From: Caenorhabditis remanei
Taxonomy: Eukaryota; Nematoda; Chromadorea; Rhabditida; Rhabditidae
DNA: 64,000 nt
NCBI RefSeq assembly: GCF_010183535.1
Contig: NC_071332.1
Location: 3,906,001 to 3,970,000 of the forward strand
Direction: 5' to 3'
Below, in pieces: positions 1 to 64,000 of this stretch (position 1 is its first letter; each line of letters begins with the position of its first letter). The notes below the pieces were generated by a model that was not told the DNA's origin, did no database searches, and saw only the letters and a program-made list of their open reading frames with translations. The position numbers and the translations under genes are program-made.

Positions 1-45
1 CAAGACTTGCGAAAAGCGATATTCTTTGTCATAAAAATGTTTTAG

Positions 46-603
46 AACATCCATCTCGGAAACCCGGTGGAGGATCTGACCAACTTGCTTGTCACGTCAG
101 CAGATGTGGAGATTCGAAGAAAGAAATTTATGAAAGTGAGTCAACTTTTTTGGGACCATATGCTATTGGGATCAATGAAACAAATTCCAGATCTTTCAAG
201 TCTACTTCTACGCGTTGGTGGACCTTCAACCACCGAATTATCAGCTCTTGGATTTGAAAAAGTGGTTTAAGGAGTACGAAGCGGAGGCGGTGCTCAATGG
301 GTAAGAGTACAAAGTGTATAGCTATACTACTATACATATGTATATGTGTACAACTACAAAATTCTAGAAACGGGAAAGGAAAAAACACCAATTTTCTCCT
401 CCTCGTCAACCTATAATTTTCTTCCGTTTTCTTCCAGAATCGAGGCACTTCTCCTGACTCTTTCCGAGAACCCGGATGACAAAATCAAACGTGCGGCGGC
501 TCACCGATGGGAGACGTCGCTGGACGACACCGTGGATTTTCTGACTGGAAATTATGTGTCGGATGATGAGCACACGTTCTTCGCGCATAAGGAGGATGAA
601 TAA
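46..603 (+). CDS. 3' part of an unrecognised gene, last three exons
   Basis: Three exons join in frame: 46-135, 245-300 and 438-603, each preceded by an AG acceptor (TTTTAG, TTATCAG, TTCCAG) and followed by GTGAGT or GTAAGA donors, ending at a TAA at 601-603. The phases fit exactly (0, then 2, then 2). The readable C-terminal part is about 103 residues and strongly charged; it ends in an acidic tail HTFFAHKEDE. The middle exon is rich in Lys and Glu (LKKWFKEYEAEAV) and looks helical. I do not recognise the family; the 5' part is outside the window. The last exon has been partly copied about 700 bp downstream. Confidence in the exon structure is good, and none is placed on function. Confidence 0.7.
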
Positions 604-719
604 TTGGTGTACGGAGAATAAATCTTTCTTTTTTTGCTTTTTGGGGGATTGAGTGACGTATAAAGATAGGTAGTTGAGACAATGAGAGGAGGAACTAAAG
701 CTTGGATGTCTGTGAGACG

Positions 720-1196
720 GGCGGTACCAAGTTTATAAAATTTATATATTTGAATAGATCACGTCAAGGGCTACATTTTTGTAGTTGACAAGTTTTCTCT
801 AACTTTAAACCCTACCGAGATATAACGGTTTTGAGATAGGCATTTGAAGCCACGAGAGATTGAGAGACGCCGAGAAACGATGATGCTTGAAACAGAAGGG
901 TGGTACCAAATTTTTCAAATTTTATATATTCGAACAGATCAAATCAAGGGCTACATTTTTGTAGTTGACAACTTTTTGGTAGCTCTTCACGCTTTTGAGA
1001 TACGCGTCTTCAAATATAAGTCTGAGAACCACAAAGGGAGAGATGCAGACAGTCAGACCATTTAGATTCTCTGCGCCTCTTCCACTGCGGGTAATTTTTA
1101 AAGGCGCATATCTCGAAAGTGTGAATAGCTATCAAAAAGTTGTCAACTGCAAAAATGTAGCTCTAGACATTTGCAATAAAATGAATATCATTTTGT
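720..1196. repeat. dispersed foldback repeat family R1, two copies
   Basis: Two head-to-head copies of a repeat seen at least eight times in the first 25 kb. The core reads TTTTTGTAGTTGACAACTTT, then ATAGCT, CACGCTTTTGAGATA and GCGCCTTTAAA. It is followed by a stretch like GAGACGCAGAGAAGCTAGAG and then the same core in inverted orientation. The full foldback is about 250 bp. Other copies lie at 1995-2290, 2990-3240, 3725-4170, 20030-20280, 22340-22800 and around the insertion at 23931. No coding potential is seen. This is probably a non-autonomous element. Confidence 0.75.
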
Positions 1197-1218
1197 CATG
1201 GTAGGACAAAATAAAGCG

Positions 1219-1345
1219 TGGGAGACGTCGCTGGATTTCCTGGAAATTATGTGTCGGATGATGAGCACACGTTCTTTTCGCATAAGGAGGATGAATAATT
1301 GGAAATACGGAAATAAATCTTTTTTGGGCTCTTGGAGTGTTGGCG
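1219..1345 (+). pseudogene. partial copy of the upstream 3' exon
   Basis: This segment repeats 510-640 with small deletions and insertions: GAGACGTCGCTGGA, ATTATGTGTCGGATGATGAG, CACACGTTCTT, CGCATAAGGAGGATGAATAA and AATAAATCTTT occur in the same order. A deletion of the ACGACACCGTGGAT stretch and a changed TTCTTTTCGCA junction shift the frame, so it is a non-functional tail copy. Its 5' boundary sits just after an R1 repeat. Confidence 0.8.
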
Positions 1346-1575
1346 GGGTGACGTATAAAGGGGGAACGGGGGAGATGGATCATTTTGAGACGGGCGGTTG
1401 TGACAATTGGGCGGATGACGTGAATACGAATGAAGAAGAAGAAGAAGGCAAACACTTGAGAAATGGGGGTGGAGATGAGAAATTGAGAAATTGGTTTTTG
1501 GATTGGGATCTACTGCAAAAATGGAACATTTTTGGGCATTTATTGGAAGAGCCCTTGGAATCTAGTTTTTGAAAG

Positions 1576-1690
1576 AGGTTCTTACAGCCGCGCTCTACCG
1601 AAACCGAAGAAAATTGTGTGCGAAATTGAGAGACTCAGAGAAAAAGAGACATCTTTCAAGAGGATTGCCATGACGCTGAAGTTACGAGGA
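1576..1690. repeat. degenerate copy of the 138-bp MITE
   Basis: Contains CTTACAGCCGCGCTCTACCG, then GAAACCGAAGAAAATTGTG, GAAATTGAGAGACTCAGAGA and AAAAGAGACATCTTTCAAG, matching the left two thirds of the MITE described at 52859. The right terminal repeat is decayed. Confidence 0.7.
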
Positions 1691-1994
1691 ATCTGGATCT
1701 GGTTTTATATTTTGCACAAAGACGATTTGAGCCGAGATGCATTAGAATTATGATGAGCCTTATTAGTCATTTTTCCCATTTAATGCGTAGTGTTCAAAAC
1801 CTGAAGTTTTTAGACATTAATTATATAAATGAAAGCTGAAATCACAAGGATAACAAATCTGTTTTCAAAATTTCTGTAACGCCAAAATTACCCAAGTTAC
1901 GCTCCTTTACTAACACGGTAGGACACCAAAATTTTCAAAAAAGTGGTAAACTTTGAGAGCTTTCCATAGCCTCAAAAATAGTTCCAGCATTCAA

Positions 1995-2290
1995 ATTTTT
2001 TAGATAAGCGTGAAGGTCAATCCCAGCTCACTATTTTTGTAGTTGACAACTTTTTTATAGCTATTCACGTTTTTGAGATACCCGGCTTTAAATATAAGTG
2101 CTTGGAAGGGTGAGGGGGGAGAGAGCGCAGACAACTAGAGCGTCTAACTGTCTGCGTCTCCTTGCGGTGACGTCATCAACTTGCAAGCTAACCTATTTTC
2201 AAAGACGTATAACTCAAAAGGGTGAATAGCTATCGAAAAGTTATCAACTACAAAAATGGAGAATTAGGTTTGATCTACACAAAAATGAAA
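1995..2290. repeat. R1 foldback copy
   Basis: TATTTTTGTAGTTGACAACT, ATAGCTATTCACG and TTTTGAGATACC on the left, CTCAAAAGGGTGAATAGCTA and TCGAAAAGTTATCAACTACA on the right, with GAGAGAGCGCAGACAACTAG in the loop region. It lies upstream of the protease gene. Between it and the start codon is a second fragment at 2410-2470 (AGAGAGCGCAGACAGCTAGA). Confidence 0.7.
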
Positions 2291-2650
2291 ACGTGGGTTT
2301 GTGGGACAATCTGGGACGGAGCTACAGTATGTCAAAGTTGATCAATTTTTCACGAAAAAAACCATAAACCACCTACATAACCCCTCTTTATTCATTTTCT
2401 CATATGCTACTAAAGTTAGAGAGAGAAAGTAAAGAGAGCGCAGACAGCTAGAGCGTCTAACTTCTCTGCGTCCTCTCCTCCTCTCCTTTACTTTTTCTAC
2501 CTGCAACCACTATCACCACCACCTACCGATTCATTTTGCACAGGTTTCCATTATTTACGACAATAACCGCCCAGGGCTTTTTATGATCGAACCCATAACT
2601 TTTCCCTTCCATCCTTCCGCTTCTTTTTGTTTCAGTCCGTGTCAGAGACT

Positions 2651-4878
2651 ATGACGTCTCTAACAATATTCCTTCTATCCTTACAACTAATATCTATATC
2701 TGCATTTGATTTCATGCAGAATTTCGAGAACTCATTCTTCGAAATCCAAGTGGATCGAGATCATCCTGACAATTTGTACAAAGAATTTGAAGAGTTTCAA
2801 GTGAAATATAAGAGGCAGTATAAGGATGAAATTGAGAAGAAGTTCCGGTTTGAGCAATTTGTAAGGAGTCATAATCAAGTTGGCAAGTGAGTACTGTAGA
2901 GCAGGAAACGCGCTCTAACGAAACTTATGCAGAAAAATTGAAAAATTGACCAAGTTTGACAGTACGTCACAAAATTTTCCTAGACTCCACCTGCCCAAAA
3001 ATTATATATCTGTGTAGATCAAACCTGCATCTCTATTTTTGCAGTTGACAACTTTTTTATAGCTATTTACGCTTTTGAGATATGCGCCTTTAAAGATAGA
3101 GGAGAGGGAGAGAGACGCAGAGAAGCGAGAGTGTCTGACCTCTCAGCTTCTCTTCCTCGTCCCGTGTGTTTAAAGGCGCATATCTCAAAAGTGGGCGGAG
3201 TTATCAAAAAGTAGTAAACTACAAAATTGTAGGGTTAAATTTTGTCTTTATATCTGTAAAAAATGCGACTTTTCGGACGGCAGGGTTGCGATCGAAGTCA
3301 GCCAAAATACGCGACGCAACCGCTCCGCCTCCCTTTATTACAACTTTCAAACACTTCCAGAATGAACAAAAAGGCAGAAGCGTCCGGTCATGACACGAAA
3401 TTCGGAATCAACAAGTTCAGTGACCGTAGTAAGGATGAAATAAGCGTAAGTTGGTATCCCCCAACTGCTCCCCCACCAATCATTTCTTCCAGAGCATGTT
3501 CTCAAAAGTCGGACCGTCCAACATATCACAATCGAATATTCCAATGTTCGATATGAAAAACTTTCGTGTTAAACGACAAATGGAGGGACTTCCGAAAATG
3601 TTCGATTTGAGAAATAAGAAGATTGGAGGGAGATATATCATTGGAGATATTAAGAATCAAGGTATCAACTTGAAATCTCTGACAAAGTTTCCTGAAATTA
3701 TGAATAACTTTGCAAGTGAAAATTTATATTCGTTAAATAGATCAAATCTGAATCTCCATTTTTGTAGTTAACAACTTTTTGATAGCTATCCACGCTTTTG
3801 AGATATGCACCTTTAAAGATAGCAACCACAGGAGGGCGTCTCGCTTCTCTGCGTCTCCCCCTCCCTCTCTCTCTGGCGCGTCTACAAGACTAACTATAAA
3901 GGCGCATATCTCCAAAGCGTGAATCCCTATCAAAAAGTTGTCAACTACAAAAATGAAGATCTAGATTTGATCTACAAGAAAGATGTAATATCAAAAGAGT
4001 GGGACCATTTTTGCGACAGGGAGAGACGCAGAGAACTTAGGGTGTCTGACTGACTGCGTGTCTTCCCCACACTGCATAACTTTGAGCGATAGTATCTCAA
4101 AAGCACGAATAGCTATCAAAAAGTGATCAACTACAAAAATGAAGAGCTTACATTGATCTACACAACCATATAAAACATATAATGCTCATACCAAACTACA
4201 GCCTGTTAAAGCTTCCAAAGACTAACTAACTATTTTCCAGGCGAATGCTCGTGTTGTTGGGCGTTCGCTGCAACTTCCCTTGCTGAAGTGGCGTATTCGG
4301 TGCATTTGAAGAAACCAGTGGTTCTATCCGATCAAGAAGTATGTGACTGTGCTGCGAAAGAGAGGCCAGGATGCTCGGGTGCATTACCGACTGACGGACT
4401 ACATTACATCAAAGAAATGGGATTGGCGAAAGAGAATGAATACGAGTACTCTCAAGAAAGATCTACTGAGTTGGGAAGATGTGATGCAGAAAAACATGAA
4501 CGAGACCTGAATCCGTTGATGCTTGATTATTATTTCATTGATCCATTCAATGCTGAATATATCATCACCCACCATCTCGTTCAACTGAATCTTCCAGTAT
4601 CTGTAGCATTCAAAGTTGGAGAAAGTTTGACAGTTTACAAAGAAGGTATTCTCGAACTGACGGATTGTGAGGACGCTAAAGAACAACACTGGCATTCTGC
4701 AACGATCATCGGTTATGGAACTACAATAAGTTCGACGGGACGGAAAGTGAACTATTGGATTTTGAGAAACTCTTGGGATACTGATTGGGGAGATTCTGGA
4801 TACGCAAGAATTGTGCGCGGAACCGATTATTGTAGCATGGAATCTCATGGAAATGGAGCACGAATTCCTGATGAATAA
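2651..4878 (+). CDS. Papain-family (C1A) cathepsin-like cysteine protease
   Basis: Four exons (2651-2886, 3361-3445, 3493-3661, 4241-4878) give an uninterrupted 375-residue protein. Residues 1-18 are a signal peptide (MTSLTIFLLSL...). Residues 30-107 form an I29-type inhibitory propeptide ending FGINKFSD. The mature enzyme starts near residue 135. The oxyanion Gln163 (KNQG), nucleophile Cys169 (ECSCCWAF), His315 (WHSATIIGYG) and Asn340 (RNSWDTDWG) are all present, so an active lysosomal or secreted protease is expected. The usual GSCW motif reads SCCW. A TTTCAG at 2631-2635 just before the start may be a trans-splice acceptor. Introns 1 and 3 contain R1 repeats. From memory the C. elegans C50F4 interval also has a C1A protease (tag-329), which would be the likely orthologue. 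Family certain; subfamily not. Confidence 0.93.
2990..3240. repeat. R1 foldback copy in protease intron 1
   Basis: TTTTTGCAGTTGACAACTTT and GCTTTTGAGATATGCGCCTT on the left; TTTAAAGGCGCATATCTCAA and TATCAAAAAGTAGTAAACTA on the right, separated by a stretch containing GAGAGAGACGCAGAGAAGCG. A complete intronic copy. Confidence 0.75.
3725..4170. repeat. R1 foldback copies in protease intron 3
   Basis: At least one full copy (3740-3980: TTTTTGTAGTTAACAACTTT to AAAGTTGTCAACTACAAAAA) followed by a second half copy up to 4165 (AAAAAGTGATCAACTACAAA). They account for most of the 579-bp intron. Confidence 0.7.
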
Positions 4879-4923
4879 CTTTTTTTCAAAAGAGGAGATT
4901 TCCTTGTTGTGAATGATTTGATG

Positions 4924-4929
4924 AATAAA
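4924..4929 (+). terminator. poly(A) signal of the protease gene
   Basis: AATAAA 46 bp after the TAA stop at 4876-4878, at the usual nematode 3' UTR distance. Confidence 0.6.
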
Positions 4930-5020
4930 GAGATGCGGTTTGTTAAGAAAAATGTGTTAATTGTAAAAAGAAAACAATACCGAAGTGTTGGAAACTTTTT
5001 CCGAAGCAAATCTGTGAAGC

Positions 5021-5426
5021 TGAGTTGCGCGGAATTCCGACTTCCGACTTCTGGGCATTTTTTCATTTCCGACTTCCGACTTCCGCATAAGGAGTTTTAC
5101 TTCCGACTTCCGTCATTTCAACACTGTGAAATTTAGGAAGAAAACATTTCGCAGAAATACATGAAAAGATGGTCAAATAGGATAGAAAATGGCTTTTCTA
5201 CAGCCAAAAACCAATTTTCCAATGATTTTAGCGAGTTTTATGATTTTTCTCTTGGAGTTTGGAATATTTGCGAAAAAAAATCTACTTCCGACTTCCGACT
5301 TCCGACTTCCAACTTTCAACTTCCGACTTCCGGGCGTTTTTTGAATTCCGACTTCCGACTTCCGACTTCCGGATTAGAAATTTTACTTCCGACTTCCGTT
5401 TTAGAAAAAATCACTTCCGCACAACT
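5021..5426. repeat. foldback element filled with ACTTCCG tandem repeats, copy 1
   Basis: Arrays of the 7-mer ACTTCCG flank a unique core (5120-5280) that is the reverse complement of the core of copy 3 at 23931 (AATATTTGCG, CTTGGAGTTT, TTTTCTCTTG). The ends read GAGTTGCGCGGAA and CCGCACAACT, a decayed form of the terminal repeat AGAGTTGCATGGAA seen in copies 2 and 3. No coding capacity. Confidence 0.8.
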
Positions 5427-5608
5427 ATGATGTGAAGTAATTATTTAATCTACTTTCACAGAAAGTTGTGTTTAAATCTTTCTCAATGATTCTTGACTTT
5501 TTACGTTTTTCGAAGTTATACCCAGAAAGTAATCCTTTTTTAAATCTTAGAATTTGGTGTCTACTCCGAAAATTCGAAAAACTTTTTTCAGGCAAACAAA
5601 CTCATACC

Positions 5609-5950
5609 AGAGTTGCATGGAAGTGATTCCGGAAGTCGGAACTCGGAAATCGGAAGGCGGAAATCGGAAGTGAAATGTTCTTATCCGGAACTCGGAAGTC
5701 GGAAGTGAAATAACGCCCGGAAGTCGGAAGTCGGAAGTCGGAATTCGATTTTTTCTCAAACTTTCAAAAACCATTTTTCCATGCATTTCTGCGAAATTCA
5801 CTTCTCGAAAATTCCACAGTTATGGAATGACGGAAGTCGGAAGTGAATTTTCTTATCCGGAAGTCGGAAGTGAAATGTTCTTATCCGGAACTCGGAAGTC
5901 GGAAGTCGGAATGGAAAAAATGCCCGGAATTCGGAATTCCAGGCAACTCT
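5609..5950. repeat. foldback element with GGAAGTC repeats, copy 2
   Basis: Starts AGAGTTGCATGGAAGTGA and ends in a related inverted end, TTCCAGGCAACTCT. In between are runs of CGGAAGTCGGAAGTCGG around a core that contains CTTTCAAAAACCATTTTTCC and GCATTTCTGCGAAATTCAC. The same family as 23931-24263. Confidence 0.85.
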
Positions 5951-6885
5951 GACTCATACTGACCGAAAATGTGTGAACAAAACTTTAAGATCTGAAAATT
6001 TGGTGGAAAATGAATTTTTAGCACGGAATTGGTAATGAAAAACGGATAGAGCATACAAAAACTATAAACTAGCACAAAAACATAAAATTATGTCATGAGT
6101 ATACGTTTACTTTCCTCCCATTTCCCCTTTCATTATCTGTTCAGTTTTAAAAAAAATCGTGACCTTTCAATGCACCGCATGGCCCACGTGTTCGTAGTAG
6201 CAGTTTGTTCTATTAGGATTTCTTATTTATTTCGATTTATCCATGACTGCTGAACGGCTCGAAAGACGATTAGGGATAATTAGGGGTAAGTAGAGGTAAT
6301 TGTGAACTCTATTGGGGGTGGAATCTCGGAGTAGTTCCACATCCGTTCGCCCACATTTTCAGCCTTTCAGTTTTTCGACAAAAAATTCCACACTTTGAAA
6401 TACTTCGAAAACTGCATTTTCAGTATAAACATTCGAGAATTTTTTAAAACATTTGGTGTGATGCAACTGCGCTCTTTTGGACTTGGGTCATTTTTTCAGC
6501 TAATTAGAAATTTTGAACACCGTGAGTCTAGGAAAAGATTCAATAAAGTTGATATTTGATCTACCTTTTTCAAAATTGAAATCTCGAAAATTTTTCATAA
6601 TTTTTGAATTTCGAAGAATTTGATCTACTTTTTAGCTTTCAAATTTGAGAGTATTTGTCATCATTTTCGAATGTTGCTTTTTTGGCTAGTCTCCTCGTCT
6701 CCTATTCTGCTATTCCCCTAAAATCTGCGACTATTGATAGAACCGAGGTACGTGTTGGGGTATGGAGATGGGATTGGGAAAATCAGTAAATTTAACCGGC
6801 GGTGCTGTCTTTGTTCAAGTTTCAGAATCCCTTCATATCGAGGAAGACAACATCGACTTCAGAAGAATGACGAATTCAACGATCT
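5951..6885. other. noncoding stretch, nothing recognised
   Basis: AT-rich unique sequence with no convincing exon, RNA gene or repeat. It contains short CACGTG (6187) and T-rich runs only. Confidence 0.5.
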
Positions 6886-7028
6886 TCGTCGTTTAACGCG
6901 AAGGTTTTTCATGCCGAACATTAGAATATTCGATGGCGGTATGTTGGACGGTCCGACTTTCGAGAACATGCTGTGAATCGGATGAAACTTTCGGTGGTGC
7001 TGGGGGATACCAACTTATTGCTCGTGAT
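6886..7028 (-). pseudogene. inverted fragment of the cathepsin gene
   Basis: Read on the minus strand, this matches protease intron 2 and exon 3 (3449-3590): AAGTTGGTATCCCCCA, then AGCATGTTCTC, AAAGTCGGACCGTCCAACAT, TCGAATATTC, ATGTTCG, and CGTTAAACGACGA. Homology stops abruptly on both sides, so it is a truncated, inverted duplicate with intron sequence kept. That means DNA-level duplication rather than retrocopying. Confidence 0.85.
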
Positions 7029-7332
7029 GTCAACACGAAGTCAAATTGGATTCAGATGAATCGAACAAATCACAAGTTTCTCTCTTCATAAATGTCGGAT
7101 GAGTTTCACCATATGGTGGAGGTTTTGTCCCGCCTCCTAGTCTGATAGCAAGTAGTTGAGAAATATTTAAAACCCAGATTATTTTATTGATATGTTTTGA
7201 GTGTTGGATGAGCAAAAGAGGTACACGATAGTGGAAAGACGGGCTGAGAAACCAGTTGAACTGGGAAGAGAGATCGGGAAAATTAGTGAGAACGAAAAAT
7301 AAATAAACAACAATAAATTGGGGAAACGGACA

Positions 7333-7472
7333 CTTTTCGTTTGATTCCAGCCCTTGCTGTCCATCCCCTTCCCCTTTTGTCTTCTCCAGCTCTATTGTCA
7401 TCCCCACCACAGAAAGACAACGAGCTATTGAAAACAAAGTGGATAACAGCAAGAGGGGAATCAAACGAAAGG
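7333..7472 (+). ncRNA. long hairpin B0, unit 1 of a structured array
   Basis: The 5' arm (7333-7360, CTTTTCGTTTGATTCC...CTTGCTGT) pairs with the 3' arm (7446-7472, ACAGCAAG...GGAATCAAACGAAAG). An inner stem AGCTC/GAGCT with TTGTC/GACAA closes the tip. A C-rich bulge CCCTTCCC at 7366-7373 is complementary to the loop GGGAAGGG of the next hairpin. The strand of transcription is unknown; features are listed on the plus strand only for convenience. A purine-rich leader of about 130 nt (with GAGGTACACG) precedes it, as in the other units. Confidence 0.6.
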
Positions 7473-7490
7473 CCGAGTAGTACTAGTGAC

Positions 7491-7679
7491 TTTCTGGAAA
7501 CTAAATAATCCGTGGGGAGCTAGTTTTCTGTGGATCGATGTCTTCAATTCGATATCAGGGACCCGGATTTTCTACGAAAAAACGAATTGTAGACATTCGA
7601 TTTTTGGGGTCTGAGGGAAGGGATCAGACCTTGGAATTCACAGAAAACAGCTCACCACGGATCAGAAGGAGACCAGAAA
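7491..7679 (+). ncRNA. long hairpin A1, unit 1
   Basis: Nested stems: TTTCTGG (7491) with CCAGAAA (7673); ATCCGTGG with CCACGGAT; GAGCT-GTTTTCTGTG with CACAGAAAAC-AGCTC; TGTCT-TCAATTCG with CGAATTG-AGACA. A separate small hairpin GGTCTGA...TCAGACC (7608-7630) carries the loop GGGAAGGG. The terminal loop keeps GGATTTTCTACGAAAAA, also found in A2 and nearly in A3. Confidence 0.65.
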
Positions 7680-7804
7680 ATTGCTAGGAAAAGGGGGAAA
7701 AAGGGGGAAATGACAAGAAATAAGACTAAAATGAAAAATTACAGAAAAAGAAGAGAAAATCCATGGAGAGAGGGGGGTACAAGAAAGGGAGAGGAACAGC
7801 ACAC

Positions 7805-7937
7805 GGTCTCTCAGCGATGCGAGTGGAGGAATCATCACGCTGTCTGCCCTCACCCCTCCTCGAATCGTCGGAATGGAATTGCGAGATGAAAAACGAAAAT
7901 CGAGGAGGCGACAGCGACGATTGGCATCGAGAGAGGC
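7805..7937 (+). ncRNA. long hairpin B1, unit 2
   Basis: Outer pairing of TCTCTC-GATGC with GCATCGAGAGAGG. Inner pairing is CGCTGTC with GACAGCG, then CCTCCTCGA with TCGAGGAGG. A one-sided bulge holds CTCACCCC (7849-7856), complementary to the loop GGGGTGAG of A2. The stem base C-G here is T-A in B2 (CCTCCTTGAA with TTCAAGGAGG), a compensatory change. Confidence 0.65.
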
Positions 7938-7949
7938 ACGTGAGTTGAT

Positions 7950-8140
7950 GAATTTCTAGAAAAGAGGTGCTCCGTGCTAGACTGTTCGTCTGTGCGGATG
8001 TTATCAATTCGATATCAAAGAGGAGGATTTTCTACGAAAAAACGAATTGATAACATCCAATATTTCAAAGTCTGGGGGTGAGAACAGACTTAAAACCACA
8101 GAGAAGAGTCTAGCACGGAGCATCTGAATAATAGAAATTC
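7950..8140 (+). ncRNA. long hairpin A2, unit 2
   Basis: GAATTTCTA (7950) pairs with TAGAAATTC (8132). GGTGCTCCGTGCTAGACT (7966-7983) pairs with AGTCTAGCACGGAGCATC (8107-8124). GGATGTTATCAATTCG pairs perfectly with CGAATTGATAACATCC. The accessory hairpin AAGTCTG...CAGACTT carries the loop GGGGTGAG (8075-8082). The conserved terminal loop holds GGATTTTCTACGAAAAA. Confidence 0.7.
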
Positions 8141-8274
8141 ACCAAGAAAAAAGAGAGAAAAGAAATTAAAAGACAAGAAGAGGAAAAAGGTACAAAACTC
8201 AACAGACAAGAAGGAAGAAAAGAAAACAGAATGTAACAGACAGAGAAGAGGAAAAAGGTACAGAAAAAAACACG

Positions 8275-8408
8275 GTCCCCTGCCGATTGTCATTCGAGAT
8301 AACGAATCGCTGTCAGCCCCCACCCCTCCTTGAACTTCAAATAAAGACTACACAACAAAAAAAACGAAATGAAATTCAAGGAGGTGACAGCGACAATCGA
8401 CAGGGGAC
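8275..8408 (+). ncRNA. long hairpin B2, unit 3
   Basis: GTCCCCTGCCGATTGTC (8275-8291) pairs with GACAATCGACAGGGGAC (8392-8408). A local ATTCG/CGAAT stem follows. CGCTGTC pairs with GACAGCG and CCTCCTTGAA with TTCAAGGAGG. The bulge CCCACCCC (8319-8326) is complementary to the loop GGGGTGGG of A3. Confidence 0.7.
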
Positions 8409-8416
8409 AGTGGAAT

Positions 8417-8611
8417 GGTGATACTCTAGAAACCAGATGCTCCGCGGAACGCATTTCTCTGTCAGGATGTTATCAATCCATTATCTGGAAGGAGGATTTT
8501 CTATGAAAAATGGAATTGATAACATCCTATATCTCAAAGTCTGGGGGTGGGCGCAGACTTGTTGACACAGAAAAAGCGTTCCACGGAGCATCTGGAGACT
8601 AGAGAATCACC
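8417..8611 (+). ncRNA. long hairpin A3, unit 3
   Basis: GGTGAT-CTCTAG-CCAGATGCTCCG (from 8417) pairs with CGGAGCATCTGG-CTAGAG-ATCACC (to 8611). GGAACGC pairs with GCGTTCC where A2 has GCTAGACT with AGTCTAGC, so the stem is kept with different bases. GGATGTTATCAAT pairs with ATTGATAACATCC. The accessory hairpin AAGTCTG...CAGACTT has loop GGGGTGGG (8544-8551). It ends 40 bp from the stop codon of the minus-strand gene. Confidence 0.7.
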
Positions 8612-8650
8612 ATGGAAAAGGTGAGGAAAGAAGGGACGCAGGGGGAGTAA

Positions 8651-9889
8651 TCACACAATGTCGGCTTCTGGTCGGATTGGCTCTGGTGTTCTAAAAGTAT
8701 GTTTGATATGCATTTTTCAGCACAAGTGATTACACATACCTAATTTTCAGTTCCAGCGTTTGTATCAAGTACCAACAACTAATAAACACAGAAGAAAGGG
8801 CTATTCCAATGCTCCCCACATGCACCGAACACTCCACGAAAGTTATGAAGTCATAAATTACGACTGCCATTGCACATCCCAAGTATCCACTTATAATTTC
8901 CAATCCGCTTGCAAGCCAGTCCAAGTGGATGCTGGCTCTTGTTTGTCCCATACTTAAAAAATTAAGATGGCTTAAGTTGCATATTTACTTCCAATAATTT
9001 TTGAAATATGACACTCGATAACTACGATTTCTCCCACTTTGGGAGGTTTTGTGTTTTTTGAGAAAATCGTGTTTCAATGTCGGTGATTTTTTAAAAATGA
9101 GAAAGTAACGCGGGCAAGGAGAAGAAGAATTTGCCTTTTTAAGGGGATGCCATCTTGGTGTGTGTGCATTCGATGAATTATCTACACAATCTTTTCGAAA
9201 ACTGTTGAGTTTTCAAGTTTGTTTATGGTACAGGTTTGCTGTAAATGTGAATTAATGAACTCAACTTACTATATAGAATTGAGTAGCCTGCATTTGTTCC
9301 AATGATTCCTCTACTTACTGCTCCGAAAAAAACAGCGACGAGGGCAACACAACACACGAATTTTGTTGTCCGGTCGAGGGAATGGACACGAATCCTTGGC
9401 TCACCCGCGATTTGGTACTGTAAGAGAGAAAAGTTATTTAGTGTTTGAATAAGTCACCAAACCTTCAGCCCCATCATCAACAAGGTGAGGAAGAATGTCG
9501 GAAGAGTAGAGGCTGAAGTACCACTAAACTTCAAGGTTGAATTATTTTGTTCTGTAAATTTTTAATCTTACTTTACGAAACTGGGATACTGCCAAATTGT
9601 CGGTGAAGTGGTGTTTGCAATATTCTCGTATGCAATACCCGTTATGGACACAATCGACAACACACTCCACTTTCCAATACTGGAAAAATCACGATTGGGC
9701 TCATTCATGTACTACATACGACACTCACGATAGAATATATGGAGCTAAAAGCATCAGCGCTCTCCTAAACATTTTTCCTGTCTCCAGAAAGTCATTCAAC
9801 ATCGATTGAGCCACTAGTGCGCGTATGTCTCGTGGTGGTTGTCGAAGATCCGCTACTACCAGGGGTAAGTTGTCAAATCCTCGATCCAT
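8651..9889 (-). CDS. putative multi-pass membrane protein, frame uncertain
   Basis: Six exons on the minus strand: 9889-9729 (start MDRGFDNLPLVV), 9679-9577, 9528-9463, 9417-9270, 8952-8740 and 8690-8651 (TGA). Exons 1-2, 3-4 and 5-6 join in frame with good GTGAGT, GTAAGT or GTATGT donors. Translation shows about four hydrophobic helices: LMLLAPYILS, TFFLTLLMMG, VCCVALVAVFFGA, and two in exon 5 (GCAMAVVIYDF, GIALSSVFISCWYLI). Two weak points: the exon 3 acceptor (CTTGAAG) is poor, and exon 4 ends in phase 1 while exon 5 needs phase 2, so there is a one-base frame break or an unseen splice choice. It may be a decaying gene. I do not recognise the family. Total about 240 residues. Confidence 0.55.
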
Positions 9890-10173
9890 TTTTTGTTATT
9901 TTTGGTTGAGGTAGTCTGAAATATTTGTGATATCAATGAAACCATTGTGTAGTGAATCAAATTAGAAAACCGAACCAAAATCAGGAAAAATAGCTAATGC
10001 GCCGACCAACAATAAATGCAGTACCGACCGAAAAGTGCCTGTTGTTTCCCATTCCCAGTTGACCAGGTTTGGATGAATATCACAATCTCACTAGTTGCTT
10101 CTAGTTCTCAATTCTCTCAAAATATGGTCAGCAAAATTGGAGCTTCATTTTTCTAATTATTACCTTTTATGTA

Positions 10174-10612
10174 CAGTACCGGCTAGAATAACATCATATT
10201 TTGCCTTTTCAGTTGAAAATGTCCAACTTTGAGAGTATGTCATAGGAAAACTTACTGCCTTACAGAATAAGTTTTTATGGATCATACAAATAAAAAGTAG
10301 AGGTTCATTGTTGTAGTTATTCGCTTTTCTGTACGGTCACTCTCTAAAGAGTTATGGTCATTTTTATGAAAAAACGCACTATTTTGCACTAAAATGGGTC
10401 GATCTGATGAAGAAATTATCTTGTCGATATGTAACTTGCTAGGGAGCGTCCGTACAAAAAAGTTGTCAACTACACAAATGGAGTTCTACTCTTGGTCTGT
10501 TTGATATCATAAAGAATTATTATGTGGGACAGTTAATTTTACTATGACACACTCTCAAAGTTGGGATTTTTCAACGGAAAAAGAAAATATGATATCTTTT
10601 CGGCTGGTACTG
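10174..10612. repeat. TA-flanked foldback MITE, 439 bp
   Basis: Begins CAGTACCGGCTAG and ends CGGCTGGTACTG, with TA on both sides. Both arms share AATATGATATC/ACATCATATTT, TTCAACTTTGAGAGT-type and CCAACTTTGAGAGTATGTC segments. TA duplication and CAGT ends fit a non-autonomous Tc1/mariner element. Related half copies are at 16800-16870 and 18030-18095. Confidence 0.7.
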
Positions 10613-10908
10613 TATACATATGTCCTTAGAGATTTCCGATAAAAAAAGTTTGAGTTTGAGTAGTGAACCACTTTGACAAGTAATTTACTAAGAAATTACA
10701 ATTCAAAAAACTATCAGTTAGGAAAATGGAGTTCTATGTTTTTTTTTAACTTCTACCAACAACTGCAAACTATAACAAATTTCTTGTGATATCTACAGTA
10801 CCCTGGCAACTATTTACAACTCAACACTTTGGAAAATTTTTTTCAACAAAGTGAAACATTCGTGATTTTAATGAAAAGTGCAGAGACACGTGGAGTTGAA
10901 TTTTATCA

Positions 10909-11112
10909 GACTTGCAACGGGCTGGGCCGGAAGTTCAGTACTGAAAAATTCAAATTTTTGTTGAAACTCTTCCAATTTTTTTGAAAAATAATACTTTATT
11001 GTAGGTTTCAAAGGATTTTGAGTAATATACTTGAGAAAAATACAGAAAATTTTCAGAACATAGATTTTTGAAAAAAATTTGTTGTGAAAGTTTCGAAAAT
11101 TCAAATCCGGGC
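10909..11112. repeat. partial GGGCC-type hAT MITE
   Basis: CAGACTTGCAACGGGCTGGG followed by AAGTTCAGTACTGAAAAATT and GTAGGTTTC is the inverted counterpart of the complete element at 14158-14500; the far end is lost. Another remnant (CTTGCCGAGCCGGGCCTTGA) is at 11424-11443. Confidence 0.75.
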
Positions 11113-12297
11113 ATTAACTTTCCGACACCCGAAACAAGTCTGATTTTCATCCCAAAAGCTGAAAAAAATTCAATAGTTTTTCAGTGTCGACAGCCGAGCT
11201 TGACCAATAGAAACGTGGATGTATGTAATCTCAAACAGGTGTTTAATTTTCAACTCTTCACATTGTGTTAACTACAGTTCCGTTTTTATAGATTTTGAGA
11301 AATGTTTAGAAAACAAATTACTGTGAGAGTGAATAAGGGTTTTAGATTGCTCCATAAAACATCAAAAATGTTAAAATTGTTTTGTGGAAATCAAAAAAAT
11401 GTTGGAAAATTTTTTTTTTTGAACCTTGCCGAGCCGGGCCTTGACAGTCTACTCCCTAGTGAGTTATTACCAAAGAATGTTTTGATCCGATCCACAAACG
11501 TCAGAGATATTTTACACTATGAAAAATCCGAGACGACAGTTGAACATTACATCGGAAGAACAAAATTGACCCCCTCAGTCCATAAGGTACTCTCAAAATT
11601 TTTAGATTTAGATTTTTTCCACTGATGAAATGGAACGATGATAACAAAATTGTTCATTAGAGGTACTACATTTCGAATTCAGAATCAAACTTAGTGTAAT
11701 GTTGCCAGAGTTATGTGGATAATTTTCACAATAAATTCAAGGTAAGAAAATAATTGCCGTAAGAGATTATAGAAACAAAACAGTCCAGACCGACAATGTT
11801 CACTGCAAATAGATTTTTACATATGCAATATGCAGGTAGATCAAAAAAATTTTCATTTCTGTCTTGCCCGCCAGACCTTTTAAACACATATTCAACGTTC
11901 GACGGCCTCCGTTAGAGATATGCGAAGAAACATTTGATCTATCCTCACCAAACAAATAGATAGAAAAAATAGCAGGTCTACAAATTTCTCTCAAATAATA
12001 ACATTTTCCAAATTTCTCTTAAAAATAACATTTTCCTGAATGTTACAAATAGAAACAACAAACACAATATCTTCATTTATTATACAGTATGAATAAAAGT
12101 TTTAAATGCCTGTGTATGGTAACAGTTCTCATTTTTGTTAATCAAAAATGCACATTAAATGTTTTGATAATGGTCATAAAGAATGCGACACGTGCAGTTT
12201 TTTTTTGAAAACGACCAACTTTGTGACGGCCTCCTGATGGTATTACAACATCAATTGTTTATCAAGTGTATAGAATACAAGAAGAGCTTCATTTTTG
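11113..12297. other. AT-rich repeat debris, no gene
   Basis: No exon passes frame and splice tests. A fragment at 11800-12060 (TTGATCTATCCTCACCAAAC, AGCAGGTCTACAAATTTCTC) is related to the arms of the palindrome at 17015-17855. Confidence 0.5.
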
Positions 12298-13865
12298 TAC
12301 ACTGCTCCATATAATGATACGATCAGTACTCAAAAGTTCGAAAACATCAAATGTTTCGAAATTTTCAAAAATCGTGAAATGTACAAACACCATATTCAGT
12401 AAGTCCATAAAAGTAAGGGGTATCAAAATTTTGAGAAGTTGGAGCCATACGAGAAAAATCGAAATTTGTGAAAATCGCTGTTTTTAAATTCCATACGATC
12501 AGCTGACATAAATTGACTGAAACCGTCCAAACTTATGTAAAAGTAAACTTTCAGTCGATTTTCAGATCAAACAAGCATTCTAAAACTCAAATTCTGTGAA
12601 AATTTCAAGCTCGTCCATTTTTTAATGAGCAGGTGTCAAACTCGGATTTGTGATGCATTAAATGACAGAATTGACAGTGTTGAGCTCATGAAAATTATTT
12701 TTTCCTAAAACACTTAGAAATTCCGATAGACAGTGAATTTTTACACATCTGACATCAAGTTTCTACTTCTCTCGCGTTTTTAAAGAAAGTGAGAACAGAT
12801 TTCAGGATGACAAGCTAACACCAGTGAGGGGAAGAAGGTGATGTTTGGGTTCGTGCGGGCCTTTAACTCGAATTTTATGTTTGACCTCTCTATGAAACTG
12901 ACCAAGAATGAAACTTTAATCATTTATTTACAAGTAATTCAATTCGGGAAGACAAGAGATTTCACCCAAACGATTGGGACAAATTTGAAATTTATCCGGA
13001 CACTACGAGGTTTCGAGTGATTTTTGAAGATTCAAAAGAAAACTAGGCATTTCTAAAAGTTTTTTGACTGTTAAAAGTTTGTTTTAAAAAATGGAAAGTT
13101 GTCCTCTAACTGTCTTGCCTCATAAACAGTCAATCATCCAGGGATTCTTCGGACGTTATTTTAATTAAGTGTGAATGTTATGTTCTGAATGTTCAATTCC
13201 AAGTTCCCAAACATTCCACTTACCTTTTTGCCTAAATAAATGATTAAAGTTTCATTCTTGGTCAGTTTCATAGAGAGGTCAAACATAAAATTCGAGTTAA
13301 AGGCCCGCACGAACCCAAACATCACCTTCTTCCCCTCACTGGTGTTAGCTTGTCATCCTGAAATCTGTTCTCACTTTCTTTAAAAACGCGAGAGAAGTAG
13401 AAACTTGATGTCAGATGTGTAAAAATTCACTGTCTATCGGAATTTCTAAGTGTTTTAGGAAAAAATAATTTTCATGAGCTCAACACTGTCAATTCTGTCA
13501 TTTAATGCATCACAAATCCGAGTTTGACACCTGCTCATTAAAAAATGGACGAGCTTGAAATTTTCACAGAATTTGAGTTTTAGAATGCTTGTTTGATCTG
13601 AAAATCGACTGAAAGTTTACTTTTACATAAGTTTGGACGGTTTCAGTCAATTTATGTCAGCTGATCGTATGGAATTTAAAAACAGCGATTTTCACAAATT
13701 TCGATTTTTCTCGTATGGCTCCAACTTCTCAAAATTTTGATACCCCTTACTTTTATGGACTTACTGAATATGGTGTTTGTACATTTCACGATTTTTGAAA
13801 ATTTCGAAACATTTGATGTTTTCGAACTTTTGAGTACTGATCGTATCATTATATGGAGCAGTGTA
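12298..13865. repeat. long palindrome, 633-bp arms
   Basis: The left arm 12298-12930 and right arm 13233-13865 are near-identical inverted copies: TACACTGCTCCATATAATGA opposite TCATTATATGGAGCAGTGTA, and CTTTAATCATTTATTTA opposite TAAATAAATGATTAAAG. They are separated by about 300 bp of unique sequence. No transposase is encoded. It is flanked on the right by AGTTGACAACTTTTTTGTACGG, also found inverted at 10450 and 17935, so it belongs to a larger repeat into which the hAT element at 13894 later inserted. Confidence 0.85.
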
Positions 13866-14157
13866 GTTGACAACTTTTTTGTACGGACACATCCAGGGTG
13901 CTCCACCGATACTTCAAAACCGATTAAAATCGGTTAAAATATTCGTCTGTTTTTAGAAAAATAAATCGATTTTTCACCGGGGAAAAATCGGAAGAAATCG
14001 ATTTTCTTCGATTGTGTTTTGAAAAAAACCATTCGGTTTCGGTTTTCATCGATTTAGAAACCGATTAAAAAACCTATTGTTAGGGACCGCAATGAACGTG
14101 GGCGGAGTTATTCATTTTCTTCTCTTGGGACGTCATGGGGAGCTTATTGAAATGTTT

Positions 14158-14500
14158 CAGACTTGCAAGATTCCGGGCCGGGCCGAGAAAGCTCCGGCCC
14201 GGCCCGGCCCGGTCGGCCCGGATTTGAATTTTTGAACTTTTTTCACTACAATTTTTTGTCCAAAAATTTATTTTCTGAAAATTTTTCATATTTTTCCTCA
14301 AGTATATTTTTCAAAAACCTTCGAAACCTACAAAAAATTGTTTTTAAGAAATATTTTTCAAAAAAAATCGGGAAATTTTCGAAAAAAAATTTGAATTTTT
14401 TTCAGTACTGAACTTCCGGGCCGACCGGGCCGGGCCGGGCCGGGCCCTGGAAATTTTCATTCCGGCCCGGCCCGGCCCGGCCCGGCCCGTTGCAAGTCTG
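14158..14500. mobile_element. GGGCC-type hAT MITE nested in the larger element
   Basis: Terminal repeats CAGACTTGCAA and TTGCAAGTCTG with an 8-bp target duplication AAATGTTT on both sides. Each end carries runs of GGGCC/GGCCC (for example GGCCCGGCCCGGCCC) around an AT-rich core. 343 bp, noncoding. Confidence 0.85.
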
Positions 14501-15205
14501 AAATGTTTGACAGTCTGCCCTAAGAGCCCAGAACGCTAAAACAGAATGAAAACTTTTGACCCCTATGTAATCGAGTACGTAGAATCCGATGAACACACTT
14601 TCGTTTCACCCAAATGTTTAGTTTTCTCAGAAAACTCAAAAAACGTTTTGATTTTTTCAGAAAAATGTCACGTTGAGATCGTTGTAGGTCAGACTCGCAT
14701 CGTTTTTTTACTGTTTCTAGTAGTTCTGGACATACCCTAATAGGTTTTGAAAGAAAATTCAATTTTCGTGTTGTAGAATTTTTTTGGGAGCCAGCTGAAC
14801 TTCGAGGCATCACTTCAAAAAATTTACAGTGATTACCTATATATTTTTGGACATATTGTTTTCGGAAATCTCTTCAGGTATCTGGGGTCAAAATTTGGAA
14901 GCTCATTGATTTGTAAAATGTGATTTTTTCGATGTCAGAAGACAACAGATTGAAAAAGAAAATCAATTTTCCCGATAGTTCAGGTTAATGCAAGTCAGAC
15001 TCGCATCGTTTCTCGACGGAATCAGAATCTACACAAAATTTCGATCTAGACCCATTTAGAAATAAAAAAATCCGTATTGTAGAACTTTAGATATTTGATG
15101 ATTTATCTCGAAATATGCTGAAAACCCTTCAAAAAATTCTCCTGAATTAAAAAAAAATCACGTCAATAATATATTCTCCTATTATCATCGTCACTTTTGT
15201 GTTCG

Positions 15206-15266
15206 TTTAGTTCAGTGGATAACACTCGGGTGTTTTAATCAAAGGGTTTCTGGTTCGAACTTTCCT
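15206..15266 (+). pseudogene. tRNA-like relic
   Basis: Contains an A-box-like TAGTTCAGTGGATAACAC and a B-box-like GGTTCGAACTT about 35 nt apart, the spacing of a tRNA promoter. The anticodon and acceptor stems do not pair, so it is a decayed tRNA or a tRNA-derived SINE end. Confidence 0.45.
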
Positions 15267-15899
15267 AAATTTTACAAAAATTCGACGGATTGAACGTGAA
15301 AACAGAAAATATTTTTTGCGTGGTCAGGAAAACGAAAGAATTCCTCAAGAGAATTCAGTAGAAACCATGGCTGACTAAAAGGTCCTGTAACTTCGGAGAG
15401 TGTGAATATTTTCGGGAAAAATTTTGGGAATGTACTTCCATTTACCTGAAGAACAGGTCAAGATAGAAATTTTTATGAAAAAATGAGTTTGAAAAAAATG
15501 TTGCGGTCTCTACCTATTGTTCTTCGATTTTTACCGATTTTCATCGGTTTTTTTGAAAGTTTAAGTTCTACAGTAGTTTGCCACGTTTCTATCATATTTT
15601 GCACTGTTCTCAATTTAGATTGTACGTTAAAATGGTTAATTTCTCATCTTTTTTCAATTATTCAATAAAAATAGAAAAAACGTATGAAGTTATTGAAACG
15701 TGGCAAACTACTGCAGAACTTGAACTTTCAGAAAAAAACCGATGAAAATCGGCAAAAATCGAAGATTAATCGGTTTTTTAATCGGTTTCTAAACCGATGA
15801 AAACCGAAACCGAACGGTTTTTTTTTCAAAACACAATCGAAGAAAATCGATTTTTCCGATTTTTGTTCTGTTTCAAAAGTCACGTCTATTCGGGAGTAT

Positions 15900-15970
15900 G
15901 CATCGGTGGTTCAGTGGTAGAATGCTCGCCTGCCACGCGGGCGGCCCGGGTTCGATTCCCGGTCGATGCA
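15900..15970 (+). tRNA. tRNA-Gly (GCC)
   Basis: A 71-nt cloverleaf. Acceptor stem GCATCGG pairs with TCGATGC (one G-T), discriminator A. The D region is GGTTCAGTGGTAGAAT. Anticodon stem CTCGC/GCGGG closes the loop CTGCCAC with anticodon GCC. T stem CCGGG/CCCGG closes loop TTCGATT. The A and B boxes are intact, with a TTTT run at about 15993-15996. It lies inside the hAT-like element, so it was probably captured; the sequence shows no sign of decay. Confidence 0.93.
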
Positions 15971-16071
15971 CCATGTTCCGACGAAATAGGGATTTTACCC
16001 TTGTCGGGATATGGAGGCAAGAACAGAACAGTAGAAAGGGAAAAACACTTTATTCAACAATAAATACTGAC

Positions 16072-16201
16072 CAATGCGGGGCACTTGAGGCTTCGATGCC
16101 TTCGTAGGGACGGCTGGAGCGGACGACGCAATTGGCGGAGGTGGAGCCGGAGTGGAGGGGACCGTTGGATCCACTTCCATGGAGAGCTCGGTGTTCGACA
16201 T
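16072..16201 (-). pseudogene. captured 5' exon of a host gene
   Basis: On the minus strand an ATG (16201) opens a 43-codon exon beginning MSNTELSMEVDPTVPSTPAP, Pro/Ala-rich, and ending at a plausible donor GTCAGT. No continuation exon is found. With the tRNA and the flanking repeated GTCACGTCTATTC (15880 and 16332), it looks like a host segment picked up by the transposon. I do not recognise the parent gene. Confidence 0.5.
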
Positions 16202-17014
16202 TTCGAGAGGAGACGATCGGCTTGTGATTGACAAGAGTGAGATTTTCCGTTGATTCCATTTCCTTATATGCACTATAAGTAAGGCAGATTGTTATCGGAA
16301 GGTCAGATCGTTATCAGTAGGGGAACCAAGGTCACGTCTATTCTTGAGTATGCTCGAAGTTGAAGAAGTCCAAGAGAAAGGTTGAAGGGTCACGTGGAAT
16401 CGATCAGTATTCTTATTGAATTGATGTAGTCTAGTGTAGACTGTTGTGTGTGAAAGAGAAGGAGTGTAGTGGCTTTGGTAATCTTGCAAGGTCGTGGATT
16501 GGTGTTCCACTAATTCCGCGACACGGTTTTTGTTTTTGAAAAACCGGTTGAATTTAATCGGTTGAGGAAACGATTTTCACCGGTTGAAAAAAACCGGTTT
16601 TTCTTCGATTTTACCGCCGGTGGAGCACCCTGGACACATCCTAAGCAGTTACATATCGACAAGAAAATTTCTTTTGAATGGGCCCATTTCCATGCAAAAC
16701 ATAGCAATTTTTGAATTGTCAACTATATAAATTCAGATCTTCTTTCGTTTTGGATAATCTATGTATGACAAAAGATACATTGTGAACCAATCAGTATTAC
16801 CATGGCATACTCTCAAACTTGGACGATCTCTACTTAAAAATACAAGATATGATATCTTTTTATATATCATAATACGGATATCATATTATTTGACTCACAT
16901 TATTTGACTCACACAGTCTTGCCTATAATCTTATTTTGCAAGAGTTTTTCAACCATAATTTTTTTCAAATTGACCGGATTGACCTAAAGCTTTTGGAAAA
17001 CATTTATTTAAAAG

Positions 17015-17855
17015 TTCACAGTCTCCCAGACTCCGAGAAAGAACTGCAAGGAAACTTTTGATCTACCCTCATGAAACGAAATATTTGAGAAATTAGCAGG
17101 TCTAAAACGTTATTACTTTAATTTTTAGCGTAAAGGTCAAGGTCAGAAGAAAGAAAATTTCAGTTTTAGAATCGTTCTGAGAGCATTATCCAACCATTCA
17201 ATCTAAAAAATCCTGGTTTCAGGTACTTTTTCAAGTCGAAAAGGCAATTTTTCATTTTGATTTCGGAAAAATCTACGGGATTTGTTCATTTCTCAATATT
17301 ATCCAACGAATGATAGCTCAAATCGTTCTCCGGAGATTTTTACACATTTCTGTAGGACGGTTTTTTAATTTGTTCATTAGTTTTTGAGAAGTCGATCAAA
17401 TTCCGAATTTCTTTCAGTTTTTTGTTATTTTCTCGAAAACTAATGAGCAAATTGAAAAACCGTCCTACAGAAATGTGTAAAAATCTCCGGAGCACGTTTT
17501 GAGCAATCATTCGTTGGATAATTTTGAGAAATGAACAAATATAGTAGATTTTTCCGATCTCAAATCAAAAAATTGCCTTTTCGAAAAATTGCCTTTTTTT
17601 CCGATCTCAAATCAAAAAATTGCCTTTTCGACCTTTTCGACCAGGATTTTTGGATTGAATGGTTGGATAATGCTCTCAGAACGATTCTAAAACTGAAATT
17701 TTCTTACTTCTGACTTTGAGCTTTACGCTAAAAATTAAAGTAATAACGTTTTAGACCTGCAAATTTCTCAAATATTTCGTTTCATGAGGGTAGATCAAAA
17801 GTTTCCTTGCAGTTCTTTCTCGGAGTCTAGACAGACAAGTCTGGGAGACTGTGAA
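17015..17855. repeat. long palindrome, 841 bp
   Basis: TTCACAGTCTCCCAGACT and GAAAGAACTGCAAGGAAAC on the left match their complements on the right (GTTTCCTTGCAGTTCTTTC, GGGAGACTGTGAA). The pairing continues inward through TTTTAGAATCGTTCTGAGAG. The centre holds a second inverted repeat around TTTTTACACATTTCTGTAGG. No coding capacity. Confidence 0.8.
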
Positions 17856-19468
17856 GTTTTCGTTATTTTTAATCAACAGGTCGATTTGATGGAGAAATTA
17901 CTTTGTCAATACGTAACTCTCTAGGAAGTGTCCGTACAATAAAGTTGTCAACTACAAAAGTAAAGCTCAAATTTTGATCTATATGATCCATCAAACATTT
18001 ACTTTGTGGGACAATCAAAATTACTATGACACACTCTCAAAGTTGGACAATTTCCACTGAAAAGGTCAATGTTTGTAACCTTTTGACGGATACTGTAATT
18101 TAGGGCTTCCATCCAGATAGAAGTCTTACCAAAACGATGTTCTACATTTTTCTTAATATTTTCACGAATTTTGATACTGTTTTCTACAAAAATCCAAGTT
18201 TTACAGATGTCTGAAGATCAAAACTCGATATATTTTAACTACAAAACTTAGACAGCCCTGAAGATATGGGTAACAAGTAGATAGTAGTGGTCCAGTGGTC
18301 AAAAAATAAATAAGAGTGTTTTCATTAGCAAAATTAGTATAAACATCAATTACACGTTCTATTTTTGATACACCGGTCATGGAAATATAAATATGCGATT
18401 TCTCGAGTTTTCGTGATTTTCGAAAATTTAAGACTTGTGAAACATGATTTTTCACCTAGAATGTTGATTAAATATAACGAAAACGCTATAATAATATGTT
18501 TTCCCAAAGTTTCCGATCCGACCAATTTGAAAAAAGTTATGGCCCAAAAACCCTTGCGGAATAAGATTATGGCCAGCACTGTATTAGGTTGGCAAGAAAG
18601 TTTTTCCAAATTTGTCGAATCTCGGGCCGGGCTGAGATTTTCCTTGTTGAAAAAATGGTTGATGCCATTCGATCCGGCGTCTCAAAAAACCTATAATGGG
18701 AAGCTTTTTTGAAATTTTCAAATAATGTCATCTGCTCTATCACAGGTTTTCTGAGAATCAGCAGCGTCAAAATTTTAGCGTGTTTTTCGATTTTGTGGCT
18801 AGGAGCTCAAAAAAAATAAAAAGAAGGCGATTATAATCAGTTGTCGCTGACTTAGTTCTGATACTTACTAAAATCAAAATTTATCTGAGAAACAGATTTT
18901 CTCCCGCTGAAACAGCTCAATTTAGCAGACTATTCTATGTAAGACATTTCCATGATTGTTATCTACTGGTAATTTTGTAAAATTGGGAATCCGATACTGA
19001 GCACTTATCAAAAATACACTTCTGGACTTTGTGGTTCATATTAGTAATCAATCAACCACTTTGAGGGTCATTTTCCATCTACCTGGCTCGATCAGCGTGG
19101 CTCCTTGAGATATGATTTAGGCATCAGATGGGAATTATGGCTGACAGCGGAACAGACCTTGACTTTATGGAACAGAAGGGAGTTTGGATCACTTCTTCTT
19201 TCAGATCATTTCTCAAATTGTTTCTGAGATCAGCAGTTATTCCAGATTTATTTTTCTCGTTTGATTTGCAAACCCCTCAAAACATGCATAGACTGCCTTT
19301 CTCAATTCTCAATATATTCTCAACGGATGCGACAGAGCGCGACTTCCTCTGAGAAAGGAGACGGGTCCTCTTGTGCAGCCTCTTGTGTGTAGCCTCTTTC
19401 TTACACCATCTGCCACCACCGACACTCATCGATTTTCCCCTCTAGCAAGGCCATTCTCCCTCTCAACC
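17856..19468. other. repeat remnants and unassigned sequence
   Basis: 17875-18095 is a half copy of the 10174-10612 family (GTCCGTACAATAAAGTTGTC, ACACTCTCAAAGTTGGAC, GATACTGTA). 18560-18585 has a Tc1-like end GGCCAGCACTGTA. 18610-18630 has a GGGCCGGGC scrap. From about 19380 the 5' flank of the next gene begins (CACCATCTGCCACCACCGAC, TTTTCCCCTCTAG), shared with its paralogues. No other gene is seen. Confidence 0.5.
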
Positions 19469-20450
19469 ATGCTCAATAACCTCCGTGTCGTAGAAAAACC
19501 GTCCGAGTCCAGAGACTTTATTGCTAGAATTCTGTCAGTGGATGTCTCGATAATTGTTTGGATGTTCATCATTGGAAAACAGTATCTGTTGTTTTTCATT
19601 TGCGCATATTATGCTTTTAACGTGTATGTTAGTGAGAATCCACCACTAGAAGAAATTCGATCGGTTGGCTATTATAAAAGAAAAATAAGAATCGCAATTA
19701 TCGGATCAATTCTCTATATAATCTCCCATGTTATCATTTTGAATTCGCTAGATTTGAGTGGATGGGTTAGTTATTTTCAAAATTTTGAAAATATTTGATC
19801 AATTTATAACAAATTGCAGACTTATTATACCATATACTGTCTTCTCAATGTGTTTTATCCGGTATTTTATATTCGATACACGTGGAAAGTTGTGGTTTTC
19901 AGCGGATTCAATTTGAAATATGGATATGGTATTGGACCTGTCATTTTTGGGATAATCGCTATTGTGATTCTTTTTTATCAGGTTAGTGGTATGTTTGTGG
20001 ATTTCAAGCTTTGAAGAAGCGTCTCTCCAAAACTAGCAAAGCTCTCAAGAAACTGTCAATTGCAAAATTATAGAGCTAGTTTTGATCTACGTTTTTGTAG
20101 TTGACAACTTTTTGATAGCTCTTCACATTTTTGAGATAACCGGCTCTAAAAATAGGTTGGCAGAGGCGGTGGAGCGACGCAGAGAAGCTAGAGTGTCTGA
20201 CTGTCCGCGTCTCTCCGTTTGCGGCTGTAAGATCCATTTTTAAAGGCAAATATTTCAAAATATGTAGCCATAGCTTTGATCTACAACACTTTTAAAAATT
20301 TCATCTTTCCAGAATCCCCAAGGCGGGCAGCAAATCCATGTCTGCGCATTGCTTCATTGTATCTACGATTTCTGTCTCACTTTCAAATATTTCTGTATCG
20401 AATTACCGGGTCCTGAAGAAACTTTATTGCAACGAATTAAAACTGAATGA
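19469..20450 (+). CDS. four-helix membrane protein family, paralogue A
   Basis: Exons 19469-19765, 19820-19981 and 20313-20450 (phases all 0) encode 198 residues. Hydrophobic segments: about residues 31-55 (VSIIVWMFIIGKQYLLFF...), 73-93 (IAIIGSILYIISHVIIL), 101-118 (YTIYCLLNVFYPVFYI) and 137-153 (GIGPVIFGIIAIVILFY). Conserved blocks shared with B and C are VEKPSE.RDFIAR, IRSV.YYK, Y.RYTWK, GFNLKYGYGIG and the cytosolic-looking tail LLHCIYDFCLTFKYFC, ending LLQRIKTE. I know no named family for it. An AATAAA lies at 20478-20483. Intron 2 contains an R1 repeat. Confidence 0.85.
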
Positions 20451-20488
20451 TGCATTTTTTGTTGATTTTGTAGAATTAATAAAAGATA

Positions 20489-21608
20489 CAGTAGCGAGCA
20501 TAAGTGAGCACCCCTTCATACTTTTATGTGTAACTCTGCTCAATCGTGTCCGTTTTGCAAAAACTTTTTTTTCAAAGGTAGCCAAAGTATTCATCAATAG
20601 GGATATATGTTTTTTGAAAAATTTCCATCACTGATTTTTTCGATAATCGATAATTCCTGATCTTGATTTGAAAATCCGAAAAAAAAACTTTTTATTTTTC
20701 TCTTGGAGTTATTGAGTTTTTTGTTTCAAAATGTTGGAAATAATCAAAATAAAATAAAAAATTATGTTGAATCGGTTTCTTAAACTCCGACCATCGTGCC
20801 AGAGCTCCAGATGTCAAAAGTAGTGGTCACGGGAAAGTCTTTATAACTCATCAAAAAATGCTCCAAATGTGTCGAAACATGTATCAAAAGACGTGTCTTG
20901 AGTTTTTCTACAAACCATCATCAAAAAGTTTTAATTTTGGAAAAAATAATTTTTCTAATTTTTTTCACTCAAAAATGATTTTATTCTTATTTTCTGATCA
21001 AAATAATACAGATATGTGTTTTATTATGTGTGATAAAGCACTTTGTATGCAGTTTTTGAAAAGTGTGCTCGTTTTATAGTCAGAAAATATCGGGAAATGG
21101 AGAGAAAATAAGAATAAAATCATTTTTGAGTGAAAAAAATTAGAAAAATTATTTTTTCCAAAATTAAAACTTTTTGATGATGGTTTGTAGAAAAACTCAA
21201 GACACGTCTTTTGATACATGTTTCGACACATTTGGAGCATTTTTTGATGAGTTATAAAGACTTTCCCGTGACCACTACTTTTGACTTCTGGAGCTCTGGC
21301 ACGATGGTCGGAGTTTAAGAAACCGATTCAACATAATTTTTTATTTTATTTTGATTATTTCCAACATTTTGAAACAAAAAACTCAATAACTCCAAGAGAA
21401 AAATAAAAAGTTTTTTTTCGGATTTTCAAATCAAGATCGGGAATTATCGATTATCGAAAAAATCAGTGATGGAAATTTTTCAAAAAACATATATCCCTAT
21501 TGATGAATACTTTGGCTACCTTTGAAAAAAAAGTTTTTGCAAAACGGACACGATTGAGCAGAGTTACACATAAAAGTATGAAGGGGTGCTCACTTATGCT
21601 CGCTACTG
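20489..21608. mobile_element. 1.1-kb TA-flanked foldback element
   Basis: Ends CAGTAGCGAGCATAAGTGAG and CTCACTTATGCTCGCTACTG with TA on both sides. Arms 20489-20995 and 21103-21608 are inverted copies with very few differences (for example TCTTGATTTG versus CAAATCAAGA). The TA duplication suggests Tc1/mariner-mediated movement. It split the 3' flank of paralogue A: AATTAATAAAAG is on one side and TATAAACTTATAA, contiguous in paralogue B, on the other. No transposase. Confidence 0.85.
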
Positions 21609-21797
21609 TATAAACTTATAAGTTCGGTCATACCTACACCCTCAAACCTTCCAGCTTTTCTACTTTTCTAATGTTCTTCTATTTCGGTAGAGCGCGGTCG
21701 TCTTGTGTGTCTTCTATCGGACCATCTGCCACCATCTGCTCCTCATTGATTCCCCACCCAATTGTCTAGTACGACCCTTTTTCTTGACCCACAAAAC

Positions 21798-23034
21798 ATG
21801 TTCAAAAAAATATTCGACCACTTCGATAACGCTCAATTTTTGTCTCGAATTTTTCACTGGATATCATTTTGAGTGTTATGTTGTTTATGCCTTCTGAAAA
21901 AGTGATCGATGGTTATGGTATTTACTCGCTGTGGCTAGTGTTTGCATACTTTGGTATCAACGGATACTTGACATTTAGTATCGAAGAAAACGCGATTCGA
22001 CCGGTGAACTATTATAAGAGAAATGTAAGAGTGGCTATAATTGGGACAATTATCTATTTAATTAGTCACTTTATTATTTTGTACTCACTCGATCCGGATG
22101 GATGGGTAAGTTATTAAGTTATTTATATGTTGTAGAAATCGATAATTAAGTTGCAGACCCACTATACCATATTCTGTCTACTCAATGTGTTTTATCTATT
22201 ATTTTATGTCCGATACACGTGGAAAGTTAAGGATATTAGTGGATTCAATTTGAGATATGGATATGGTATTGGACTAGCTGTTATCGGGATGATAAGTTAT
22301 GCGCTTTATTGTTATCAGGTTAGTTTTTCTCAAAATCTGGAAAAATTATCAAAAAGTTGTCAACTACAAAAATATAGAACAAGTTTTAAGCTACATTTTT
22401 GTAGTTAACAATTTCCTAGTAGCTCTTTTAGTTTTTGAGATAAGCGACTTTAACGGTGCAGACTTCCGTCAAGTGTGGTTCATTTTCAAATCGTCCTATC
22501 TCAAAAACGTGAATAGCTATCAAAAAATTGTCAAGTACAAAAATGTAACCCTTGATTTGGTCTATATTTTTGCAATTGACATCTTTTTGATAGTTTCTCT
22601 AGATTTCGAGATATGCGCCTTTGAAGATGCGCCTTAAAACCACAAAGGGAGAGACGCCGACAGTCAGACACTCTAGCTTCTCTGCGTCTCTTTCCCCGCT
22701 CACCGTTTCAAGCAACCTATCTTTAGAGTCGTTTATCTCAAAAGTGTGAAGAGCTACAAAAAAGTTGTAAACTGCAACAATGTAGCTCTAGACATTTGCA
22801 ATAAAACCAGTATACACATGTCATGGTAGAAAATTTGAAGACTTGCTGAAAACGGTCGGAAGACGCCAACTAGAGAAATCACAGCTGTTTTTCCAGAATT
22901 TCAAAACTATTCACGCACTCCAATTCTACACATTGCTTCATTGTATCTACGATTTCTGTCTCACTTTCAAATATTTCTGTGTCGAATTACCGGATCCTGA
23001 AGAGACTTTATTGCAACGGATTAAGACTGAATGA
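21798..23034 (+). pseudogene. four-helix membrane protein family, paralogue B, frameshifted
   Basis: Exons 21798-22105, 22157-22318 and 22897-23034 align end to end with paralogues A and C. In exon 1 the frame opened by the ATG at 21798 stops at TGA near 21870. One extra base in the T5 run at 21850-21854 would bring it into register with the rest of the exon (start SVMLFMPSEKV). Exons 2 and 3 are intact and keep the family motifs (YVRYTWK, NLRYGYGIG, LLHCIYDF, RIKTE). Either a recent pseudogene, a homopolymer sequencing error, or a shortened protein starting at 21869. The promoter region carries an end of the 138-bp MITE (GGTAGAGCGCGGTCG). Confidence 0.75.
22340..22800. repeat. R1 repeats in intron 2 of paralogue B
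   Basis: TATCAAAAAGTTGTCAACTA, ATTTTTGTAGTTAACAATTT, TTTTGCAATTGACATCTTTT and GAGACGCCGACAGTCAGACA, in two inverted sets. Confidence 0.7.
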
Positions 23035-23258
23035 TGCATTTTTTGTTGTTTTTGTTGAATTAATAAAAGTTATAAACTTATAACAATTGTTCTGTCATAC
23101 CTACGCCCTCAAACCTTCCAGCTTTTCTATTTTTCTAATGTTCTTCAGTTTCGGTAGAGCGTGGTTGTAGAGCTCTATTGTGCGTCTTCTATCGGACCAT
23201 CTGCCACCATACAATCATTGATTTTCCCCTCTAGTGAAACCATTCCCCCCTCTCAACC

Positions 23259-24595
23259 ATGCTCTATGTTGTAGAAAAACCGTCAGAGTATAGAGACTTT
23301 ATTGCTAGAGTTGGCTCACTGGATGTCATATACGCTATTTGGACAGTAAATACCGCATACGGAAATCATGAAATAATGGGTTATTTGCCGTTCTTAGTAC
23401 TCGGTTATCTTGGTTTCAACTTGAATCTTTCTATCAAAATGCAACCAGATACAATTCGATCGGTGGACTATTATAAGGGAAAAATGAGAGTGGCTATAAT
23501 TGGGTCAATTATCTATTTAATTGGTCATTTCATTGTTTTGTACTCACTCGATTTGGATGGATGGGTAAGTTATCTCTATGTTGTACATAAAAATCGATAA
23601 TTAAATTGCAGACCCACTATACCATATTCAACCTTCTCAATGTGTTTTATGCATTATTTTATATCAGATACACATGGAAAATTGTGGATATTATCGGATT
23701 CAACTTGAAATATGGATATGGTATTGGACTAGCTGTTTGTGCACTAGTCACTATAATTGTTTGCTGGTATCAGGTTGGTTTTTTTTTGCTTTAATCTTTG
23801 AAATCGGTATATCTCTAAAGCTTGACAAGTTATCAAAAATATTCCAACTACGAAATTATAGAGCAAGTTTTCAGCGACATTTTTGTAGTTGACAGTTTTC
23901 CAAAAGCTCTTTTGGTTTTACAGCTATGCCAGAGTTGCATGGAAGTGAAAATTTCTTATCCGGAAGTCGGAAGTCGGAAGTGAAAAAACGCCCGGAAGTG
24001 GGAAGTTGGAAGTCGGAAGTCGGAATTATATTTTTTCGCAAATATTCAAAAACTCCAAGAGAAAAGATCATAAAATTGGCGGAAATCAGTGGAAAATTAG
24101 GTTTTGGATGAAGAAAAGCCAATTTTCTCTCTTTTGAGACCATTTTTTCAAGTATTTCTGCGAAATATACTTTTCGGAAATTCCACAGTTAAATATGGAA
24201 TGACGGAAGTCGGAAGTGAAATTCCTTATCCGGAAGTCGGAAGTCGGAATTCCATGCAACTCTGAGCTATGCGCCTTTAAAATGACATGTTTTGTCAAAT
24301 GGCGGTTTTACCCATCTTCAAACCGTAAAAAACCTATGAAAGCTATCAAAAAGTTGTCAACTGCAAAATTAGAGAGCTAGTTTTTTTCTACCGTAATAAC
24401 AAAAATTGCAGACAAATGGTTGTCTACCCGTACTCTAAAACTAACATGCATTTTCAGAATCTTCGAAAAATGCGCATATATGAAGTCTACGCATTACTTC
24501 ATTGTATCTACGATTTCTGTCTCACTTTCAAATATTTTTGTATCGAAATACCGGGTCCTGAAGAGACTTTATTGCAACGGATTAAGACTGAATGA
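23259..24595 (+). CDS. four-helix membrane protein family, paralogue C
   Basis: Exons 23259-23564, 23612-23773 and 24458-24595 join in phase 0 to give 201 residues. It has the same layout as paralogue A: a variable first third (RVGSLDVIYAIWTVNTAYGN), then the conserved RSVDYYKGK, RVAIIGSIIYLIGHF, YTIFNLLNVFYALFYIRY, NLKYGYGIGLAV and the nearly identical tail ending LLQRIKTE. Intron 2 holds an R1 repeat interrupted by the GGAAGTC foldback element. The upstream flank repeats ATCTGCCACCAT and TTTTCCCCTCTAG as in A. A tandem, recently duplicated gene; product unknown. Confidence 0.85.
23931..24263. mobile_element. GGAAGTC foldback element, copy 3, in an R1 repeat
   Basis: Perfect terminal repeats AGAGTTGCATGGAA and TTCCATGCAACTCT. 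Internal arrays of CGGAAGTCGGAAGT surround a core with CGCAAATATTCAAAAACTCC. The flanks GCTATGC and GCTATGCGCC suggest a target duplication of about 7 bp at the R1 sequence GATATGCGCC. This is the cleanest member of the family. Confidence 0.85.
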
Positions 24596-24883
24596 TGTAT
24601 TTTTTTTGTTTTTTTTTTGTTGAATTAATAAATCTTTGATAATTTATTGAAAATATCCGGGCTCTCGATGTAATCATTCGGTTTAAAGCCACAAGTTTCT
24701 CATATCTTGAAGAGAAACGCTGAGTTCACATTCCTTCAGAGCTTTTTGAAATTTAAAGAAAAAAGAAAAACTAAAATTCAAAATCCCTCGCTTTTATTTT
24801 CCTGGCCGAACGCCGTGGCCGAGTTTCCGACATCCGTGTACTCCTCGTGGACAACTGGTTTTTATTTTTATTTTGCATTTTTC

Positions 24884-26836
24884 ATGGAGCCAATTCTATC
24901 AGAATGGGATGATTCTCAATCAATTGTCAAGTCAAAAATTACTAATCGAGTAAGAAATTATCGATTTTTAGAGAAAAATAGATTTTTTAAATAGATTTTT
25001 GCATATTTCAGGCTTCAATCCGAATTTTGGAGCGATATCCACTGAAAGAAACTGATGTGGAGACACTTTTCGAGGCGGAAGAGATGACCGGTGGGGAGCC
25101 CGAAGAGCTCTATAAATTGGTAATTGAGAAGAAAAAAGAAAATTAATTTTTTTTTGAAAATTTGGAAAAAAATTATTTTTCAGTGCCGACAACTTCTAAA
25201 CGTGTGGAAGTACGCGATATTTTTTCAGCCGAAGCCGGAAAATTTTGTGGAATTGTTGCAAGAGGTGGGCGGAGTCGAAAAATCAAGAAAAATTGGGAAA
25301 AAGGGGAAAAATCGCTGAAAAATCACTTTTTTTTTCTGAAAATTGACATTTTACATGTAAAAATCTAGTTTTAAGTATAAATATTGATTTTTCGGACGAA
25401 ATTCTGGTTAAAAATTGCTGGAAAACCTTATGTTTATATTTACTTTTTCAAATTCAAAAAATATGCTTAGAAATTACCAAAATCCAGCAAAAACTTCCCG
25501 AAAATCGCTAAAAATGTGCGAAAAGTCGATTTTTCTAGCATTTTATGCTGAAAATTATCAAAATTCTCTTTTTTTTTTAATTTTCGAGACAAAATTCCGG
25601 TTTTGGGACTCAAATTTGTCAAAAACGCTGGAAAAATCAATTTTTCCAGAATTTCACGCTTCTTACAACCGCGCTCTACCGAAACCGAAGAAAATAGTGT
25701 GTGAAATTGAGAGAATCAGAGAAAAAGAGACATTTTTCAAGGGCATTTCGGTGGAGCGCAATTGTAAGAGCTGTGTCGTGCTAATATATTATTTCAGCTA
25801 CTTTATGCTCAAAAATTTTTACCCTAAAATTGAAAAAAATGATCGAAAAATCAATTTTCAAAGTATTTTATGCTAATAATCATCAAAATTCTCATTTTTT
25901 GACTAAGACCGGTTTGTTTGATAAATTTTTAGCCAAAAACGCTAGGAAAATTAAATTGTAATTTTTCTCGAATTAAGATGGTTTTCTCAATTTTTCAAGC
26001 GTTTTATGCTGAAAATCCTCGAAATTTTCCAATTTTTGGCATAAAATTCACTAAAACACGTTTTTAAATTAAATTTTTGAGACACAATTCGGATTTAAAG
26101 ACTCAAAATTACCAAAAACGGTAAGAAAATTACTTTTTTTACGCTTTTATCCAGAATTTTTCCCGAAAAATTAATTTTTCTAGTATTCGAAAGCTAAAAA
26201 TTATCAAATTTCTCATTTTTAGTGGTTTTTTTAACACAAAATTCAGGTTTTGACACTCGTATTTGCCAAAAACTCTGGGAAAATCAATTTTTAACGCTTT
26301 CATCCAGCTTATTTTTCTTGAAATAAGCTATTAGCACGACATGCCTCTTACAACCGCGCTCTACCGAAACCGGAGAAAATAGTGTGCGAAATTGAGAGAC
26401 TCAGAGAAAAATAGACATTTTCAAAGGCATTTCGTTAGAGCGCAGTTGTAAGAACTGGGCCAAGCTAATATTTTTCAATTTTTCAAGTGTTTTATGCTTA
26501 AAATCTTCAAAATTTTCTCATTTTTTCCAGAAAAACTACCCGCCACCGGTTATCAAGGGTCTCCTCGAAGCGTACACATCCGAAACGACGGCAGAAATCG
26601 TCGAGCACCTCGCCACCGCTTCTCACTCTGCCATTCCACGTGTCTTGTCAACAGATTGGAGTTGTCGTACAGTAACCCGACGGAATGACGTGGCGACGTC
26701 CGATCGAGAAGCAATTTTGACGTTTTCCACTGTCGACGGCGTGAAACGAATCGAATTGAGTGGGCGGGACTTGGAGAAGTTGTATTGGAGTGTGAATCGA
26801 GTGCAGACGTCGTTGGATTCCTTGTTGGAGCGATGA
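24884..26836 (+). CDS. COMM-domain protein (COMMD family)
   Basis: Four exons (24884-24949, 25012-25119, 25184-25264, 26531-26836) all in phase 0 give 186 residues, close to the usual COMMD length. The helical N-terminal part runs to about residue 110. The C-terminal 70 residues have the COMM pattern: VLSTDWSCRTVTRR, then a strand AILTFSTVDGVKRIEL, then the helix LEKLYWSVNRVQTSLDSLL. In other animals COMMD proteins form the Commander complex with CCDC22/CCDC93 and act in endosomal recycling; which paralogue this is I cannot say. Intron 3 is unusually long because it holds two 138-bp MITE copies. Confidence 0.8.
25659..25785. repeat. 138-bp MITE copy in the COMMD intron
   Basis: CTTCTTACAACCGCGCTCTA on the left and GGTGGAGCGCAATTGTAAGA on the right, with the family core GAAATTGAGAGAATCAGAGA. 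TGTCGTGCTAATA survives at the right end. Confidence 0.8.
26331..26469. repeat. 138-bp MITE copy in the COMMD intron
   Basis: TTAGCACGACATGCCTCTTA on the left and GAGCGCAGTTGTAAGAAC, CAAGCTAAT on the right; nearly full length and in the same orientation as the copy 670 bp upstream. Confidence 0.8.
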
Positions 26837-27473
26837 GAATGGAGAATTATTGATAAACTTTTTGAATTTTATGTAAATTTCACTGGGGCACACTTTAATA
26901 AGCTCCGCCCCTTTTTGTTCCATTGCGATAGCTTGAAATATTTTTTTTAAATGTGTGAAATGAGACCCGCCTACAATTATAGAAATAGGTGAAAGGTCGA
27001 AATTTCTGATAGAAAACTCTCAAAAATCGAGAAAAAACTATGATTTTCGTTAAAAATCGCAGAAAAATTAGGCTTTTTGAAAAGAATTTCGAAATTTTCT
27101 GTTAGAATTTTCGATAAAAATTGCTAAAAATCGATTTTCTAGCAGAAAATTGTCAAAAATCGGGAAAAATATGATTTTCGTGGAAAAATCGCAGGAAAAT
27201 CAGTTTTTTTTTTTGAAATTCTAGAGCGAAAATTAAATTTTTCGAAATTTTTCGTTAGAATTTTCCTATTTTAGATTTAAAAAATTGAAAAAAAAACGCT
27301 CAAATCGACTTTTCGCTCAAAATGCGTATATTTTTCTGATAACAATCATAAAAATCTCGATTTTCTACGATTTCCAGTAAAATTTTTCTAAATTTGGCTT
27401 CAAAAATTACAAAAAAAGACACAATTAACAACAAAAACACTCAAAAATTAACAAAAAACTACAAAAAAGTGAA

Positions 27474-30400
27474 CTAAGAATTCCTCAAAAATTTATCATA
27501 AGCAACGGGGAACGTCTTCGCCGCCAACATCGCGAATCCGGCATCAGAAGCATGAAGAAAATGTTCCAGTTTCACTAAATCAACGTGGGAATCATCTGAA
27601 TCCTCGACGATGACTTCAGAAGCATCTTTCCGAGATTCTTTTTTCTCTGCCAACTGGTAGTGAGCCCTTCCCAATCGATTCAAAAAGTCGTGACGAGATT
27701 TGATGACACTCAGCGAGCAACGGAGGATGAACGGGTGCTCCAGAATCGTTTCGTTGTTGATTCGCATCACGTCACGAACGTATTTGTAGGTACGGGACAC
27801 TAGTTTGGCGTCTGAAAATTTTGAAATTTTTTTCCAAAAATCCGTTATTTTTTGCTTGAAAATGCAGAAAAATCCAATGAAAACTCTCGAAATTCCTGGT
27901 ACGGTAATCTGAGCAAGCGCGCTCTACCGAAACCAAGCAAAAATTGTTTGGAGAGACGCAGAGAACACGATTTCGATGGAGCGCATTTGTGAAAAGCCGA
28001 ACTTTTTTTTACAACTGCGCCCCACCGCAAATCTCGCGCGCCGACACAGTTTTTGACCAATTTTCGCTATTTTTCATAATAATTTACCGGAAAAAAATGA
28101 AGAAAATAGCAAAAAATAGGTCGAAAACTGTGAAAATCTGTTCGGCTTTTCACAAACGCGCTCCACCGAAATCATGCTCTCTGCGTCTCTCCACACACAA
28201 TTTCTCTCAGTTTCGGTAGAGCGCGCTTGCTGTGTGAATCTCAGATTACTGTAATCCACCTCACCTACCCATCATAAAAAGCCGCGGATCTACCGTAACC
28301 AAAGTCTTCAACTGTGTCTGACTGAAATTCAACTCTTTCGTGAACATTTTCACCAATCTCTCCAATGGACCCGTTCCAAACATTATGATTCTCGGCTCTT
28401 TCACAATTATCTCTCGTGTCGTTTTCGCATTTAATTTGAACTGTTGTTGGAGCCATCCGAGTCGCGAATCAATCAATTCCACGTTGCAATTCAACCAGTA
28501 TCGATACTCTTTCACGATCTTTCGTCGCTCCGGTTTCGTGAATTTCTGGAGAAAGAAAATCGGAGAATACATTTTTTTAAATAAAAGTTTTCGGATTTTA
28601 CATTTTTCTCGAAATCTTGTGAATCAAAGACGGTGTTCTGGCCTAGGATTCGTCAACTCGGCCATCGTGATCAGGGTTGGGAAATCCCGGGCCGAGGAAA
28701 TGTCCGGCCCGGCCCGGCCTGGTCGGCCCGGATTCAAAAATTGTGCATAATTTTTTCACATATTTTTTCGAAATTTTCAATAAAAAATGATCAAAATGCT
28801 CCAAAATTCTCGTACACTTCAGTTTTTATCGATATTCCAAAACATTGTCGAAAATTCGACTTTTCTGCGAAAAATTCAACAAATTTTCAACAAATTTCAA
28901 ATTTCTACTGTAGCCGGGCCGGGCCGGCGGGCTGACCGGGCCGGGCCGAGGAAAATTTTTTGGTCGGCCCGGCCCGGCCCGGAATTCCCCAACCCTGATC
29001 GTGATACTGTGAAAAAATAAAGTTTCGACAATGATTTTCAAACAAATTTTCGCGGGCTAAAACGCAAGGGGGATCGTGGGGCGGAGCTTAATCTGCAAGC
29101 GGCGCGGATATAATTCCAGCTGATTTTTAAACGAACAACAATGAATTTCAAGATAAATTTGGGTTTTAATTGATGTTTTCAACGTTTTTTGCATCGACTA
29201 AAACCCAAATTTGTCTTGAAATTCATCGTTGCTCGTTAAAAAATCAGCTGGAATTATATCCGCGCCGCTTGCAGATTAAGCTCCGCCCACGATCCCCCTT
29301 GCGTTTTAGCCCGCGAAAGTTTGTTTGAAAATCCTTGTCGAAACTTTAACAGTATCTCGCCACATTGTGCTACCGTAATACTTTGAGGGAAAATTTGAAT
29401 TTTATTTCATTTTTCGTTTTTCTGCGAAAAAATATGATGAAAATCGCTTGTAAATCGCAAACTACTGCAAAATTTCCCCCCAAAACATTAACTTCAACCC
29501 ATATTACTTTCATCTCCAAATAATTGAGTCTCGTCCGCATATCATTAACATCTTGTATCAAAAAGAACGGATTTCTTGTCAAATACGAGCCGATCTCCTC
29601 GTTTTCGAATCCAATTTCCTCCTGCATCAACTCGATTTTCAGACGGACATCCTCCATTTCAAGTCGTAACAAGTGCCGTCCGATACTCGTTGTATTCTCA
29701 ATTTCAGCCAAATCCACTCCGATATCAACGAGAAATCGGAGAAGTGGCGAATGATTGACGAATGGAACGAGAGTTAGAGAGTGAACAGGAGGGAGATCCG
29801 ATGGGTCGAATGGATGAGGATTCGATGGAGACGGCGGTTCGGAGAGATTCGAATTCGACAGTTCTCCACAGGAATAGTCGATGAGACGGTATCGAGGATA
29901 GCCTGGAAAATGGGAATTTGCGAAAAACTAATTCGATTTTTTTCGAAAGTGAGTATCGGCTGGGGTGCCTGCGGCGCTAAAATCGGCTGGGGTGCCTGCG
30001 CCGCTAAAATCGGCTGGGGTGCCTGCGCCGCTAAAATCGGCTGGGGTGCCTGTGGCGCTAGAATCGGCTGGGGTGCCTGCGCCGCTAGAATCGGCTGGGG
30101 TGCCTCCATCGCAAACGAGAGAGTATCGGCGCAGAGAGACGCAGAGTTTTTTTCTTTTTTTCTCGCGCCAACTCTGATTTTCACAGTTTTTGGCCTATTT
30201 TCGCTGTTTTTCATAATTTAAAAAAAAATTGTGAAAATCTCGTTGCGATGGGGCGCAGTTGTAAGAGAGGGGGGGGGGCTGCTAATATTAAAATTCTCAA
30301 TTTTTCACGGATTTTCCGGCTAAAAATCCCATTTCTCCTCTACGAACCGGTCTCCCTCTTCAACCTCCTGGCCTCTTCGAAGACTGGAGCTGAAATTGTC

Positions 30401-30576
30401 TGCGTCTCTCGCATCATCAACTCTCTCTCATCCTTCAGCTGAATCTCCTGTTCGAATCTCTCGATAATCTCTCGATTCGTCTCGTTTTCCTCTTCTGAAA
30501 GAGCATTCTGAAGACTCGTCTCACTCAGTGTCTCCACTTGTTTTGATGCATATTCTGGCGGTTTTTTGGGTGTCAT
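27474..30576 (-). CDS. MTERF3-like mitochondrial transcription termination factor family protein
   Basis: Exons 30576-30348, 29902-29508, 28545-28269 and 27811-27474 join with matching phases (1, 0, 1) and encode 412 residues, about the length of animal MTERF3. The region from about residue 150 shows the repeating 30-residue mTERF helices: LLRFLVDIGVDLAEIENT, GSYLTRNPFFLIQDVNDM, REIIVKEPRIIMFGTG, LKTLVTVDPRLFMMG and ILEHPFILRCSLSVIKSRH followed by DFLNRLGRAHYQL. The last two match the MTERF3 C-terminus best. Role by family: binding mitochondrial DNA or rRNA to modulate transcription and ribosome assembly. The N-terminus is not strongly basic, so import is inferred. An AG directly before the ATG suggests trans-splicing. 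Introns hold several foldbacks. Confidence 0.85.
27905..28245. repeat. degenerate 138-bp MITE copies
   Basis: GCGCGCTCTACCGAAACC (27916), TTTACAACTGCGCCCCACCG (28008), CGCGCTCCACCGAAATC (28157) and TTTCGGTAGAGCGCGCTTGC (28210) mark nested terminal repeats in the last intron of the MTERF gene. Confidence 0.65.
28672..28997. mobile_element. GGGCC-type hAT MITE in an MTERF intron
   Basis: Ends CAGGGTTGGG and CCCAACCCTG with an exact 8-bp duplication ATCGTGAT on each side (28664-28671 and 28998-29005). Subterminal GGCCC/GGGCC runs surround an AT-rich core. A partial relative is at about 61540-61750. Confidence 0.9.
29020..29346. repeat. foldback element, about 150-bp arms
   Basis: AAAGTTTCGACAATGATTTT, CGCGGGCTAAAACGCAAGGG and GGATATAATTCCAGCTGATT on the left are mirrored by CCTTGTCGAAACTTT, CCCTTGCGTTTTAGCCCGCG and AATCAGCTGGAATTATATCC on the right. 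It sits inside intron 2 of the MTERF gene. Confidence 0.85.
29955..30110. repeat. 27-bp minisatellite, about six copies
   Basis: The unit starts ATCGGCTGGGGTGCCTGC and continues G(C/G)CGCTA(A/G)A. Because 27 is a multiple of three it stays open on both strands (APQPILAAQ repeats on the minus strand), but it lies in MTERF intron 1 between good splice sites, so it is probably not coding. MITE-like ends flank it (GCGCAGAGAGACGCAGAG; CGATGGGGCGCAGTTGTAAG). Confidence 0.8.
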
Positions 30577-32059
30577 CTGGAAGAGAATGGAGCACTTTTG
30601 GAGCATTTTGAAATGGAAAATTTGGAATTTTTGGTTAAAAATCATATACAGACTTCTTACAATCGCGCTCTACCGAAACCAAAGAAAATTGTGTGCGAAA
30701 TTGAGAGACTCAGAGAAAAAGAGACATTTCTCAAGGGCATTTCGGTGGAGCGCACTTGTGTAGTTTGAACGGAAAAAAGGAATTTCATAGCGTTTCTGAC
30801 CGAAAAACACAAATTTCTATGATTTTTATACCTCAAAATCAGTTTTTTCAAGAAATTTGAAGTTTTTCAATAAAAAATAAACAAAAAACCAATTTTTCCT
30901 GCAATTTCCGTCAAAAACTTTTTTTTCAATTCTGGTGTATTTTGAACGAAAAATTGGGGAAAAAAAAGGAATTTCTATGATTAAAGTGAGAAAAACACCT
31001 ATTTTTCTGTCTGAAAATAAGATTTTTTGAAGGAAATTTAAGCTTTTTTCGCACTTTTTTTAATGCACTTTTTCGGCTGTATAGGTTAAAAAAGCTCAAA
31101 ATTTCACATTTTTATCAACATTTTCCAGTGAAAATTCAAGGTTCTTATTGAAAAATAGAATTTTTTTTCAGTCTAAAAATGCTGAAAACTCCATTTTTGT
31201 CTGAAAATCAAGATTTTTTCGTGTTTCATTACCATGACTACACTCCTTTGCTGTAATAATATCATTGCATTCCTCCGGAAGCATTGGACGATTCTGATGG
31301 GTGTCATTTTGTCTGAAAACGCTTTTTTTTCTGGAAAAAAGTGAATAATCGATTAAAAATAGCAATAGACGATGAGAAATCACAATTTTTCCATCAAAAA
31401 CAATGATTTTTAGAGTATTGAATCATTTTCATATTACACGAAAAGAGGGAATTTGGGAAGGCATTGTTATCACAATTGAAAAAATAAAATACATCGGGGA
31501 GCCAAAAAATGAGGAATGTCGGGGGGAAAGTGGACAAAAACCGGAAATTCTAGCGAAAATAAGGGGAAAACGGAAGAAATTAATGAATTTTAGTTTTTTA
31601 GAGCGATTTTGAATGAAAAAATGAGCTAAAAATCGCATTTTATGTCGATTTTGAAGGTAAAAATTGAGAAAATCAAGAAATTTTCCGCATTTCTAGATGA
31701 TTTTTGGAGAAAAATGGAAAATTTAAGCGAGTTTCCAGAAAATATTGAGAAAAAAAGGTTACAATTGGGGGATTTAAGTGAAAAATGCATGATTTTTGAT
31801 AGGAAAATGCAAGAAAATGGGTCAAAAATGCGAAAAAAAATTATCAGAAAACCACTCACAGTAACTGCGCTCCACCGAAATGCCCTCTTTTTCTCTGAGT
31901 CTCTCAATTTTGCACACAATTTCTTGGGTTTCGATAGAGCGCCGTTGTAAGAAGCAATTTGGGTGGAAACACAGTAAAAATCTCATTTTCAGCCGATTTT
32001 AATGGAGTAAAATGTGGAAAAATGTGGAAAAATCATGAGAAAATCAAAAATTTAATGAA
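30577..32059. other. intergenic, two MITE copies and AT-rich filler
   Basis: 30652-30765 (CTTCTTACAATCGCGCTCTA, CGGTGGAGCGCACTTGTGTA) and 31858-31955 (CAGTAACTGCGCTCCACCGA, ATAGAGCGCCGTTGTAAGAA) are MITE copies. The remainder is AT-rich with runs like CTGAAAA / TTTTTC. No gene is seen. Confidence 0.6.
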
Positions 32060-35000
32060 TTAAAGAACATCTCTATCCAACAATTGATCCAACACGAATC
32101 CGATGGCATAATAAGTGGTCGGAGGTCCAACCAAGTGTTGTTTGTACAACGAAGCCAAATCATTGAATGGAATTCGAATCTCCTCGACGTCTTCGTCCTC
32201 TTCTTTCTCACACACTCTCGCCTTACTCACGTCGGCAGTGTAAATGAATTGAGTGTCACCGGATTGTCCGATTCCTGGAATACATTTCGCCTGAAGGTGG
32301 AATGATTCCTCTGGGAGATCGTAGCCGAGTTGTTTGACGGCGATTCGCACGAATTTACGCGGGTCCTCGTAGTCGGGGACACGATTCACGACGAGTTCCA
32401 GCTGAAAATTGTACAAAAATTGCAAAAATTGCCGTTTTAAAATCATTTTGGAAGTGATTTTCACATTTTCTGATCAATTTCGAATATTAGCTCAGAGACC
32501 CCGATTCCGAGGAAGAAAAGTTCACGGGAAAATGGGCGGAGTTTCAACTGCAACATCGCCGCGCTCTTTTTCAGCGATTTAACGTTTTATTTCATGGACG
32601 AATTTCAGTATAGTTTTTTCCGCAAATATATAGAATCACCTACTAGAAATCTTGTAAAAACGTTTTCAAGCCTCTCACTTCAAGAAATCGGCACATTTTA
32701 GACATCTAAAGAACCATACGGCGAAATTGCAGTTGAAACTCCGCCCATTTTCCCGGGAATTTTTCTTCCTCGGAATCTGAGGGGGTCTCTCAGCTCGACA
32801 CTGTTCTTACAACTGCGCCCCACCGAAATGTTCTTGGAAAATGTCTCATTTTCTCTGAGTCTCTCAATTTTTTCACACTCTCTCTCTCTCTCTCTCTTCG
32901 GTTTCAGTAGAGCGCGTTTGTAAGAAGCGGATAGTTTTGAGCATTTTCAAACGAATTTCGACAATTTTTAAAGTCAATTTGAAAAAAAAAATGATGCAGG
33001 TCCAGCTCGCTGACCGAACTTTTCTAGTAGGGGTTTCAAGGTCACGGAGAGTTTTTTATTTGAAAATTCACTCAAAAAACTCTCAAAAATCGTTAGAAAA
33101 TGGTAAAAAATGCTCAAAATGAGCTAAAAAATCTCGGAATTGGATTTAAAAATAGCTCAAAAACATCCGACACCTACCGTATACGCCATATTCGCATCAT
33201 ATTTCCAGAATTGAATCTCCTCCAACGATTTTCCAGTGTTCTCAGGCATTGCACGGCTTCGACCAATGAATACCGCTGGAAATTGGGGATTAGTAATACA
33301 TTAAGCTCCGCCCACTTTTTAAAGAACTTTTCTAAGGAATCGTCCAAATTTTGGCTGTGAAAATGAGGTGTTTGAGCTGAAATAGTCTGAAAATTAGGTA
33401 GAAACTCGGTTTTTCACTGAAAATCGAGTTTTGGGCTCAAAAATTGGCTAAAAATGCTCTGGAACTTCACGAAAATTTGGTTTTCATTTGAAAAATTTGC
33501 CGAGTTTTTGGACGATTTTTAGATGATTTTCAGCATTTTTCACTCTAAAAATAATATAATCTATCGAAAAATGTGAATTTTGGCTTATTTTTGAGTATTT
33601 TTCGATCTGGATATGCTGAAAATCGCAGAAATTCCTTCTGAAGCTTCGTTTTTTTCGGTCAAAAATCAAATTTTTCAGTCAAAAAACCAGAAAATCAAAT
33701 TTTTTTTCAAGCAGCTGCGAAAAATGGGCGGAGTCAGCCATCTCTTCTTAAATTTTGCCATTTTTCGTTCTGGAAATGCTGAAAATCGCTGAATTTTCTT
33801 ATGAAAACTCATTTTTTTCAGTCAGAAATTCGATTTTCGACTTGATAATCATATTTTTCAGTCAAAAAAACGTGCAATTTTTTGCACGATTTGCGAAAAA
33901 TGGTCGGAGTCAAAAATCTCAAGTCTCTTTGAATTTTGACACTTACGAGCTCTCATTTTCTGCAATAAAACGAGATGCTTCTTGGCCATATCCACAAGAA
34001 TACACGTGGTGGTATTCGGACATAATGCGAGATCCCAGTTTCGAGTTATTCCGTTCTAGAATTAAAATAATTCAAAATTTCCGATTTTTCCTTCAATGAG
34101 GGGGGAATACCATAGTGAAAGTCATCCGTTTCGGATTGAATCCGTACTTTTTCTTGTCGAAATCCGTTGAGAATTCGATGCTGTGAATGGGTTTCGGATT
34201 ATACGGTTTCCACTCGTAGTCGGTTGGTGGGCGAGCGATGAGACCTTTCTGGAAATTGTTGGATTCGGTCAGTTTTGACAATTTTTTTTGAATTTTTCAC
34301 TAAAATTTTTGTGAAATTCCGACGATTTTAAGACATTTTCATAGGATTTAGAGGGGGAAAACTGCGACCCGAACCTCCGGAACTCAGCTTTTTAAAATAG
34401 GTGAAGAAACTTCAATTTTCAGCGAAAATAAGCACAAAATCGGAAAAATCTCGAGAGAAAGTTGATTTCGAGGCGAAAAATGATTGAAAATCACATGCTT
34501 CTCGCGTTTTTTTCCGGCAAAAACTGGATTTTCGATGAAAAACCGTCTCAATATTACATTTTCTACCGAAAACTCATCAAAAAACAAGACTTTTCACTTT
34601 AAAATCGTCTGAAAATCATATTTTTCATTCAAACTTCAAATGAAAACTATAATTTTCGTTGAAAAACATTCTAAAAATCCGATTTTTCCACTCAAAATTT
34701 GTGAAAACTCAAGTTTTTGATTTGAATTTCCGGGAAATAGCACAACTTTCCTATTGAAAAGTATCTTAAAATATATTTTTGGTCTGATTTTCAGATAAAA
34801 ACTCAATTTTTCCATTAAGAACAGTCTGAAAAACCCAAATTCCACCAAAATTCAGATAAAAACTATTTTTCGATAAAAATATTCTTAAAAAACGGATTTT
34901 TCCACTCAAGTTTAGTGAAAATCATGATTTTTTAATGAAAAACCGTCTAAAAATCACATTTTCCACTTGAATTTCAGATAAAACTCGATATTCCGATAAA

Positions 35001-37224
35001 ACGGCTATTCAATGGAAAACTGTCTGAAAATCACATTTTCCACACAAAATTCAGATGCAAAAAATCGATGAAAAATTGTCTGAAAAACCACATTTTTCCG
35101 TCAAATTTCATGAAAAAATGTTAAAAATCTGATTTTTTCTTTGAAAATTTGTCAAAAAACTCAATTTTTCGGTGAAAAACTGTCTGAAACCCCATTTTCC
35201 ACTCAAATTTCAGGGGAATGACACAACTTTTCTATTAACAAGTATCTGAAAAACACGTTTTTTGCCCGATTTTCTCAATTTTTCAATGAAAAACTGTCTG
35301 AAAATCGCATGTTTCAGTTGAATGTTTCAATTCCTTGATTTTGAGCTTTTTATCCGAAAATCCTGAATTCCACGGTCATTTTAAGCCAGAATTCGAATTT
35401 TTTGCCGATTTTTGAGCAAAATTACCCCAAAGTGCTTTATTTTGCTCAAAATTGTGCTAGAAAACTGCTTTTTGGCTCAAATTTTTCACTTGCTCTCACC
35501 TTGGTCGGATCCAAAATAAAAAACCACCACTGGAATGCGAAGATGACCCCCGGGGGTCCCTTGACCTCAGCGTGTTCTCCTCTTCCCGGTCTTGCAATTC
35601 TCATAGCGTCTTCCAGAGAATAAAATACTTTAGTGATGACTTCTCCATCCAGAATATTACCTAGGTTATTATTAATTACCTTATTATTAATTAATTAATC
35701 ACTAATTACCTCCTCCCTCACTAATTTTCATCGTTTCATCAATCTCCGCATAGAATAAATGTTGAGAATTTCCAGATTGATGAGCGCCCACAATGAATGT
35801 GACAATATGAATGAGATCATCTGAATCCACTCGATATCCACATTCCTCTGAAATCTCTTCCGATGCGATCTGACGAGGTGTCAGACCCTCTTTATCGATT
35901 AGACCCGCACACAGTTCAATGGTGAAACCGACTTCTGTATCGTAGCTTGTCCATTCGATATCCGAGAATTCTTTGCCGTGATTCTCGGGAAGATTCGCGA
36001 TGTGAGAGGTGAATATTGCTGGAAATGAGGGGATTTTTCTGGATTTTTAGAAAAATTTGCTGAAAAATCAGGAAATTTTTCAGGTGTTTTAGAAAAAATG
36101 CATGGAAATTGGCATTTTCTGAACGAAAAAATAGACTTTTTGATCGGAAATTGATAGTTTTCAAAGTAATTTTTACATTTTGGTCAGTTTGAAACGGAGG
36201 AGAAAACACGATTTTTTACTAGTTTTTAGTGAAATTTTCTGAAAAAATGAGCAATTTTCAATGTTTTTTGATGAAAAACAAAGAAAATTGCTGTTTTTCG
36301 CGTAATTCCTTAAACTTTTCTTTTGTAAAATGTGTGTTTTTCGTGAAAATATCTGGAAAATAGTTTTTTGTTTGTATTTTTAAGACAAAAATATCAATTT
36401 TAGAACAGAAATTGAAGATTTTTGAATGTTTTTAAAACAAAAATCAAGAAAAATAGACATTTTTTAATCGAAAATATATATTTTTCAAAGAAATTTCAAC
36501 ATTTTGGTCTGTTTTAAGTCCAGATAGCTGGAAAATGGGTAAATTTTCCACGTTTTTTAGCGAAAATTGGGGAAAAATGAGAATTTTTCAATGTTTTTCA
36601 AACGGAAAATTGAAATTTTTTATCAAAAATTGGCATTTTTAACTAAAATTCGAATTTTTGTGAATTTTTAGCGAAAATGGCTGGAAAAGTGTCTGTTCTC
36701 CGTTTTTAATGATAAAAATGAGAAATTAGACTAAAAAATCAATTTTAGAACAAAAAGTGCATTTTTAAATGATTTTTGATGAAAAATAGACATTTTCGAT
36801 CGAAGAATGATATTTTTTAATAAATTTGATTTTTCCGCGCAAAACATTTTTTGAACAAAAAATCAGTTTCCAACCGAAAAATTGCAAAAGTGAGGCCACC
36901 AATACTATTTTCTGCCGATTTTCAGCAAAAGTCGCTTCAAAAATGATCGTTTTTCGCAATTTTTCGACAAAAATCAAGTTTTCTTCCTTCAAAAACTTCA
37001 AATTTCCTGGTACCTGGTCTAAACTGGCGAACCAACAAGAACTGATTCCTCTCCTTATGAAACAAAAGGATCGCCACACTTCCCATTTTTTGATTGAACT
37101 CGCACACTCTCGACTTCCCGTCAATCACAAATGACATTTCCATTCCTTTCTGATATTTCGAAACGAATTCAGAGATATAGGAGACGTCACTGATTTTTGG
37201 GGAAGATGATGATGACGACGTCAT
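32060..37224 (-). CDS. Tandem double-Nudix protein, NUDT14 (UDP-sugar pyrophosphatase) type
   Basis: Seven exons (37224-37014, 36018-35710, 35660-35500, 34248-34111, 34055-33947, 33275-33178, 32401-32060) join in frame to 455 residues. Domain 1 (about 1-227): VAILLFHKERNQFLLVRQFR, then a Nudix box at residues 109-132, GLIDKEGL...EEISEECGY, then GAHQSGNSQHLFYAEI. This resembles NUDT14, which cleaves UDP-glucose and ADP-ribose. The Arg that usually opens REUxEE is Glu here. Domain 2 (about 228-455) repeats the fold: TCILVDMAKKHLVLLQKMRA, PVFIGRSRAMPENTGK, GIGQSGDTQFIYTADV. Its box reads RIAVKQLGY, so the metal-binding glutamates are lost and it is probably inactive. ATG directly follows CCAG, and the gene lies 268 bp below mdf-1, suggesting an operon. 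Confidence 0.88.
32806..32930. repeat. 138-bp MITE copy in a Nudix-gene exon-proximal region
   Basis: TTCTTACAACTGCGCCCCAC and TTTCAGTAGAGCGCGTTTGT define the ends; a CT dinucleotide run (32877-32899) lies inside. Located in the intron between exons 6 and 7. The neighbouring 32515-32780 is a foldback (GGGAAAATGGGCGGAGTTTC opposite GAAACTCCGCCCATTTTCCC). Confidence 0.75.
34282..35490. other. long AT-rich intron, quasi-repetitive
   Basis: Intron 3 of the Nudix gene consists of irregular repeats such as GAAAAACTGTCTGAAAATC and CATTTTCCACTCAAATTTCA at intervals of 50-90 bp. No exon or RNA gene is supported. Similar filler makes up 36040-36900 and 33360-33900. Confidence 0.6.
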
Positions 37225-37491
37225 CTGGATTATGGTGAAAAATGGGGTAAAGGGGTTATAGAGAAAAGATAATTATAGTTTCATGGATAAAACATTGAAT
37301 CAGAAAGAATAGAAATTACAGATGGAGAGAAATGGGAATGAGAACGTTTATACACGTTTTTCAGTGGAAAAAATACGAGGAACAGTGGGGGGAAATAGTG
37401 TAAAAAGTGAAAATTTTAGCTTTTTTTTGAAGAAAAACGAATTCAAATGGACTAAATGATATCAGAAAGAGAAGAAATGGATGCAATTGAG

Positions 37492-40400
37492 TTAATCTTC
37501 GTGTAGAACACTGAAAGTGTGTGTCCTCTCGTGCATTGTCTCGTCGAAGTCTCGTTCTTGTTCCAAGTCAAGAGTCATCGCCGCGAGGAACGCCGGAATC
37601 GAGTTGCGTTCGCCAATGTATCTGGAAATTAGGGATTTTGATAGAGAGTGTAACCACTTTCAGACCTTTTTCAGAGAAAACCCTTTTTTGAATAAGATTT
37701 AAGTAAGTTTCTCTTTTTTTTTCATTTTTTTTTCAGATTAACACCATTATCGTCGAAAAAGGTAAATTATCGGCTAAAATAGTCAAAAAAAATTGAAATT
37801 TCCAGCTGAAAACACGTTTTTCTGAAAAAGATCTGAAAATTGTCAATAATCTCTATGTTTGTATAAAACCATTTAACAGAAAGCAGTTTTCACAGTTCCA
37901 GAGAAAAATCACAAAAAAGGCAAAAATAGGAATTTCTAGCTGAAAACACAAAAATCGCAAATAACTTCTAACTTTCAAATTGCTGTGAAAAACGGAATGT
38001 GCTTTCAGATTTTAAGCTAGATTATTATCGAAAATGCTATATTTTTGGTCAAAATTACCATTTTTAACAAGTTTTTCACTGAAAACTGGTTTTTCTACTT
38101 AAAAAAAATATGAATTTTTCCTCTATTTCAGATTTTCAGATCGGAAATTCTGAATTTGCAGCTGAAAACACAAAAATCCCAAACTTTTGTAATTTTCAAC
38201 AGATTTCGAGAAAAATGTCGTTAAAACTGTGAAGACTGCGGTCTTTTCAATGTTTTCATACCGAAAAATGGAGATTTTTGACAATTTTCTGATCTTTTTT
38301 ATAGAAAAAGCTTTTTGAATGAGATTTGATAATTTTTTTTTTCGGATTTTCAGCTAGATTATTATCGAAAAAGCTGTATTTTTAGTCAAAATTGTCATTT
38401 TCCTTCAGTTTTTCATTGAAAACTACGGGTTTCCCACTCAAAAATTCGATGTTTCCTTTATTTTAGCTAGTTTGGGTGCTCTCCCCCTCCCCCTCAAACT
38501 CACTTCTTCATCAACGGTTCCCACTTCTGAATCATCTCCTCCGACGCGTCACTCTTCACATCCAACATATCAATTCTGGGCGTTCCATAGAAGTATTTGA
38601 ACACAAAATGATTATCCGAACCCCCTTCGTACTCACTCTGCACCGTACAAATACCCTCATCAGCGTCTTTCAGTTTGATCTGAAGACCAGTGAGTGCAAT
38701 ACAAGCTTGGCGGAATTTCGAAGCCAAATCTTTATGGAGATTGTAGCTATCTTCCAGAACTTTCTTCTCGCGAGTCACCAATTCCAGCCGATCCTCGAGC
38801 TCTGCCATCTGCTCTTCACGGAGTTGAGCTGCTCCATCTGGAGCATCCGTCAGTTTTCGTTTCTTGCTCTCTTGATACTCTGCCCGAGCTGCTTGGAATG
38901 GATTCATAGCCATATGGAATATCTTTGTGTTATCACCAGCGTCAGTCTCTTTGTCTCCTGGAGCCCCCAACGTCGTCGATGAGAAAGTAGGCTCTTCTGC
39001 CACCTTAACCGTTCGATTCATCACATCTTCCAGCTGCTCTTTGAGCCGTTCCACCTCCTCATTCTGCTCCGCAATCCTATCAGCCAACTCGTCTCTTTCC
39101 CTTTCCAACTCTTGGTTTTTTACCCGTTCATTCGAAAAAGCGTCCTCCAATCGCTCATTTCTCCGCTCACAATCCGTACTCTCTCTCATTATCTTTGTCA
39201 TTCTCGACGTCGCCGCCTCGAAATCCTTCTCCAACTGATTATTCTTCTTGATGAGCTCTGTGATACGGTCGAGAAGTTGCATTTGTTTCGCAGAGTTGTC
39301 CGATTCAGTGGACACTTTTTCGTCGATTTTGAAGATGTCGCGGGCTCGGCCGATACGCAACGCCTCGATTTCTCCCTGGAAAATTGAGAAATTTGGGTTT
39401 TACGGGGTCAAAATTAGGATTTTAATGATATTTTTAGGGCTTTTGGTCTAATAAAACAAAAATCGTTTTTCATATCAGTCGAGCATTTTTATAGAAACTG
39501 CGCCCCACCGCAAACGAGAGAGAATCGGCGAGAGACGCAGAGTTTTTTCTTGCGCTGACACAGATTTCAACAGTTTTTGGATCAATTTTCGCTATTTTCT
39601 TCAATTTTTTCGGTAAATTAATATGAAAAATGGTGAAAATAGGTCAAAAACTGTGAAAATCTGTGTCTGAACGAGATTTTCACAGTTTTTGGATCAATTA
39701 TCGCGATTTTCTTCAATTTTTTTGCTAAATTATTATGAAAAACAGCGAAAATAGGTAAAACTGTGTCCTCTATTAGGGCAGTTTTACAGCGGAATGACCA
39801 AAAAAATAACAATTTTCAGCTCAATAAGACCATTTTTTGGCCAAAATAAGTGAAAACTTTAGTTTTTGACGAATTTTACAGCTAAATGACTACTAATGAG
39901 CATTTATAGCTGAAAAAAGCGATATGAATGCTAATTTTCCAGTTTTCGACACAAATTCTATAGATTTTCATCATTTTTCTCATCCAATTCTCTCTGAAAA
40001 CTAACAAAAGAGTTATCCAACTGCGATTGAAGTGTCTTCTTCTCGAATTCCAACGTTCTATTCTTCTCCTCCATCAACATTGACTTCTCCGCTCGTCCCA
40101 TCGACACATTCAATCGGTCTTTCAGCACACTGTTCTCCAGCAGAAGACGTTGAATCTTATCGTCCTTCTCGTAATCGATAAGCGATCGATTCGCCGGACA
40201 TCCGTCGGTCATCATTGTCTGATCCTCTTGCATCAGTGTGTTGTTGGCGGTGTCATCGAGAATGGTTTGGTTGGAATCTGGAAGGAAAATGGACGTTTTT
40301 GAATGGAATATTCGTTGAAAAAAGCTGTTTTTTATTCTAAAAAATCAGGAAAACTTCCATTTCCAGCTAATTTTAGTCAAAAATAGTCATTCACTTCGAA

Positions 40401-41753
40401 GTAATCCAAATTCGATGATTCTATTAGCACGACACGCTTCTTACAACCGCGCTCTACCGAAACCGAAGTGTTCGAAATTGAGAGAATCATAGAAAAAGAG
40501 GCATTTTTCAAGAACATTTCGACAGAGCGCAGTTGTATAAAAGAAACACTTTTCCAGTTGAAAAATCCTGAAATTTTTCTTGAACTTTGAATAAAAATTG
40601 CGAAAAATCTGAATATTTCCACTTTTTGGCAATTTTCAGCCTGAAAATTCAGTTTTTCAATAAAAACGTCCGTTTTTGGCAAAATTTCAATTTTAGCTGA
40701 AATGTCCAATTTTCTGAAGAGTTTTACTTGAAAAATTGGGTTTTTGAGTTGAAAAACCTGATTTTTTGTCTTGAAAAACGCAAATTGTCAAATTTTTCGT
40801 GAGAAAAAAACAGTTTTTCCCGGATATCGCTTGAAAACCGGTTTCAAACCTAAACAAATCTGTTAAAACCACATTTCGACCCGAATTTTTCGCGTTTTTT
40901 CCTGAAAATAACTTACGAGGAATAGTAAAATTCGCCGCCGACACATCCGCCCTTCTCACCGCCTCAACCACAGCTTCCGGCGATTCCGCACGTCTTCTAA
41001 CCTCAAACTCGACGCCATCATACTCCTGAACACTTCCAGCACCCAACATTTCCACAGTCTCCTCCTCAAAATCAAAATTCTCCAGTGTTCTCAACATATT
41101 TCTAGGCATTGAGTTCAGCCGATGAATTTCCTCTTCGTTATCGAATTTTCCATCCGATTTCACATAAGTTTTGACGGCATCTAGCTGAGAACTGGCGAGA
41201 TTGAACCATGTATAGTATTTCTTGCCGAATTGTGTCCAAATCTCCAAAGATTGATTGTATTCCTGCGCTGTTTCGTCCTTTTCCTGCTTCAAAAGCTCAC
41301 ATCTCTCTTGTAAATCGAGAATTCTCTCTCGATTCGCCTCGGAATCTATTGATTTCTCCGCCAGTTTCGCTTCTTTCGCCTTCAACATCTCTTTTAGCCT
41401 CTCGTGCTCTTCACGAAGAGAATTTAGCTGTCTTTGAGCGTTTTCTTTGTCGCTTTTTGCCTTGATAAGTTCGGAGGGCTCTTAAAATCGAAAATTTTGA
41501 TGAAAATTGTTGAAAATTGACAAAAATCGCTGAAAATCCACGTACCTGGTGATAAAGTGATGTCGAAATTCAATTTTCTGGCCTCTTTCGGTGCGTGCCG
41601 CCTAAATGCCTCCTCTTTCCGCCGTTTTTCGGTTTCTGCCTTCAATGGGAACTCCTTTTTGAACTGTTTTTTCATTTCTGCTGCGAATATCATTGTCGCC
41701 TCCGACTCCTCGTATGAGTCCTCCTCTTCGATCATGTCATCGTCGGAATTCAT
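37492..41753 (-). CDS. mdf-1: Spindle assembly checkpoint protein MDF-1 (MAD1 orthologue)
   Basis: Exons 41753-41546, 41480-40917, 40277-40006, 39375-38504 and 37621-37492 join with matching phases to 681 residues, nearly the length I recall for C. elegans MDF-1. Long coiled coils fill about residues 60-180 and 290-480 (EEHERLKEMLKAKEAKLAEK, NQELERERDELADRIAEQNE). The MAD2-interaction motif is at 499-507, KIFHMAMNP. The C-terminal RWD-like head reads KFRQACIALTGLQIKL, FVFKYFYGTPRIDMLDV and ERNSIPAFLAAMTLDL, as in MAD1. MAD1 sits at unattached kinetochores and nuclear pores and templates MAD2 conversion. The start follows TTTCCAGCC, a possible trans-splice site. The exon 3 donor is GTTAGT; reading through it meets a stop, which supports splicing there. 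Confidence 0.95.
39485..39780. repeat. degenerate MITE cluster in an mdf-1 intron
   Basis: ACTGCGCCCCACCGCAAACG and two imperfect copies of TTTTCACAGTTTTTGGATCA about 120 bp apart, also seen at 28050-28140 and 30170-30240. It is a satellite of the 138-bp MITE family. Confidence 0.6.
40423..40545. repeat. 138-bp MITE copy in an mdf-1 intron
   Basis: TTAGCACGACACGCTTCTTA on the left; CGACAGAGCGCAGTTGTA on the right. Core GAAATTGAGAGAATCATAGA. Confidence 0.8.
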
Positions 41754-42515
41754 GGCTGGAAATTTGGAATAAAGAGTTTTTGGATAGAAGACAAAAAATA
41801 ATAATAAGAAAATCGATTTATTGAAAAAAATAGGGATTTTGAAGAAAAAATCGAGACATTTAGCCGGAAAAGAGGAATTTACGGGTTTAATCAAGTATTT
41901 AGAACAGTAAGAAACTTTGATAGAACGTAAATTGAAAAAAAAAAACATTTTTCTGAAAAAAATGATAGAATATCGCAAAAAAAGTGATTTCTGCAGAAAT
42001 TTCTGACAAAAACTTAACGCATTCCATCGGTAAATATTGTTTTAAACGATCTCAACAATTTTCTCTCAGATATTCATGGTTTTTCAGCGTTTTTTTGCAT
42101 TTTTGCAACATTATGCAATTTTTGCGACAAAAATCTGCATTTTTTGTGATAAATCTATTAAAAAACAACGTAAAATTGATAAAAACAAGAAAAAAACCAT
42201 GAAAAAACCGCCAGAAACCGTCAAAAACAAATATTTTATTGAGTGAGAACATCATGAAAGTGTCGCCCCGCCCACTTTTCGCATGCGGCATGGTTTATTG
42301 CAAGCCCACCGCACACTCTCTAAGGCGGGAGTTCGGAGCGTCGTACTGGTGTATTTTCAGTGGAATAAATCGAAGAATTGACTCAAAAATAGGTTTTATT
42401 CCGGAAAAATGACATTTTTACAGTTTCAGACAAATTTTGGGATGACAAAAATATAAATTATTCAAAACAGAGTATCTTTCAAACGGGTTGTAAAGCGCCA
42501 ACACATCCGAAACAA

Positions 42516-42948
42516 TTATTCCTTGTCTCCAGCGGTCTTCTTTGGCAACAAAACGGCCTGAATGTTCGGGAGAACTCCTCCCTGAGCAATAGTGACTCCA
42601 GCCAACAACTTGTTGAGCTCCTCGTCGTTGCGAACGGCGAGTTGAAGATGTCTCGGTGCGATACGAGTCTTCTTGTTGTCACGTGCGGCGTTTCCAGCCA
42701 ACTCGAGCACTTCAGCGGCGAGGTATTCGAGAACCGCCGCCAAGTAGACCTGGAAATCATATGAAATAGAAAAAAAACTCTATAAAAAGTCAGCTTACCG
42801 GTGCTCCGGCTCCGACGCGTTGAGCGTAGTTTCCCTTGCGAAGGATACGGTGAAGACGTCCGACTGGGAACTGGAGCCCGGCACGTGATGAGCGTGACTT
42901 GGCCTTTCCTCCGGTCTTGGCTTTTCCTCCCTTTCCACGTCCCGACAT
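42516..42948 (-). CDS. Histone H2A
   Basis: Two exons (42948-42799 and 42749-42516, phase 0) encode 127 residues, the usual worm H2A length. Key parts: N-tail [20 protein letters not shown], core [20 protein letters not shown], acidic-patch helix [19 protein letters not shown], and tail [11 protein letters not shown]. No SQ-E/DY H2A.X motif. The single intron falls after GAGAP. A good acceptor at 42970-42971 in the 5' flank, and the TATA box far upstream on this strand at 43661, suggest a leader intron of several hundred bases. By position it corresponds to C. elegans his-35 (recalled). No histone stem-loop is seen after the stop. Confidence 0.97.
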
Positions 42949-43660
42949 TATCGATTGATTGTTGATGGGCTGGAAATATGGAAAGTTCAAGAGAATTGGT
43001 TCGAAATTTCAAAAATTGAAATTTTCCAGCGAAAAGATTACGAAGATCTAATGAAGATGATACGCATTTGATCATCTTTGCGTCAGCTCTGGGATCGGTA
43101 TCAGATCACTGGGCTCCCGAAAAACTGTGGTTAAAGACGCATAGAGACTTTTCCGGATATCAGTTTTTTACTGTCCCCGCTGAAAAAATAGAAGCTGGAA
43201 AAGATATACAGATCTCGGCGATTTCTCTGTCTGACATTGTTCGGGTCGGATGACTGGGTCCACGATTCGTCATCCGGCTCATAGGTGCTCACAACCATAG
43301 AGCTTTCCGAGATCTACGTTTTGGTATATTTTCAGCTCAAAACTTTTAGTTTTGAGCGAGTTAGGCACGTTTCAACCATCGTATTTCGCAACCCTATGAT
43401 AGCGTCTTGCCATCCATAGCCATCTAGCCTGACCCGTGACTCTTTAACGTTCTCAGAGCCAACCAGGGATCAGATGAGTAGACTTCTACGTTTTGGGGTC
43501 TATTTTCTAAGCGAAAATGAGGTTTGTAAGCGAGTTTCTAGTGAAAAATAAGAGGAAAATATGTTTATTTTCCCTGACACCTCGAACATGTGAGTTGGAA
43601 GCGGAAAACTGAGAACAAATCGATGCAAAACGAGGTACGCCACGCGCACGCGCGCCCCGC

Positions 43661-43668
43661 TATTTATA
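43661..43668 (-). promoter_or_regulatory. TATA box facing H2A
   Basis: Read on the minus strand the sequence is TGTATAAATAG, followed by the GC-rich GCGGGGCGCGCGTGCG. It faces away from the H2B TATA 65 bp away, the usual layout of a divergent H2A-H2B promoter. Confidence 0.6.
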
Positions 43669-43732
43669 CATTTCGTGCGGTGGGGGCGGGGCCTGTTCTC
43701 CGGTGGCCGAGGGCGTCGCCACCGCTCGCCAG

Positions 43733-43739
43733 TATAAAA
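43733..43739 (+). promoter_or_regulatory. TATA box of H2B
   Basis: CAGTATAAAAGCGG, 103 bp upstream of the H2B start codon, preceded by a GC box GTGGGGGCGGGGCC at 43679-43692 shared with the divergent H2A side. Confidence 0.8.
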
Positions 43740-43841
43740 GCGGAGGGGCACGCGACGCGAAACGCGTTGTGTGAATCTAGCACATCTCATCGATTTCTCT
43801 CGTTCTTTTTCCCTTTTTGACCCAATTCAACTAAACTCATC

Positions 43842-44500
<659 letters not shown>

Positions 44501-44557
44501 TTTTGATGCTGATGATCTTCATTTTGTATTTATTTATTCTTTGTACGTTTTTTGCAC

Positions 44558-44563
44558 AATAAA
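44558..44563 (+). terminator. poly(A) signal of H2B
   Basis: AATAAA 58 bp after the stop codon, in CACAATAAAAAAGC. Confidence 0.65.
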
Positions 44564-44904
44564 AAAGCTTTAAAAATGTTGTGAGTCAAGTGAGACCAGC
44601 GGGTTTCGGAACTTTTTGCAGGATGAATGTTGGGCTAGAAGGATCAAAGGCTGGGTTCAATCTTATCGGATGATGAAGGGCTCTGTTTAAGGTAGTATAG
44701 AACATTCTAGATTTGTAGAGTCTATTTCTGCGTGAACGGAAGTAAGCCTTTTAGCCCGACGCCTTTAGCCTAATAACGATTTTGAACAAGATTCGGAGTT
44801 TGAGTTTTAGAATTGAAAATCTAGAACAAGTCTGCAAAAACCGATCCTACCCTCATCCGCCCTGACAGGCCTTTCCCAGACTCCGCCCAGCCACCGCACA
44901 CGGC

Positions 44905-44912
44905 TATATAAG
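44905..44912 (+). promoter_or_regulatory. TATA box of the small histone-cluster gene
   Basis: GGCTATATAAGCGACG, 67 bp upstream of the start codon at 44972, in a GC-rich context (CTCCGCCCAGCCACCG) like the H2B and H4 promoters. Confidence 0.75.
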
Positions 44913-44971
44913 CGACGTCGGCACACCAGTTGTGCAACCAGTTCGTTTCTACACCAACCGCTCTTGCAAGA

Positions 44972-45294
44972 ATGCCAAAAAACACAAAGAAAGGAGGAAA
45001 TAAGAAGTTGCAATTGAGCAACAAACAATTCGAGGACTTGCTCAAGGAGGTAACTTATTTAAAACATTATTTTAAAAGATAATTCAAATTTTCCAGATCG
45101 GCGGCGGTCTTCCAGAAGGAATGGCTCTGGACCCGGCGCTTCTCGCCACCCTCCGCGAAGCCACCAACACTGAATTCAATAAAGTCGCTAAGGAGAAGTA
45201 TGGAGACGTTCAAGTGGAATCTGATGACGATGGGGAGGAGCAGAAGTCATCGGAGCCGAAGAATGGGGGAGAGGGCAGCTCGAATAAGGCATAA
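44972..45294 (+). CDS. 91-residue charged protein in the histone cluster
   Basis: Exons 44972-45049 and 45097-45294 join in phase 0. The N-terminus MPKNTKKGGNKK is basic, the middle is predicted helical (LSNKQFEDLLKEI, then GGGLPEGMALDPALLATLRE and TNTEFNKVAKEKYGD), and the tail is acidic (VESDDDGEEQ). The gene sits between H2B and H4, has the same strand, a one-intron structure and a close TATA box, so it probably shares histone-like expression. The two helices around a short loop faintly recall the first half of a histone fold, but this is only an impression. I cannot name it. A histone chaperone-like or DNA-binding role is possible and unproven. Confidence 0.8.
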
Positions 45295-45677
45295 ATATCG
45301 GATTTTTATCGATTTTTTGGCGTTTTGAAGATCTCTTTTATCATTTTTTACCGATTTTTTTTCTTCTAAAAAAACTCATTTTGTCTGATCCTCACTGTAA
45401 ATCTTTTTTGTCGATTTTTTCAAAAATAAATCTGTTTTCACTAAATTTACAGGGTTTTCGCTCATTTCAGACGGATTTTTAGAACTTTCAACCGATTTTT
45501 TCCGAATTTTACCATTTTTTTCCATCAGTTTCCTTCAAAAAATCAATCCGCCACATTCAAACTCTTCAATTTCCCGCGCTCGCCTCTCCCCTCGGCCACC
45601 TCGCTATTCGCCGTCCGTTTTCTCTCTCGATGTGTCCCGACAGGGTGGTTCAAACTGACTCCGCCCACTCCGCTCAC

Positions 45678-45684
45678 TATAAAA
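45678..45684 (+). promoter_or_regulatory. TATA box of H4
   Basis: CACTATAAAAGCTG, 97 bp upstream of the H4 start, preceded by CCGCCCACTCCGC. Confidence 0.75.
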
Positions 45685-45765
45685 GCTGCCCGTGTGTGAC
45701 GTTTATTTACGCCATCTGCTCGATATCTCTTTCAGTTTTTGTTTCCCACTAATCCCCATCGCTAA

Positions 45766-46558
<793 letters not shown>

Positions 46559-46618
46559 GCCTCCAAGTTTTGTATTTATTTGAATCTCCACACGCTGTAC
46601 TATACTTTGTCATATATT

Positions 46619-46624
46619 AATAAA
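46619..46624 (+). terminator. poly(A) signal of H4
   Basis: AATAAA in ATATTAATAAATG, 61 bp after the stop codon. Confidence 0.65.
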
Positions 46625-46760
46625 TGTTAATTACCAAAATATACTAATTACATTAAACGCTTAAAAGCCATGGCTACCTTATATCACACCACACATACAC
46701 CGATTGCACAGGAAGAAAAGTGAATTAAATGCGAAAATCAATAATAAAAAATAGTTAGTT

Positions 46761-49700
46761 TTAGACGGATTCCTCTGCCTCTCCATCTCTTCCCAGAAGT
46801 TTAATCTCGTCGGATTTCGCTTGACTCGCCGGGGATGCTCCAGAATTCTTCTTATCCATAACTCGCTTCTGGACATAGGTGTAAGCTGCGGATCCGAATA
46901 GCACGACGAAGTTAGAAGTCCACCAGAGCATCGTCTTCACTTCAGAATACCACATGACAGCCATCACAGTCTGAGCGGCGGCTTTCGCAGTTCCAGATAT
47001 ATTATGAGTCAACGGAGACGTCGCCTGAATCTGCCACCCGGTGACGTAGCCCATCATGAATCCGAAGATTCCACCGAACGTCATCAGAATCCAGAAGGTA
47101 GTGTCGAAGAGGTTGTCAAAGTAGAAGACGGCGCCGAATTCTCCGTTGAAAAGCATCAGAGGGAGGAAGAGGACGAGGGCGTTCAAATTGTTGTACATCG
47201 TCAGACGCCACAGACAATCGCCGACCGAGGAGAGCACTCTGGAATTGATTTTTTTTATAGTGAAAAGCTGGAAAACTCAAATTTTGGAGTAAAAAATGGG
47301 ATTTTCAGGGATATCCCATGGAAAAATCTGAATTTTAGAGCGTTTTTATTACGAAAATAGCTAATTTTCATGTTCTTGATGCTCAAAAATCTGATTTTCA
47401 AGATTTTTTCACTGAGAAAACCGAATTTTTCTATCGAAAATCTTCAGAAAATCGGATTTTCAAGCTGAGCATTGCCAAAAAAGTGGAAAAATCAGAATTT
47501 TTCAACTGGAAAAGTGATTTTTACTGAGAAAACGCAATTTTTCAATAGAAAATATTCTGAAAATCGAATTTTTCAGCTAAAACATTTTTCCGAAAATTCC
47601 CAATTTTTCACATTTTCGGAGTGATTTTAAAGCTGGAAATCGGATTTTTCAAGCAAAAAATTGCAAAAAAAAGGGCAAAAATTCAGTTTTTTAACGATAA
47701 ATCGCATTGAACAATCCAATTTCCAGCTCAAATGTTTGTTTTTCACTCCGAAAATTTGAAAAATCACGAATTTTCGGCTCAAAACCATAAAAAAATCCGA
47801 AAAATAACGAATTTCTCAAAAAAAAAAAACGGGAAAATTTCAAGTAAAATCCGATTTTCTGAAGATTTTAGATTGAAAAATTGCGTTTTCTCGGTGAAAA
47901 AATCTTGAATTGCCAAAAAAAAAATGAACAAATCAACTCGAAATTTTGCCGAAAATGTTTGATTTTTCAAATTTTTCAATTTTTTTTCGAAAGCAAAACT
48001 AGATTTTTGAACTGGAAATTAGATTTTTCAAGCTGAAAATTGCTAATGAAAAGTGAAAAAATTCAGTTTTTAACGTTAAATCGCAATTTTTATATGACAT
48101 TAAGATAAAAATCAGGATTTTCCTAATTTTGCCGTTAAAAAATGTGATTTTAAATCTTTAAAATGAGGTTTTCCAGGCTTTTCATGGATTTTTTCGAGCG
48201 TTTCATCTTGAAAATTGCAATTTTCATGTTCTTGAGACCGAATAAAACTAAGAAAACACAATTTTTCAGTTGAAAATCTTCTGAAAAACTTTTCATATCA
48301 GTTCGGCACAGTTCTTACAGCCGCGCTCTACCGAAATGCCCTTGAAAAATGTCTCTTTTTCTCTGAGTCTCTCAATTTCGCACACAATTCTCTTTGGTTT
48401 CGGTAGAGCGCGGTTGGAAGAAGCGTATCGGGCTTATACGAAAAAATTGCGTTTTTAGAGAATTTTTAAACAAAAAACGGTAATTTTTTAAAACAATTTT
48501 CCACCTAAAACCACTTACTTTCTTGTATAAATCGCGTTGAGCGCAACCGACAAACTAGCCAAAACTCCAAAAATGACACCAGTATACGATAAAGTTCCGG
48601 TGGCACCCTCCTGATCGACACCCAAAAAGAATCCAAATATAATCAAAGCACAACAAGCAATTGCCTGTCCGGACGTCTTCTGTCCGAGAATCAGATAAGT
48701 GCAGACGACGTTAAAGACGGTCGTCAGACTCCGACCGACATAGTAGAAACTGACACCGACATACTTCAAACACAGATTATTGAAAGAGATCATTGCGACG
48801 AAAACGACGGAGAGCGGAAGCACTTCTCGACTGATTTTTGCGTCGATTGGCATCGAGGGAAACTTGAAAATACCGTAGTTTTTAGAGATTTTTGAAAGAG
48901 CGAGACATAGGAAAACGGTGACGAGACATTGGTACCAGGTGATGAAGAGTGGCGCGTCGAGCTGAAACATGTTGGGAAAAATTTGACAAATTTTTGGTGA
49001 AAAATGAACAAAAATATGAAAATTGAGGCACCTTTCGTTAAATTTTTGAGGGTTTTCAACTTAAAAATCGGAGATTTAAAACATTTTTGGTTGAAAATAG
49101 ACAGAAAGGAACGAAAATTGGTTTTTTAGCTGAAAAATCAAAGTTTCTATCGAATTTTAAAAGATTTTAGCAGTTTTCGACTGAAAAATCCAACGATTTG
49201 AGCTAAACATCACAAAAATGAGAGTAAATTTGACGACTTTTTGGTAGAAAATGAACAAAAATGTGAAAAATTGGCCATTTTTCGTTTAATTTTTCGCAGA
49301 TTTCGGCTGAAAAATTCAAACATTTTAGCTGGAAATATGGAGGTGTTTTGGGAAAAATTCACTGGTGTCTTGTGAATTTTCGAAGTTTTTAAACTCTTTA
49401 AAAAGACCGAAAATTTGAAGAATTTGACGAATTTTCGGTTAAAAATAGACAGAAATGAGCGAAAATTGATTTTTTGGCTGAAAAATCAAAGCTTTCTGTC
49501 GATTTGTTTGTTTTTTTTTGGGAAAAATCAAAGTTTTTATCGAATTTTAAAAGATTTCAGCAGTTTTCGACTGAAAAATCCAACGATTTGAGCTCTTCAT
49601 CACAAAAATTTTACAAATTTTTGGTGAAAAATAAACAAAAATGTGAAAAATTGGGCATTTTTTGATGAATTTTTGAGGGTTTTTAACTTAAAAATCGGGG

Positions 49701-50522
49701 ATATGAAAAATTTTTGGTTAAAAATAGACCAAAATGAGCATTTTAATGTTTTTTGGCTGAAAAAGTGGAGTTTCCTTTCAAATTTTTTTTGTTTCTATCG
49801 ATTTCAAATCGATTTTAGCAGATTTCGATTGAAAAATTCAACATTTTGAGATTGAAAATTGAGAAATTTGACGAATTTTTGATCAAAAATAGACAAAAAT
49901 GAGCGAAAAATGACATTTTTCGTCAAGTTTCATCGTTCTTTGACTAAAAAATCAAACTTTTCTATGTATTTTTCGCTTTTTTCAACGAAAAAATCATGTT
50001 TCTATCGATTTCAAATCGATTTTAGCAGATTTCCGCTGGAAAATTCAAAAAATTTAGATTTTTATTTAAAAAATGCCGAAAAACTAGGTGATTTTCACTT
50101 ATTTTCACTAGATTTGAACCGTTTTCTGTTTTTTAAAATTGAAATTTTTCAATCAAAATCTGAAAAGTTCGCTTTCGGCTGAATTTTTGAAGAAATAAAA
50201 GCATTAAATAGCAGAAAATTTGAATTTTTGATATTTTTTCTAGTTTTGCCTTTTATCCGGATAAATTTTCAGCTAAAAACTTTTTTTTCTGAAAATGTTA
50301 GTTTTCTGAATCGTTTCTAAAAGTTCACTCACCTTTACACTAGACAACAGATATTTGTTCAGGAACACCAACCCGATCGAGAATACCCTGCAAAATTTTC
50401 AATTTAGTCTTATTTTTCCAAAAACCAAAATTTTCCCCTCAAAAAACGCACCAATATGCTGAAACTGCGGTGATAACCTGTTTATAACTCTCCCATTTCG
50501 TTGGATTCTCTCGGTTTCTCAT
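46761..50522 (-). CDS. nstp-10: GDP-fucose transporter (SLC35C1 family)
   Basis: Exons 50522-50452, 50387-50333, 48961-48519 and 47238-46761 join (phases 2, 0, 2) to 348 residues, close to human SLC35C1. About ten hydrophobic helices can be read: [129 protein letters not shown] and others. [13 protein letters not shown] and SLNAIYT-type motifs are typical of Golgi GDP-fucose carriers, which import GDP-fucose for fucosylation. The C-terminus is cytosolic and charged. The C. elegans orthologue C50F4.14 (recalled) lies next to these histone genes. Introns 2 and 3 are long and AT-rich; intron 3 has a MITE. Confidence 0.92.
48298..48425. repeat. 138-bp MITE copy in the transporter intron
   Basis: GTTCTTACAGCCGCGCTCTA and GGTAGAGCGCGGTTGGAAGA, with CTCTGAGTCTCTCAATTTCG between; same orientation as 52859. 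Confidence 0.8.
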
Positions 50523-51219
50523 AATTTCAGCGGGGGATTCAGGAGGAACGGAGGAAATAATGTTGGCTTTCGACTAGGGAGGAGAGGGGAAATACACAAT
50601 GCAAACACGCAAATGAACGTGGAAAACGCTGGCGGTGGAAGAGGAAGAGAAAATGGGGAAATGACGGCCAGGAGGCCATTGTTGAGAAGGGGGGAATAAT
50701 TGCGCTGTGTAGCCTCTTTACTACCATGAGTTGTGTACACCTTTTGCTCTCGTCGCTTTATCGGCTTTTTTCCGTTTTCAAATGATTGATTTTTTAAAAT
50801 TTTAATTTAATTTTGTAGGAAATTTCGTAATATTAAGGATTTTTAAGGTTTTTTATAGTTTGTGTTGAAATATTTAAATAATAACCGGAATACTTTTATT
50901 TCCCGTACTTTCCGTATATTTAAAAACTTTTCATTTTTCAGGAAAACTTTCAAGTTTAAATTGTAAAACGTGCTTAAAACACTAACTTCTTAGTTTTTTA
51001 TTCAAAAATTTGAAAGTTTTAGTAAAAACTTGAAAAAATAAGCGAAAAATCGGATTAAATTGTTTTAAAGCACTTCTTCTTTTGCAAAAAGTAGTTTTTC
51101 TTCTGGAATAATATTAATTTTCTTGAGTTTTTCACTTTTCGATCAATTTTTTCTTTAATTTTTCCCCAAAAAATCCAACAAAAACCATCAATTCCACGCT
51201 GAAAAACTCTTTTTTGAGA
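50523..51219. other. 5' flank of the transporter, no other gene
   Basis: AT-rich sequence plus a purine-rich tract (50575-50700, GGAGGAGAGGGGAAATACAC) just upstream of the transporter start on the minus strand. No exon is supported. Confidence 0.5.
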
Positions 51220-51538
51220 CCCCACAAATCGGGGAGAAACGTGGTGCGGGAAACACGAATCGGGGAGAAACAAATCGGGGAAATACCATTCGGGGAAATA
51301 CAATTCGGGGAGAAAGGGGCGGAGTCGCGAAAAAACTGTGCGGCAGTTGCAAAATAACTTGCTCATGGTAATTTTTCCTCTTGAAACTACTGTAAAAAAA
51401 TTTTTTTGCAACTGCCGCACAGTTTTTTCGCGACTCCGCCCCTTTCTCCCCGAATTGTATTTCCCCGAATGGTATTTCCCCGATTTGTTTCTCCCCGATT
51501 CGTGTTTCCCGCACCACGTTTCTCCCCGATTTGTGGGG
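51220..51538. repeat. foldback element with minisatellite arms
   Basis: CCCCACAAATCGGGGAGAAA ... CGGCAGTTGCAAA on the left and its complement TTTGCAACTGCCG ... CTCCCCGATTTGTGGGG on the right. Each arm contains five short tandem copies of (T/A)TCGGGGA(G/A)A, mirrored exactly. The centre of about 60 bp is AT-rich. Confidence 0.9.
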
Positions 51539-53369
51539 CCTCTCTTTTTTTCTGAAAAAAAAAGCTGAAATTAATTTTTTCTCGAAAAAATTCCACGTAG
51601 CTCCGCAAACACCACCACGTACAAATACAGATTTCAGGATCTACCGTAGTCTATTTGTAATCGTGGGCTGTCGAAAAATAATTTTGTTCCGATTTTGCTC
51701 ATTATTTAAGTTTTTGCTCAAATTTTTCCGATTTTTTAATGAAAAACTAAGAAATTAGTGTTTTAAGCATTTTTTATAACTTAAATGTTATGGATTTCAG
51801 GGGGAATTTAGGAGTTTTTATGAGAAAACACAAAAAAAACATTTTCTGACAAAAATGCGGATTTTTATGAATTTTCAAGTAACAATCCATGATTTTCTGC
51901 TGTTATTCGGTCTTTAAGTTCTATAAATCACTAAATTTCTCATTTTCAGCCGAAAAATGTCATTTTTGTTCTTTTTTCCCCACATTTTCTTTCCCTTCTT
52001 CACACTATTTTGTCTCTATTTCTATTTATCTCCATCACAAATATTCAGAGAGCACTTGAACTTTGACGGCAGAGTGTCGATACAATAGTGTAATGCTCAA
52101 TGGATTGGGGCAGCTGACTACGAGAGAGAAAGCGAACACACTCGAAAAGTTGCAAAACCAGGCGATTTGAAGTAGAGAGAGACAGGCGGTGTCATAAATC
52201 TTTTTTCAAGTGAGACACGGTCTCTAGTGACCAATTTAACATGATTCGAGTAGCCAAACTGGGGATTTTAGTCGGAAAATGTGTCAAATATTTGTAAAAA
52301 TCCAATTTTTGTCACTAAAAACTGTCGGATTTGGACTTTTCCGGCCAAAAACTCAAAAATTCGGGTAATCTCTGCTCCAGATTTCACATTGACAATAGAG
52401 CACAGTTGCATCAGTTATTTCTATAAGTTTTGCAGTGGAGCGCATTTGCAACAATTCCCCTTTCCAGATTTTTTCAATAGAGCGCAGTTTCATATCTTGA
52501 AAGTCGTTGATTCTTCTGGACAAGTTTAGATCAGTGATTCTGTGCAATGGAGCGCGTTAGCTTCTTCTAAAGTAGTCGGAGTCTGAAAGATTGTCGGTGG
52601 AGCACGTTTGCTCTGCTCGAGCTTATGGATTTTTAAATCAATTTTCAGTAGAGCGCGTTTCCAACACGGAGATCAAAAAAAGTTTTTGCAACTATTTTTC
52701 AGCCAAGTTTTGTAGTTTTCTAAGTCAAATTTTCCATTTTTTGAGTTTTTCGACCTAAAATATCGTGAATTGGGGAAAAATCTTAAAAAAACCAGATTTT
52801 TAGTGGTTTCAGCTCAATTTTGTCCAGTTTTTGACTGAAAAATAGCAAAATTGGACTATTAGCACGACACGTTTCTTACAACCGCGCTCCACCGAAATCT
52901 CCTTGAAAAATGTCTTTTTTCTCTGCGTCTCTCAATTTCGCACACAATTTCCTTCGGTTTCGGTAGAGCGCGGTTGTAAGAAGCGTGCCGTGCTAATACA
53001 AAATTCTAGATTTGATCTACAATGTGCATTAGAGCTTGTTTTTTCTTCTTTTGCTTTTGTCTTTTTTCATTCCGGATGCCATCCAATCCCCCTTCCAACA
53101 CAGATAAATAACACACGCCTCACTCACATTCCGGAGCAGTTTCTCTCTCTCTCTCTCTTCTCTACCCACTCTCTCAATTCCCCATACTCTCTCGCCTCAA
53201 TTTTATCAAATCTTCTCTCCGTCCAACCACCCTGCGCCTCCACTTCCCTCTTTCCTCCGACGCCTTTCGTTTTCTCCGCCGTCGGGTATTCGTCTTCTCA
53301 CAGTCTCCAACATATATCCATTTCCGTACGAAACCACCGTGTGTGTCATTACTCATTCATTTCAGAGAG
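51539..53369. other. 5' flank of ehbp-1 with MITE debris
   Basis: 52390-52670 has several isolated MITE end sequences (GTGGAGCGCATTTGCAACAA, AATAGAGCGCAGTTTC, AGTAGAGCGCGTTT). Then comes the complete MITE at 52859. From 53140 a CT-rich leader (CTCTCTCTCTCTCTTCTCTA) precedes the start codon. No gene other than ehbp-1 is visible. Confidence 0.55.
52859..52996. mobile_element. 138-bp MITE, best complete copy
   Basis: Ends TTAGCACGACACG and CGTGCCGTGCTAA with TA on each side. Next come inner inverted repeats TTCTTACAACCGCGCTCCAC / GTAGAGCGCGGTTGTAAGAA. The core is CTCTGCGTCTCTCAATTTCG. At least 14 recognisable copies are scattered through the window, mostly in introns. Confidence 0.88.
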
Positions 53370-56300
53370 ATGGCGGGTATTCTACGTCGATTGCGGCGGT
53401 CTAGCAAGAAGGCGGCCAAGTTTCGGTTCACTGTCACGCTTCAAGTGGGTTTTTGGTTTAAAGTGTGGTTTTACGGGCGTAAATCTACACAGAAAATGAC
53501 TTATGGGCGTAAATCTACACTAGAAGTAGTTATTACCTCCGTAAATCTACACTGACAGGGAGCTTCGTAAATCGACATCTAAAGCAGTGCAGTGTAGATT
53601 TACGACCGTAAATCAACTTTTTGGCTTTAAAACAGGTTAAAAATGTGGTTTTACGGGCGTAAATCTACACATGAATCGGTTCATGTAGGATTACGCTCGT
53701 AAATCGACATCTGAACAGTATCCTGTAAATTGACGGTTGTAATTCAACTGTAGTTTTACTGGCGTAAATCTACACTGTCTTGAGTGCTTCGTAAATCCAC
53801 ACTGGAAACATCTCTTGTGTAGATTTACGACCGTAAATCCACATAGAAATTGACTATGGTGGATTTACGGCCGTATCTCTACAGAGACCTTGATTATTGT
53901 GGATTTACGGGCGTAAATCTACAATGTCTGGAGAGCTTCGTAAATCCACACTAGAAACACATCTTGTGTAGATTTACGACCGTAAATCCACATAGAAATT
54001 GACTATTGTGGATTTACGGCCGTATCTCTACAGAGACCTTGATTATTGTGGATTTACGGGCGTAAATCTACAATGCCTGGAGAGCTTCGTAAATCCACAC
54101 AAGAAACACATCTTGTGTAGATTTACGACCGTAAATCGACATTTCTGAGCCGATTTTCTTCATTTTTCCACTGATTTTCTCTCACTTGTTTCCAGGAGCT
54201 CCAACTGTACACTGATGAGAAATGGAAACCCGAGAATCTCGTCGTGTCATTCGTTCATCGGTAAGCACGAAGGGAGGTGTCAATTTTCGCTTATCGCGGA
54301 GAAAATTGAACTTCTAAAAGGCTGTCAATCGGAAAATAGAGGCAAAATAGATTAAAAATCGGAAATATTAGAAAAGAAAAGATCGAAAATTGCTAATTTT
54401 TGGAGGAGAAGCAGAAGTTTGCAGAAAATTTCAAGTTTTCCGTCTGAAAATGTTAAAATTTGAAGAATCTTCAAAAATGCTTTTTTTTCAGTATAGAAAT
54501 CGAGCGAGTACAGCTGAAAATCCCTATTTCGATCAAATTGTTATGATTTTCGACGAGAAAACCCTCAAAACCGTCAAATTTTCGAGATTTTTCAGATTTG
54601 AAAATGCTTTTTTACAATTTTCTGGCATCAAAAGTCATGATTTTCAGCAGTTTTTCATGGAAATTCAACAGAATTCTCAGAAATTTTCACATTCGAAAAT
54701 CCAACTTTCTTCATTTTCAAGGCAAAAATTTCATTTTCAATTTTCCAGACAAAAATTTCAATTACTGATTTTCAGCGATTTTCAGAGGAAAAATTTTCAA
54801 CAAAAGCTATCAATTCTAAGCCAAAATTAACAAAAATGACAAAAACCCAACAATTTTTGCGATTTTTGGTCTAAAAATGTGAAAAATAGCTCAATTTTTT
54901 GATATTTTATCTGAAATTGTCAGATTCCGCTTTAAAATCATCTAAATTCTTGAAAATCAGCCGAAAATCGTTAATTTTTGCTTTTAATCATTGAAAAATT
55001 ACGAAAAATTACAGATTTTTCGAGATTTTGGTTATGAAATCAGTCAAAAAACCCATCAATTTTTGTGATTTTTGGTCTAAAAATGTGAAAAAGAGATCAA
55101 AGTTTTCATATTTTCAAGAATTTTATCTCGATCAAAGTTCTAAAAACCCAATTTTTAATAAATTCCAGCCGCCGAAAAGTGTCGTCCAAAGAGCGAAAAT
55201 GGGAGCAATCGTACTCGGACGCGAATAAATGTGTGATAATGTGGCCGGAGCAAATGACAGAGAACGTTGATATCTTGACAACTCTCTACCGTATTCAAGA
55301 TGATGACACATTTGAGGATAAGGAATGGACAATTGTCATCGAAGAGCTCAATTCGAAAGGAAAACGGAAATCGATCGCCGCGGTGCCCATCAACGTTCGC
55401 TTATTCATTCTTGATCTACCCGATCATAAAAGTGAACTGAAACTCAAGCTCCGCCCACTCTCACCTCATCTGAAATCGTGTAGTCTCATTATCCTTCTCG
55501 GCTCCACACTGATTTCAGAGGTGAGTGCTGGAGATGACGTGAGCATCACGTCGTCGGCTGCAAACTCGTCGTTTGTTGAGAAGACGCCGGTCACTGATGA
55601 GACTGATGCGACGAGTGATGTGAGAGGTAATTTAGAGGCAGAATCTGACAATTTCAGATAGGGAAACGAGTGGAAAATGGAAAAATGGAGCTATTTTTCT
55701 TATTTTTAGATCGAAAATCGCTAAAACTGATGAATTTTCTCACATTTTTATTACCACGACACACTTCTTACAACCGCTCTCTACCGAAATTGAAAAAATT
55801 GTGTGCGAAATTGAGAGACGCAGAGAAAAATATACATTTTTCAAGGAGATTTCGGTGGAGCGCAGTTGTAAAAACTGTGCGGGGCTAGAACAAAAATCGC
55901 AAAAATTGATGAATTCCTTACATTTTAGACCAAAAATCGCTGAAATTAATGAATTTTTGACCAATTTCCGAGCCAAAATCGCAAAAATGGATAATTTTTT
56001 CACATTTTTAAACCAAAAATTGCTGAAAATTGATGACTTTTTGACATTTTTCAGTTGATTTTGCTTTGAAATTGATAGTTTTTGTGGGAAAAACTGCTTT
56101 CTCGCCATTTGGAACCTGAAAAATATAAATTTTTTTTTTAATCGCTGGAAAAACATGCAAATCACGAAAACTGATAAATTTTGGCTCCGGGACATTTCGC
56201 AGCTAGACGTTTCGCAGCCGAGACATTTCGCAGCCAGACGTTTCGCAGCCAGACGTTTCGCAGCCAGACGTTTCGCAGCCGTGAGCTCCACAGCCTCAAA

Positions 56301-59300
56301 TGGACCGTTTTTTCAGTGATAACTTGACTTTTTCAGATAATTAATTGTTTGAGAAGTTATATAGAACATTTTTTTGTGATTTTGAATAAGGGGACCACGA
56401 GAAATTTTGCCCAAAAAACCACAAAAAAAACTTTTGTTGAAAAATATGAAAAAATAGGTTTTTCTCGTAGAACTAGTCGTACAAACGGAAAGTTTAGTTT
56501 CAGAAAATGACGAAAACCACTACTTTTACGAGAAAACCCTATTTTTTCATATTTTTCAACAAAAGTTTTTTTGTGGTTTTTTGGGCAAAATTTCTCGTGG
56601 TCCCCTTATTCAAAATCACAAAAAAATGTTCTATATAACTTCTCAAACAATTAATTATCTGAAAAAGTCAAGTTATCACTGAAAAAAACGGTCCATTTGA
56701 GGCTGTGGAGCTCACGGCTGCGAAACGTCTGGCTGCGAAACGTCTCGGCTGCGAAACGTCTGGCTGCGAAACGTCTGGCTGCGAAACGTCTGGCTGCGAA
56801 ATGTCTCGGCTGCGAAACGTCTGGCTGCGAAATGTCCCGGAGCCTAAATTTTGACCGATTTCCGAGCCAAAATACCGGAAAATCGGTCATTTTTTCGGGA
56901 TTTTCTAATGATTAAAAACAGAAATTAATCATTTTCGGATTTTCGACAATTGAATTAGCTTGGTACAGTTCTTACAACGGCGCTCCACGTTGAAAAATGT
57001 CTCTTTTTCTCTGAGTCTCTCAATTTCGCACACTATTTTCTTCGGTTTCGGTAGAGCGTGGTTGTAAGAAGTGTGCTGTGTTAATATGTTGAAAAATGTT
57101 CCAGTTTTTCGCATTTTTCGTTCAATTTTTCCAGCGAAAATCTCTAGAAATCGGCCGTTTTCTCCTTTTTTCATACTCAATTTGGCATTTTTCAGCCGCC
57201 AGACAACAAATCGACTCCACGGCCATCAAAATTAAAGAATGGGCAAAAGAGAAGAAGGAGGAGGAGCCTCCTGTCATTCCATCACATCGAAAGCCGTCGG
57301 AAGAGGGCGGAGAACCAGGGAAAGGTAGGGTTTTAGATGGAAAATCGAACGAAAATCGTGAAAACCGGAAAATTCGAGTTGAAAAACCATGAAAATCGGC
57401 CGAAAATGGCATTTTTTCGGAGTTTTTGAACCGAAAAAATGTGTTTAAAAACTGAAAAATTGATTAGATTTGTGAGAAAAAGGGCAATTTTCAACATTTT
57501 CAAGCAATTTTTCAACGAAAAATAATATTTTAAACAATTTTTTGACCGAATTTTTCGTGGTTTTTCCCAACTTTTAAAATTGATTTTGTTCGTGTTCAGC
57601 AGGAAAAGTACTAGAAAATCCGAAAAATTTGCCAGAAAATTTTTGTATCTCAATTTTTCCCAATTTTTGACGTTTTCAAGCGATTTTTCATCGAAAAATG
57701 TGATTTTAAACCAATTTTTGACCGAATTTTGTGATGTTTCCCAACTTTTTGATTTCATTTTGTTCGTTTTTAGCGCGAAAAGTACGATTTATGTCGAGTT
57801 TTTGAAATTTTCTCTCAATTTTTTTTCTGATTTTCCATCTCAAATTCTCAATTTTCAGTCCGTCCCCAATGGAGAGTATCAGCCGAGGAGGAACAACGGA
57901 CATCGGGACCCACAACTCCATCATCGGCTCCAGCAGTCCCCGCCCCCATCACCACCAATCGTCACAGTCGTTCCAGCAGGGCATCGACAGAAGAGAAGAC
58001 GACAACTGAATTCCGAGTGGACGCCCACTCTCGGCCTATTCCAGTTACGGAGATGACTCCGATCAGGGCAACGCCTGCATATCTTAGTGGAGGGTCTATG
58101 AGTCGCGGGTGAGCATTTTTGAAAAGAAAATCCGATTTTTCACCGAAAAAATATTGGAAAATTTTGGGTTTTTTGAGCTAGAAATCTCAAAATTTTGACT
58201 TTTTTGTGCTGAAAATCGCAAAATTTTGAGTTTTTTGAGCTTAAGATCTCAAAATTTTGATTTTTTTGAGCTAATAATCTCAAAATTCTGAATTTTTAAG
58301 CTAAAAATCTCAAAATTTTGGATTTTTTGAGCTTAAAATCTCAAATTTTTTAATTTTTAGAGCTGAAAATCTCAAAATTTTGATTTATTTTTGCTAAAAA
58401 TCTGAAAATTTCAAAATTTATGAGCTGGAAATGAGAAAATTTTGGATTTTTTGAGTTAAAAATGTGAGAATTTTTGTTTTTTCGAGCTGGAAATCTCAAA
58501 ATTTTTGAATTTTTTGTGCTGAAAATGGCAAAATTTTCAATTTTTTGAGCTAAAAATCTCTTTTTCCACTAAAACTATGCTGAAAATCAGTTAAATGACA
58601 TATTTTCAGCCGCTCCAATTCGCCGAGAGCTCCATCACGAGACGCCGTCCCTCAACCAGTTTCTGGAGAAACTCTGCTATCTTGGTGTCAAAGAGTCACT
58701 AATGGATATTCTCATGTCAAAATTCGTGATTTTACGTAAGTTTTTGAGGGGGAAAATTGAAATTTCAAAGCTAAATTTAGCATACTTGGGTGATTTCCAA
58801 TTAAAAATGACCCAATAAATTGTGTTTTCTAGCTTAAAAACACTGAAAACACCATTTTCAGATACATCGAATCTCAGAAGTCTGAGTATTTAGCGCTGAA
58901 ATTAGGCTCCGCCCACAAAAACTGAAAATTCCATCAAAATCAACAAATATTGCTTAATTTTCCTTGAAAAAACACTGAAAATGTCTGTTTTTGGTGCTTG
59001 AAACTCCGAAATTGAACGATTTTTACTAAATCCCATTTTTTGACACCAAAACCGTGATTTTCAGCTATTTTTCATGATTTTTTGATGATTTGATGATCAT
59101 TAGAATCTGAAATTTTACCACTTGAAAAATCTGGAAATTTCACAATTTTCAATTATTTTAATTCGAAATTTTAAATCATTAAAAAATTATAATTTTTATA
59201 TAAAAAATCGGCTAAATCTGTTGATTTTTTCATCGAAAATTGAAAAATTTTCAGATTTTTCAGTTCTACAATTTCAGATTCGGAAAATTAGATTCTGTTC

Positions 59301-62300
59301 ATCAAAAAATCATGAGAAATAGCATAAAATCATGGTTTTGGTACCGAAAATTAGGATTTTTCAATTGAAAAATAGTAAAAATCATTCAATTTTTGGAATT
59401 TGAGGCATCAAAAAGAGATATTTTCAGTGTTTTTTCAAGAAAAATTGAGCAATTTTTGTTGATTTTTACAGCATTTTTTTGTTTTTGTGGGCGGAGCTTC
59501 ATTTCAGCGCTAAATACTCGGACTTCTGAGATTCGATGTATCTGAAAATGGTGTTTTCAGTCATTTTTAATAGAAAACCACCCAAAAATCGCATTTTTGC
59601 CTTCAAAATTTCTCAAAACCCCATCATCCTTCTCTATTTCCAGAAAATCATGGGCAAACGGAAAATCCTTCAGTATCGTTAGAATCTGAAATTATAGCAC
59701 TGAAAAATCTGGAAATTTCACAATTTTCAATAAAAAAATCCGCAAATTCAGACGATTTTAATATAAAAATCATGATTTTTCAACAAAAATGCCTAATATC
59801 GCATTTCTGGCTTTCAATTTCTGGAAGTTTTACAATTTTTTCAATGAAAAATCAACAGATTCAGACGATTTTAATGTAAAAATTATGATTTTTAATTGAG
59901 AAAATGTCGAAATATGCCTATCTTCGCTTCACATTTTCTCAAAAACTCAACATCCTTCTCTATTTCCAGAAAATCGTTAGTAAACGGTCTTTTTTCATGC
60001 ATGAAACACTAATAATTTTCAAAATTGGATGAATTTTGGCTATGCTAATCTGGAAGTTCGACGTTTTTCTACAGGAAAAAATGGACAGAATGAGCCGATT
60101 TTTATATAAAACCCATACTAGCTCGGTGCAGTTCTTACAACTTCGCTTCATCGAAATTCCCTTGAAAAGTGTCTCTTTTTCTCTGAGTCTCTCAATTTCG
60201 CACACTATTTTCTTTGGTTTCGGTAGAGCGCGGTTGTAAGAAGCGTGTCCAGTTAGTAATTTTCAATAATTTTTGAACGAAAAATGCCTAAAATCGCATT
60301 TTTGCCTTCAAAATTTCTCAAAAACGTACCATCATCCTTCTCTATTTCCAGAAAATCATGGGCGAACGGACTCGCCCTATGCGCCGTCATCCACACGTAC
60401 CGTCCAGAATTGATTGGAGATTACGAATCTCTTGATATCTCCAACAGTCTAACCGATCAGAAATCAAATATTCAAAAAGGACTGGACGCCGCTTCAATGA
60501 TGGGTCTAACCGACATTCCCACGGTTTATTCGTTCGTCACGCCGGATCGAAAGGATATCGAACGTCTTCTACACGCTCTACGTCGGATTTTCGAAGGATT
60601 CGAGGATGGGACGACGCCCGCTTCCTTGTCGGATCATCGAATCTCTCGGACATTTGCAATCAATGAAATGGAGCAGAAAGTGGTCGCAGAGATCGCTGAG
60701 CTCCGGAATCAAAAGGATCTGGAAGATGCGGTGGACTATTCGAAGGTACCGGAAGAGGTGGCTCCGCCCCCAGTGACTCCTATTCAGTTGGCCAGTCGAA
60801 ATGCTGCATTGAATCAACCCATCGATGGAGATGACGATGATGAGACGGCGAGTATGGGATTCGAGAGAAGTAATGTTCGGTTGACAATGGTTACTCCGGG
60901 AGTTGGCACTTATCGATCGTCGGTGGGTAGTTTTGTAGGGGGAAATGGGTGTTTTCCTGTTGGAAAATTGTGTTTTTTTAATCGAAAAATCCAGATTTTC
61001 AGCCGGAAATCGAATTTTTCGGTTGAAAACCCTCAAAATTCACTTTAAAAATGGAATTTTCCGACAGAAAGATTGTCAGAACACAGATTTCCAAATCATT
61101 TTTTGAAATTTCAGCATGAACTCGACATTTTCCGATTAGACATCCTATATTTTTATGACAAAAAACTGACTTTCAGCTTAAAAAATGGACTTTTCTTGAT
61201 GAAAATTTAGTTTTTTAGTCAAAAATTGAGTATTCCAGCTTGAAAATATTGTTTTTTATCTCAAAAAATCAAGATTTTCAGCCGAAAATCCAGTTTTCCA
61301 GATGAAAATTTAGTTTCTGAAGGTAATTTCTATTTTGAGTTTTAAAAAAACGAGGTTCCCATTATGAAATCGACACTTTCGGGCTTAAAAATATTCACTT
61401 TTCTTGATGAAAATTTAGTTTTTTAGTCAAAAATTTAGTATTTCAGCTGGAAAACCTTGTTTTTTTAATCGAAAAATCAAGATTTTCAACCAAAAATCCA
61501 GTTTTTGAGCTGAAAATTTAAGCTCTTGATTCATCTGTTGAGACCCAAAAATATTATTTTGATTTTTTCGCAAAAAAGTCGAATTTTCGACTATGTTTTT
61601 ACATATCGATAAAACTCCAGTATACATAGGATTTTTGACTATTTTTGATAAAAATTTCAAAAAATTTCGAAAAATTTTGTGAAAAAATTGTGCTCATTTT
61701 TTGACTCCGGGCCGACCGGGCCGGGCCGGGCCGGGCCGATATTTTGCAAGTATGGTTAAAAATGAGATTTTCAGCTAGAAAACTCGTTTTTCATGTACTC
61801 AACAACATGAAAAACGAGTTTTATAGCTGAAAATCGAATTTTTATCCCATTTTTTGACAAAAATCGACTTTTCGATCCAAAAAATTAAACAGAAAAATGA
61901 TTTCTAAATCATTTATAAAAGTTCTACGCTAAAGTCCAGTTTCCCAGCATAAAATCGACAATTTCAGCCTTTTTTGATGTGAAAAACTTAATTTCAGCGT
62001 TAAAAGTTGTCTTTTCTTGAAGAAAAGTTAGTTTTTTAGTCGAAAATCAAAGTTTTCTATCGAAAAAATCGAGAAATGAAAGTTTTTCATCTAGACATTA
62101 AATTTTTGACTGAAAAAAAACACTTTTTTTGTTAAAATTTCCAGAAAGTTGATTAAAATCTCTTTTTTGGAACTGGAAATTAGAGTTTTAAAGCTAAAAT
62201 AGGCTTTTCCACTCAAAAACAAGAATATCTGCAATAAAATGTGTGATTTTTCCATCTAGAATCGAAATGTCCGAACTTTAAAACTCAATTTTGGGTTTTT

Positions 62301-64000
62301 TGAGTTGAAAATTGACTTTTTCTGACTTCAAAAAGTACATTTTCAGTCGGATTTCAACTCAAAATTCTTAATTTTTACCATCTAGAACCGAATAATTCCA
62401 GAACCGTGCCTCTCCATCAAAACGAGATGAACTGCGTCAACGTGCTCGTGAGATGCTCGAAAAATCATCAGCAGCTGGAGGGAATTCCAACCAAATCACA
62501 TCAACACCGAATGGTCGAAAGGGAAGTGATGAAGAGAGGCGACGCGAAGAGGTCAGACGACTTTTGGATGAGAAAAAGTCGACGGGTACGGTAGATTTTG
62601 TGATGGGAAGATAGCTGAAGGCGTGAGGATTCAGAATCAGTTTGAAAACGTTTTCTAGGCGGAAAATGAGCGGAAATATGGCATCTTTTGTCTGGAAAAT
62701 GGGTATTTTGGGTCATTTTCCCCCGGATTTTGAACGGAATCCGAATCAGTTTGAAAACATTTTCTAGGCGGAAAATGAGCCGAAATATGGCATTTTTTGT
62801 CTGGAAATTTGAAAAATTTCCCAAAATGCCGGATTCTGAACCCTTACCGACAGTAGCTCTTGTTCTGTTCGGGAGCTGAAGGCGTGAGAATTCAGAATTC
62901 GTTTGAGAAATTTTTCTAGGAGGAAAATGAGCTGATATATGGCGATTTTTGTCGGATATTTTGGGTCATTTTTCTCTCGGATTTTCATTTTTTAAGTTAA
63001 ATTTTTTTTAACGAATTCTGAATCCCCACGACTTGAGCTCTTTGCTGATTCCTTTTGTTGTGCAGTACAGTGTGAGTGTCTCCATCCCCCCATTTCAGCC
63101 ATTCCCTCCACTTCATCCTCTCCCTATCCACAATTCCGTCGGCTGAATGGATCGAATACCGATTTGCGTCCGATTGGTTCGTGTCTTTTTCTTGAAGTGG
63201 TGGTGTGAATTTTAAGGAAAATCGAGTTTTTGGACGGAAAAATCAATTTTTAGACGAAATTTCGCCGAAAAAAGTTTATTTTTGACAAAGTTTAACCGAA
63301 AAAATCCATTTTCAGAGGAATTTTCACCGAAAAAAACCATTTTTAGGCGGATTTCCACCGAAAAATTCCATTTTTAGACCCATTTTTCAACGAAAAAGTC
63401 TGTTTTAAGACGAATTTTCACCGAAAAATCCATTTTTAGATAAGTTTTCATCGAAAAAAGTCCATTTTTCACAAAGTTTCACCGAGAAAATCCATTATTA
63501 GATGAATTTTCACCGAAAAGTTCCGTTTTTCGACGGATTGAAACGAATAAAATCCTCTTTTAGACCAATTTTCACCGAAAATTCCATTTTTAGACGAATT
63601 CAGACGAAAAAATATCATTTTAGACGAATTTTAACCAGAAAAAAAACCATTTTTAGACCGAATTCCACCGGAAAAATCCTTTTTTAAATAATTTTCATTG
63701 AGAAAATCTGTTTTTTTGACGAATTTCACCGAAAAATTCCATTTTTATAGGAATCTTCACCAAAAAAATCTGTTTTTAAACGGATTTTCACGGAAAAATC
63801 CATTTTTAGACGAATTCAGACAAAAAAAATCCATTTTTCAAAATCGTCAAAAACCAGATTTACCGATCGATTCACACCGTTTTTTTTTGTGATTTTTCCC
63901 TTAATTGATATAGTGAGTGCGTGCAGTGTTTTCTCATTTATTTCAGGTCTCGATGTGCACAAATTCAAGAAAAGAGATCCATCGCCGACGCTCGTCCGCA
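53370..64000 (+). CDS. ehbp-1: EHBP1-family protein (EH-domain binding), 3' end outside window
   Basis: Ten exons: 53370-53444, 54196-54260, 55169-55626, 57196-57324, 57859-58108, 58610-58735, 60352-60922, 62402-62585, 63099-63176 and 63947 onward; all phases match. Residues about 15-165 are the N-terminal C2 domain (KFRFTVTLQELQLYTDEKWK ... KLKLRPLSPHLKSCSLIILL). A Pro/Ser/Thr-rich linker follows, then a calponin-homology domain at about 340-450 (LLSWCQRVTNGYSHVKIRDF, TKSWANGLALCAVIHTYRPE, DIPTVYSFVTPDRKDIERLL). A charged region DELRQRARE, RRREEVRRLLDEKK follows; the bMERB domain would lie downstream. EHBP1 links RAB-10/RAB-8 membranes with EHD/RME-1 and actin in endocytic recycling. Introns are long and repeat-laden. 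Confidence 0.9.
53472..54144. repeat. inverted-unit minisatellite in ehbp-1 intron 1
   Basis: About 20 occurrences of CGTAAATCTACAC-type units alternate with their complement GTGTAGATTTACGACCGTAA. Blocks of about 130 bp (53815-53945, 53955-54080) are themselves repeated. It fills most of the intron. Confidence 0.85.
55750..55890. repeat. 138-bp MITE copy in ehbp-1 intron 3
   Basis: ACGACACACTTCTTACAACC on the left; GGTGGAGCGCAGTTGTAAAA on the right; core GAAATTGAGAGACGCAGAGA. Confidence 0.8.
56183..56844. mobile_element. foldback element with CGCAGCCAGACGTTT repeats
   Basis: 21-bp ends (GGCTCCGGGACATTTCGCAG / CTGCGAAATGTCCCGGAGCC). Next to each end are about six tandem copies of the 15-mer GCAGCCAGACGTTTC, inverted on the other side. 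The arms then pair through AGCTCCACAGCCTCAAATGG and CACGAGAAATTTTGCCCAAA. 662 bp, in ehbp-1 intron 3. Confidence 0.9.
56953..57085. repeat. 138-bp MITE copy in ehbp-1 intron 3
   Basis: GCTTGGTACAGTTCTTACAA on the left and GGTAGAGCGTGGTTGTAAGA, GTGCTGTGTTAATA on the right. Confidence 0.8.
58150..58560. repeat. degenerate tandem repeat, about 40-bp period
   Basis: Around ten imperfect units of TTTTTTGAGCTAAAAATCTC followed by AAAATTTTGA in ehbp-1 intron 5. Confidence 0.75.
58861..59560. repeat. inverted repeat in ehbp-1 intron 6
   Basis: TACATCGAATCTCAGAAGTC ... GCTCCGCCCACAAAAA on the left is mirrored by TTTTTGTGGGCGGAGC ... GACTTCTGAGATTCGATGTA on the right, about 650 bp apart. The arms continue inward through shorter AT-rich matches. 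Confidence 0.75.
60115..60256. repeat. 138-bp MITE copy in ehbp-1 intron 6
   Basis: GTTCTTACAACTTCGCTTCA on the left and GGTAGAGCGCGGTTGTAAGA on the right, about 100 bp before exon 7. Confidence 0.8.
61540..61750. repeat. partial GGGCC-type MITE in ehbp-1 intron 7
   Basis: The AT-rich core (TCGCAAAAAAGTCGAATTTT) is the complement of the core of 28672-28997. One GC-rich end survives, GGGCCGACCGGGCCGGGCC, followed by TTTTGCAAGTATGG. Confidence 0.75.
63225..63850. repeat. tandem repeat, about 31-36-bp period, ehbp-1 intron 9
   Basis: About eighteen imperfect units of CATTTTTAGACGAATTTTCA followed by CCGAAAAAATC fill the last intron in the window. Confidence 0.85.

Follow-up and report, generated by a model that had tools for sequence, protein, structure and literature searches.

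A tandem array of six long hairpins in the genome of Caenorhabditis remanei is most likely a structurally constrained, cis-regulatory 3′UTR. Read from the sequence itself, the array occupies part of a window of 64,000 nt (contig C5, positions 3,906,001-3,970,000), follows the stop codon of the gene GCK72_017112 on the minus strand, and comprises three units, each with a branched hairpin (A) and a second hairpin (B). We consider it about an even chance that these three units form the body of the GCK72_017112 3′UTR and provide, in cis, a platform to which dsRNA-binding proteins attach.

Anatomy of the array and its place behind GCK72_017112

The six hairpins described in the sequence-only reading were all present at positions 7333-8613, with limits within a few bases of those given there. 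In single-hairpin folds their order was B1 A1, B2 A2, B3 A3 on the plus strand, and on the minus strand, that of the predicted mRNA, the order was A3 B3 spacer, A2 B2 spacer, A1 B1 tail (Table 1). The distances from one A-core start to the next were 460 and 469, and the A-to-B gaps inside units measured 2, 3, and 13 nt. In every A hairpin we saw a long outer stem, an accessory stem-loop of 6-7 bp set at a three-way junction, a core stem, and a loop of ~31 nt; the core stem of A2 consisted of 16 perfect pairs, while those of A1 and A3 were interrupted. The B hairpins had an imperfect long stem and a large apical loop, and both B2 and B3 started with CACGGTC on the plus strand. Watson-Crick pairs numbered 61, 67, and 74 in the A hairpins and 52, 46, and 45 in the B hairpins. 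The pairings quoted earlier for the A stems (GCTAGACT/AGTCTAGC and GGAACGC/GCGTTCC), the accessory A stem, and the purine-rich leaders carrying GGTAC were found, as were the B pairings CCTCCTCGA/TCGAGGAGG and CCTCCTTGAA/TTCAAGGAGG, although these last had been labeled B1 and B2 and actually belong to the second and third B hairpins.

B1 was the divergent member. Its stem sequence differed from that of the other B hairpins, and a model built from those two recovered it as a weak relative (18.2 bits, E 0.0015) in a search in which the wrong strand of B3 scored 20.3 bits; in the flanks, the B model gave at most 11.7 bits. The kinship of B1 therefore leans also on its position in the unit and on the GCTGT/ACAGC blocks that it has in common with the other B hairpins. 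A covariance model of the A hairpins gave 142-176 bits for its own members and 35.5-38 bits for the wrong strand of the array, and in 40 kb of flanks it matched two simple unbranched hairpins at 39.5 and 31.4 bits. Since the flank scores resembled the wrong-strand scores, matches at that level mean merely "hairpin", and we dropped this model as a finder.

On the minus strand, 37 nt separated the GCK72_017112 stop codon from the start of the array. Our exon reading and the deposited protein were identical at the C-terminus (...LELKIRTPEPIRPEADIV); the deposited protein departed from the first exon model in a single region, that from the fourth exon to position 8952, and the small exon at about 9238-9186 was placed by eye. 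After the AATAAA that follows the array, the next on this strand lay at 6231-6226, and just two matches to 11 other hexamer variants were seen in 8652-6500 (AATAGA at 7396, in B1, and AACAAA at 6815). Hexamer scarcity was rejected as evidence (one seen versus 2.05 expected of 11 hexamers with composition allowed for, P 0.39): the pyrimidine-rich composition predicts a low count, so the argument lies in the place of the one AATAAA and not in the absence of the others. Given that the array sits between the GCK72_017112 stop codon and the first AATAAA of that gene, a minus-strand 3′UTR is the simplest reading, and in our own judgment the array is, with fair confidence, the predicted 3′UTR of this gene; transcription would then run through the array to the candidate poly(A) site. 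The same position led us to set aside the earlier assignment of the array to a plus-strand RNA of its own.

A free-standing long noncoding RNA could nonetheless be made from either strand and act in trans, either by occupying Dicer or dsRNA-binding proteins in the manner of rncs-1, a noncoding RNA that C. elegans induces on starvation, or as a sponge for proteins that bind the loop or the spacers. Such an RNA would suit an array that is long, highly paired, branched, and multivalent, and rncs-1 provides the precedent, being described as a ~800-nt competitor of endogenous dsRNAs for Dicer or its dsRBD partners (PMC3771402). Moreover, the plus strand folds as well as the minus strand: the full predicted UTR had an MFE of -502.6 (z -16.2) on the plus strand and of -498.1 (z -15.4) on the minus strand, based on 60 shuffles per strand. 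With the array only 37 nt behind the stop codon, however, an independent minus-strand transcript would need a start site inside GCK72_017112, and a plus-strand transcript would meet an AATAAA within the B3 loop, at 8340. We regard a free-standing RNA as unlikely, though worth keeping in mind. Energies and wobble counts were also tried as a means of choosing the strand and were dropped, with a neutral or mixed outcome: the plus strand folded better for the A hairpins by 0.8-2.5 kcal/mol and for B2 by 4.5, the minus strand folded better for B1 by 14.3 kcal/mol and for B3 by 10.6, and the plus-strand tally of G-U versus A-C was 6 to 11 by one method and 2 to 5 by another.

GCK72_017112 was present in one genome copy and is a possible C. 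remanei orphan gene. A word-based search, of a kind that misses distant relatives, returned only the protein itself at E<=10 among 5.8 billion sequences, other nematodes included, and the joined protein matched no Pfam family. A match of its last 83 residues to DUF898 (17.4 bits, under the cut-off of 28) was disregarded. Hydrophobic stretches were noted by eye.

The units were separated by C/U-rich stretches on the minus strand. Of the 63,885 windows of 116 nt, 24 had one strand with a pyrimidine content of 84% or more; they clustered at two places, which were the two spacers, with both the length and the threshold taken from the spacers themselves. Within the 64-kb window, the hexamer UGUACC was confined to the minus strand, where it occurred six times; four of the six were in the spacers or the tail, a fifth, at 9232, fell in a coding exon, and the sixth was outside 6500-10000. 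Similarity between the spacers (score 23.5) was not above that of 300 shuffles (mean 20.1, sd 3.8, largest 32.5), so the spacers have just composition and UGUACC in common. Additionally, UAYYUU, the SL2/operon motif, matched at 8260 and 8192; immediately downstream of the array lies the piece of a protease gene described below.

Table 1. Features of GCK72_017112 and of the hairpin array, in order along the minus strand (positions in the window)
Feature	Positions	Strand	Basis or remark
Coding part of GCK72_017112, 244 aa	8651..9889	-	exon reading and deposited protein
Exons of GCK72_017112	9889-9729, 9679-9572, 9523-9463, 9417-9319, about 9238-9186, 8952-8740, 8690-8651	-	read from sequence
Stop codon TGA of GCK72_017112	8653-8651	-	last-exon reading
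Predicted 3′UTR, ~1.47 kb, whole array inside	7165..8650	-	stop codon and first AATAAA; 3′ end approximate
C/U-rich stretch, stop codon to A3	8614..8650	-	~87% pyrimidine
Hairpin A3, first in predicted mRNA	8415..8613	-	branched stem, accessory stem-loop, large apical loop
A3 apical-loop motif UUUUUCAUAGAAAAUCC (mRNA sense)	8494..8510	-	17 nt, conserved
Hairpin B3	8271..8412	-	single-hairpin fold
C/U-rich spacer after B3	8146..8269	-	86% pyrimidine; partly degenerate 34-nt tandem repeat; UGUACC-C/U tracts at 8262, 8194
Hairpin A2	7946..8144	-	single-hairpin fold
Loop motif copies with G for A	8025-8041 (A2), 7565-7581 (A1)	-	same motif
Hairpin B2	7802..7942	-	single-hairpin fold
C/U-rich spacer after B2	7685..7800	-	84% pyrimidine; UGUACC at 7781
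Hairpin A1	7486..7684	-	single-hairpin fold
Hairpin B1, last in predicted mRNA, divergent member	7333..7472	-	single-hairpin fold
C/U-rich tail after B1	7189..7332	-	72% pyrimidine; UGUACC at 7225
Candidate poly(A) signal AATAAA	7183..7188	-	first downstream of stop on minus strand

Covariation, the loop motif and folding strength

Covariation in the A cores was assessed on three paralogous copies, from which the structure was itself derived, against 500 shuffles. The other two A cores had 80% and 67% identity to A2, and in the tool alignment of the three cores 92.5% of the 161 cells of 54 pairs were paired (shuffled mean 85.9; reached by none of 500). Changes on both sides were present in 10 of the 54 pairs, compared with a shuffled mean of 3.6, and again no shuffle reached this count; of the five measures, the one counting further pair types was reached by 7 of 500 shuffles. 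When the 3′ partner was slid by 1-3 columns, pairing fell to 38-40%. RNAalifold, on a longer A alignment, returned 62 pairs, 13 of which had changed on both sides in one sequence or more, and an alignment with the accessory stem adjusted by hand had 59 pairs, of which 32 were invariant, 12 double-changed, and 13 had at least one unpaired or gapped cell. On this hand-adjusted alignment, pairwise compensation was above the null in all six directed comparisons (P<=5e-5 each). The compensatory change that had been proposed for the A stems was thus borne out, exceeding the shuffles. The consensus of the three B copies contained 33 pairs, 11 of them double-changed, and was given little weight on account of the poor B alignment.

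The double changes of the tool alignment fell into about five clusters, one of which comprised five neighboring pairs of the outer stem and may represent one event. This distribution bears on a purely mutational origin, in which the arms of inverted repeats would have been re-matched by template switching or arm-to-arm gene conversion and the units duplicated by slippage, with no selection. Template switching is described as able to produce, in a single event, both perfect stems and compensatory changes of several bases (PMC8794818), the clearest double changes are that block of five neighboring pairs, and long simple hairpins are common in the region; the spread of the double changes over about five separate clusters speaks against such an origin, as does the near fixation of a 17-nt motif in the A loop (47/51 identities), which re-matching of the arms would leave unprotected. 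We consider mutation bias without selection unlikely, though worth keeping in mind. Selection on structure, the conclusion of the sequence-only reading, stands as the best reading, while the restriction to three paralogous copies means that template switching could have given part of the covariation.

The motif, with the consensus UUUUUCRUAGAAAAUCC in mRNA sense, was chosen for its conservation, and its 47 identities in 51 positions, summed over the three A-to-A comparisons, should be read beside those of the other parts. Identity was 54/71 in the accessory stem-loop, 38/48 and 39/51 in the core-stem arms, 62/84 and 51/87 in the outer-stem arms, and 72/90 in the whole apical loop, which was not above the core-stem arms. 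Since conservation of the whole loop is roughly that of the core stem, the argument from the motif against mutation bias is a moderate one. Searches of the 130-Mb genome returned three matches to the 17-nt motif, all inside the array, in keeping with the conserved A loop noted earlier. That loop had been called unpaired, and its conservation held, but by eye a weak mini-stem (UUUUC/GAAAA) is possible there. Viral contigs were scanned for the 17-nt loop as well, and the 56 stretches with one match each were taken as chance.

Folding was compared with 200 dinucleotide shuffles for each hairpin. The z values were -6.9, -12.6, and -13.6 for A1, A2, and A3, and -7.3, -3.3, and -10.2 for B1, B2, and B3, with 2 of the 200 shuffles folding as well as B2. 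After correction for GC, 200-nt stretches at 51276, 29076, 17301, and 56401 outfolded every part of the array on both strands. With simple hairpins of equal or greater strength in the window and its flanks, folding energy alone is not what distinguishes the array; its distinction is the tandem branched architecture plus covariation.

The four stretches just named, along with positions 2274-2380 and 3523-3666 of locus L085, were very strong simple inverted repeats and are possibly mobile-element hairpins.

Dispersed copies, known families and the neighborhood

We searched the 130,466,896-bp assembly (186 contigs) for copies of the array. With blastn at E<=1, which skips very common words and scores the best candidates only, 7940-8610 returned six matches and 7325-7940 two, all inside the array. 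A 25-place A-loop pattern with up to three mismatches matched the three array sites and six others (two to three mismatches), and the 18,150 bases of the loci of these six weak look-alikes contained no model match; a 27-place B motif, again with up to three mismatches, matched just the two expected array sites. Dispersed copies, the outcome named earlier as one that would turn the hairpins into scattered MITEs, were thus absent from both the blastn and the pattern searches. Tandem insertion of mobile elements (MITE or foldback) that have since decayed would explain inverted repeats with similar outer ends, as in B2 and B3; with no relatives elsewhere by blastn, loop motif, or B motif, this origin is largely refuted in this genome, and we consider it extremely improbable.

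The same searches bear on whether the array is a small-RNA precursor, that is, an hpRNA or a cluster of pri-miRNAs diced into siRNAs or miRNAs. The hairpins, with 45-74 Watson-Crick pairs each and a perfect 16-bp core stem in A2, would be in keeping with such a role. No other arm-like sequence was found in the genome (blastn, E<=1), which argues that there is no extended hpRNA target, though short targets are possible. Precursors of miRNAs have an unbranched stem of ~33 bp; the A hairpins, in contrast, are branched with large loops, and no Rfam miRNA family came near its gathering score. A precursor role is, in our assessment, very unlikely. Across Rfam as a whole, no family reached its gathering score in the array, consistent with the earlier statement that no matching RNA family was known, and at E<=1 the matches were to MIR396, MIR834, MIR7533, and NEAT1_2, all far below their gathering scores.

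Several other repeats and gene fragments were present in the window. Beyond the poly(A) signal of the array, 133 nt at 6885-7017 on the minus strand were a 79% identical inverted copy of 3447-3580 on the plus strand; the latter lies upstream of a papain-family protease ORF at 4210-4878 (Peptidase_C1), apparently in the same gene, and 6885-7017 would be a fragment of the protease gene, including an apparent intron edge. Similar ORFs at 19292-19798 and 23238-23600 on the plus strand, both with VVEKPSE.RDFIAR, appeared to be paralogous exons and had no Pfam match. A 149-bp tandem repeat at 53755-54142 (2.6 copies, 95%) contained shorter units with TTTACGGCCGTAAA-like palindromes, and a 27-bp repeat at 29955-30105 (5.6 copies) had an open frame and lay near two ORFs, 28261-28620 and 29370-29924, with weak mTERF matches below the cut-off. 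Finally, the 7-nt repeat ACTTCCG/CGGAAGT formed several arrays, running in both orientations, within 5284-5899.

A putative dsRNA platform and its place among known systems

We propose that the mRNA of GCK72_017112 would carry, after its stop codon, three units that each run from a branched A hairpin through a B hairpin to a single-stranded, C/U-rich spacer, followed by the poly(A) signal. The units would have arisen by tandem duplication, after which the A cores diverged while their stems stayed paired and the 17-nt loop motif remained nearly fixed. The stems could then form a multivalent, double-stranded cis platform that binds ADR-1/ADR-2, Staufen, or RDE-4/Dicer, candidates that we guess from C. 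elegans, and the loop motif and the UGUACC-C/U spacers may add sequence-specific contacts. In this way the platform might set the editing, stability, localization, or translation of the GCK72_017112 mRNA. By analogy with the worm systems below, a multivalent 3′UTR dsRNA platform is most likely the most economical mechanism. A more specialized version, in which a repeated module was triplicated and selected within one mRNA, is read at UUUUUCRUAGAAAAUCC by a dedicated protein, and is possibly released in trans, seems to us rather doubtful.

Since dsRNA in worm 3′UTRs is mostly tied to inverted repeats and transposons, an array that re-paired and is not dispersed would, if confirmed, mean that the dsRNA itself was selected. 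The three internal copies are natural variants for asking whether it is shape, loop, or number that dsRNA-binding proteins recognize, and the array offers a clean test of selection versus template switching behind compensatory change.

In one study of C. elegans, most A-to-I editing events fell in introns and 3′UTRs, where the surrounding regions held inverted repeats or transposons (PMC4282642). The 3′UTR of clec-41 is edited and its mRNA is bound by ADR-1, and clec-41 mRNA in neural cells is reported to be down about threefold without adr-2 (PMC5644944). The array contains long intramolecular helices of tens of base pairs, a feature of Caenorhabditis ADAR-type 3′UTR elements, and its likeness to the edited 3′UTRs of clec-41 and lem-2 (PMC5644944, PMC4282642) lies in long intramolecular dsRNA, the 3′UTR of the array being a predicted one; like them, it may in principle be able to bind ADR-1/ADR-2. 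As those accounts describe them, nearly all edited regions of C. elegans contain inverted repeats or overlap transposons, whereas for the array no dispersed copies were found. The array further differs from the edited 3′UTRs, as described there, in its three tandem units of two hairpins, branched A hairpins, covariation, loop motif, and C/U-rich spacers.

Judged by its descriptions, rncs-1 resembles the array in being a long, highly paired nematode RNA (PMC3771402, PMC5415849, PMC6765114). It is reported to resist dicing for want of free helix ends (PMC5415849), a resistance that the branched hairpins of the array might share. In contrast, rncs-1 is presented as a separate noncoding RNA of ~800 nt (PMC3771402), while the array most likely lies within an mRNA and consists of tandem repeats; were the array RNA to act in trans, rncs-1 would be its closest analogue in working mode. 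The stems attributed to template switching (PMC8794818) have multibase compensatory changes, as do those of the array. Template switching is a mutation mechanism and not an RNA class, however, and the process as set out in PMC8794818 leaves the fixed loop motif unexplained; selection is favored by this motif and by the spread of double changes over several distinct clusters.

Among literature titles and abstract openings, a sample with subscription papers mostly outside it, we found no tandem hairpin array in a nematode 3′UTR. The array thus most likely belongs with the known long 3′UTR hairpins rather than with a new RNA class, and what appears to be new among these, within the literature searched, is an array that is tandem, branched, non-dispersed, and covarying.
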